The translations under genes were made by a program, and so were the position numbers. The notes under the pieces were generated by a model, which searched no databases, was not told the origin of the DNA, and saw only the letters and a program-made list of their open reading frames with translations. DNA of 38,401 nucleotides from Candidatus Altimarinota bacterium (GTDB lineage: Bacteria; Patescibacteriota; Gracilibacteria; BD1-5; JAGOOR01), in assembly GCA_023268615.1 (NCBI GenBank), contig JALQUC010000036.1, forward strand, positions 1 through 38,401, in the 5' to 3' direction. Below are positions 1-38,401 of the stretch, piece by piece; the stretch's first letter is position 1; each line of letters opens with the position of its first letter.

Positions 1-342
1 CCTGTTGGTTTTAGAGGTCTTGTTGTGGCGGGGTTCCTAGCGGCACTTATGAGTTCGTTGTCTTCTGTATTTAATAGTACCTCAACACTTTTCACCTTTG
101 ACTTCTATAAGCAATGGAAGCCAGAGGCAAGTGAAAAACAATTAGTAATGGTAGGTCGAATTGCTACGGTAATCCTTGTAATTGTAGGTTTGGCATGGAT
201 CCCTTTTATGAAAAAACTGACTGAGGGCGGCGGAATCTATAGATATCTACAGAGCGTACAGGCCTATGTTTCACCTCCGATCGCGGCAGCTTTCTTATTA
301 GGTATTTTCTATAAGAAGATTAATGCAAAGGGTGCAGTAGCT
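1..342 (+). CDS. Sodium:solute symporter (SSS family), C-terminal fragment, open at the left edge
   Basis: The frame is open from base 1 and encodes about 114 residues typical of the last membrane segments of Na+/solute (glucose-type) symporters. GFLAALMSSLSSVFNSTSTL is the family signature, followed by a hydrophobic helix (TVILVIVGLAWIPF) and the pore-lining SVQAYVSPPIAAAFLLGIF. The match ends near NAKGAVA; after about base 342 the sequence becomes the antisense of the neighbouring PKD-repeat gene, so the frame's last residues up to base 396 are not symporter. None of its roughly ten glycines is UGA and CTC/GTC codons are scarce, unlike the local genes. It is either foreign DNA joined during assembly or a remnant left at a rearrangement. 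Family assignment is firm; belonging to this genome is doubtful. Confidence 0.7.
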
Positions 343-2267
343 ATGAGGAGGACATTTTCACCTCTTTTTACCACCTGCGGTCTGATATTGAGCTGAATCG
401 AGAGGAGACTCTTGATATTGATTGTTTTTTTAAATGATGATTTTTTCCCTTCATTATCGGTCACCTGAAGCTCTACTTGGAAATCACCTACTTCTGGGAA
501 GGTGAATTTTCCACGACTATTGTCTGAATTGGTCTCAGTGAGTACTGCTGGTCTATCGTTGACGAACCATTGATATTTTAACCCTTGGTTATCAGGGTAG
601 TCTGGATCATAGGTCGAAGTTCCATCAAAAATATAGATATTTGGTGTTTCCTGTGAGAGTCTATCTGCTGTGAATCGGACAACAGGAGGTCGAGATTGTA
701 TATCGACTTCTATTGTCTGCTTGTCACGGGCGTCACCCTTGAGAGAAGTGAGACTCACACTGTATCGACCGACCTCACGGAATGTGAATTCCATCCGTGG
801 TCCAACAGCGACGAAGAGCGGTTGTTCTACGCCAAATCTCCTGATTTCCCATGAATACGATACTCCTTCTTCACTGACTTTTTTCGCTTGAAATACGACA
901 TTTTCACCCTTGTTTGGGTTTGGATTATTCACAGATATAGCGGCGATAGGATCACCTATTTTGAGCAGTATATTTCTCGTGAAGACTTCTCCATCGTTGC
1001 GAGTGAGAGTTATTTTGACAGTGTATTCACCTTCTTTGTAATCCTGAGCCTCGACAATAGGAGGTCATTCTCGAGTGATAGTATTTCCGTTCCCAAAATT
1101 CCACTCAGTTGAGAGGATGGTATAACCAGATGAAAATTTTGTCTGTGTGGCATCTATGAGGATTTTTTGTGTTGATTCACGGGTTGGGATTTTGACCATA
1201 TCTGTAGCGAGCTGGTCATTGAAAAAGACGAGTAGCTTGAGTTTTGCCTGACCGACCTCGACAGTTACCTGGTCTTCAAAACTGATAACATCAACAAAAT
1301 TACGACTGTTTCTACTCGCAGAATTGACTGTGAGATAGACGGTGTAGGTGCCTTCTTCTTGAAATATATAGTTGATAGTCTTGCCTCTTCAGAGAACCTG
1401 AGGCCCCTGTGCTGTTCGTACCCACCAGGTATAATTGGTATCGGGAATGAGTGTACCACTGCTGTCGACGATGTTTTTGCCTTCGAGTGTGACCGAGAGA
1501 GGTGCATCACCATCGCGTGGAGTGGCTGCGATAGTTCCCTGAATAGAAAATGTCTGTGCTTGTTCGAGGAATGCATCAATCGCATTTTCGAGAATGCCTC
1601 TATCTATCTCTTCACGGTGGAGATCATAGTCAGCGATTGCCTTTTTTACACGATCGTAGAGCTGTCTATTTACATATTTATCAGCACGATCAGGGAGATG
1701 ATCATAGGCTCCATCTACGAGGACATTGAGCTCAGTGGTTACTTCAGGACTGTATCCACCGATGATTTTGGATTTGAGAGCACGAATCTTGTGACTGTAG
1801 GTCGTGAAGTCGACATTTCTCACCTGCGTCTCTGCGACTGCTTTTGGTATCCAATTATTCGACAACACCTGCCTGTTATTGAGCACGAAGAAGAGGGTAC
1901 TCACAATCCACCAAGCAAACCAGATGATAGCTATACCAATGATAACCGAGATAATGATTTTCTTTGTTTTCTCACTTGATTCTTCACTGGAAGGGAATAG
2001 AAGCATCTGTGCACCAGCCCACATGACATAGATGACCGCGATGAGACTGATGAAGGTCAAAAAGTAGATGATGACATCCTGTACCGCTCGAGAGAGACTC
2101 TTGCCGGTGATGACGCCTGATGACTGACCTATCGTTCTACCAGCAGCATTCGTTCCATCAGCGAGACAGTTGCCAGTTGGGCAGTTAAAAGTCCACGATT
2201 GCGCTAGCACATCGAAAAATAGGAAAGTTCAGAGAGCCAGAAGTATGAGTAAAAGTGCCTTTTTCAT
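343..2267 (-). CDS. Secreted/membrane PKD-repeat protein with N-terminal T4SS-pilin-like double membrane segment; 3' end cut off
   Basis: Reading TGA as glycine joins the whole stretch into one frame of about 640 codons with three UGA codons, one inside the signal peptide. The ATG at 2265-2267 gives a signal peptide (MKKALLLILLALGTFLFF) absent from the later start at 2210. Two membrane helices follow (IIYFLTFISLIAVIYVMWAGA and IIISVIIGIAIIWFAWWIVS), an arrangement seen in small CPR proteins annotated as T4SS pilin. A charged linker precedes several Ig/PKD-like modules with recurring GENV, YSWE and GxYxVxL motifs. It is probably anchored in the membrane with its repeats outside. The C-terminus is lost at the junction near 342, where a last module (KRGENVLLIA) runs into antisense symporter DNA. 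Repeat class is confident; function is unknown. Confidence 0.7.
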
Positions 2268-2352
2268 GAGTTGTATATGGACATCTTATCAGATTCTTCA
2301 CGATAATTCAACGCAGGAGCACACTATTTCTACGAGGAAGAGTATTGACAAA

Positions 2353-3216
2353 TTACCATTTTCCGCTGGCACCACCTCCACCGAATCCTCCGCCTCCAAA
2401 TCCACCCCAGCTCCCGCCAGAACTTCCACCCCCGAATCCACCACCTCCACCTCACCAACGATTATTTCCCATACTTTCCAGGATTGATATTTTTTTGTAG
2501 GCGAATTTGGACAGAAAGAAATCAAGAATAAGCCCCAGAATTCCTATCAGAACTGCACCGGTTATTCCTATAACAAAAAATCCGATTACTCATCCAAATA
2601 CTCCACCCAGCCACCAAGATTTCGAAGCCGAGAGGATGCTCAGAATCAACCATCCAAAGACAACAATAAAAATAATAATTCCCTCAATGGCATCATCAGA
2701 GAGTCCAGTTTTTTTAGGTAATTCGACGACTTCACCACGCAGGAGAGGAGCCATTCTGCTGATTGCTTCGATGAGACCAGCTCCATACGCTTCATTTCGG
2801 AAATTGGGTGTCAGATTTTCATCAATAATTCTCTGAGACATGAGATCGGTCATGACTCACTCGAGTCCACGGCCCACCTCTATTCTCATCTCTCGTTCTG
2901 TGGGCGCGACGAGTATGAGAAGTCCATTATCGAGACCTTTTTGTCCTACTCACCATGAGCGAGCGAGGACGATTCAGACCTCCTCAATTGTTCTTCCCTG
3001 GAGCGATTTGATAATCGCAATACCTATCTGATGACTCGTTTCGGCTTCAAGCGTGAGAATTTGTGATTCGAGAGCTGTTTTCTCTTCAGTACTCAAGAGG
3101 CCAATTTCGTCATAGACAGGGGAGGCGGGTAATGTGGGCACTACGAATTCGCCTCTTGCGAATTCAAAAGAAAAGAGAAAAAAGAAAAGAGAAAAAAGAA
3201 GGAAGAGTTTTTTCAT
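2353..3216 (-). CDS. TPM-domain (YgcG-like) secreted/membrane protein
   Basis: This 287-residue protein contains five UGA codons read as Gly. It starts with a signal peptide rich in Phe and Leu. The TPM domain (PF04536) runs from about residue 28: VYDEIGLLSTEEKTALESQI, then QIGIAIIKSLQGRTIEE, LDNGLLILVAPTEREMRIEV and GRGLEGVMTD. Two membrane helices follow near residues 155-205. The tail is glycine-rich (WGGGGGFGGGSSGG...), ending GASGKW before TAA. This signal peptide, TPM, helix and Gly-rich-tail layout is the YgcG plan. TPM proteins often neighbour LemA, which lies just upstream on the same strand, so the two may act together at the envelope. The reaction is unknown; phosphatase activity reported for some TPM members cannot be inferred here. 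Confidence 0.85.
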
Positions 3217-3269
3217 CTATTTAAGAAGCTTGAACTTGTAAGTAAAACACTTGAAACAAACTCGTCACT

Positions 3270-3336
3270 GTCATCGTGAGGAATGCAATGACGACGCGAT
3301 CCAGGGAATGGATTGCTTCGCCATGCTCGCAATGAC
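3270..3336. repeat. Palindromic intergenic repeat of the GTCATTGCGAG type
   Basis: The unit runs from GTCATCGTGAG to CTCGCAATGAC, whose ends are near-complementary. A second inner pair, GCGATCCA and TGGATTGC, flanks the short centre. Repeats with a GTCATTGCGAG...GAAGCAATCC core occur between genes in many unrelated bacteria. It sits between the TPM gene and lemA and could form a cruciform or an RNA hairpin in the readthrough transcript. No second full copy is in the window. Confidence 0.7.
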
Positions 3337-3344
3337 TCGGGACA

Positions 3345-3929
3345 TTACTGTATATTGAATTCTACTTTTGGCGCGTTTTCACTGCCAGGTGTAGCATCGA
3401 AGAGAGCTGCACGGTCGAATCCGAGGAGGCGAGCGATGAATACTGTTGGAACACGAGACACTTTCACATTCCAAGCATTTGCAACACCGTTATAGTCGCC
3501 ACGAGCCACAGCAATACGATTCTCTGTTCCCTCGAGCTGAGACTGTAAATCACGGAATCCCTGAGTCGCTGTCAGTGTTGGGTACGCTTCGACAGTGACA
3601 AGGAGACGAGAGAGAGTGCCACTGAGCTCACCCTGAGCTGCTGTAAATGCTTTGAGACTCTCAGCGTTGTTCGGATCCACCTGTACTGAAGTTGCTTTTG
3701 CACGAGCCTCGACGACATCGGTGAGTGTTCCTTTTTCAAAATTTGCAGCCCCCTCGACGGTTGCGACGAGCTGTGGTACGATATCAGATCTTCTCTGGTA
3801 TTGTACTTCAACATTTGACCAGGCAGCATCGACGCTTGCTCGACCTGCGACGAGACCATTATACTGTCCGACTATCCAGAGTCATGCGACCGCAATAATC
3901 GCGATGATGATAACGAGTGATTTTTTCAT
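3345..3929 (-). CDS. lemA: LemA family protein
   Basis: The product is 194 residues, the usual LemA length, with one UGA (Gly16) in the N-terminal membrane helix. The ATG at 3927-3929 is chosen because it gives MKKSLVIIIAIIAVAGLWIV followed directly by the LemA core: QYNGLVAGRASVDAAWSNVE, QYQRRSDIVPQLVATVEG, EKGTL, then VTVEAYPTLTATQGF, SQLEGTENRIAVARGDYN and AWNVKVSRVPTVFIARLLGF. LemA has an N-terminal membrane anchor and a helical bundle outside; its function is poorly defined. The TPM-domain gene lies 128 bases downstream, a common pairing. Confidence 0.93.
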
Positions 3930-3956
3930 AAAAGAAAAGAGTTAAGAAATGAAGAA

Positions 3957-4622
3957 TTAAATACTTACTTCGCCTGACATCATTGCTTTGTATTCAAGGA
4001 TATTTTTAGCAAATTCGAAAACTTCTGCACGAGTTGCTGAATTATTTGGGTAAAATACATAATGTGTATATTCACTGAACATTCCAGGATCAGCAACGGG
4101 TTCACTATAGGTTTTTGGAGAAATAATTTCTAGAATTATCGCTTTGAGAATAATTCTTTTTTGCCAATCAGCACGAGCATCATCAAATTTCATAGGAGCT
4201 TCTAGACGGATTTCCCAGTATTGTGGTAATGCTGTGTCCAAATTCACAGATGCCCAAAGTAATGCTAATGCCTCTGCTTTGGTAATCTTATCTTGTGGTC
4301 GGAAAGTTGCATTTGCACGAGAAACGAGTCCTGCATCGGCAGCGAGTTCGGTGGCTCGACAGATCCAGTCATTTTTTATAGTATCAGAGAAATATCTCTT
4401 ACACACATATCATTCTGGGAGCGTTGTCCCACGGAGTTTGAGAGCTATACCAGCTACCTCTGCACGGGTAATATTATCATCGAGACGATAGCCGGCGGCT
4501 GTCGACTGTTGAGTGATGATATTTTTATTTGCGAGATAGTTGGCATTATCGACATCGACCTGGGTGTAGGCGAATGCTACAATATTTGCAATTATAAGAG
4601 AGGAGAGAAGAAGTTTTTTCAT
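3957..4622 (-). CDS. SLH-like surface protein
   Basis: This 221-residue secreted protein has a signal peptide (MKKLLLSSLIIANIVAFAYT). It then carries S-layer-homology-like segments: LANKNIITQQSTAAGYRLDD with ITRAEVAGIALKL; RATELAADAGLVSRANATF with ITKAEALALLW; and a last unit with SATRAEVFEFAKNIL. A single UGA (4410-4412) supplies Gly in TLPEGYVCKRYF. Two such units lie before the central stretch and one at the end, so up to three SLH modules may make a full wall-binding unit. Two cysteines (CKRYFSDTIKNDWIC) could form a disulfide. SLH domains usually tether proteins to secondary cell-wall polymers. No catalytic domain is attached, so it may be an S-layer anchor or adaptor. It is followed after 27 bases by lemA on the same strand. 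Confidence 0.75.
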
Positions 4623-4705
4623 AGAAATAATTAAGTAGAGAAATTATAGCATCCTCCTCTAGACTACAAGTTTTATTCGTTTACAAATCCGCAAACATTT
4701 CCAAA

Positions 4706-5413
4706 CTAGACTCCCATCGTCCTGAGCACACTCAAATTAAATCCATAATCAGTTCTCTTTGACCCGAGGAGTCCTAGATGACAGCGGTGACCAGCGAGCG
4801 TGATATCTGCGACCATAAGTGCGCATGACTCCAGTTCAGGGAGGATGTTTTCTTCTCCTATGCAGACAGTGATGCGTCCGGGCTGTGCGAGATTACTGAT
4901 AGTACGCGTGAACAGTGTACGATTTTCGACCGTATCGAGGATAGAGAAGACTTGTTCTCCGAGTGTCTCACTGTGTTTTCGGAGAAAATGAGAAATACCC
5001 GCGATACAATATATACCAGAGTCTGGTGATGAACAAAATGCGAGGTCGTGAGTCGCGCCAGAGAGTGCAGAGACGAGATCGTAGAGACGATCATCATGAA
5101 ATTCGAGCGCATCTTCCTGACTCATAATAGGTGTCCCTATATATCGCTGTGGGGCGACTTCGATGAGATAGTCGACATACATACGAATACCTCGTGTGGT
5201 TGGGAGTCTACCTGCCGAATTATATGGTTGATAGACGAGTCACATCTCCTCGAGCTGTTTCATATCGTTGCGGATTGTCGCTGGCGATATATCCATGCCT
5301 TCATCACGAACGAGGGATTTACTCCCTGTAGCGTAGCCACTTTTTATATACTCCCTGACGATGAGTCAGAGGATTTGGATTTTTCGGGCATCGATGGAGG
5401 ATTTTCTACTCAT
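4706..5413 (-). CDS. hrcA: HrcA-type heat-shock repressor, short form
   Basis: The N-terminal winged helix matches HrcA: ILGLIVREYIKSGYATGSKS, SPATIRNDMKQLEEMGLV, NSAGRLPTTRGIRMYVDYL. Two UGA codons supply glycines, at codon 16 and at codon 58 inside the conserved LE.MGL motif. The later part (FSILDTVENRTLFTRTISN, GRITVCIGEEN, LAGHRCHLGLLGSKRTDYG) corresponds to the GAF-like and C-terminal segments. At 235 residues it is about 100 shorter than typical HrcA, with the middle reduced. HrcA represses groE/dnaK by binding CIRCE (TTAGCACTC-N9-GAGTGCTAA); no CIRCE site or chaperone gene is in the window. The start at 5411-5413 is the first ATG ahead of the DNA-binding domain. Confidence 0.88.
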
Positions 5414-5458
5414 ATTATTTCTAGTGTAAACACAAATTTAAAATTACAAAATTTGTAA

Positions 5459-5653
5459 CCCGTCATTCCAGCCAAGCAACGGCGATAGAAGAACAAAATG
5501 CGCGAGGTGGAATCCAGGCCAGTGAGATTTTCTTTCCGTACTTTTGATGGCAAAAGTACTACAAAACCACCGGGAACGAACAAACTCGCTCTCCTTTTTG
5601 GCAGCTTATTCTCTGTTTTCAGGACGCTCAGACAGTGTTCGTTCCCGGACCCT
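5459..5653 (+). repeat. Structured interspersed repeat, copy A
   Basis: It shares an ordered set of blocks with the copy at 31975-32170: CCCGTCATTCCAGCCAAG, CGCGAGGTGGAATC, TACTTTTGA-N5-AAAAGTAC, AAACTCGCTC and GACGCTCA. It contains a 9-bp hairpin GTACTTTTG/CAAAAGTAC (5538-5559) and a 12-bp inverted pair CCGGGAACGAAC/GTTCGTTCCCGG (5570-5581 with 5637-5648). Similar intergenic repeats are known from other bacteria. Confidence 0.75.
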
Positions 5654-5703
5654 CTTTTTCTATATAGCTGGAATTTTTAATTTTTCTTTTTTAATTCTTC
5701 ATT

Positions 5704-5732
5704 GGAAGATTCTAGCTTTGCTAGAATCTTCC
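5704..5732. repeat. Perfect 13-bp-stem hairpin
   Basis: GGAAGATTCTAGC, a TTT loop, then GCTAGAATCTTCC. No long T-tract follows, so it is not a clear intrinsic terminator. It is enclosed by a second inverted pair, TCATTGGAA and TTCCAATGA, ending near 5761. Confidence 0.7.
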
Positions 5733-5817
5733 CCAGGGTTTTCATGGAAATTTTCCAATGAGATCAAATGCATAAGAGGGAATGCCTCCTATGCTCGAAG
5801 TGCTTTGCTCAATACTG

Positions 5818-5837
5818 CCTGCCTGCCGGTAGGCAAG
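5818..5837. repeat. GC-rich 20-bp palindromic repeat, copy 1
   Basis: CCTGCCTGCCGGTAGGCAAG is an imperfect palindrome centred on CCGG. The exact same 20 bases occur in reverse orientation at 30598-30617, inside the methyltransferase gene. Confidence 0.8.
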
Positions 5838-5928
5838 TTGGGCACAGAGCGGCTCCTCAAGAGAAAATAATTATAAGGAAAAAAAACCAATGAGATGCAC
5901 CTCTGGGGAGGATGACACTAGTATAATA

Positions 5929-5955
5929 CAAAAGACAAAATTCAAAAGACAAAAT
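5929..5955 (+). repeat. A-rich interspersed repeat (CAAAAGACAAA type)
   Basis: The unit is built from CAAAAGACAAAAT and TTCAAAAGACAAAAT. Close relatives lie at 19022-19050, and in reverse orientation at 26108-26135 and 32218-32245, always between genes. Confidence 0.6.
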
Positions 5956-6025
5956 GAGAGAATTTTCAATATTTGACAATTTAAATATTATTAATTATAA
6001 TATCATAGTAGTAATAATAAAACCT

Positions 6026-6790
6026 ATGAATAACATCATTTTTCCAATTCAAACTGAATCAGACCCGGAATGACCCAAAGCTCATACTGGTGTAACAGCA
6101 ACAACTCAGGGGGGAATCAATGCTATTATTGAGAGTGGAGACCAAATAAATTTATTTCCCAAGAACACGGTATTGGAGAAACTTCCATCTTATGTTTATG
6201 GTTCTTTGTCGGAAGTGCGAAAACTTTCTCCAGAAAAACAAGCGAAAATTTCGTATTGTAGAAGTGTTCATACAGGAATATGGTTTATTAACATAAACGG
6301 AACAGTAATATCACTTCAAGATGGATATTGTAGTCAGTCTAGAGGTAATAGTGGGGAAGGCACAGAATCATATGTGCGTTTTGAAAAAGGGAAAACCTAT
6401 TTTTCTTATACAGCTGCTCAAGAGTATGCAGCACTTGATTGATGACGACTTCCATCATCAAAAGATATTGAAAATATAGAGGCATTTCTTAAGCCTGTTT
6501 CTTTCACTAGAGTTCTTTCTCTCAGCATTGAAGTCAATGATTTATTTTGGGATTGAAAACATGATGTTTCACAAATGTTTAAAGCTGATTGAAGGCGTGG
6601 TAATTTTTATATACCTAGTTATACCAGATATTATGGAGGTATTATGATAGAGAAAGACAATCAAGATGAACCTACTCGTTGTTTGTTTTTTTACCCAGAA
6701 GGCACTAGTAATTATGGGCACACTTATGGTAGAAATGATGCTGTTTCAATTCGTGTCGTCGTACCGAGTCAGGATATGTTGACAACATAA
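6026..6790 (+). CDS. Unknown protein with a C-terminal lectin-like (DUF1566/FISUMP-like) appearance
   Basis: With five UGA codons read as Gly, including two in tandem at 6440-6445, this forms a 254-residue protein from ATG 6026 to TAA. There is no signal peptide. I do not recognise the N-terminal half. The second half has the order YTAAQEYAALDGGRLPSSKD ... FWDGKHDVSQMF ... RGNFYIPSYTRYYGG ... LFFYPEGTSNYG ... NDAVSIRVVVPS. This resembles DUF1566 and fibrobacter-type sulfatase-modifying/C-type-lectin folds, which carry a GxRLPS/T box and end in a SVRxV strand. That similarity is by eye only. Base composition is AT-rich and UGA-rich like the accessory genes. Confidence 0.65.
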
Positions 6791-6795
6791 TTTCC

Positions 6796-6822
6796 TTGCA
6801 ATCCTGTTTTCTTTTGTATAAT
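6796..6822 (+). promoter_or_regulatory. Candidate promoter for the rpsF operon
   Basis: TTGCAA (6796-6801) and TATAAT (6817-6822) are separated by 15 bp. The start codon of rpsF lies about 58 bp downstream. Confidence 0.45.
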
Positions 6823-6879
6823 CCACTTACTTTCGTGAAAACGGGAGCATTTATTTTTTATTTTCATCATATTATTCGC

Positions 6880-7170
6880 ATGAAATCATACGAACTCATG
6901 ATGATCATCGATCCGAAGCTCGAGAAACAAGCCCTCGAGACGCTCATCAGCGATTTACGCTCTGAGCTCGATGTTCATGGACTCAGTATAGTGAAAGAAG
7001 ATGTATGGGGTGTACGCGATATGGCGTACAAGATTAATGGCTCTAAACAGGGTTATTACCTCGTCTACACTCTCTCACCAGCTGCTAGTCTCGATGTCCC
7101 AGGACTTAACAAAGTCTTTGGAATCAAAAAAGGCTTGTGGCGTTATCTTTTAACTGTTATTCCTACATAG
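6880..7170 (+). CDS. rpsF: Ribosomal protein S6
   Basis: This is a 96-residue S6, a small-subunit protein that pairs with S18 on the platform. MKSYELMMIIDPKLEKQALE opens the ferredoxin-like fold, with EDVWGVRDMAYKINGSKQGY and the final beta strand to VIPT. The ATG at 6880 is preferred over an in-frame upstream ATG at 6796, which would add 28 unrelated hydrophobic residues and overlaps the promoter. There is no UGA. ssb and rpsR follow in the order conserved across bacteria, though the spacers here carry inverted repeats. Confidence 0.95.
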   Translation: MKSYELMMIIDPKLEKQALETLISDLRSELDVHGLSIVKEDVWGVRDMAYKINGSKQGYYLVYTLSPAASLDVPGLNKVFGIKKGLWRYLLTVIPT

Positions 7171-7258
7171 GAAAAGTAAAAGAAAAAGAAAAACAGCGGA
7201 AGCTTTTTAGAATAATCCATTGTTTTACTTTTACTTCTTCTTTTTCTTATAATTAGAT
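7171..7258. repeat. Purine/pyrimidine inverted arms in the rpsF-ssb spacer
   Basis: A purine arm (AAAAGTAAAAGAAAAAGAAA) and a pyrimidine arm (TTTTACTTTTACTTCTTCTT) are roughly complementary, so the spacer can fold into one long irregular hairpin around CAGCGGAAGC. The same plan with different sequence occurs in the next two spacers. Confidence 0.55.
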
Positions 7259-7260
7259 TC

Positions 7261-7266
7261 TATACT
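7261..7266 (+). promoter_or_regulatory. -10 box TATACT five bases before the ssb start
   Basis: TATACT is followed by TAACT and then the ATG, so transcription from it would give a leaderless or nearly leaderless ssb mRNA. No good -35 is visible. Confidence 0.45.
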
Positions 7267-7271
7267 TAACT

Positions 7272-7694
7272 ATGCGAACTGTTAACAAAGTCATCCTCAT
7301 CGGAAATATAGCAAAAGATCCACTCGTTCGTACCACTACTGGTGGTGCAAAGAGTGCACTCTTTGTCGTCGCAACCAATCGTGTCTACAAAGACAAAAAT
7401 GGATCTATCCAGAGTGAAGCAGAATTTAGCAATTGTATCGCGTGGGGTCCTCTCGCTGATCGATGTGATCAGTTTCTCCGAAAAGGAAAACTCGTCTATG
7501 TCGAAGGTCGACTCAAAACTCGTACCAAAGATCTCGACGATGGGACACGACTTCACCGTACAGAGATAGTCGTTATGAATCTCATCTTCCTCTCAAAACG
7601 AGAAGACGCTCCAGGCTACGATGAGGGGCATGACGCACTCCCTGAACATGCAGACATCCTCGATGTCGACATGGAAGACGAAAATGTATTTTAA
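7272..7694 (+). CDS. ssb: Single-stranded DNA-binding protein
   Basis: This is a 140-residue bacterial SSB with one OB fold: MRTVNKVILIGNIAKDPLVR, LFVVATNR, SEAEFSNCIAWGPLADRCDQ, LRKGKLVYVEGRLKTR, TRLHRTEIVVMNLIFL. The linker is short and acidic, and it ends DVDMEDENVF. That ending is close to the usual acidic DDDIPF-type tail that recruits repair and replication proteins. It has no UGA codon. It sits between rpsF and rpsR, the classical location. It coats single-stranded DNA in replication and recombination. Confidence 0.96.
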   Translation: MRTVNKVILIGNIAKDPLVRTTTGGAKSALFVVATNRVYKDKNGSIQSEAEFSNCIAWGPLADRCDQFLRKGKLVYVEGRLKTRTKDLDDGTRLHRTEIVVMNLIFLSKREDAPGYDEGHDALPEHADILDVDMEDENVF

Positions 7695-7711
7695 TTTATT
7701 TGTAAATCCTT

Positions 7712-7933
7712 ATGACCAAGAAAAAACTCAAGACGGTTTGTCCGTTCAAATCAGCAGGAATCAAGCATATCGACTACAAAGATGTCGACACGCTCAAGAA
7801 ATACCTGTCTCGCTATGGTAAAATCACACCACGATACTATACTGGTGTCAGCCTCAAATATCAGAAGATGCTTTCCTCTGCTATCAAAAAAGCTCGAATC
7901 ATGGCTCTCCTTCCATTTACTCTCGGTGAATAA
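7712..7933 (+). CDS. rpsR: Ribosomal protein S18
   Basis: The product is 73 residues and contains the S18 core: [61 protein letters not shown]18 binds next to S6 on the small-subunit platform. There is no UGA and no visible Shine-Dalgarno sequence (TTTGTAAATCCTT precedes the ATG). It starts 17 bases after ssb, so the two are probably co-transcribed. Confidence 0.96.
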
Positions 7934-7939
7934 TTCAAG

Positions 7940-8036
7940 AGAGTAGAAATAGAAGATAGGAAATAGATATGAATTTATTTATCCGCTCTAATTTCTATAT
8001 CTATCCTCTACATCTTTTCTCTATTTTTAACTTATT
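7940..8036. repeat. Inverted arms in the rpsR-rpmF spacer
   Basis: GAGTAGAAATAGAAGATAGG and a downstream TCTATATCTATCCTCTACAT stretch are approximately complementary around TTTATCCGCTCTA. The core TTTATCCGCTCTA recurs at 8286-8298 in the following spacer, where GGTAGAAATAGAATGG pairs with CTCTCCATCTATT. Confidence 0.55.
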
Positions 8037-8042
8037 AGTTGT

Positions 8043-8258
8043 ATGACATTCTCCCCTAAAAAGAAAAAGTCCAAGTCAAAGACACGCATTCGTACCTCTG
8101 CATGGGAAATCCGTGCTGGGAAGAAACTCCTCGAGCGAACTCCGTTTCAGCGAGATGAGAGTGGTGCTATCGTTGGCGTCACACACAAACCATTTACTGT
8201 CATTGCTGTAAAACCAAAAGCTACAAAAAAGCCGAAGAAGGTAATTCGTGCGAAATAA
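8043..8258 (+). CDS. rpmF: Probable ribosomal protein L32 (divergent)
   Basis: This small, very basic protein of 71 residues has an N-terminus, FSPKKKKSKSKTRIRTSAWE, that follows the L32 pattern (PKKKTSKSR...RRAxW). Its position just before nusB and rnc also suits rpmF. It lacks the zinc-ribbon cysteines of many L32 proteins and the C-terminal half (ERTPFQRDESGAIVGVTHKP) is not standard, so the assignment is tentative. There is no UGA, in line with a highly expressed gene. Alternatives are another small basic ribosomal or RNA-binding protein. Confidence 0.6.
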   Translation: MTFSPKKKKSKSKTRIRTSAWEIRAGKKLLERTPFQRDESGAIVGVTHKPFTVIAVKPKATKKPKKVIRAK

Positions 8259-8320
8259 GAAGGTAGAAATAGAATGGAATTTTAATTTATCCGCTCTACT
8301 CTCTCCATCTATTTGAATTT

Positions 8321-8785
8321 ATGTCTTTCTCTCGTTCTCGTACTCGTCGGTTCTTGCTCCAATCTCTCTATACCCGTGTTATCACGGGTATTGCTGCTTC
8401 CAAGGATGCAATTTTTTTCGACGAACCTGAGCGAATAGAGGATAGCTATGTCACACTCATCGAGGAGGCTCTCCTCAGAGAAGAATGAAAAATTCTCTCG
8501 GTTATTTATGAAGCCGCACCAAAATACGACATCAAATCTCTGCCAACTATCAATGCTCTCATACTCATGATATGCCTCACAGAGATGCTCGTTGTCTGTC
8601 CAGATGATGTGCCGCCTCGTGTCTCTCTCGATGAAGCCATAGAGCTCGCAAAACGCTATTCTGATGATGCTGGTAAAAATCTCATAAACGGCATACTCAA
8701 TACCATTATTCTCCAGAGAGATACTCTTATCGCTACCTGGAATGATAGAAAACCTCTTTCTTATTCTCTCTTCTCTACGAAGTAA
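8321..8785 (+). CDS. nusB: Transcription antitermination factor NusB
   Basis: One UGA (in LREEGKILSVI) joins this into 154 residues. The N-terminus SRSRTRRFLLQSLYTRVIT matches the NusB opening (R.xAR..lLQalY), and the C-terminal LDEAIELAKRYSDDAGKNLI then NGILNTI is the NusB hallmark (inEaVelAK.Y...s..FVNGvLd). NusB with S10 binds boxA RNA in rRNA antitermination. The stop codon directly abuts the rnc start, so NusB and RNase III, both acting on rRNA transcripts, are translationally linked. Confidence 0.88.
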
Positions 8786-9505
8786 ATGACTGACATTTTT
8801 TCTCAACTTCCTCAAGTACTTCTCGGACTCGGTATCGTGCCGGAGGATATCTCACTGTATCAGACCGCATGTATTCATCGGTCTTTTCTCAACGAATCTC
8901 CCCGTGATATAACAGCGCATAATGAACGACTCGAATTCCTCTGAGATGCCGCTCTCGAGCTCGCGATGACACATCTCATCTACACCACCTATCCTGATCG
9001 TGAAGAGGGTTGGATGACAGATTTGCGCAGTGGTTATGTCCGTGGTACTCATCTGGCTGCCATTGCTCAGGATTATTGATTTGCTGATATCATTCTCATG
9101 TCTCAGGGTGAGAGAAATGCTGGGGGTGCACAGAATCTCAATATCCTCGCTGACACATTTGAAGCGATACTCGGAGCACTCTATATCGATCAAGGTTTTG
9201 ATGCTGTTTTCCGAGTAGTTCGTGATATCGTATTTGCTTCTGAACGGGTCAAAACTGAGTCAAAAGATCCGAAATCTCGACTCCAGGAAACGATACAAGA
9301 GCATATCAATGCGACACCTCTCTATACTGTTCTCTCCGAAGAAGGCAAAGATCATGCAAAAGTATTCACAATATCAGCTTCTATATGAGGGGTGACTATT
9401 GGCACAGGTGTGGGTACAAATAAGAAACTCGCACAAGAGGCTGCGGCAATCGATGCTCTCCGGCAAAAGGATACCTGGGAATATCTCCTCCAAGCGGAAA
9501 AGTAG
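8786..9505 (+). CDS. rnc: Ribonuclease III
   Basis: This is a 239-residue RNase III with three UGA codons. The catalytic signature reads NERLEFL[UGA]DAALEL; the UGA at 8942-8944 stands exactly at the invariant glycine, one of the best proofs of the code. Later motifs are LRSGYVRGTHLAAIAQDYGF, then GGAQNLNILADTFEAILGAL with YIDQGF (metal-binding D and E). A C-terminal double-stranded-RNA-binding domain runs from about residue 163 (DPKSRLQETIQEH ... GTGVGTNKKLAQEAAAIDAL). It processes rRNA precursors and structured RNAs. The ATG begins right after the nusB stop; the stop is TAG. Confidence 0.96.
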
Positions 9506-9519
9506 AGTGTGATTTTCCT

Positions 9520-9547
9520 TTGACTTCCGTACAAATATTCGTATATA
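9520..9547 (+). promoter_or_regulatory. Promoter upstream of the sigma-like regulator
   Basis: TTGACT (9520-9525) and TATATA (9542-9547) are spaced 16 bp, close to consensus. The predicted leader before the ATG at 9584 is about 30 bases. Confidence 0.6.
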
Positions 9548-9583
9548 TACATAGAACGATTTTTAATTCTTCCTTCCAAATAT

Positions 9584-10639
9584 ATGGTCGCCATTACCGC
9601 TTCAAATATCCAGTCAGCGTTTGAGACTCTTCTCTCTCAGCTCAGTGATAAGGAATCCTATGTTATCACACACCGTATCGGGCTCTATGGACACAAAGAA
9701 ACACTTCAGGAAATAGGCGATAATTATGGCATCACACGAGAGAGAGTCAGACAGATAGAGGACAAAGGCGTCAAAAGTATCGGGAGCATGATCAAGAGTA
9801 CCCCACTCGCTGATATCCAGTGAATGGCAGCTCGCATCCTCCACGAGAACAATGGTATCATGTCTCGAGATGCTCTCGTATCAGCTCTCATAAAGGAGCT
9901 CGGTATGGCAGGATCTATCAACAAAGGTATGATGGAGGTCATTCTTCAGGCTGATTTTGACATGCAGAAGAGCAAGCCTCGTCTCAATACTGTTACCTAT
10001 TTCCACGAACCACAAATCACTCGTAAATCTATCGAAGCTGTTCACTCTGAAGCAGTCAAGATTCTCAAGAAACGACGCGATGTCATCGAACAGGATGGTC
10101 TCTACGAGAAAATCCTCGAGACACACAAATCACAATTTCCTTTCCTCAACACAGCACTCATCGATGCTATCATGGATGTATTTCTCGATGTCGTGAAGGG
10201 TGAGAAAATCATGATCGGACTCGCGAGCTGGCATATCCTCAATCCAAAGACACTCAAGGACAAGGCTATCTACATCTTCAAAAAGACTAACAAGCCACTT
10301 CACTTCCTCGAACTCGCAAACTCTATCTCTGGTCATTTTAGCACCAAGGTAAAAGTAAATACTGTTCACAACGAGCTCATCCGTAACAACGAATTCGTCC
10401 TCATCGGTCGAGGTATCTACGCACTCAAGGCATGGGGCTACACTTCTGGTACTGTACAGGATGTTATCCTCGAAATCTTTAACCAGATCAAAAAACCTAT
10501 GAGTTCTGACGATATCACTGCAGAAGTACTCAAGACTCGTATCGTCAAATCAAATACTATCTACATGAATCTCCAGAATAAAAAAATATTTGAACGAGTC
10601 GGACGAAATCTCTACCAGCCAAAAGGCATGAAGAAATAA
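9584..10639 (+). CDS. Sigma-region-4 / winged-helix fusion regulator
   Basis: The protein has 351 residues with one UGA (9821-9823). Residues about 25-70 (YVITHRIGLYGHKETLQEIG, YGITRERVRQIEDKGVKSI) are a sigma-70 region 4 helix-turn-helix that would contact a -35 element. No region 2 is present, so it is not a complete sigma factor. The middle is helical. The C-terminal ~140 residues contain repeats such as KPLHFLELANSISGHFSTKV ... NTVHNELIRNNEFVLIGRGI and PMSSDDITAEVLKTRIVKSN, resembling HARE-HTH winged helices as in RpoE/delta subunits. It probably modulates RNA polymerase. It has its own promoter and is followed by a strong terminator. CTC/ATC-rich codon use marks it as a core gene. Confidence 0.75.
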
Positions 10640-10653
10640 TATTTCACTTATAA

Positions 10654-10683
10654 AAAAATCCCTCTGAATTCAGAGGGATTTTT
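10654..10683. terminator. Bidirectional intrinsic terminator
   Basis: The perfect palindrome has 15-base arms: AAAAATCCCTCTGAA and TTCAGAGGGATTTTT. The A/T flanks supply a T-tract on either strand. It lies between the regulator (plus) and the pilin operon (minus) and can terminate both. Confidence 0.9.
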
Positions 10684-10696
10684 ATTTGAGAATTCC

Positions 10697-11560
10697 TTAG
10701 ATACCCTGTATCAATGGTATGAGTTCGATGATACGGGAGTGGTAGGTCGTATTTGGTGAGATGCCATCAGCGACGATGACAGCATTGAGGTCGGGGATAT
10801 CCGTGGAGACAGAAAATGATACAGGGATGATCATCGGTGCTGTGTCGGTGAGACTGAGCTTGAGCGAGCAGGTCCCAGAGAGACAGTTATTTGCCCCAAT
10901 AAAACTACCCAGAGATCCCCCGCTATTATTTGTGATATCTGCAATATTGAGTCCATCGAGAGAGGTTACTGGACCTTTATTTCCGAAAAATGGTGGTACA
11001 GGATTCGTGCTATTATCATTATATACGAACTCAATTCCTACAGTCTTTGATGCTGTATCTTCTCCCTCAGTCATTTCCATACTAAAGGGTGTTGTTCCTG
11101 TATCTCTATTTGTTAGATCAAATAACAGTCCACTAAAGGTCGTCAGTATATGAAAATCAGGATTTTTCTGACTGGTACCGAATTTCTGAGGTTCTGTATC
11201 GTCATCGAAGAGTTTTATTTTTAATGGAAGATGGGTGTTTTCAGACACGATAACATAGGTACCAGGATTTTCACTTGTTATCTCTGGTGGAGTGAGGGAG
11301 AGGATTTCACCTGAATCAGGACTTATTCGTCACTCTGTATCTACATTTGTTCGCTCAATAGGAAATTCTCTTTTTGCGAGCTCTATCTGACTCTTTGCTG
11401 TATAGTAGGATTGGACAGAGTCCTGGAGTCCTCGTATCTGTCGTGAGTAGGGAATGATTCTCTCCAGCAGTATCATCGCAAAGAGCAAGACTACACTTGT
11501 AATCATAATTGTCACCAGGAGTGCTGATCCTCTTTCGCGGTGTGAATTATTTTTTCCCAT
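10697..11560 (-). CDS. Type IV pilus assembly PilX-like protein
   Basis: This 287-residue protein with one UGA begins with a short basic leader and a hydrophobic helix, RGSALLVTIMITSVVLLFAM. That is the N-terminus of PilX/PulK-type pilus tip proteins (.GsaLl......l..l). The rest is a beta-rich extracellular domain with two cysteines (NNCLSGTCSL) that could form a disulfide. It follows the PilW-like gene by 3 bases on the same strand and ends at the shared terminator. Minor pilins of this class form the tip that primes pilus growth. Exact orthology cannot be set by eye. Confidence 0.7.
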
Positions 11561-11563
11561 ATT

Positions 11564-12658
11564 TTAGAGTGTATCGAGGTCAAAAGATGTTGTCAGGAGT
11601 CGAGGAGTGTTTTCTGATGCATCCAATAATCCTCTCGCGAGCGTCCCCTCAGAGAGCTGTACTTCGAGATGTATCTGAATCATGGGTGAGAGTGCTTCTT
11701 CGCCTGCACCAGCCATCTGTCCAGGGATTTTGAGAGGTCGAGGGAGGAATCCAGCACGCACGATATTCATCTTAGGAGAGCTGATGTCTGCCCACACGAG
11801 AGAGTTTGCTGCTCAGGCTATGTCTGCTTCATCACTGATGACACTACAGGCATCTTCTCATCCTCCGAAATCTCTGTGTGGTACCCATGCATCTATAGTT
11901 CCATCTCCTCCTGTGGGAAGAGTATCACAGCTCACCAGACGGGTCATCTGAATCTTTCAGAGACATCCAGCGAGACTTGTTTCTGGATTACAAACAGGGG
12001 TTGATTTGTCGGGGTCTTGGATAAAGACATGTCGAAAGTAGGTTCGCTCAAAACTATTATCCGGGAGTTTTTTTATCAAATAGAGGTCACTGATTCATGA
12101 TTCTCTCAGTTCTGTATTGTCTGTTGGGAAAATAGGTGGGAGCTTCATAGGAGTCGGAAATCCAGCGCCAGATCCATAATTGAGTCCGAGTGTCGCATAC
12201 TGTCCATAGGCCATATCTTGGTCTGCGAGAGACTCATTAAATATGGGATTTACCTTGGTATGAGAGAGAGAATTTCCTTCTAAGCATGCCTCACCTTCTG
12301 CACCACTCTCGATACCACAATAATACATATCGGGACGACCAGTATTGTCACCGTTTCCATATTTTGATTCTCGTGAATAAGTCCAGCCATTGTCTCCTAG
12401 AGATTTCTCATAACCGAGTATTCTGCGATTGAAATATTCTTCGTAGTCGATAGTGCCTCACGCGCGGATGAGAGAGGAGAGTTTCTCATTGAGATAAAAC
12501 AGATTTCTCTGGATATTAATCGATCCAGAGAGTCGTACCTGGCTCCTGAGAATCCCCTGAAATGCCGCAAACGCTGAACTCAAGAGGATACCAGAAAGCA
12601 CCACAGAAACGAGGACTTCTATGAGGGTAAAACCAGCATGTTTTGGTCTGTGTATCAC
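11564..12658 (-). CDS. Type IV prepilin, PilW-like
   Basis: Five UGA codons, all read as Gly, join this into 364 residues. The start is GTG (12656-12658). The N-terminus MIHRPKHAGFTLIEVLVSVV has a basic leader, the Gly-Phe prepilin-peptidase site and Glu at +5, then a hydrophobic helix: a class III/N-methylation prepilin. The remainder is an exported domain with several cysteines (YYCGIESGAEGEACLEG; TPVCNPETSLAGCL; VSCDTL; DACSVI). Length and N-terminus fit PilW-type minor pilins. It begins directly after the stop of the small membrane gene and is 3 bases from the PilX-like gene, making one operon. Confidence 0.82.
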
Positions 12659-12922
12659 TTATTTTTTTGGATAAAATACAACCTGTATCAGTGTCGCGAG
12701 GCTTCTCCCAATCTGAATCGACCGAGGGAATTTCCAGAACCTCCGTGGTCCGCTCACAGCTATCCAGTGCCCTATCTGTACAATTCTCCTGGATTTGAGT
12801 GGGCTCATCTGTCCCGAGAGGAGAGAAGAAGCTCATTTTATAGTTCCCTCGTAGATGAGACAAATTCCCTGCCAGAGGAGGAGGATGATCACGAAGAGAG
12901 TATTTGGTCGTTTATTTCACAT
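12659..12922 (-). CDS. Small membrane protein heading the pilin operon
   Basis: This 87-residue frame is interrupted by UGA twice, including its second codon, and so is hidden under the standard code. It reads MGNKRPNTLFVIILLLWQGI then CLIYEGTIKGASSLLSGQ, followed by a basic stretch (KSRRIVQIGHWIAVSGPRRF) and ends VVFYPKK before TAA. Codon use (CTC, ATC) matches local genes, and its stop abuts the GTG of the prepilin gene. It has one hydrophobic segment near the N-terminus. An overlapping frame-2 reading exists but has poorer codon use. It could be a degenerate minor pilin (PilV-like position). I do not recognise a family. Confidence 0.55.
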
Positions 12923-12930
12923 CTTTCATA

Positions 12931-12959
12931 AGTATACGCTCAAACTTTTTGGTAGTCAA
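12931..12959 (-). promoter_or_regulatory. Strong promoter of the pilin operon
   Basis: On the minus strand TTGACT (12954-12959) and TATACT (12931-12936) are separated by exactly 17 bp. The ATG of the small membrane gene begins 8 bases past the -10, so the mRNA should be leaderless. Confidence 0.75.
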
Positions 12960-12969
12960 TGTATTCCTC

Positions 12970-12997
12970 TTTACTCTTCTAGCCTTATCAGTATAAA
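12970..12997 (+). promoter_or_regulatory. Candidate promoter for the membrane-protein gene
   Basis: TTTACT (12970-12975) and TATAAA (12992-12997) are spaced 16 bp, divergent from the pilin promoter. The ATG at 13009 is only 11 bases past the -10. Confidence 0.4.
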
Positions 12998-13008
12998 TTC
13001 GCCCATAT

Positions 13009-13632
13009 ATGTCACCATACACCCCTTTTCGTTCTCGTCGCTGAATTCATCATTTTCTCCCTATACGCCTCCTCGAAAATGTCTGGTTCTTTTTTTCCAA
13101 GTCATCGTGGGGTATGAAAATCGTCCTCACGGGGGTTGTCAGTATCTTTGTTGGACTTTTTTTCCCGTGGATTCAGATAGGTCCTACGACTCATTTGGGG
13201 GCTTTTTCTCTCCTGTGTGGCGGTGTTGGTTGGTGGATTAGTATTCTCTTGTTGGGTGTTCTCATACAGCTTTTTTCGTATGATCTGAGTCAGAAAATCC
13301 AGAAATCTTGGCACATCAATCTCGATCCAAAAATTCTCTATGTCCGTGTTTGAATTATCATTCTCGTCATGACCCTCATTATCAGTGTCTCACTCACAGG
13401 TGCGGCTAGGACAGTCAATCAGGATATCAGTATGACGCTCAATGTATCATGATTGGTTCTCACTCTCATGGGTGCTATCTTGCTCTGTATTGGTGGTATT
13501 GTCGTCCGGAAAAAAGAAGAAAAAGATGCTTACAAACATGTTTTTGTCCAAGGCGTCGAAAACGAAGATACTGACAGCTACAAAAAAATTCTCGGAGAAA
13601 CAGAAGAGGGAAATATGAAATTGCCGATATAA
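13009..13632 (+). CDS. Four-helix integral membrane protein, unknown
   Basis: Three UGA codons are read as Gly to give 207 residues. A basic cytoplasmic N-terminus (MSPYTPFRSRRGIHHFLPIR) precedes about four membrane segments: KIVLTGVVSIFVGLFFPW, the helix around WWISILLLGVLIQLF, ILYVRVGIIILVMTLIISVS, and NVSGLVLTLMGAILLCIGGI. An acidic C-terminal tail ends GETEEGNMKLPI. I do not recognise a family; it resembles generic small CPR membrane proteins. It is divergent from the pilin operon and upstream of infB; a hairpin separates it from infB. Confidence 0.7.
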
Positions 13633-13676
13633 TTGACCAAAACGCTTTGACTTTTGATACTTTTTTTATACTCTAT

Positions 13677-13702
13677 GCCCTATAATTTTATAGGGCTTTT
13701 TT
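13677..13702 (+). terminator. Intrinsic terminator/attenuator touching the infB start codon
   Basis: GCCCTATA, an ATTT loop and TATAGGGC are followed by six T and then directly by the infB ATG (13703). It can end transcripts from the upstream gene, or attenuate infB; a -10-like TATACT lies just before it (13667-13672). Confidence 0.65.
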
Positions 13703-16117
13703 ATGGTGCAACCAACCTCCGGAGATGATTATTATGCAAAGATTGGACCCAGTACGACTCAGTCGGATACTGGGACTGAGAAGAAAAAAATCAAAATAGT
13801 TGCAAAGAAAGTAGTTTCTCAACAACCAGAAAAGGCTGCACCTGCGCCTGTATCTGAACCTGAGGAATATGATACAAAGCAGGCAGTACTCGATAACAAT
13901 GATCCACCATATTCTCCTCGGTCTGCGTCACTTCCTGAAGGTGGTAAGTTAGATCTGGGGTCAAAATTTGTTAGTCGGCCAGCAGTTGTGTTTCATTCTC
14001 ATCAGAATCGTTCTGCACTTCCAGGAGGTCAGCGATCTGCATCAACGGCAGCACCTGGAGCTCGACCATCATTTAATCGGCCATCAGGTGGTGCTCCTCG
14101 TCCTGGATGAGCAACTTCATCGTCTCGCCCTGGACAGCCATCACGACCAGGAGCTCCAAAAGGGAATTTTCGCAAGCCTGATGCACCCAAGAAAAATTTC
14201 AAGACAACCAAAAGAGGTACAAAACACAAGCTCTCATTCCTCGCACCAACAGAGAAGGATGATGATACTTTCCGTCGTCAGAAGAGTATAGGAGGAGAAA
14301 AACAAGCAAAAAATGTAGATGATATCCGACAGACACTCGTCGATCGTTCTGGTCAAGAAGTCGAAATTGGAGATTTTCTCACGGTCAAAGAATTCTCAGA
14401 CAAGATAGGTATTTCTCTGGCACGAATCATCGGAGAGCTGATGAAAAACGGCATCGTCGTCAATATCAATTCTCAGATTGATTTTGACACTTGTTTTCTC
14501 ATCGCTGAATGATTCAATATCAAGGTCAAAAAAACTCACTCAACTGACTCAAGCATTACTGACCTCCTCGATGGAAACATCGATGCACTTCTCGCGACAG
14601 ATGACGCAGCGGAGATGGTCACTCGTCCACCAATTATATCAGTCATGGGTCATGTCGATCATGGTAAAACCTCTATTCTCGATTCTATTCGCAAGACTGA
14701 TGTTGCTGCAGGCGAGGCGGGAGGTATTACACAAAAAATTGGCGCCTATCAGATTACAAAAAATGGTAGACAGATTACCTTTCTCGATACTCCTGGTCAT
14801 GAGGCCTTTGCTCTCATGCGTTCTCGTGGTGCGAGACTCACGGATATCATCATCCTCGTCGTCGCTGCTGATGAAGGACTCAAGCCCCAGACTATTGAAT
14901 CTATCAATCTCGCCAAGGAAACAGAGGTCCCGGTCGTCGTGGCTATCAACAAGATGGACAAACCAGGTGCTGATATCGATATGGTAAAACGAGCACTCGC
15001 TGAACATGAACTCACACCAGATGATTGGGGTGGAGAGACTATCTGTGTCCCATGTTCTGCAAAAACTGGACAGGGCATCGATACACTCCTCGAGATGGTT
15101 CTCCTCGTCTCTGACATGAAACAACTCAAATCACATCCTACTCGACCCGGTGTCGGTACTGTCATCGAATCACATCTCGATCCAGGACAGGGTGTCATCG
15201 CAAATATCCTCGTCAATGCTGGAGTATTTAATCGTGGAGATGCAGTCTTCTGTGGTTCTGCGTGTGGTAAAATCCGCACCATGAAGGACTCTACTGGTAA
15301 AAATATCTCCGAGGCAACCTCGAGTATGCCAGTCCAGATTACTGGTCTCGATGAAGTGCCAGAAGGTGGCCAAATCATGCAAGTCTTCCCAACACTCGAA
15401 GCAGCTCGTGAAAAAGCTCAGGCATTTAAACTCGCATCATCGAGTAAGAGCGTCAACAAATTTGAAAATGCATCGCTCATGAATCTCATGGGTAAACTCA
15501 AAACAGGTACGCTTCAACACCTCAAGATCGTCCTCAAATCGGACTCAAATGGTTCTCTCGAGGCTCTCAAATCATCTCTCCAGAAAATCACTGCCAAAGA
15601 TGTCGCTGTCAAAATCATTCACGCTGGTGTCGGTGCTGTCAGTGAATCTGATGTCCTCATGGCAGGTACGAGTGGAGCCTTGCTCGTCGCATTTAATGTT
15701 CCTGTCGTGAGCAGCGCTACTGATCTCCTCTCAAAATCAGAAATTGAATTTATCTCTGACAAGGTCATCTACCGAATCATTGAGAAAGTCGAGAGTATCG
15801 CGACGGGTATGATCGATATCAAGTACGATCAGGTATTGGTTGGAGAAGGAAAAGCTCTCAAGATATTTTATACTGGTGAAAAAATGCAGATTGTTGGTCT
15901 CTCTGTGACTATGGGAAATATTCAGAAAAATGCTCAGCTCAAGATCATCCGTAATGAGCGAGTCGCAGGATCAGGAAAAGTCGAAAATCTCAAAGAAGGT
16001 GTCTACGAAGTGAATCAAGTCGAAGAAGGCAAGGAGTGTGGTATCCAGTACAAGGGTGATGTCCGTGTCGAAGTTGGCGATGCACTCGAGTTTTATATGA
16101 CCGTAGAACGAAAATAA
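13703..16117 (+). CDS. infB: Translation initiation factor IF-2
   Basis: The gene encodes 804 residues once two UGA codons (14108-14110, 14510-14512) are read as Gly. A low-complexity Pro/Ala/Arg N-terminus leads to an IF2_N module (DFLTVKEFSDKIGISLARII ... FLIAEGFNIKV). The GTPase domain has GHVDHGKTS (G1), DTPGHEAF (G3), NKMDKPGA (G4) and SAKTGQGID (G5). Domains II, III (LKSDSNGSLEALKSSLQKI) and IV (MQIVGLSVTMGNIQKNAQLK) are intact to the C-terminus. IF-2 brings fMet-tRNA to the ribosome. An in-frame TAG at 13691 fixes the start at 13703 or later. UGA use is very low (2 in about 800 codons). Confidence 0.97.
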
Positions 16118-16118
16118 T

Positions 16119-17024
16119 ATGAATTTCTCCTTTCTCTGGATCATCTTTGCAGGTATTGCGTGGGGTCTCGATGGGCTCCTTCGTTCACAGATTGCTGGCG
16201 TTTCACCGCTTACTATTGTCACGGTCGAACACGCAATAGGATTTGTGATTCTCGCTGTTATTGGGATGAATCATTTTCGATTTCCCAAGCTCTCTACGAA
16301 GGCTTGGTTTGCACTCCTCGGTGTCGCGCTCTTCTCAGGACTTATAGGGACTTATGCCTTTACTTGGGCGATGGCCAATGTGCACTATAGTTCATTTGGT
16401 GTCTTGTTCCTTCTTCTCAAATTGCAGCCACTTTTTGCTATTCTAGCGGCACTCATCTTCCTCGGAGAAAGACCAAAAAAGAGCTTTTATCCGCTTGCTA
16501 TCCTCGCTATTATTTCCGCGTATTTCCTCAGTTTTGGTAAAAGTGGTCTCTCACTTCCTGCTCTCGGTGATGACACGACTCGTGCGGTTCTCGCCGGTCT
16601 CATCGCAGCATTGTGTTGGGGCTCTGCAACTGTTTTCTCAAAATACCTCTCAGGACAAGGCTACAAAGCTCGTACTATGACAGCTTTCCGTCTCGGTCTC
16701 GTGGCTATTCTCGGAGTTATTGCTCTGGGTATTATGAATTTATTGGGTGTTGGTGATGCTCTTTCTCTCCCTACCGATCCTTCATCATTCTTGCTCATCG
16801 TCACAGGCGTGGCACTTCTCTCGGGTGTCCTGGGTACGACGATGTATTACCGAGGCATCAAGCATACACATGCGACACAGGCAAGTATCTTTGAACTCGC
16901 TTTTCCTATCACAGGATTTATCATCGACATATTTGTCCAACATAAAACTCCTGATACTTTCCAGATAGCAGGTGGTATATTCCTCGTTATTGTGATGATA
17001 TTTGTTGCGAGGACGAAGAAATAA
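16119..17024 (+). CDS. EamA/DMT-family transporter
   Basis: This 301-residue protein has about ten membrane helices in two EamA repeats. The first spans residues 1-135 (FLWIIFAGIAWGLDGLLRSQ ... YAFTWAMANVHYSSFGVLFL with LKLQPLFAILAALIFLGERP). The second runs from about 150 to the end (VLAGLIAALCWGSATVFSKY ... TTMYYRGIKHTHATQASIFE). The QPLFAILAALIFLGERP box is typical of DMT exporters of amino acids or metabolites. The substrate cannot be read from sequence. It starts one base after the infB stop, so it is co-transcribed. There is no UGA. Confidence 0.9.
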   Translation: MNFSFLWIIFAGIAWGLDGLLRSQIAGVSPLTIVTVEHAIGFVILAVIGMNHFRFPKLSTKAWFALLGVALFSGLIGTYAFTWAMANVHYSSFGVLFLLLKLQPLFAILAALIFLGERPKKSFYPLAILAIISAYFLSFGKSGLSLPALGDDTTRAVLAGLIAALCWGSATVFSKYLSGQGYKARTMTAFRLGLVAILGVIALGIMNLLGVGDALSLPTDPSSFLLIVTGVALLSGVLGTTMYYRGIKHTHATQASIFELAFPITGFIIDIFVQHKTPDTFQIAGGIFLVIVMIFVARTKK

Positions 17025-17032
17025 TTGTTCAC

Positions 17033-19021
17033 ATGACACTCACGATAGACACTCAAAAATTAGCAGCACTTCGAACTGTCTTTCAGAGAGGCTCTGCCGC
17101 GCAGAGAAAATTTCATATTCAGACTTTTGGTTGTCAGATGAATCATGCTGATAGTGAGAAAATTCATATGCTTCTCACCCAGGCAGGATTGGCGAAGGTC
17201 GACACTTGGGAGGAGGCTGATATTGTTATTTTCAACACCTGTTCTGTCCGTCAGAAAGGCGAAGACAAGGTATTTGGCTTTGTTGAGGAAATAGACAGAC
17301 TTCGACAACAAACAGGTCGAGATATCAAAGTGGGGCTGACGGGTTGCATGACCCGAAAAACCGGACTCAATAAGAAGTATTATGACTATCAGGGGAGGAA
17401 GAATACCACGAAGATTGAACTCCTTAATTTAGACCAAGAGAAAAAAGAAAAGAGAAAAGAGAAAAAAGCAGGAATTTCTTTATTTAATTCTGATGATGAA
17501 CTCTTCAATCGTGTTGATACTATTGATTTTGTCGTGCGCATCGAGGAAATAGGAGCTCTCACGACGCTACTCTCGATCATGTATGGTGAGGATATAGGTC
17601 AAGATGACGCCTTTCAGTCCTATCTCCGTGTTCGTCAGGAACGAGATGCTTCTCGGAGTGCGAATATCATTATTCAGACGGGTTGTGATAACTATTGTAC
17701 CTTTTGTATCGTCCCATATACCCGTGGGCATGAGGTTTCTCGGCCAATTGACGACATTGTTGGCGAAGTTGTCGAAAGTGTCCTTCAACATGGGACCCGA
17801 GAGGTGACTTTACTTGGTCAGAATGTGAATAGTTACGGCAAAGAAACTCGCAAAAATCTCTGGAACGCAGGGGAGCTGACTTGGGTAACCTCCTTTGCAA
17901 AGGAGGTGTCTGAGCAAAGCGAAGACGGAGGATTTTTCACACACAATCATATTCCATACCGTGACGATTTAAAATTAAAAGCACAAGAGCTTAGAAAAAA
18001 TATGACTTGACCCGAAAAAAGTATCTGGTATCAAGTTTTAAGAAAAGATAAACTTTCTGGATATCGATTTTTACGACAAAAACCACTCCTCGAGTATATA
18101 GTCGATTTTTATTGTGATGAGCTCAAAATTGTCATTGAAATTGACGGTGATTCACATGATTTTCAGCAAGATTATGACGAAACTAGAACCAAAGAATTTT
18201 CAAAATATTGAATTTCTGTCTTGAGATTTACAAATAATGAAGTATTAAGAAATATTGATTGAGTATATCAGAAACTTGTTGAATTTATTAGATTAAATCC
18301 TCAGTCTCGTTCCTCGACAGCTCCTTTACAAAGGAGCTCTGTAACACCATTCCGTGAACTCCTGGAAAAAATAAATGAGGTCCCAGGACTTGATAGAATC
18401 AGATTTACTTCGTCCAATCCCCACGATATGACACGGGATATTCTCGATGCTCATTTTGATCTCGAGAAGTGCTGTCCCTACCTGCATTTTGCCCTCCAAT
18501 CTGGTGATAATGATTTACTCAAGAAAATGAATAGGAAACATTCGTATGACGACTTCCGGCTTCAGGTAGAGTATCTGCGTTCTCGCGATCCACTATTTGG
18601 TATATCGACAGATATTATTGTAGGATTTCCCGGGGAGACAGAGGAACAATTTGAAAATACTGTCAGGGCTTTTCGGGAATGTGAATTTGATTTTGCCTAT
18701 ATCGCTCGCTATTCTCCGCGGAAACAGACCTACGCTGCTCGGATGCCATGACAAGTACCTGCTGATGTGAAGGCAAAACGATGGGACAGATTGAATTCTC
18801 TCATGTATGACATTATTCAACAGAGGAATCAGCTCATGATAGGTCGCGAAGAAGTCATCATGGTCTCAAAAATTGATCAAGAAGATGGGGCTATTTCTGG
18901 TCGCACTCGGAATTTCAAAGAGGTATTCCTCCCAAAAAATGATACAATACAGTTGTGAGATTTGATTCCTGTGAAAATAATAGGGTTGGATAGGTGGGTA
19001 CTACAAGGCAGAGTCTTGTAA
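17033..19021 (+). CDS. miaB: MiaB-type tRNA methylthiotransferase with an inserted DUF559 domain
   Basis: One frame of 662 residues with five UGA codons; MiaB is normally about 440-500. Segments: UPF0004 domain with three cluster cysteines (QTFGCQMNHADSEK, NTCSVRQKGEDK, LTGCMTRK); radical SAM CxxxCxxC (GCDNYCTFCIVPYTRGHEVS); LLGQNVNSYG; then an insertion of about 150 residues; then MiaB resumes with TPFRELLEKINEVPGLDRIR, HFALQSGDNDLLKKMNRKHS, GISTDIIVGFPGETEEQFEN, YSPRKQTYAARMPG and a short TRAM-like end. It would add methylthio to i6A37 of tRNA. A Lys-rich stretch (EKKEKRKEKKAG) in the first half is also unusual. Removing the insertion restores the frame exactly. Whether the enzyme works with the insert is unknown. 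Confidence 0.93.
17890..18340 (+). mobile_element. DUF559 nuclease-like element with terminal inverted repeats, inserted in-frame in miaB
   Basis: The insert is bounded by GTAAC direct repeats (17885-17889 and 18341-18345). Its ends are about 45-bp inverted repeats, each opening with its own palindrome: ACCTCCTTTGCAAAGGAGGT (17888-17907) and AGCTCCTTTACAAAGGAGCT (18319-18338). Both lead inward to a GAGGATTT box. Between them is a DUF559 (PF04480) domain: LKAQELRKNMTGPEKSIWYQ, GYRFLRQKPLLEYIVDFYCD, KIVIEIDGDSHDFQQDYDE, VLRFTNNEVLRNI. This is a PD-(D/E)xK-like, Vsr-related nuclease fold. Three UGA codons are decoded as Gly. Composition (TTT, AAA, TTA) is more AT-rich than miaB around it. The 451-bp element plus the 5-bp duplication is 456 bp, 152 codons, so miaB stays open. 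Confidence 0.85.
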
Positions 19022-19050
19022 GACAAAAGACAAAGTTCAAAATACAAAAT
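19022..19050 (+). repeat. A-rich interspersed repeat between miaB and the nucleotidyltransferase
   Basis: GACAAAAGACAAAGTTC and AAAATACAAAAT match the repeat at 32218-32245 (reverse orientation) in nearly every position and resemble 5929-5955. It overlaps the first base or two of the next ATG. Confidence 0.6.
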
Positions 19051-19699
19051 GATGAAACACTTTTTCCCTTTTCGACATCGTCTCACACTTCGTCTGCTGG
19101 AGTTATTTCCACAGATTCTTCTCATAGCCCTCTGTAATTCTCGTGCTATGGGTGAGGCGGATGAAAATTCTGACATTGATCTCTTTATCATCGCCAAAAA
19201 AGGGAATCTCTGGACTGTGCGGTTTATTGTGACCATTCTTACTTCTATACTTGGCGTGCGTAGGAGAAATACTCATGGTCTGCAGAAATGAACCCCTGAG
19301 TATATCAAGAGAACGAAAGATAGATTTTGCCTCTCATTTTTTATCACAGAAGAGTCTATGAATTTCGAGAGTATTCGTTTGCAACCAAATGACCCCTATC
19401 TTGATCGGTGGATTTATACTCTCATTCCGCTCATAAATAAAAATGCCACTTATGAGCATTTTATGGAGGCTAATTGAGTTGAACCAACCCAGACCTGGAC
19501 AAATCCCACCTGGAAGTTATTTTTTATCAGGCTGGGCAATATTTTTGGATTTTTTTCTCTTTTTGAATCCGTCGTTAAGAAAGTTTGGCTTCCGAAAACA
19601 TTAAAAACTTACGAGACTCTCCGAAAACCATGGTGAGTCGTTATTTCAGATAGTATGCTCAAATTTCATGATCAGGATGTGAGGAAAAATTTTCTTTAA
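19049..19699 (+). CDS. Nucleotidyltransferase-domain protein
   Basis: This 216-residue protein has three UGA codons. Residues about 25-55 (LIALCNSRAMGEADENSDID, LFIIAKKG) match the minimal nucleotidyltransferase motif: a Ser-rich turn, then DxD (DID) for metal binding, as in Pol-beta-type NTases. After it comes a hydrophobic segment (TVRFIVTILTSILGV) and a C-terminal region with KLFFIRLGNIFGFFSLFESV. Its size and the single NTase core suggest an MNT-like protein or an enzyme transferring a nucleotide to another molecule. No HEPN partner is adjacent, so a toxin-antitoxin role is not supported. The start could be at either of two tandem ATG codons. Confidence 0.72.
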
Positions 19700-19703
19700 C
19701 TGT

Positions 19704-20618
19704 CTATTTTCTGTATTTACCTAAGAAATCTTTTAAAGATAAAACAGTTTCTTCATTTTTATTTTGAATGCACAATATAACAACCCATTCGCTTCACTGT
19801 TTCTGCATTCTAATATTATAAAAACCTTCTTTACAAGAATCTTTGTTAAAATGTGGGCATGATTGACATACACTGTCCAGGAACATTTTCTCTATTTTCT
19901 TTATAATCATTTTACCAATACCAGGGAAGAGATAAGTTCCTCGAGAGCTAGATGTTCCAGGTTCTCTTTTTATGGATAATAACTCTCAACTATATAATTC
20001 AATTAATCTTTGTATACCATTTGCAGAGGCTTCTTTTTCATTTAGATTATCTAAAACTCTCATTTCTGCTCAGCTTTCAACTGCAAAGCGGAATACATGC
20101 ATAATTCGCTCTATATCTGCCTCTTCTGATAAAACGGAATTTATTCTCACTTTGACGCCAGCATCTATTAAGAATCTAATATTTTCTTGCGATCTATCAA
20201 TTTGTTCTTGAGCCCAGACTTTACTAACTTTTCTCGACATTATATTCATTAATTCTTCTGGAGCTAATGTATGGAGTGAAAAATTCACTGCATCAATGCC
20301 ACTTACTGCCATATCTTCTCTTATTTTTGTTCAAAATTGACCATTTGTTGTTATTTTTGCTACAAATCAAGATGCCTTTAAACCTGAAATTATTTGAGGA
20401 GTCTGGGGATTCAACGTTGGTTCTCAGCCCGTCAGGTGAACTTCTTCTATTCCACAGTTTTTCCTTAGTTCCTCCAGGTTTCCCTGTAGTTCCTCATCCC
20501 AAAAAATAGGCGATGCAACTAAATCTCATTCGTTATGACAAAATTCACAAGACCAGCTACAAGGCTCAAATACTTTTAATCGTACAGATCCTACGGAATT
20601 TACATCTCAGAATTCCAT
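19704..20618 (-). CDS. MoaA-like radical SAM protein
   Basis: Eight UGA codons give 304 residues. The cluster motif is CSWSCEFCHNEG (CxxxCxxC with MoaA-like HNEG), followed by HLTG[UGA]EPTLNPQ, the GGEP motif that binds SAM. FSLHTLAPEELMNIMSRKVS and NIRFLIDAGVKVRINSVLS belong to the TIM barrel. A C-terminal CQSCPHFNKDSC plus a later Cys (VVILCIQN) may hold an auxiliary cluster, as in MoaA or SPASM/twitch proteins. The substrate is unknown. ATG 20616-20618 overlaps the end of the CYTH gene by 19 bases, so the two are coupled. It ends TAG, 4 bases from the convergent nucleotidyltransferase gene. Confidence 0.85.
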
Positions 20619-21178
20619 ATTTTAGGTGGATTTTGGAAAGAAACAACAGGTATTTTTATAAATACCTCTCTTGGTATACCAAGTTCTTTTTCATATATAA
20701 CTTCTGAACCTCAAAATATTCCTTCGTCCCATTCCAATCATAATTCTGATACTATTTTACGGACATTTCTTTCGGTGGGTCATTCAATCTCAATATATGG
20801 ATTTAGTCATGGCCATGTATCTATACAGACTTCTATATCACCATTAACCCAAATTTCTCTCGTATTCTCCTGAAAAGCAGTATTAATAAGACCAGTTTTC
20901 TGAAGTATTTCAGATGCTCATTCAAAGCTATTAACTTGTATTTCTATTTCTTCTACACCTTTGATACTGTCTTCATGTATACATTTATAAGTCATTGTTA
21001 CTTTTCATTGTTCTGCTCGGACTCGGAACCATTCATTTTTTTCAGTTTGTAAAAAATGAAATGTCTTTCTTTGAGATAAAAATTCCTTTTTTTCACAGAG
21101 AAAGCCCAAGAGAGAAAGTTTTTTTACAAACGCTTCTTTGTCTATCTTTATAAATTTAATTTCATACTCATGTTGCAT
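20600..21178 (-). CDS. CYTH-domain protein (CyaB / thiamine-triphosphatase-like)
   Basis: Reading six UGA codons as Gly gives a 192-residue protein invisible under the standard code. It opens with the CYTH signature ExExK (HEYEIKF). Alternating charged strands of the triphosphate tunnel follow: EWFRVRAEQGKVTMTYKCIH, VEEIEIQVNSFEGASEIL, NTREIWVNGDIEVCIDTWPG, LNPYIEIEGPTERNVRKIVS. This is the full CYTH layout (charged ExE, RxR, K, ExE, D strands). CYTH enzymes act on triphosphates such as ThTP or tripolyphosphate; some are class IV adenylyl cyclases. The substrate here is not predictable. It lies between a dTMP-kinase-like and a radical SAM gene in one operon. Confidence 0.85.
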
Positions 21179-21191
21179 ATATTAAATTTTA

Positions 21192-21746
21192 TTATTTTCA
21201 CAAAAACTGCAATGCTCTTATTAATGTCTCTTCTGGTTCTAATTTTGTATTGTCAATCAATAAATCTGTTCCTCGTTTTATAAATCAGCCTTGAGTTCTA
21301 GTAAACAAATCTTCATTTGTTTCAAATTGCGTCCTTACGGGTCTTCCAGATAATCTACTTATAATAGAATTTCTTTCTGCGATTAGCAGAATTTCTACCT
21401 TCTCTCTTATACTTTGTTCTAATTGTATCGCTTCTTCAGTGTTGAGAAATCATTCCATAGCTTCATGATGTACTATGGTTGAACCAATAAGCCTATCACA
21501 AACAACCATTTTTCATTCTCTACGCATTTTATTTATTTTTTCTATATCTTCTCGGCAGGCTTCTAGATAAAATTTAAACCTATCTGATACAGGTACTCAA
21601 ACACGATCAAACACCGCTCTTTCTTTTGCTGTTCTAGTTCCGGGGGTTTTGTAGTATTCCCCTTTTATTTCATGCGCAAGTCATTTTGCCAGTGTCGTTT
21701 TTCATACACCATCTATTCATTCTATTATGATAAGAGAGGTATTCAT
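21192..21746 (-). CDS. Thymidylate-kinase-like P-loop kinase
   Basis: This 184-residue protein carries eight UGA codons. The Walker A is IE[UGA]IDGV[UGA]KTTLAKGLA, so two of its three glycines are UGA-encoded (21717-21719 and 21702-21704). Next come EYYKTPGTRTAKERAVFDRV (substrate-site region), FYLEACREDIEKI, MVVCDRLIGSTIVHHEAMEG (the DR-x-x-x-S motif of dTMP kinases) and VEILLIAERNSIISRLSGRP (lid). Overall length and motif order follow thymidylate kinase, but the P-loop IDGVGKTT rather than xDGaGKsT and the altered EPG box suggest a paralogue or other nucleoside-monophosphate kinase. It starts 4 bases after the Gre-like gene. Confidence 0.85.
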
Positions 21747-21750
21747 GTTT

Positions 21751-22206
21751 TTATTTTCATTCAGGAGGCACAATCATCATCTCTTGCTTATTGAATGTTA
21801 TGACATCAAAAAAGTTTTTCCCAAAAATTAACATTCCTAAAGGTGATTCATGGGAAATGCCGTTACTTAATTCTAAGTAGTTACCTACTCAGGTCATTTG
21901 ATAATATGCAATTTCTTCTGTGTCCATATTTTCTAGTCCAAATCTGGTCATCAAACCTATTTTATCCTGATCTGTTTCTGCTTCTTGCAGAATAGCACTT
22001 GCTCGGTTTCTGGTCAATTCTCTCAATAATGTTGTATCTACTTTGGCTGCATCTAATAATACATCGCGAGGCGCATTATCATGCCAAGTTTCACTTGATT
22101 GAGAAAGTGCGTCCCGCATATCAGATGATCTTCTTTGCTGTCTTGATAGTAAAACAGAGAGTTTTTTTTCCAGTGCTTCAAATTCCTGAGGTGTTACAAG
22201 TCACAT
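21751..22206 (-). CDS. GreA/GreB-like protein
   Basis: With three UGA codons (the second codon included) the product is 151 residues, close to GreA length (about 158). The N-terminal half is a charged helical hairpin (TPQEFEALEKKLSVLLSRQQ ... NAPRDVLLDAAKVDTTLLRE). The C-terminal half has GVGNYLELSNGISHESPLGM and LIFGKNFFDVITFN, recalling the Gre/Rnk FKBP-like end (isxxSPlGxALlGkxvGD.v). Gre factors rescue backtracked RNA polymerase through acidic residues at the hairpin tip; HDNAPRD is a possible tip but is weakly conserved. A divergent Gre-fold paralogue is the safest call. It leads a four-gene operon. Confidence 0.6.
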
Positions 22207-22220
22207 ATGTATAACAGATT

Positions 22221-22246
22221 ATTTTATTATTGTATAATAATAAAAT
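22221..22246. repeat. AT palindrome between gyrA and the Gre-like operon
   Basis: ATTTTATTATT, GTAT, AATAATAAAAT: a perfect inverted repeat with 11-bp arms. It lies in the 55-bp gap ahead of the Gre-like gene and could be a weak terminator for gyrA, an operator, or both. A TATACA/TATAAT-like box overlaps its centre. Confidence 0.6.
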
Positions 22247-22261
22247 TTTTGTTATGTCAAA

Positions 22262-24736
22262 TTATTTTTCTTCCTCTTCTTCCCGTTCTCTCACGATACT
22301 CATAGAGGTGACTGCATCATCGTCGCGGAGCTTGGTCAGGATGACTCATTGAGCGACTCGACCGGTGACACGGACATCCTTGAGTGGGCTTCGGACTGTC
22401 TGTCCTGATTTGGTGACGAGAACAAAATCTGATGATTTTCTGTCTTCTTCTGTGAGCATGGTTGCAGAGATGATTTTACCAGTTTTGGCTGTGACGGCAC
22501 CCACCTTGACCCCACTACCACCTCGACCCTGTGATCGATAATCCTCGATATCTGAGAGCTTTCCGAGACCTCTCTCTGAAGTGGTGAATACATATTTCAT
22601 TTCTTTTGAAACGACAGATGCTGTGACGAGTTTATCCTTTCATTTGAGTCGGATTCATCGTACACCCATAGCAGCACGACCCATAGCACGGACATCGGTT
22701 TCTGGGAATTGGATTGCCTGTCCTTCGTTTGAGACGAGGAGCATCATATCTGATCCACTCGTAGGGCAGACCCAGCCAAGACTGTTTCCTTCTTCGACCT
22801 TGATGACGATGAGTCCTGATGAGCGAATATTGGTGATTTCTGTTCTCTCGAGTCGTTTTACTGTACCATCTGTGGTCGCGAAGAAGAGGAATGGTTTCGT
22901 TGCTTCGTTGGCATTGAGTATTGTCGAGATAGATTCAGTTGGTTGGAGTGAGATGAAATTCACAATTGGTGAACCCTTTGCTGTTCTCGAAAATTCTGGT
23001 ATCTCATAGGTCGGGAGCTGAAATACACGACCAGATGAGGTGAAGAACCAGAGATCATCGTGATTGTTTGATGAGAGGAGGATTTGTATCTCGTCTTCTT
23101 CTTTTGTGGCTGTTGCGACACCCATACCACCTCGTTTTTGTGTGCGGTAGGTTGATGCCTTGAGTCGTTTCACATAGCCCTGTTTTGAGAGTGTGATGAT
23201 GACTTCTTCGTTTGGGATGGTGTCTTTTGCGCTGAATTGTCCGAGTGGTGAAGCGTGAACTTCTGTTCGACGATCATCGCCATATTTTTCATTGATTTCT
23301 GTGAGCTCATCACCGATGATGGCATCGACTCGTGCAGGTTTTGAGAGGATATCCTTGAGATCTGCGATGACGAGGAGTTTCTCTGCGAGTTCGTCTTCGA
23401 GCTTCTTTCGCTCCATGCCTGAGAGTCTCTGGAGTTGCATCTCGAGGATGGCCACTGCTTGTCTCTCTGAGAGCTTGAATTTTGTCTGGAGTTTATCACT
23501 TGCATCCTGGCGGTCTTTACTCTTTTTGATTGTTTCGATGACCTCGTCGATATTATCCAGAGCAATCTTCAACCCCTCGAGGATGTGTGCCCGTTCTTCT
23601 GCGATGCGGAGCTCATATTTGGTGCGGCGAGTGATGACTTCTTGACGGTGGACGATGAATTCTTCGAGTATTTCCTTGAGGTTGAAAAGCTTTGGCTGGA
23701 GACCACGATCTGTCAAGGCAATCATATTGTAGGCAAATGATGACTGCAGGCCTGTGAGCTTGAAGAGCTGATTCAATACTTCTCTTGGGAAGCTGTCGCG
23801 CTTGAGCTCGAGAACGACTCGGATACCGTCCTTGTTTGATTCATCACGGACTTCGGCGATACCGTTTACGATTTTTTCAGTGATGAGGTGGGCTACCTGC
23901 TCAACGATACTCGATGGAGTCGTCTGATAGGGGAGCTCATTGATGATGATAACGGGTCGACCTGATGCTGTCTCTTCGATGACTGCTTTTCCACGGAGGA
24001 TGATAGATCCACGACCTGTCGCGTAGGCTGAGAGGATATCTGCACGATTATAGATGACACCACCTGTTGGGAAATCTGGACCCTTGATAAATTCCATGAG
24101 ATCCTCGACGGTGATATCCTCGCGTTTTTCATGTTTGAGTACAAATTGGAGTGCACTGACGACCTCGCGGAGATTGTGAGGTGGAATATTGGTCGCCATA
24201 CCGACAGCGATACCGACTGAACCCATGAGGAGGAGATTTGGGACTCGTGCTGGGAGAACGGTTGGTTCTGCGTGAGAAGCATCGAAGTTTGGTCTCCAGT
24301 CGACTGTTTCCTTGTCTATATCAGCGAGCATCTCGGCTGTGATTTTGGACATCCTCGCCTCGGTATATCGATACGCCGCAGCACTATCCCCATCAACAGA
24401 ACCAAAGTTTCCCTGGCCATCGACGAGAGGGTAGCGGAGAGCCCATGGCTGAGCGAGACGGACCATTGCTTCATAGACAGAGCTATCACCGTGTGGGTGG
24501 TATTTTTTCAATACTTCACCGACGACTCAGGCAGATTTTGAGTATTTCTTCCCTGGATGGAGGCCTTCATCGTGCATCGCATAGAGGATACGACGGTGGA
24601 CAGGCTTCAACCCATCACGGATATCAGGAAGCGCACGAGAGACGATGACGCTCATCGCATAATCGAGGTAGCAATTCTCCATCTCGAACTTGATATCACG
24701 GCGGACATCATTCATGACAACAGGGTTTTCAGACAT
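22262..24736 (-). CDS. gyrA: DNA gyrase subunit A
   Basis: The frame of 824 residues contains four UGA codons (24527-24529, 22655-22657, 22640-22642 region, 22346-22348). The N-terminal breakage-reunion domain has [52 protein letters not shown] and the catalytic tyrosine in [21 protein letters not shown] precedes it. The C-terminal beta-pinwheel carries repeated blades and the GyrA-box-like [11 protein letters not shown] that sets gyrase apart from ParC. With GyrB it introduces negative supercoils. The start ATG has no Shine-Dalgarno sequence; a promoter lies about 110 bp upstream. The last blade retains [16 protein letters not shown]. Two UGA codons are only five codons apart (VRGIRLKGKDK). 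Confidence 0.97.
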
Positions 24737-24746
24737 AGGGTTTTGT

Positions 24747-24785
24747 AAAAAAGAAGAAAGAAGAAATAAAAAAGAAGAAAGCAGG
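24747..24785. repeat. Purine-rich tract in the gyrA leader
   Basis: Units such as AAAAAAGAAGAAAGAAG run up to GCAGGATTTCTT. A pyrimidine-rich stretch (TTATCTATTCTTTATTATCT) about 25 bases on can pair with it. Similar tracts occur at 3166-3205, 17436-17472 and 32862-32895. Confidence 0.5.
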
Positions 24786-24846
24786 ATTTCTTATCGATTA
24801 CCCATTATTATCTATTCTTTATTATCTATTCTTTTGTAGCCCAGAA

Positions 24847-24873
24847 AGTATAGAGAAAACTCCTTTTTAGCAA
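24847..24873 (-). promoter_or_regulatory. Candidate gyrA promoter
   Basis: On the minus strand TTGCTA (24868-24873) and TATACT (24847-24852) are spaced 15 bp. It gives a leader of about 105 bases that contains the purine/pyrimidine arms. Confidence 0.4.
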
Positions 24874-24916
24874 GGTTTTATCCGGTGAAATATTTTTTCT
24901 AAATATTGTGTATTTT

Positions 24917-25273
24917 CTACCAGTAGAATCTTCTTCTATTCATATAATAATCTTCAAGAGTACCAGGTGCAGGCGGTGTGTGTTTGACGCTGCGCTTTGG
25001 TTCTTCTGGCTTTTGTACAGGTGTGACGGGCGGTATTGTATCAGGAGATTTTTTGGAGATTTCTCGGATAATTCTTCTCTCACTTGCTGTGAGCTCACCG
25101 GTGAAAATGTTTTTTATTAATGTATGAGGTTCAGCACAGCCGTGAGCAGAGAGGATGTCTATAACTCTCTCAGGAGTTCTGCCTGTATTATTTTGGTCAA
25201 TAGCATGTGCCCGGATAGCTTCTTTCGTCGTATGGATTCCTTGGTGTCGTTTCGAATCAAATGATGATTTCAT
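24917..25273 (-). CDS. Unknown 118-residue protein, paralogue of the gene upstream
   Basis: No family is recognised and no UGA is used. The N-terminus MKSSFDSKRHQGIHTTKEAI closely resembles MKSSYESAEHRAIHTIKEEV of the gene just upstream (25317-26030). Both also share a later ELTxSERxxxRxI-type segment (GELTASERRIIREI against RELSGSERWKVRNI). The C-terminal part is Pro-rich (TIPPVTPVQKPEEPKRSVKH) and ends YYMNRRRFYW before TAG. It is soluble, basic and short. A palindrome sits 5 bases ahead of its ATG, as in the paralogue. It looks like a truncated tandem duplicate whose C-terminal half was replaced. Confidence 0.7.
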   Translation of the reverse strand: MKSSFDSKRHQGIHTTKEAIRAHAIDQNNTGRTPERVIDILSAHGCAEPHTLIKNIFTGELTASERRIIREISKKSPDTIPPVTPVQKPEEPKRSVKHTPPAPGTLEDYYMNRRRFYW

Positions 25274-25277
25274 AATT

Positions 25278-25298
25278 ATACTTTAATCATTAAAGTAT
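25278..25298. promoter_or_regulatory. Perfect 21-bp palindrome directly before the start codon
   Basis: ATACTTTAAT-C-ATTAAAGTAT has 10-bp arms around one base. It ends 4 bases before the ATG of the 118-residue gene and contains TATA-like sequence, so a bound regulator would block both transcription start and translation. Confidence 0.6.
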
Positions 25299-25316
25299 TT
25301 ATATATTATTGCTATA

Positions 25317-26030
25317 TTATTTTTGTCAATCATTGAGCTCGAGATACTTTTTTCTCTTCAATTGTTTCCTTCTTATTATTGTTCTCAAAATACTTCGTTC
25401 CCGTGGCTTTTCCTCTATAAATTGGAGATCTTTTTGTGACCATTTGTATTTCTTTCAGTTCTGTCACTCAATAGCAGTTGCAAGCCTTGCTTCAGTGAAG
25501 TAGTTCCTTATTGCTGCTTCAGCTGTTTCTCCTTTTATTTCTCTGTCATGAGGAGACCCAACGAGGAGAGATCTCCAGAGTGTGATTCCTCATATGCTTG
25601 CAAAAAATTCCGGTCCAGATTTTCCAGGCTTTTCAACAATTTCTATATTTCATAGCTGACCGAGCCAGTCTTTTATAGCTTCGAGGGTGTAGAGGGGTTT
25701 ATGATTTTGTTCTTCTCATGATTCTGTGTTTCAATTTGATGTTCTTACTCTTTTCAATAGTCGTCGTATTTTTCCTTGTAGTTTTAGTTCTCTTTTTTCA
25801 TCACGCGTGTTGCCAAGAGCTATATTTCGTACTTTCCATCGCTCAGATCCAGAGAGCTCTCTTGTTATAATCCTTTCCACAGTAGCTCATAGAGTACTAT
25901 TATCACCAATTATTTCATTGAGTCTGCGACCAATTTTACCACTTCTGAGGTATTCAAGAGCTTCCGTGTGTACTTCTTCTTTTATTGTATGAATTGCTCT
26001 ATGTTCTGCCGATTCGTAGGACGATTTCAT
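25317..26030 (-). CDS. Unknown 237-residue protein of a local paralogous family
   Basis: Eight UGA codons must be read as Gly to keep this frame open. The N-terminal 75 residues are paralogous to the 118-residue gene downstream. The rest is charged and helical: LEAIKDWLGQLGNIEIVEKP then GKSGPEFFASIGGITLWRSL, KGETAEAAIRNYFTEARLAT, and a Lys/Arg-rich end. I see no catalytic motif, signal peptide or membrane helix. The basic C-terminus (RTIIRRKQLKRKKYLELND) may bind nucleic acid. A palindrome similar to the paralogue's lies just before the ATG, suggesting common control. Confidence 0.68.
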
Positions 26031-26035
26031 ATATG

Positions 26036-26054
26036 TATTTTACTCGGTAAAGTA
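26036..26054. promoter_or_regulatory. Palindrome before the 237-residue gene
   Basis: TATTTTAC-TCG-GTAAAGTA has 8-bp arms with one mismatch and shares the TACTTTA half-site with the palindrome at 25278-25298, in the same position relative to the start codon. Confidence 0.5.
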
Positions 26055-26107
26055 TATACATATTATTATCAAATAAACATTGTCAATGATTCTTCTGATG
26101 TAGATTG

Positions 26108-26138
26108 TCCTTTGTATTTTGTATTTTGTATTTATACT
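26108..26138 (+). promoter_or_regulatory. A-rich repeat (reverse orientation) ending in a -10 box
   Basis: Tandem TTTGTATTTTG units of the interspersed A-rich repeat run directly into TATACT (26133-26138), which is 7 bases before the ATG at 26146. The repeat may thus supply the promoter of a leaderless mRNA. Confidence 0.45.
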
Positions 26139-26145
26139 CTCCTGT

Positions 26146-26442
26146 ATGTCTGAACCAATTCAAACCCCTACACCCCCTGTTCCAGAAGGCAAATATACTG
26201 GATTTTATGGTATCAAGAGTGACCTCGTCAATGTGTCGACCTATGGAAAGGAAAAAATAACATTTAATCCTGACCGTGGAGCCATCGTCTTTTTCTGTCA
26301 TGATTGTCGCAAATTTGTCGAAACTGATCGCCCTGACCCAAAGAAAATGCGATTTATTTGCCAGACCTGCAAAGGTAAAAAAATTTCCTATGGTACCGAG
26401 GAGAGTCTTCGCGAGCATTATAAGAGGTTATTGGTGAAATAA
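26146..26442 (+). CDS. Small zinc-ribbon protein
   Basis: This 98-residue protein begins with a Pro-rich segment (MSEPIQTPTPPVPEGKYTGF). Two CxxC pairs, FFCHDCRKFV and FICQTCKGKK, are 22 residues apart and would bind one zinc ion. The context (CHDCRKFVETDRPDPKKMRF) is that of a zinc ribbon, as in transcription or ribosome-associated proteins. No UGA is present and CTC/GTC codons suggest a core gene. I cannot name a family. ATG 26146 is preferred to an upstream in-frame ATG because it directly follows a -10 box and drops a hydrophobic, non-conserved stretch. Confidence 0.75.
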   Translation: MSEPIQTPTPPVPEGKYTGFYGIKSDLVNVSTYGKEKITFNPDRGAIVFFCHDCRKFVETDRPDPKKMRFICQTCKGKKISYGTEESLREHYKRLLVK

Positions 26443-26510
26443 TTGTTTTTTCAAAACCATATACCACAAGAACTTATAAAATAGTCATTATCAACTTTTT
26501 ACGGAATTAC

Positions 26511-26538
26511 TTGAAATTTGAAAATAGCTCTCTATACT
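26511..26538 (+). promoter_or_regulatory. recA promoter
   Basis: TTGAAA (26511-26516) and TATACT (26533-26538) are spaced 16 bp. The leader of about 45 bases contains CTTAC-ATGTTTTT-GTAAG, a small hairpin. I see no LexA box. Confidence 0.6.
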
Positions 26539-26590
26539 CGGGAGTACTTACATGTTTTTGTAAGACTTAATTTCTATATTTTCCTATTTT

Positions 26591-27628
26591 ATGGATGAGA
26601 ATAAAAAAGCTGCACTCCAGGCCGCGCTCAAAATGATCGAAAAACAATATGGCGCTGGGGCCGTGATGGTCATGGGTGAAAAACCTCATATCCCAGTTGA
26701 AATGGTATCTTCTGGAAGTCTCAAGCTCGATGAAGCACTCGGCGGCGGTTATCCAAAGGGTCGTATTGTCGAAATATTTGGTCCAGAATCTTCTGGTAAG
26801 ACGACACTCGCACTTCATGCTATTGCAGAAGTACAGAGAGCCGGTGGTACTGCTGCATTTATCGATGCAGAGCATGCACTCGATCCTAACTATGCTGCCA
26901 AGCTCGGTGTCGATATCAAAAAACTCATCATCTCCCAGCCAGACTACGGTGAACAAGCACTCGAAATCATCGATGCACTCGTCCATTCTGGTGCAGTAGA
27001 CATTATCGTCCTCGACTCTGTCGCAGCACTCACACCAAAAGCTGAGCTTGAGGGGTCTATGGGTGATTCTCACATGGGTCTCCAGGCCAGGCTCATGTCT
27101 CAGGCACTTCGAAAAGTGACTGGTGCCATCTCTAAATCTGGCTGTATTCTCATCGCTCTCAATCAATTGCGTATGAAAATCGGCGTCATGTTTGGTAATC
27201 CTGAGACCACAACAGGTGGTAATTCTCTCAAATTCTATGCTTCTCAGCGTATCGATATCCGTCGTCGTGAGGCGATAGAATCAGGTACTGGTGACGATAA
27301 GAAAATCATGGGAAATGTGACACGCGTCAAAGTCGTCAAAAACAAAATTGCTCCTCCATTCCGGGAGGCTGAAATCGATATTATGTATAACGAGGGTATC
27401 AGCAAGGTCGGTGAAATCATCGATCTCTGAGTCGAAAAAGGCGTTGTAGCCAAATCAGGAGCGTTTTATACTTATGACAACGAAAAACTCGGACAAGGTC
27501 GTGAAAATGTCAAACAATACCTCCTCGAAAATACTAAAGTCATGGATAAGATTGAAAAAGAAATTAGGAGTGGTAAACAGTGAACAGTGAACAGTAAACA
27601 GGAGAAGGAAGAAAAGGTTTCCAAGTAA
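26591..27628 (+). CDS. recA: Recombinase RecA with a repeat-derived C-terminal tail
   Basis: The protein has 345 residues. Walker A is GPESSGKTT, Walker B is [10 protein letters not shown], the loops are [20 protein letters not shown] and [20 protein letters not shown], and the core ends around [20 protein letters not shown]. One UGA (27428-27430) is Gly in IIDLGVEKG. A second UGA, which would be the stop under the standard code, follows SGKQ; read as Gly, the frame continues 14 codons ([14 protein letters not shown]) through the inverted-repeat arm of the downstream element to TAA. RecA drives homologous recombination and repair. The tail may reflect an insertion that displaced the original stop codon. 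Confidence 0.97.
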
Positions 27629-28022
27629 TCAGGAATATGGAATTTTCTTTCCGAAATTTGGATGTGTGGAACAAATCTCTGAATTTGAGTGTTTCGGTCT
27701 ACCGGAATACGCATTCTGTGAAAGATTTCTGATTCAGAGATCAGATTACCCGATGTTCACTTTCCGTACCCAGTAATATTGCTGAAGGGTATTCTCGTCA
27801 AACTCCCAAGGAAACTGTTCAATTTTTGTTTATTGCTCGTGGTTCATGTGCGGAACTTGAGACCCAGTGTCTCATTTGAATGGAAATCTGATATATTAGT
27901 GATGAGCTTTGAAAACTTTGGTTAGCAGAAATTGATTCTATTAGTAAAATGATATTCGGTTTGATCAAATATAAAAAATTATAGTCTCAACCTGTTTACC
28001 GTTTACTTTTTACCGTTTACAG
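27573..28022. mobile_element. Repeat-flanked element carrying an S23/four-helix-bundle gene
   Basis: A left arm of GTAAACAGTGAACAGTGAAC units (27573-27602) and a right arm reading, on the other strand, GTAAACGGTAAAAAGTAAAC then GGTAAACAGG (27991-28022) are inverted copies with a 7-8-base internal period. They enclose only the four-helix-bundle gene. ACAGT occurs at both outer edges. Arms of this kind are often seen beside such genes in other bacteria. The mobile interpretation is inferred. Confidence 0.5.
27637..27984 (+). CDS. Four-helix-bundle protein (S23 / 23S rRNA intervening-sequence family)
   Basis: With four UGA codons the product is 115 residues, exactly the family size (TIGR02436). 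Motifs: FSFRNLDVWNKSLNLSVSVY, FGFRDQITRCSLSVPSNIAE, GYSRQTPKETVQFLFIARGS, CAELETQCLIGMEIGYIS. Proteins of this fold occur in rRNA intervening sequences and, as Avd, in diversity-generating retroelements. No reverse transcriptase or variable repeat is present here, so a DGR role is not supported. It lies between recA and murA inside inverted repeat arms. Confidence 0.9.
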
Positions 28023-28023
28023 T

Positions 28024-28236
28024 ATGGCTTCATCAATTAAGGACATCTTGAGTAAAACCAACCAACAAGTTGGTCTTTTGGAAGATGACAAAAAGATTGC
28101 CTACGCTCGTGAGATGTCATGATTTACATGACTACGAGCGGCTTTTTTTGGGCAGCTAGGTGTCAAAGAATTTAGAACTATTATAGAAGGGAAGAGGCTG
28201 ATTGCACAGCGAAGTCACAACGCAAAACACCATTAG
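28024..28236 (+). CDS. Small unknown protein downstream of the recA element
   Basis: This 70-residue frame with two UGA codons reads MASSIKDILSKTNQQVGLLE then DDKKIAYAREMSGFTGLRAA and FFGQLGVKEFRTIIEGKRLI. No family is recognised. Codon use is plausible, it begins right at the repeat arm, and its TAG overlaps the convergent murA stop by 3 bases. If the repeat element is removed, recA would end inside the beginning of this frame, suggesting it once overlapped recA. It could be a real short gene or chance. Confidence 0.45.
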
Positions 28237-29492
28237 TTCTGTTTTTCGATTTTTGCTCCAATTCCCTGGAGTCTCTCGACAAAATTTTCATAACCTCGCT
28301 CGATGTGTGAGACATTATCGAGCTCTGTCGTACCAGAGGCTATCATACCAGCGATGAGCATAGCCGCTCCTGAGCGGAGATCCCAGCTTGATACCTTGGT
28401 CCCGCGGAGTGCAGTTTTCCCAAATATCATCGCTTCATGAGGATTCATGAGAGCGATGTGTCCACGCATTTTCTCGAGCTCGACGAGCCAATTGAGTCGA
28501 CCTTCAAAGAGTATCTCATGAATACGGCTGACACCATCTGCCTGGGACATGAGTATCGCTGTGGGTGATTGTAAATCGGTGGGAAAACCAGGATAGATAT
28601 TTGTCTGAATATGTGCAGCTGTGAGATTTTTTGCTCTATAGACGCGGAGCGTATCGTCTTTTTTTTCAAATCTGACTCACATCTTTTCTATACTCGTGAG
28701 AAATGCTGTGAGGTCACCAATCCGAGCATCGTGGATATCGATATATTCCTCTGCTGTGAGAGCTCCTATGATAGCAAGTGTCCCCGAGACGATATAGTCA
28801 CTGATGACTTTGCCTGTGAGATGTTTTTTGAGTGTGGTTGATTTGATGATAATTGTATGATCATAGCGCAGTGCGATATCAGCACCTGCTTCTCGAAGCA
28901 GCTCTATGACATTCATTACATGGGGCTCATAGGCAGCGAGCTCGATGGTTGTTGTTCCAGTACGCCCCAGTGCAGCGAGGATGAGGACAATAGTGCTTCC
29001 GACTGAGAAATAAGCGTTTACTTTTGTATCATCAGTGTGACTCTGTCCGTGAAAAGAGAGTAGCTCATCTATTTGGCTGCTTGCATAACCGAGTTTTTCT
29101 AATCCTTTTACAATACCGTCTATGGGGCGTTTACCAATACTACAACCGCCTGGATAGGTCAGAGATACTTCTCCAAAACGCGACAGGAGAGGCGGTATGA
29201 GATAGTAGGTTGCGCGGGCTTTTTTGAAGAGTTCTTGGCGGAGATTTGTCAGATTGAGGCCTGAATTATCAATGGTAAATGTATTTTTCTCAAAAGAGAC
29301 TTTTGATCCCAGACTTTCCAATATATCCTTCATCAGATGGACATCAGAAATATCTGGTACATTGGTGAGCTCAGCCGTCTCAAACAGCAGCGTGCTCGCA
29401 ATGAGTGGCAGTGCTGCGTTTTTGGACCCACTCACCCAGATTTCTCATCGTGTCTGTGCGCCTCATGTAATCGTATATATACTCATAGACAT
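28233..29492 (-). CDS. murA: UDP-N-acetylglucosamine 1-carboxyvinyltransferase
   Basis: The protein has 419 residues, normal for MurA, with three UGA codons, two of them in the N-terminal motif IT[UGA]GAQTR[UGA]EIWVSGSKNAAL. The catalytic cysteine is present in YPGGCSIGKRPIDGIVKGLE, so this is the Cys-type enzyme that fosfomycin normally alkylates. Later motifs include ARIGDLTAFLTSIEKMGVRF, YPGFPTDLQSPTAILMSQAD, EILFEGRLNWLVELEKMRG and LRSGAAMLIAGMIASGTTEL. It makes the first committed step of peptidoglycan synthesis in the cytoplasm. Two ATGs (29492, 29486) are possible starts; the fold begins right after. Confidence 0.96.
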
Positions 29493-29535
29493 GTAGGATA
29501 TGGATTTTTGAGAATAGTAAATAGTCCTTTTATGA

Positions 29536-30165
29536 CTATTTTGAAAGCCTCTTGAGGTGTTTTTTCTTGTCTTCTATATCCACTACGAGATTGCTGACCT
29601 GGTTTTTGAGTTCTCGGATATGATCACCCTCTGAATCCAGTATCAGACTCGTGTACTGGAGTAATGTACTGCGGATGACATCAAATTCCTTGCGAATATG
29701 TCCGTCAGTGATAGCTTCGTCGAGTTCTTGTATATTTTGGAGCATTTCTTCGATACCGCGCTCGATAAAATCAATGACTCGTTTGATGAGAAGAATCAGT
29801 CTATGCTCTACATCTTCTCGCTCTTCTGACAGGAGAAAATCGTGAAAATGTTCATTATCTACATTAAATACTTCTTCTATGACACGGAGCATGATGCCGA
29901 GAACGACCCCATATGTTTCCACTTCATGTCCACGGATATTTGTGGTATGAAGCATATCTATGAGACTCCCACCAAGCGTCCCCCAATTCTCGATAAACAG
30001 GTTTTTTTCTCAGAAAAGTACTTTTTTTACAAGTTTTTGATAGTCTTCATGGAGGTTACTTGATTCAATAATCTTCAGTGTGTCCTGTATTTCCCTGTCT
30101 ATGACATGTTTTTTGATGACGAGTTCGAGGAAATAGTCTTCGAGGATATTATCTGTATTTTGCAT
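29536..30165 (-). CDS. Acidic helical protein, unknown
   Basis: This 209-residue frame has one UGA (VLFGEKN). It is predicted to be almost wholly helical and acidic, with a C-terminal coiled coil (DHIRELKNQVSNLVVDIEDK). A middle part, IENWGTLGGSLIDMLHTTNI then RGHEVETYGVVLGIMLRVIE, is better conserved-looking. There is no signal peptide or membrane helix. It lies 43 bases upstream of murA on the same strand, so both may be co-transcribed; a link with cell-wall synthesis is only positional. CTC/ATC codon use suits a core gene. Confidence 0.7.
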
Positions 30166-30278
30166 ACTTTCATAGTATCAGAATTTGACCTTTTTTGCAA
30201 ATGACTAGCATGTTTACCGAGTAGTAAGTACTCTGTATTAAGTATTAAGACTCGGATAACTCTTTTTCAGTGATAAAA

Positions 30279-31043
30279 ATGGACCTTGCTTCGCCACAAA
30301 AAATCCTTCATTCACTTTCACCGGATCTGGCTCTTTTTCTCGAAAAAATGCGAGAAATGGGGCAGGAGCGGAATATTCCAAATATTTCTTGGAATACGGC
30401 GGCTTTTTTACAGGATACACTTCAATCACGAAACATCTCAAATATACTCGAAATAGGTCCTGCAAATGGTTTTTCTACGATGATACTCGCTCTTGCCTGT
30501 CCAGAAGCTCATGTTACTTCGATAGAGTGTTCGAGGCATGCTTTTGAAGAACTCAGATATAATATTCAAGCATTTTCTTCCATGACGAATGACGAACCTT
30601 GCCTACCGGCAGGCAGGTGACGAATGATGAATGAAGATGGATTTTTTCCAGCGGATTTGCCGCGGAAAGTGACATCAGATATTAATCAAGAGAAAATAGG
30701 TCAATTCTCTCTCTACTATGGAGATGCGAGAGAGGTTCTCCCGGCTTTCCTCAGATGATCTGCCAAAGTAATTTGTTCCAATCCTGAGAGTAGTATCCAC
30801 GATATTCCTTTGAGGCGATTTGATTGTATTTTTATTGATGGGGCATTTCGGATGACACGAGAATTTTTTGACCTTTCGCGACCACTGCTCGCACCAGGGG
30901 GAATTATTATCCTCGATGACGCTATCAAATACCGCTGGAAAATGGAGGGATTTCATGAATACCTCGACGAACAGGGAATTGTCTACGAGCTCGTCCAGAC
31001 AGATCCTGACGACGGAGTGATGGTAGTTGAGCTGCCTGTATAA
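30279..31043 (+). CDS. Class I SAM-dependent O-methyltransferase with an inserted repeat
   Basis: This 254-residue protein has two UGA codons. Motif I is NILEIGPANGFSTMILALAC, motif II follows as AHVTSIECSRHAFEELRYNI, then YYGDAREVLPAF, RRFDCIFIDGAFRMTREFFD and LAPGGIIILDDAIKYRW, the layout of methyltransferase_24/O-MTases. Between motif II and the GDA box a repeat is embedded in frame: the DNA around the palindrome at 30598-30617, flanked by GACGAATGA units, encodes TNDEPCLPAGRGRMMNEDGF. UGA there would be a stop in the standard code. The insertion falls in a loop, so activity may persist. ATG 30279 is preferred to GTG 30270. Confidence 0.82.
30598..30617. repeat. GC-rich 20-bp palindromic repeat, copy 2 (inside a coding region)
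   Basis: CTTGCCTACCGGCAGGCAGG is the exact reverse complement of 5818-5837. It is flanked by ATGACGAATGACGAA and TGACGAATGATGAATGA, which are near-direct repeats of each other. Confidence 0.8.
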
Positions 31044-31132
31044 AGTATTATGTAGTAGGTAATTATGACAGATGCTGTTTCATGTGCCTCTACCGTAATA
31101 CATAATACCTTATACTTACTACATTTTACAAT
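31044..31132. repeat. Inverted arms of the GTAGTAAGTATTATGTA type
   Basis: AAGTATTATGTAGTAGGTAA and a downstream TAATACATAATACCTTATAC-TTACTACATT stretch are roughly complementary around GACAGATGCTG. A single arm of the same type lies at 30227-30257, before the methyltransferase gene. Confidence 0.5.
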
Positions 31133-31283
31133 TTTGAAATATTTTTCTCCTTTCTTCGTAGTACCAACTACAGGCAACAAAAAGTATCAATTTTTTGAAT
31201 TAATCGTGCATCGTCTGATTCGCACATAATTCTCTCCTCAAATATTTCTTTTGCGTTCGCTTCTTTATCCTCTCTCAAAAATT

Positions 31284-31928
31284 ATGAATACAAAAACCCT
31301 CCTTATTGGTTCTGCTCTCGGTGTGCTCACTCTGGGTTCACTTTCGTTTGCTGCTGTTAATGGCAAGCTCACACGGGACACTGATTTTTCTGCTGTCAGA
31401 ACTGCAGTAGAGGCAAATAATTATGCTTCTCTGCCTGATACAGCAAAGGCAAAAATCTCAGAAGCACAATTTGCACAAATGGTTGCTCGAAATGAAGAAC
31501 ATGAAGCAGTCGAAAAGGCTATTTCTTCTGGTGATTATGTCGCATTTAAAAATGCTATGATAGCTCAGATTCCCACAGAAACTGAATTTGCAGAGATGGT
31601 CGCCCGTCACAAGGCACATACAGAAGCCCAGGCAAAAATAGAATTAGCTGTTAAAAATAATGATTTTGCTGCATTCAAGGCAGTTATGGAAGCGGGGAAA
31701 GCGCAGATGTTCGCCAATCATCCTGATATACCTAACGATGCTCCAAAAGCTCTCTCAGATGAAAAACTTCAGAAACACTTCGATAGACTCGTAGAATATT
31801 ATACAGAAAATGGGAAGCTCCCTGATGTAGGCGGATGACTCGAAATGAGATTCTCTCATTTCTCCGGTCCTATGGGTGATGGTAAATGAATGTGATATGG
31901 TCCACGAGGTGGACAAAAAGGAGAATAG
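31284..31928 (+). CDS. Secreted helical-repeat protein, unknown
   Basis: The protein has 214 residues with a clear signal peptide (MNTKTLLIGSALGVLTLGSL, then SFAAVNG) and three UGA codons near the C-terminus. The mature part is Ala-rich and helical with related segments: VRTAVEANNYASL, VEKAISSGDYVAFKNAMIAQ and IELAVKNNDFAAFKAVMEAG, each followed by a QFAQMVAR/EFAEMVAR-like helix. A conserved-looking DEKLQKHFDRLVEYYTENGK and a glycine-rich tail end it at TAG. It is probably exported; I cannot name a family. A strong terminator follows within 15 bases. Confidence 0.72.
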
Positions 31929-31941
31929 TTATTCTCGTGAG

Positions 31942-31966
31942 CTCCCTGGCAATCCAGGGAGTTTTT
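31942..31966 (+). terminator. Intrinsic terminator of the secreted-protein gene
   Basis: CTCCCTGG, CAAT loop, CCAGGGAG, then TTTTTCTCTTTTT. A smaller palindrome GAGAATAGTTATTCTC (31921-31936) spans the stop codon just ahead of it. Confidence 0.9.
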
Positions 31967-31974
31967 CTCTTTTT

Positions 31975-32170
31975 CCCGTCATTCCAGCCAAGTCTGAACT
32001 TTGTGAGGACGCGAGGTGGAATCTATACCTGATACTTGATTCGTTCTGGTACTTTTGACAGCAAAAGTACCCAAAACTGCCGAAAGCAAATAAACTCGCT
32101 CTTCAGACTCTTCATCTCAAATTCAGTATTCATGACGCTCAAACAGTATTTGCTCTCGGACTCTCGGTTC
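31975..32170 (+). repeat. Structured interspersed repeat, copy B
   Basis: It is collinear with copy A at 5459-5653. The hairpin GGTACTTTTG/CAAAAGTACC (32048-32071) is retained. The outer pair is CCGAAAGCAAATA (32080-32092) with TATTTGCTCTCGG (32147-32159), 12 of 13 positions complementary although the sequence differs from copy A. Confidence 0.75.
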
Positions 32171-32217
32171 TGTTTTTGATCTGGCGAATAATCACCATTT
32201 ACTGAGTTGTATCTGTG

Positions 32218-32253
32218 ATTTTGTATTTTATACTTTGTCTTTTGGCCTATAAT
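32218..32253 (+). promoter_or_regulatory. A-rich repeat (reverse) followed by -10 box of the sigma-factor gene
   Basis: ATTTTGTATTTTATACTTTG and TCTTTTGG form the repeat. TATAAT (32248-32253) follows and is 6 bases before the ATG at 32260, again predicting a leaderless mRNA. No good -35 is seen. Confidence 0.45.
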
Positions 32254-32259
32254 CATACC

Positions 32260-32853
32260 ATGTCTCTCGAATTCTCAGATGCTCAGCTCGTCCAAAAAAC
32301 TCTCAAAAATCCTGATGATTATGTAGCTATTATTGATCGTTTTGAGACGCCTATTTTGCGCTATATTTTTCGTATGACGGGTTCTGCTCATGAGGAGGTA
32401 GAAGAATTGGGGCAGATGACTTTTATCAAGGCATATCGATCGCTCAATGGATTTGATACTCGTCTCAAATTATCGAGTTGGCTCTATCGAATCGCTCACA
32501 ATGTCTGTGTTGATTATTTGCGCAAGAATTCAAAGAGGAATCATATGAGTCTCGATGCCGAAGATGAATACAGCCAGGCTCTCATTGAAAAAATAATTAC
32601 CGAAGATACTGGTTCAGTCCATCTCGCGAAGGATGTGGAGCGAAGGGCAGTGAGAGATATCATCCGTATGCTGCCTGATAAATACCGAACGGTCATGATT
32701 CTCTTTTTTCTCGAAGAAAAGAGTTATGAAGAAATCAGCGACATACTCCAAATACCTATAAATACTGTTGGAACACTGCTCAATCGCGCCAAGAAACATT
32801 TTCATACACTGAGCCAGGAGCCCCAATTTTCTCACCTTTTTACTTATGCCTAA
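32260..32853 (+). CDS. ECF-type RNA polymerase sigma factor
   Basis: This is a 197-residue sigma-70 family protein. Region 2 is YVAIIDRFETPILRYIFRMT, VEELGQMTFIKAYRSL and LSSWLYRIAHNVCVDYLRKN. Region 4 is DIIRMLPDKYRTVMILFFLE, KSYEEISDILQIPINTVGTL and LNRAKKHFHTL. With only regions 2 and 4 it is of the RpoE/ECF class. There is no UGA. The next gene overlaps its end by 8 bases and encodes a membrane protein, the usual place of an anti-sigma factor, so the pair probably senses an envelope signal. The start at 32260 follows a -10 box by 6 bases. Confidence 0.93.
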   Translation: MSLEFSDAQLVQKTLKNPDDYVAIIDRFETPILRYIFRMTGSAHEEVEELGQMTFIKAYRSLNGFDTRLKLSSWLYRIAHNVCVDYLRKNSKRNHMSLDAEDEYSQALIEKIITEDTGSVHLAKDVERRAVRDIIRMLPDKYRTVMILFFLEEKSYEEISDILQIPINTVGTLLNRAKKHFHTLSQEPQFSHLFTYA

Positions 32854-33670
32854 ACTCTTTCAAAATAAAAAAGAAGAAATAAAAAAGAAGAAAGACGGGA
32901 TAAAACCAACAAAATCTTCGCTGAGGAACTCTGTACTGGCTGATATTCGTGAGAAAAAACTCTCTCCTCGACCACGATGGCAGTACATCCTCTTGTATGC
33001 TGGGCTCTGGGCGAGTGGGATTTTTACCTTGATCCTTGGTTCGCTTGCTTGTGCATTTATGATGTTGGAGTTTTCTCTCCCAGAGAGAGCCTATCTCCGC
33101 TGGATTGAGTCAAATGTGTGGCTTCTCTTACTGCCATATTGGTGGGGTATTGGGATGATCATTGCTCTCACGATAGGGTATTTTGTCTTCTCAAAAACCG
33201 GACGTAGCTATCGATATCATGCGAGTGTTCTTATAGGTATATTGATACTCTGATCAATTATAGGATGAAGCATCCTCTTTATGACTCGACTGGCTCACTG
33301 GAGTGACCAACAGATACGGAGATTTGAACCACGATATTCTGAGATGCGTAGAGGATTTGAGAGGATTGTTCCTCGCCCTGAAGAGGGCATGCTTCCTCTG
33401 AAAGTTTTAGAATTAGATGGTGATATCATTCGTTGAAAAAATCCACGAGGTCAGTATTGGTCAGTACGCATTATCTGTCAGGATGACATTTGCTTAGAAA
33501 ATAAAAAAATACTTAGACCTGGTAAACCAACACTTTTTGAGGGGAAAATTGTTTCGGATGGAGTTTTTGAATCTAATAATATCCTCCCTCCTCCATGATT
33601 TCATCCTAAAAATCCTCGGTCAATGCAAAAATATATAAGAGGCAATACTTCGGATAAAAAAGCAGAGTAA
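32846..33670 (+). CDS. Membrane protein paired with the sigma factor (possible anti-sigma)
   Basis: With four UGA codons this is 274 residues. The cytoplasmic N-terminus is very Lys-rich ([20 protein letters not shown]) and its DNA is a purine-rich repeat tract. Three membrane segments follow: YILLYAGLWASGIFTLILGS, VWLLLLPYWWGIGMIIALTI and HASVLIGILILGSIIGGSIL. The C-terminal ~130 residues (FERIVPRPEEGMLPLKVLEL ... YWSVRIICQDDICLENKK) are outside and beta-like. No ZAS motif (HxxxCxxC) is present. The 8-base overlap with the ECF sigma gene suggests coupling and a regulatory role. The family is not recognised. Confidence 0.7.
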
Positions 33671-33719
33671 AAGGACACGAAATATATTGATTTCTTGTTT
33701 AATAAAATATAATGTTTAC

Positions 33720-33926
33720 ATGGGTACTAAGAAAGAAAAAAATAATCTGCTGTCTGATGATATAATACTTTCACCAACTGCTATACAAGAGCTGGAGGAA
33801 CTTCGTAAGTGACCATTTGTCGAGTTTGATTTTGCAAAAGAATTTAAAAAAGTTGCTGAAGAAATTCATCAGCAAAGAAGAGTTGCAAAAAAGGCATCAA
33901 AGCAAAAAAAACTTTCTTATGTATAG
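33720..33926 (+). CDS. Antitoxin-like partner of the RelE protein
   Basis: This 68-residue protein has one UGA (LRKGPFVEF). It is charged with a helical C-terminal half (VEFDFAKEFKKVAEEIHQQR, RVAKKASKQKKLSYV). It overlaps the RelE-like toxin gene by 8 bases (its TAG lies inside the toxin's first codons), the usual antitoxin-first arrangement. I see no clear ribbon-helix-helix; it would neutralise the toxin by wrapping and probably repress the operon. Assignment rests on position and size. Confidence 0.65.
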
Positions 33927-34179
33927 AGTTATTATTGCTGCTCAACCACAAAAATATCTCTCTCGACTCCCATCAACCCTACGATTCCGTATATTAAAGT
34001 CTCTCTACGAATATGCTGATTCCGATTGTCTCTCCTGAGATGTGAAGCTCCTCAAGGGATGAACAAATAGTACTTATCGGATGCGAGTTGGAAACTATCG
34101 CATAATTTTTGATAAAAATGATGTGTTGCACATAATTGCTGTGCAAAAAATATGACCGAGAGGTGATGTTTATAAATAA
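33919..34179 (+). CDS. RelE/ParE-family toxin
   Basis: The product is 86 residues with three UGA codons. MYRVIIAAQPQKYLSRLPST, RFRILKSLYEYAD, LSGDVKLLKGTNSTYRMRVG, NYRIIFDKNDVLHIIAVQKI and GPRGDVYK follow the RelE fold: a helical pair, then K-L-G, YR-x-R-x-GxYRIIF and a final strand with R-x-DVY. RelE-type toxins cut mRNA in the ribosomal A site; ParE types poison gyrase. Y/R/K residues at the usual catalytic positions favour RelE, without proof. The toxin is complete only when UGA is sense. Confidence 0.85.
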
Positions 34180-34186
34180 AAATCCC

Positions 34187-35461
34187 ATGAAGTTCCCTCC
34201 AACAAAATACATCATTATTGGTAGTGCAACAATACTTCTTCTCATCGTAGGAGTGTGGTTCTTCTTTTTCCGAACATCTGATAACGATGTCATCTCAGAC
34301 CCAATTATAGAAAAACCAGAAAAACAGGAGAGTGCTGATGATATCCGTATCAGACACATGAATCTCATCAAAAAAAGTCTCGATACTGCTCTTGCCCAGG
34401 GGCGTAAAATACCGCTTCCAGCTAATGCTGTTGAGATTCATTTTGGTTCTACTCCTCTTGTCTACCAAGGGGAAACGAGTGAGTTTTTCTATGATGCTAT
34501 TGGTCTCAATCCACTCCTCGATCCTGTGACCCAGAAGCCATATGCGTATGCACTCTCACATGATGCGACGAAATATCAGTTTTTTGCTCAGCTCGATGAT
34601 GTACAACGCGGAAATTTCTCGACGACGACTATGGTCTATTCTGTGTGAGAGACAGGGCTTTTTGTACAGGATAAAGAGGGAAACATTATCACGCTCGAGA
34701 AGGCTCGCAGACCGAGTATAGATCTCTCTGTTTCAGAGACGAGACGAACTGTGTGACTGGATACGCTCAAGAGCTGTCGTGAAATCCTCGTACTCAAGAA
34801 CATGGTCACAGCTCCTAAATCAGGTGTCTACACGATAGATATAGATGGTCGAGATACTCGGGTTTTCTGTGATATGCAGACGGATGGAGGCGGTTGGACA
34901 CTTTTTTATACAAATAATGGGTATGAGGATTCGCCAATTCAGAAATCATATGTGCAGATGCGTGAGACGATGAAAACAGAGCCAATTCTCGATCTCAGTG
35001 ACTACAATGATAAATATCTCGCAGGGCTTCTGGATTATTCTCATTTTACGGAGAATGGTGCTACAGAAGTCTTGATTCGTAATCGCGCCAGTCCAGATCA
35101 GAAGAAATGGGTTAAATTTGTATTTAGCACTGCTCGCACGCTTGATTGGGCACTTGGTCCTCTGGTCCTCGGTAAAACTGACTATGGCTGCGTCAATCTC
35201 CCACGCAGGGATACCTGGATTATAACAAATAATGATCAGACTATTACTTATTCAGACCTACGCCAGATGATGAATCATGGGGGAATGAGTTGGGGAGTGA
35301 GTCATCAGAAATATCTGTGTAATGGATTTGAAAAAGGGGCAAATCCACATATTGGTTTTTATAATGCTAATTCATCACTTTTTTCAGATAGAAATAGGTC
35401 AAATGACGGTATAGGAGGTGAATGGGGTGCAGGAGGAGAGTATAGATATTTTGTAAGATAA
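34187..35461 (+). CDS. Membrane-anchored protein with fibrinogen-like C-terminal domain
   Basis: This is a 424-residue protein with two UGA codons. An N-terminal membrane helix (YIIIGSATILLLIVGVWFFF) precedes a linker and a middle domain. From about residue 195 a fibrinogen-related domain follows: SCREILVLKNM, SGVYTIDIDGRDTRVFCDMQ, TDGGGWTLFYTNNGYED, TDYGCVN and a final NRSNDGIGGEWGAGGEYRYF. The CDM.TDGGGWT box is diagnostic. Four cysteines suit the two disulfides of the fold. It is probably on the cell surface; such domains bind glycans or proteins in animals. It precedes the polysaccharide genes. An upstream ATG (34166) is a possible alternative start but overlaps relE. Confidence 0.82.
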
Positions 35462-35464
35462 TTT

Positions 35465-36496
35465 ATGCCCCAAAAAGTTCTTCTTCTTACTAAGAATTAC
35501 CCCCCACAGATAGGAGGTATTGAGAAGTATTCATATGACCTCTACTATAAGCTTGTTCAAAATTGAAACCAGGTGAAGATTATAGCTGCATGACCGAGAA
35601 ATGAGTGGATTCTAGCTAAAACATGAACCGGTTCCTCTTTAATACGAATATCGTGGAAGCTTTGTTATATTATTTCAGAGCTCTGGAGGTTTTCATTTTT
35701 TGCCACTCGGTGTTTAACAATTGGTTTATTCTACAGTTATATCTCGGGTATAGTTTGGAGCCTTGATGGATCTATTGCTCCACTAGGCTTCTTTTTAGGT
35801 AAAATGACAAATACAAAAACTCGAGTCACCATACACGGTACAGATATAGTCTGGAATAGAATGTTTTATCAAGCTCTTGTCCCTATAATTATTGCAAAGA
35901 TGGATGAAGTTTATGTTGTTAGTGAAAATACACGCCAAGAGTGTCTAAGAAGATGAATACCCGTATCAAGAATCACTCTCGTACCCCACACACCTGATAC
36001 TATTACCTTTACCAATCCAGGAGAATTTGATAAAAACATATTTTTGAAAAGTTTATGAATAGAAAAATTAGGAGCAAAGATAATTCTTTTTTCTATTGGG
36101 AGATGGATTGAGCGAAAATGATTTCATTGGTTTCTGGAAAATGTTATGCCAGCTCTGGATCCAGAAAAATTTCACTACATTCTTGCGGGATTTGGTCCGT
36201 ATGAAAGTGTATATAAAAAAATTATCCTTGATAAATGATTACACAATGTTTTTATACTGTGAAAGGTAGATAATCCAACAGAAAAGGCCAAACTTTATAC
36301 AGTTGCAAATGTTTTTATAATGCCAAATATATTCACAGAAGGTAATATAGAAGGGTATCCTTTAGTACTCATGGAGGCAAAATATTATTGACTAAGGACC
36401 TGTATAGGACATGTACAAGGAGCAGATAATGATGTAAATTCATTTTTTGGAGAAAATGATGTCGGGAAATGGATAGATTATTTTCAAGAGATGTAG
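35465..36496 (+). CDS. Glycosyltransferase family 4 (GT-B)
   Basis: The frame of 343 residues has nine UGA codons. The start MPQKVLLLTKNYPPQIGGIE with KYSYDLYYKL is the GT4 donor-side opening (NYPPxxGGIE). RVTIHGTDIV and VVSENTRQECLRRGIPVSRI follow. The nucleotide-sugar domain has ILFSIGRWIERKGFHWFLEN, YILAGFGPY, VFILGKV and the E-x7-E motif region EGNIEGYPLVLMEA. It is slightly short for GT4. It would add a sugar to a surface glycan on the cytoplasmic face. It starts 3 bases after the fibrinogen-like gene and is very AT-rich. Confidence 0.9.
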
Positions 36497-36608
36497 TATG
36501 TTTTTCTGAGGCAATCATGTGTATTGAAAAGTTTTGCTTTTGCCCTTAAAATTGGTAATATCTGGTTTACAGAAAGTCGTTAACTATTCTTTATTATATA
36601 TTGAAAAT

Positions 36609-37388
36609 ATGAATAATATTTATCAGAGGCTATCTTGAGCAGTTAGATATTTTGAAAATTGTTTAAGTATATTTGTTTATTGGTGCGGTCAGTTTCAAAA
36701 ATTGCGGGGGCCCAATTATAAATTTGTGGTTAATTACAAAAGCAATAATAATTGTTTATTAGCTCAATTATGTACAAAATATGGTTCAGATAAATGAGCT
36801 ATTTATCATTCATCTACATCATTCGAAAGACCTTATAACTGGGAACCACATACTTATACCGATTATTATTCTAGATTATTTTCTCACTGCCGTCAAGAAA
36901 TTAAGAGCGTATTTGAGTGCTGATTGGGTACTAATAATGAAAAATTACCTTCAAGTATGGGTAAAAATGGAAAACCCTGAGCATCTTTAAGGGTTTGGAG
37001 GGATTATTTTCCAAATGCCGATATTTTCGGTGTAGATATTGATAAAGATATTTTATTTCAGGAGGAAAGGATTAGAACATTTTATATAGATCAACGAGAT
37101 CCTGTGAGCATTAATTTATTTTGGGAGAAAATTAAAAATATAGAGTTTGATTTTATGGTTGATGATTGATTACACACATTTGACGCGGCTATTTGTCTAT
37201 TCCAGAATTGCGTATGACACTTAGGGGTAAACGGTATTTATGTTATAGAAGATGTTCGATTGGCTGACTTATGAAAATATAAAATCTTTTTTAATGATAA
37301 AAATTATATAGTTGATTATGTTAAGTTATTTGGTCCGAATACTAACTCTTGGGGTAACAATCTTGTAGTAATAAGAAAAAATATCTAA
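36609..37388 (+). CDS. Class I SAM-dependent methyltransferase of a polysaccharide cluster
   Basis: Seven UGA codons give 259 residues. Motifs: LCTKYGSDKGAIYHSSTSFE, PYNWEPHTYTDYYSRLF, VFECGLGTNNEKLPSSMGKN, GKPGASLRVWRDYFPNADIF, GVDIDKDILFQ, TFYIDQRDPVSI, FDFMVDDGLHTFDAAICLF and GIYVIEDV. The E.G.GTNN box is motif I and GVDID motif II. This family is common in O-antigen and secondary-metabolite loci, where it methylates sugars. It sits between two glycosyltransferases. The 112-bp gap before it holds only AT-rich sequence. Confidence 0.85.
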
Positions 37389-37397
37389 TAGTATTTC

Positions 37398-37416
37398 TTG
37401 ATAAAAATTTTATCAA
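37398..37416. repeat. AT palindrome before the GT2 gene
   Basis: TTGATAAAAATTTTATCAA is a perfect palindrome with one central base, 18 bases before the GT2 ATG; it may be an operator or weak terminator. Confidence 0.45.
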
Positions 37417-37434
37417 ATTAGGTTTTTATCTATT

Positions 37435-38262
37435 ATGTTAGATAATACTCATCTAAAGTATATGAAAAATTTTAAACCAAATTTAGTTAGTTGTGTTATA
37501 CCGTCGTATAAATGAGCAGATCATATTATAGAGTGTATAGAATCTGTTTTGAATCAAGATTATAATCTAAAAGAAATTATTGTTATAATACAAAAATTTC
37601 CATGAGATTTTACATTTGAAATATGTAGTGCTCATTACGGTCATATGAAAAATATTTTCTTATATCAATATGATTATAGCATGTTTCCTTCTAAGGCCCG
37701 AAATCTCTGAATTCAATTTTCGCAGTGAGAATATATCTGTATCTTAGATGATGATGATGTACTCCTTAATAGAGATATATTCACTCTTTCTGTAAAATAC
37801 CTTAAATCTGATTTAAAATGTTGACTTACATCACCCAATTCAATTTTTTTATTTAGAGGAGAATATTCACTATCTAACACCACTTTTTCTATGAGACTTA
37901 ATCATTTTAATTTCAGCCATTCTTGAAGCATATTCCGCCAAAGTATTTGAGAGTTAGTGGGCTTTTACAATGAAAATTATAGAGTTTATGAGGATTTAGA
38001 TTTTTTTTTAAGAATATGCGGTTCTTATAACATTATAAATATTTCAGGTTCTATCCTGAAAAGGATAGATCCCTGCTCAATTAGCTTTACCAGTTCTTCT
38101 TTTGGGGAATTATTTTGTTGGATTAAGGTCACCGCGCCTTATATTTTTAAATATCCAGGTTTTCTTATCTGACTATGCAAAAAACTACTTAAAATTTTTA
38201 TTCCTCGAAAAATTCAAATTTTAATCTTATTAAATGTCATTTTTCCTATGAGACACTATTAG
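37435..38262 (+). CDS. Glycosyltransferase family 2 (GT-A)
   Basis: The frame of 275 residues has eight UGA codons. LVSCVIPSYKGADHIIECIE, SVLNQDYNLKEIIVIIQKFP is the GT2 start; SKARNLGIQFSQGEYICILD with DDDDVLL is the metal-binding acidic motif (ILDDDD); RQSIGELVGFYNENYRVYED with LDFFLRI is the ED catalytic-base motif. The end is hydrophobic and basic, perhaps membrane-attached. It would transfer one sugar from a nucleotide donor to a growing glycan. The alternative start at the second Met (residue 10) is possible. Confidence 0.9.
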
Positions 38263-38298
38263 TACTTTTATTTCACATTCTTTGAATATTTATAATTT

Positions 38299-38401
38299 AT
38301 GCAAATCCCTAAAGTCTTCCATCAAATCTGGCTAGGTGGTCAGATGCCAGAAAAATTTCTCATATTTCAAGAAACCTGGAAAAAATTCCATCCTGATTGG
38401 A
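38299..38401 (+). CDS. Glycosyltransferase with DXD-type sugar-binding domain (GT32/OCH1-like), start only
   Basis: The visible N-terminus, MQIPKVFHQIWLGGQMPEKF then LIFQETWKKFHPDW, matches the start of GT32/Gly_transf_sug proteins (IPKxIHxIWxG...P). It runs off the right edge. It is in line with the preceding GT2 gene and extends the polysaccharide cluster. Confidence 0.8.
   Translation, partial: MQIPKVFHQIWLGGQMPEKFLIFQETWKKFHPDW

Follow-up and report, generated by a model that had tools for sequence, protein, structure and literature searches.

A radical SAM-CYTH gene set with a P-loop kinase and a diverged Gre-like factor in Patescibacteria: a candidate nucleotide-analogue cassette

What might a Gre-like factor, a nucleotide kinase, a triphosphate enzyme and a radical SAM enzyme do together in a near-minimal bacterium? 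The question is raised by a run of four genes in the window, the 38,401-nucleotide stretch analysed here, which is the entire contig C11 of a genome of 966 kb that is 92% complete. An earlier note, made from the DNA letters alone, had read positions 19704-22206 as a unit encoding Gre-like, dTMP-kinase-like, CYTH and MoaA-like radical SAM proteins. All four reading frames were indeed open under genetic code 25. They lie on the minus strand and are transcribed in the order Gre-like gene (21751..22206, 151 aa), dTMP-kinase-like P-loop kinase (21192..21746, 184 aa), CYTH or triphosphate-tunnel enzyme (20600..21178, 192 aa) and MoaA/AbmM-like radical SAM (rSAM) enzyme (19704..20618, 304 aa). Their coordinates agree with the spacing given in the note, namely gaps of 4 bases between the Gre-like and kinase genes and 13 bases between the kinase and CYTH genes, followed by a 19-base overlap of CYTH with rSAM, and its counts of 3, 8, 6 and 8 UGA codons, all read as glycine, were confirmed. 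The gyrA gene lies on the same strand and ends 55 bases upstream of the Gre-like gene. Within this gap, a perfect inverted repeat of A and T only (TTTTATTATT-GTAT-AATAATAAAA, 22222..22245, assigned to neither strand) can be read from the sequence, and is possibly an operator or a weak terminator or promoter region. A promoter scan of the region, including these 55 bases, gave promoter-like matches at or below the level of shuffled sequences. At the other flank, the rSAM gene faces a converging nucleotidyltransferase-like gene.

The genetic code in use is code 25, that of Gracilibacteria and SR1, in which UGA encodes glycine. UGA occupies glycine positions in the P-loop of the kinase (GIDGVGKT) and in the GGEP motif of the rSAM enzyme, and because these glycines are conserved, UGA must be read as Gly and not as Trp. 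Code 4, in which UGA is tryptophan, was rejected on the same grounds. The compositional difference between the AT-rich cassette and CTC-rich gyrA that the earlier note described was also seen, with a GC fraction of 0.31-0.36 in the four genes as against 0.48 in gyrA. Leucine is encoded by CTC in 6 of 72 cases in the cassette and in 62 of 73 in gyrA, and glycine by UGA in 25 of 60 and 4 of 56 cases, respectively. The note took this as a sign of separate origin, but a recent one could not be upheld. The remaining accessory genes in the window share this make-up and are equally AT-rich, indicating that composition marks accessory genes rather than recent import. Import from a standard-code genome in the recent past was rejected because the catalytic glycines are UGA-coded, and UGA at the P-loop glycines implies that the cassette genes have long been resident under code 25.

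If the four genes work together, they should remain together in relatives of the window. In a first round, 380 genomes from the phylum were searched with the window rSAM sequence, and this returned many weak rSAM matches and three clear orthologues from other families, with 31-35% identity. CYTH and kinase genes were present within ~3 kb of each of the three, and a Gre-like gene in two, L036 having a remnant of the Gre C-terminal part. Within 1.5 kb, CYTH was found at 3/3, a kinase at 3/3 and Gre at 2/3 of these loci, as compared to 0/26 for any of the three partners at control loci of other-family rSAM enzymes from the same search. Further profile searches led to 12 patescibacterial loci, the window counted (the window, L035, L036, L037, L044, L090, L096, L212, L213, L214, L215 and L216; L039 duplicates L035 and L110 duplicates L213). 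CYTH was present in all 12 and a P-loop kinase in eight; nine had a Gre-like gene, one of these being a remnant. Gene order and strand differ at nearly every locus, which shows that the linkage has outlasted rearrangement, while the variation in spacing and orientation across loci counts against the cassette reading as far as co-regulation is concerned. The earlier note had named a lack of adjacency in every relative as what would refute it; this did not hold, and recurrence of the set in distant relatives, in differing orders, supports its proposal of a single functional unit. Among species representatives, with genomes drawn as samples, one genome out of 288 in the window's own class carried the rSAM gene, as did 2 of 374 and 5 of 295 in two other classes, and patescibacterial copies were sometimes broken or decayed. 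Such a sporadic, partly decayed distribution is as expected of an accessory trait.

Single-sequence scans (P0001) of viral and genome contigs gave no match. Scans with a four-member profile (A1) yielded the loci from which a larger profile (A4) was built; among genome contigs, the four-member profile picked up 149 related stretches, and 80 of these were retained. These are mostly from Streptomyces, other actinomycetes and Thermoactinomycetaceae, and Streptococcus is represented too. CYTH adjoins rSAM, before or after it, in 77 of these 80 loci, and L064, L088 and L116 encode the two domains within a single open frame. The rSAM-CYTH pair is the core of the family. Kinase and Gre genes are rare in the wider loci, and most actinobacterial loci have neither nearby. 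A phage contig (L118, portal PHROG 2e-67) has a consecutive run of kinase, rSAM and Gre-like genes, and two other viral-labelled contigs have the Gre-kinase pair only. Since Gre-kinase and rSAM-CYTH are found apart, the window joins two modules, Gre-kinase and CYTH-rSAM. A search of phages with the kinase gave no match, and tblastn of phages and plasmids returned mostly MoaA or unrelated rSAM enzymes.

In a quick rSAM tree with long branches and SH-aLRT support only, the Saccharibacteria loci L037 and L090 fell inside the actinobacterial clade, and the window, the other Patescibacteria, the phage and Streptococcus fell outside it. Presence and absence of Gre required five changes on this long-branched tree, and on so weak a tree Gre may have joined the cassette more than once, through repeated assembly. 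We also considered that mobile genes might simply have travelled together with no joint function. The patchy spread and AT-rich composition would fit such hitch-hiking, but CYTH stands beside rSAM in all 12 patescibacterial loci as well as in 77 of the 80 wider ones, the two are fused in one frame at some loci, and neighbours have been reshuffled and yet retained. This explanation was already disfavoured by these results, and we consider it highly improbable.

We then examined each protein for the chemistry that it could perform. The rSAM enzyme contains the core motif CxxxCxFCHNEG (C20, C24 and C27) along with HLTGGEPT, and matches Pfam Radical_SAM at 1e-16. Its C-terminal region carries the motif C251-x2-C254-x7-C262-x-E264-x2-Y267-x2-R270-x12-C283. 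An alignment of 21 homologues showed 28 invariant columns, in which the three core cysteines and C251, C254, C262 and C283, the putative auxiliary-cluster cysteines, are each kept in 21 of 21 sequences; E264, Y267 and R270 are also among these columns. Comparison of the rSAM profile with solved structures placed MoaA first (9e-22), followed by PDB entry 8wm2 (4e-20), named as AbmM by a fold search with the rSAM model, and the AF2 model itself (pLDDT 88.9) had MoaA as its best full-length fold match. C251, C254 and C283 align with C257, C260 and C274 of E. coli MoaA, and R13, R187 and R270 with its R17, R189 and R262; these MoaA cysteines are established ligands of the auxiliary cluster and these arginines are established to hold GTP. 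C262 and E264 fall in an insertion relative to E. coli MoaA. The 8wm2 chain shows both FCHNEG and a CxxC-x5-CxE stretch, so that the invariant extra Cys-x-Glu is also seen in AbmM. Both alignment and model thus point to a MoaA/AbmM-like rSAM enzyme with a predicted auxiliary Fe-S cluster domain.

The window rSAM is neither MoaA nor viperin, as both curated cut-offs are missed. It reached at best 96 bits against the curated MoaA model (cut-off 325), falling short of every MoaA model by more than 140 bits, and 50.6 bits against the NCBIfam viperin model (cut-off 180). MoaC was not found in the 92% complete genome and, given this and the distance from the MoaA cut-off, a role in molybdenum cofactor synthesis was rejected.

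The CYTH protein matches its Pfam family above cut-off (3e-12). Residues E4, R52, R54, D120 and E130 are invariant and K65, R107 and E132 nearly so among 18 aligned sequences; the acidic metal-binding and basic triphosphate-binding residues of the tunnel have been kept. Its best relatives in the PDB by profile are the archaeal triphosphate tunnel enzyme (TTM) Saci_0718 (4e-22) and then CyaB (4e-12). The score against the class IV adenylate cyclase (CyaB) model was 54.0 bits, just under the cut-off of 57.95. This near miss bears on an alternative in which the pair would act like MoaA and MoaC: the rSAM enzyme would rearrange an NTP and CYTH, acting as class IV cyclase or triphosphatase, would release pyrophosphate to give a cyclic nucleotide cofactor or signal, with the kinase recycling it, the Gre-like protein as transcriptional read-out or target, and no toxicity involved. 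MoaA being the closest full-length fold of the rSAM enzyme, the conserved pairing with its one-frame fusions and a genome that lacks MoaC are all compatible with such a scheme. However, the nearest solved relative of CYTH is Saci_0718 and not CyaB, no recurrence of a dependent enzyme was seen nearby, and a patchy presence with decayed copies is ill-suited to a housekeeping cofactor. We therefore judge this alternative unlikely, although it is the strongest of the rivals considered here.

The kinase belongs by fold to the thymidylate kinase family (Thymidylate_kin, PF02223, 8e-11; 42.3 bits against a 27-bit cut-off) and its P-loop is intact, but it scored only 41.8 bits against the 83 bits of the dTMP-kinase equivalog. 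The glutamine of the dTMP-kinase AYQ motif, a thymine-site residue, is replaced by histidine (H94) in 6 of 6 aligned kinases, and the base specificity has therefore probably changed from that of dTMP kinase. Kinases of other P-loop types are found in L037/L090 and in L214, so the cassette kinase is not one family. All six aligned kinases matched the PADLOC models VakA and PDC-M51B; literature searches found no paper on PDC-M51.

PADLOC pVip models likewise matched all 21 rSAM enzymes, which raises the possibility of an anti-phage defence of the pVip type, with the rSAM enzyme converting the kinase product to a chain-terminating NTP directed against phage RNA polymerases and the Gre-like protein clearing the host polymerase. 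The patchy and decaying distribution could be that of a defence system, and an rSAM relative in S. albidoflavus lies near cas3. The pVip match is non-specific, however, because E. coli MoaA, used as a control, scored better on the same models than the window rSAM (4.5e-19 vs 5.6e-17). Solved viperin structures were also much weaker profile matches than MoaA and AbmM, and membership of the viperins was rejected, as the PADLOC matches are equally given by E. coli MoaA and the NCBIfam cut-off is missed. With a phage itself carrying kinase, rSAM and Gre-like genes, we find a defence role more doubtful still than the MoaA-MoaC-like scheme.

The 151-residue protein matched Pfam GreA_GreB at only 0.003. 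Profile comparison gave GreA at 5e-11 and Gfh1 at 3e-10, the AF2 model (pLDDT 84.5) superposed on GreA and on RNA polymerase-bound Gfh1 with TM scores of 0.78-0.83, and on this combined profile and model evidence its assignment to the Gre family is firm. Its predicted layout, that of a secondary-channel factor of RNA polymerase, is a coiled-coil hairpin, with QSSETWHDN at the tip, followed by the GreA/GreB C-terminal domain. At the tip, ETWHDN replaces the GDLxEN of GreA, and SRYD is found at some other loci; with respect to the acidic pair of GreA, there is Asp at the site of Glu44 and Thr at the site of Asp41, with Glu one residue before. This departure makes cleavage activity doubtful, and the protein could be an inhibitor like Gfh1. 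With its own profile, the cassette Gre scores 190-220 bits and ordinary GreA at most 58, and it is, by this comparison, a paralogue distinct from ordinary GreA.

The genes found around related loci offer a further view of function. In Streptococcus, the rSAM-CYTH pair is followed by a class II aminoacyl-tRNA synthetase-like gene and two ATP-grasp ligases. A Streptomyces plasmid carries a related rSAM gene in the order rSAM, dTMP-kinase-like, hypothetical, nucleotide-pyrophosphatase (phosphodiesterase)/sulfatase-like and NUDIX. In another genome (L217), a Gre-kinase pair with an HDN-type Gre lies three genes before an NTP pyrophosphatase that reads as HAM1-like. The last arrangement, along with the general suitability of Gre, kinase and triphosphate enzymes for repair, could mean that the set serves RNA or nucleotide housekeeping, by repair or modification of nucleotides that are damaged or of transcripts that have stalled, without any biosynthesis. 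Such rarity within the class (1 of 288 genomes) and the Streptococcus and Streptomyces cluster contexts suit an accessory pathway better, and we rate housekeeping as quite improbable, above only hitch-hiking. The Streptococcus and Streptomyces plasmid neighbourhoods agree with a nucleotide-analogue reading.

Taking these results together, we propose with moderate confidence that the four genes form a nucleotide-analogue cassette, with CYTH and a dedicated Gre paralogue for processing or self-protection. By analogy with known pathways, the product is probably a modified nucleotide. The kinase would supply or activate the nucleotide, and the AbmM/MoaA-like rSAM enzyme, using its predicted auxiliary Fe-S cluster, would rewrite the ribose or base. 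CYTH would act on the triphosphate of the substrate or of the product, which could be a step of processing or a means of holding down the level of a toxic triphosphate. Finally, the Gre-like factor would enter the RNA polymerase of the producer and clear or exclude the analogue that blocks transcription. The pathway on a nucleotide or triphosphate that the earlier note envisaged is supported to this extent. The gene set, its retention through rearrangement, the folds and the catalytic features kept in rSAM, CYTH and the kinase P-loop are demonstrated here, and from them we infer a nucleotide substrate, an analogue product that acts on polymerases, and self-protection by CYTH and Gre. That note knew of no system with this set, and our literature searches found no paper that joins CYTH and radical SAM; it had not picked out the rSAM-CYTH core, the presence of part of the set in a phage, or a possible role of the Gre-like gene.

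Precedents exist for the polymerase-directed step. A single incorporated oxazinomycin arrests transcription and GreA abolishes the arrest (PMC6821320), while TFIIS excises ribonucleoside analogues (PMC3499576). A Gre-like factor therefore fits as polymerase protection, and the cassette Gre perhaps protects its maker's own RNA polymerase. The authors of the TFIIS study speculated that the transcript proofreading factors of bacteria arose as an answer to ribonucleoside-analogue attack (PMC3499576), an idea that can be put to a direct test with a Gre paralogue locked in a probable analogue cassette. If the nucleotide-analogue reading is true, radical SAM nucleotide chemistry would be tied to a built-in RNA polymerase factor. 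More tentatively, and with the chances rather against it, the set may represent a new class in which a dedicated, diverged Gre clears the analogue from the producer's polymerase, so that transcript proofreading becomes self-immunity. Such a set would have come together repeatedly in minimal bacteria, and a phage would have acquired it as well. The rSAM-CYTH pair, common in actinomycetes, would be a candidate producer of new nucleoside compounds, and near-minimal Patescibacteria would possess a possible chemical weapon or defence.

Comparison with known systems shows where the nucleotide-analogue cassette stands. Like prokaryotic viperins, the window rSAM lies beside a nucleotide-kinase-like gene and the set matches pVip and VakA models of PADLOC, but the window enzyme has auxiliary-cluster cysteines, which viperin is not known to have. 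MoaA is the GTP 3',8-cyclase, with GTP as its substrate; the likeness to it extends along the full length of the fold and to the three auxiliary-cluster cysteines and Arg17, Arg189 and Arg262 (E. coli numbers), and the differences are the extra invariant Cys262 and Glu264 and a partner that is CYTH, MoaC being absent from the genome. GreA/GreB and Gfh1 share their fold and RNA polymerase-binding domain layout with the Gre-like protein, which differs in its ETWHDN tip (SRYD at some loci) and in being encoded inside a cassette.

AbmM (PDB 8wm2) has the FCHNEG core, a profile match of 4e-20 and a CxxC-x5-CxE-x5-RL stretch that resembles the signature at the C terminus of the window rSAM, although the similarity is local only (single-sequence E 5e-7) and MoaA is nearer as a whole-length fold. 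PMC12691670 describes AbmM as swapping sulfur for oxygen in albomycin synthesis with its own Fe-S cluster as sulfur donor. The swap takes place on a nucleotide sugar, and the albomycin cluster has neither CYTH nor Gre in the sources consulted. The nearest system of proven chemistry with the same tool set is thmABC of Photorhabdus, reported in Enterobacterales and Vibrio. There, 4'-thiothymidine is made by thmA (rSAM), thmB (an AbmG-like nucleoside kinase) and thmC (a nucleoside triphosphatase), the last of which is sufficient by itself for self-resistance (PMC12691670). The two systems share a minimal set of rSAM enzyme, nucleoside or nucleotide kinase and triphosphate enzyme, a match of functional classes only; in the window the triphosphate enzyme is a CYTH protein, the kinase is dTMP-kinase-like rather than AbmG-like, and a Gre-like gene is added.

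We identified a second copy of the dTMP-kinase-like P-loop kinase of the cassette on contig C3 of genome G000, at about 14.2-14.9 kb (locus L004, 9178-9858, minus strand). This kinase is 37% identical to that of the cassette and stands alone. Its neighbours are an SDR gene, a DIT1/PvcA gene (isocyanide synthase family) and a quinone-reductase-like gene, and the neighbourhood is perhaps another small-molecule cluster.

At locus L217 (5396-8701, plus strand), another Gre gene of the HDN type is followed by genes for a P-loop kinase, a GHMP-kinase-like protein, a methyltransferase and a HAM1/ITPase-like NTP pyrophosphatase, the last three being assigned by sequence reading only. The group may represent a second type of nucleotide cassette, with a Gre of its own. 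Three TAG codons interrupt the frame of a further Gre-like gene (G322 contig C19, 2486-2911; loci L125 and L197), which is related to the cassette type but has no cassette next to it within the stretch read and is probably a remnant.

In the window, a polymerase-beta-type nucleotidyltransferase gene (19049-19699, plus strand), with weak matches to HalB and MntA, is convergent with the radical SAM gene, and four bases separate their ends. The miaB gene (17033-19021, plus strand) carries an insertion within its radical SAM region that keeps the reading frame; at residues 313-419 it encodes an endonuclease-like domain of the DUF559 type (5.9e-34 in Pfam). Between gyrA and recA, two small minus-strand genes (24917-25273 and 25317-26030) encode proteins whose N-termini are similar (MKSSxxSxxHxxIHTxKE); they appear to be a duplicated pair that has since diverged.

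In Thermoactinomyces and Actinopolyspora, one plus-strand open reading frame contains both radical SAM and CYTH (L064, 7947-9602; L088, 7965-9656; L116, 7728-9656). On a Streptomyces albidoflavus plasmid, a cluster with cas3 nearby (L198, 5932-9381, plus strand) comprises genes for a radical SAM protein, which has the same CxxC-x5-CxEGF...RL...C signature, a dTMP-kinase-like protein, a hypothetical protein, an STM4013-type hydrolase and a NUDIX protein. A Streptococcus operon (L058, 768-7068, plus strand) encodes an XRE/Rgg-like regulator, radical SAM and CYTH proteins, a class II aaRS-like protein and two ATP-grasp ligases; it resembles a cluster for a natural product of the aminoacyl-nucleoside type.
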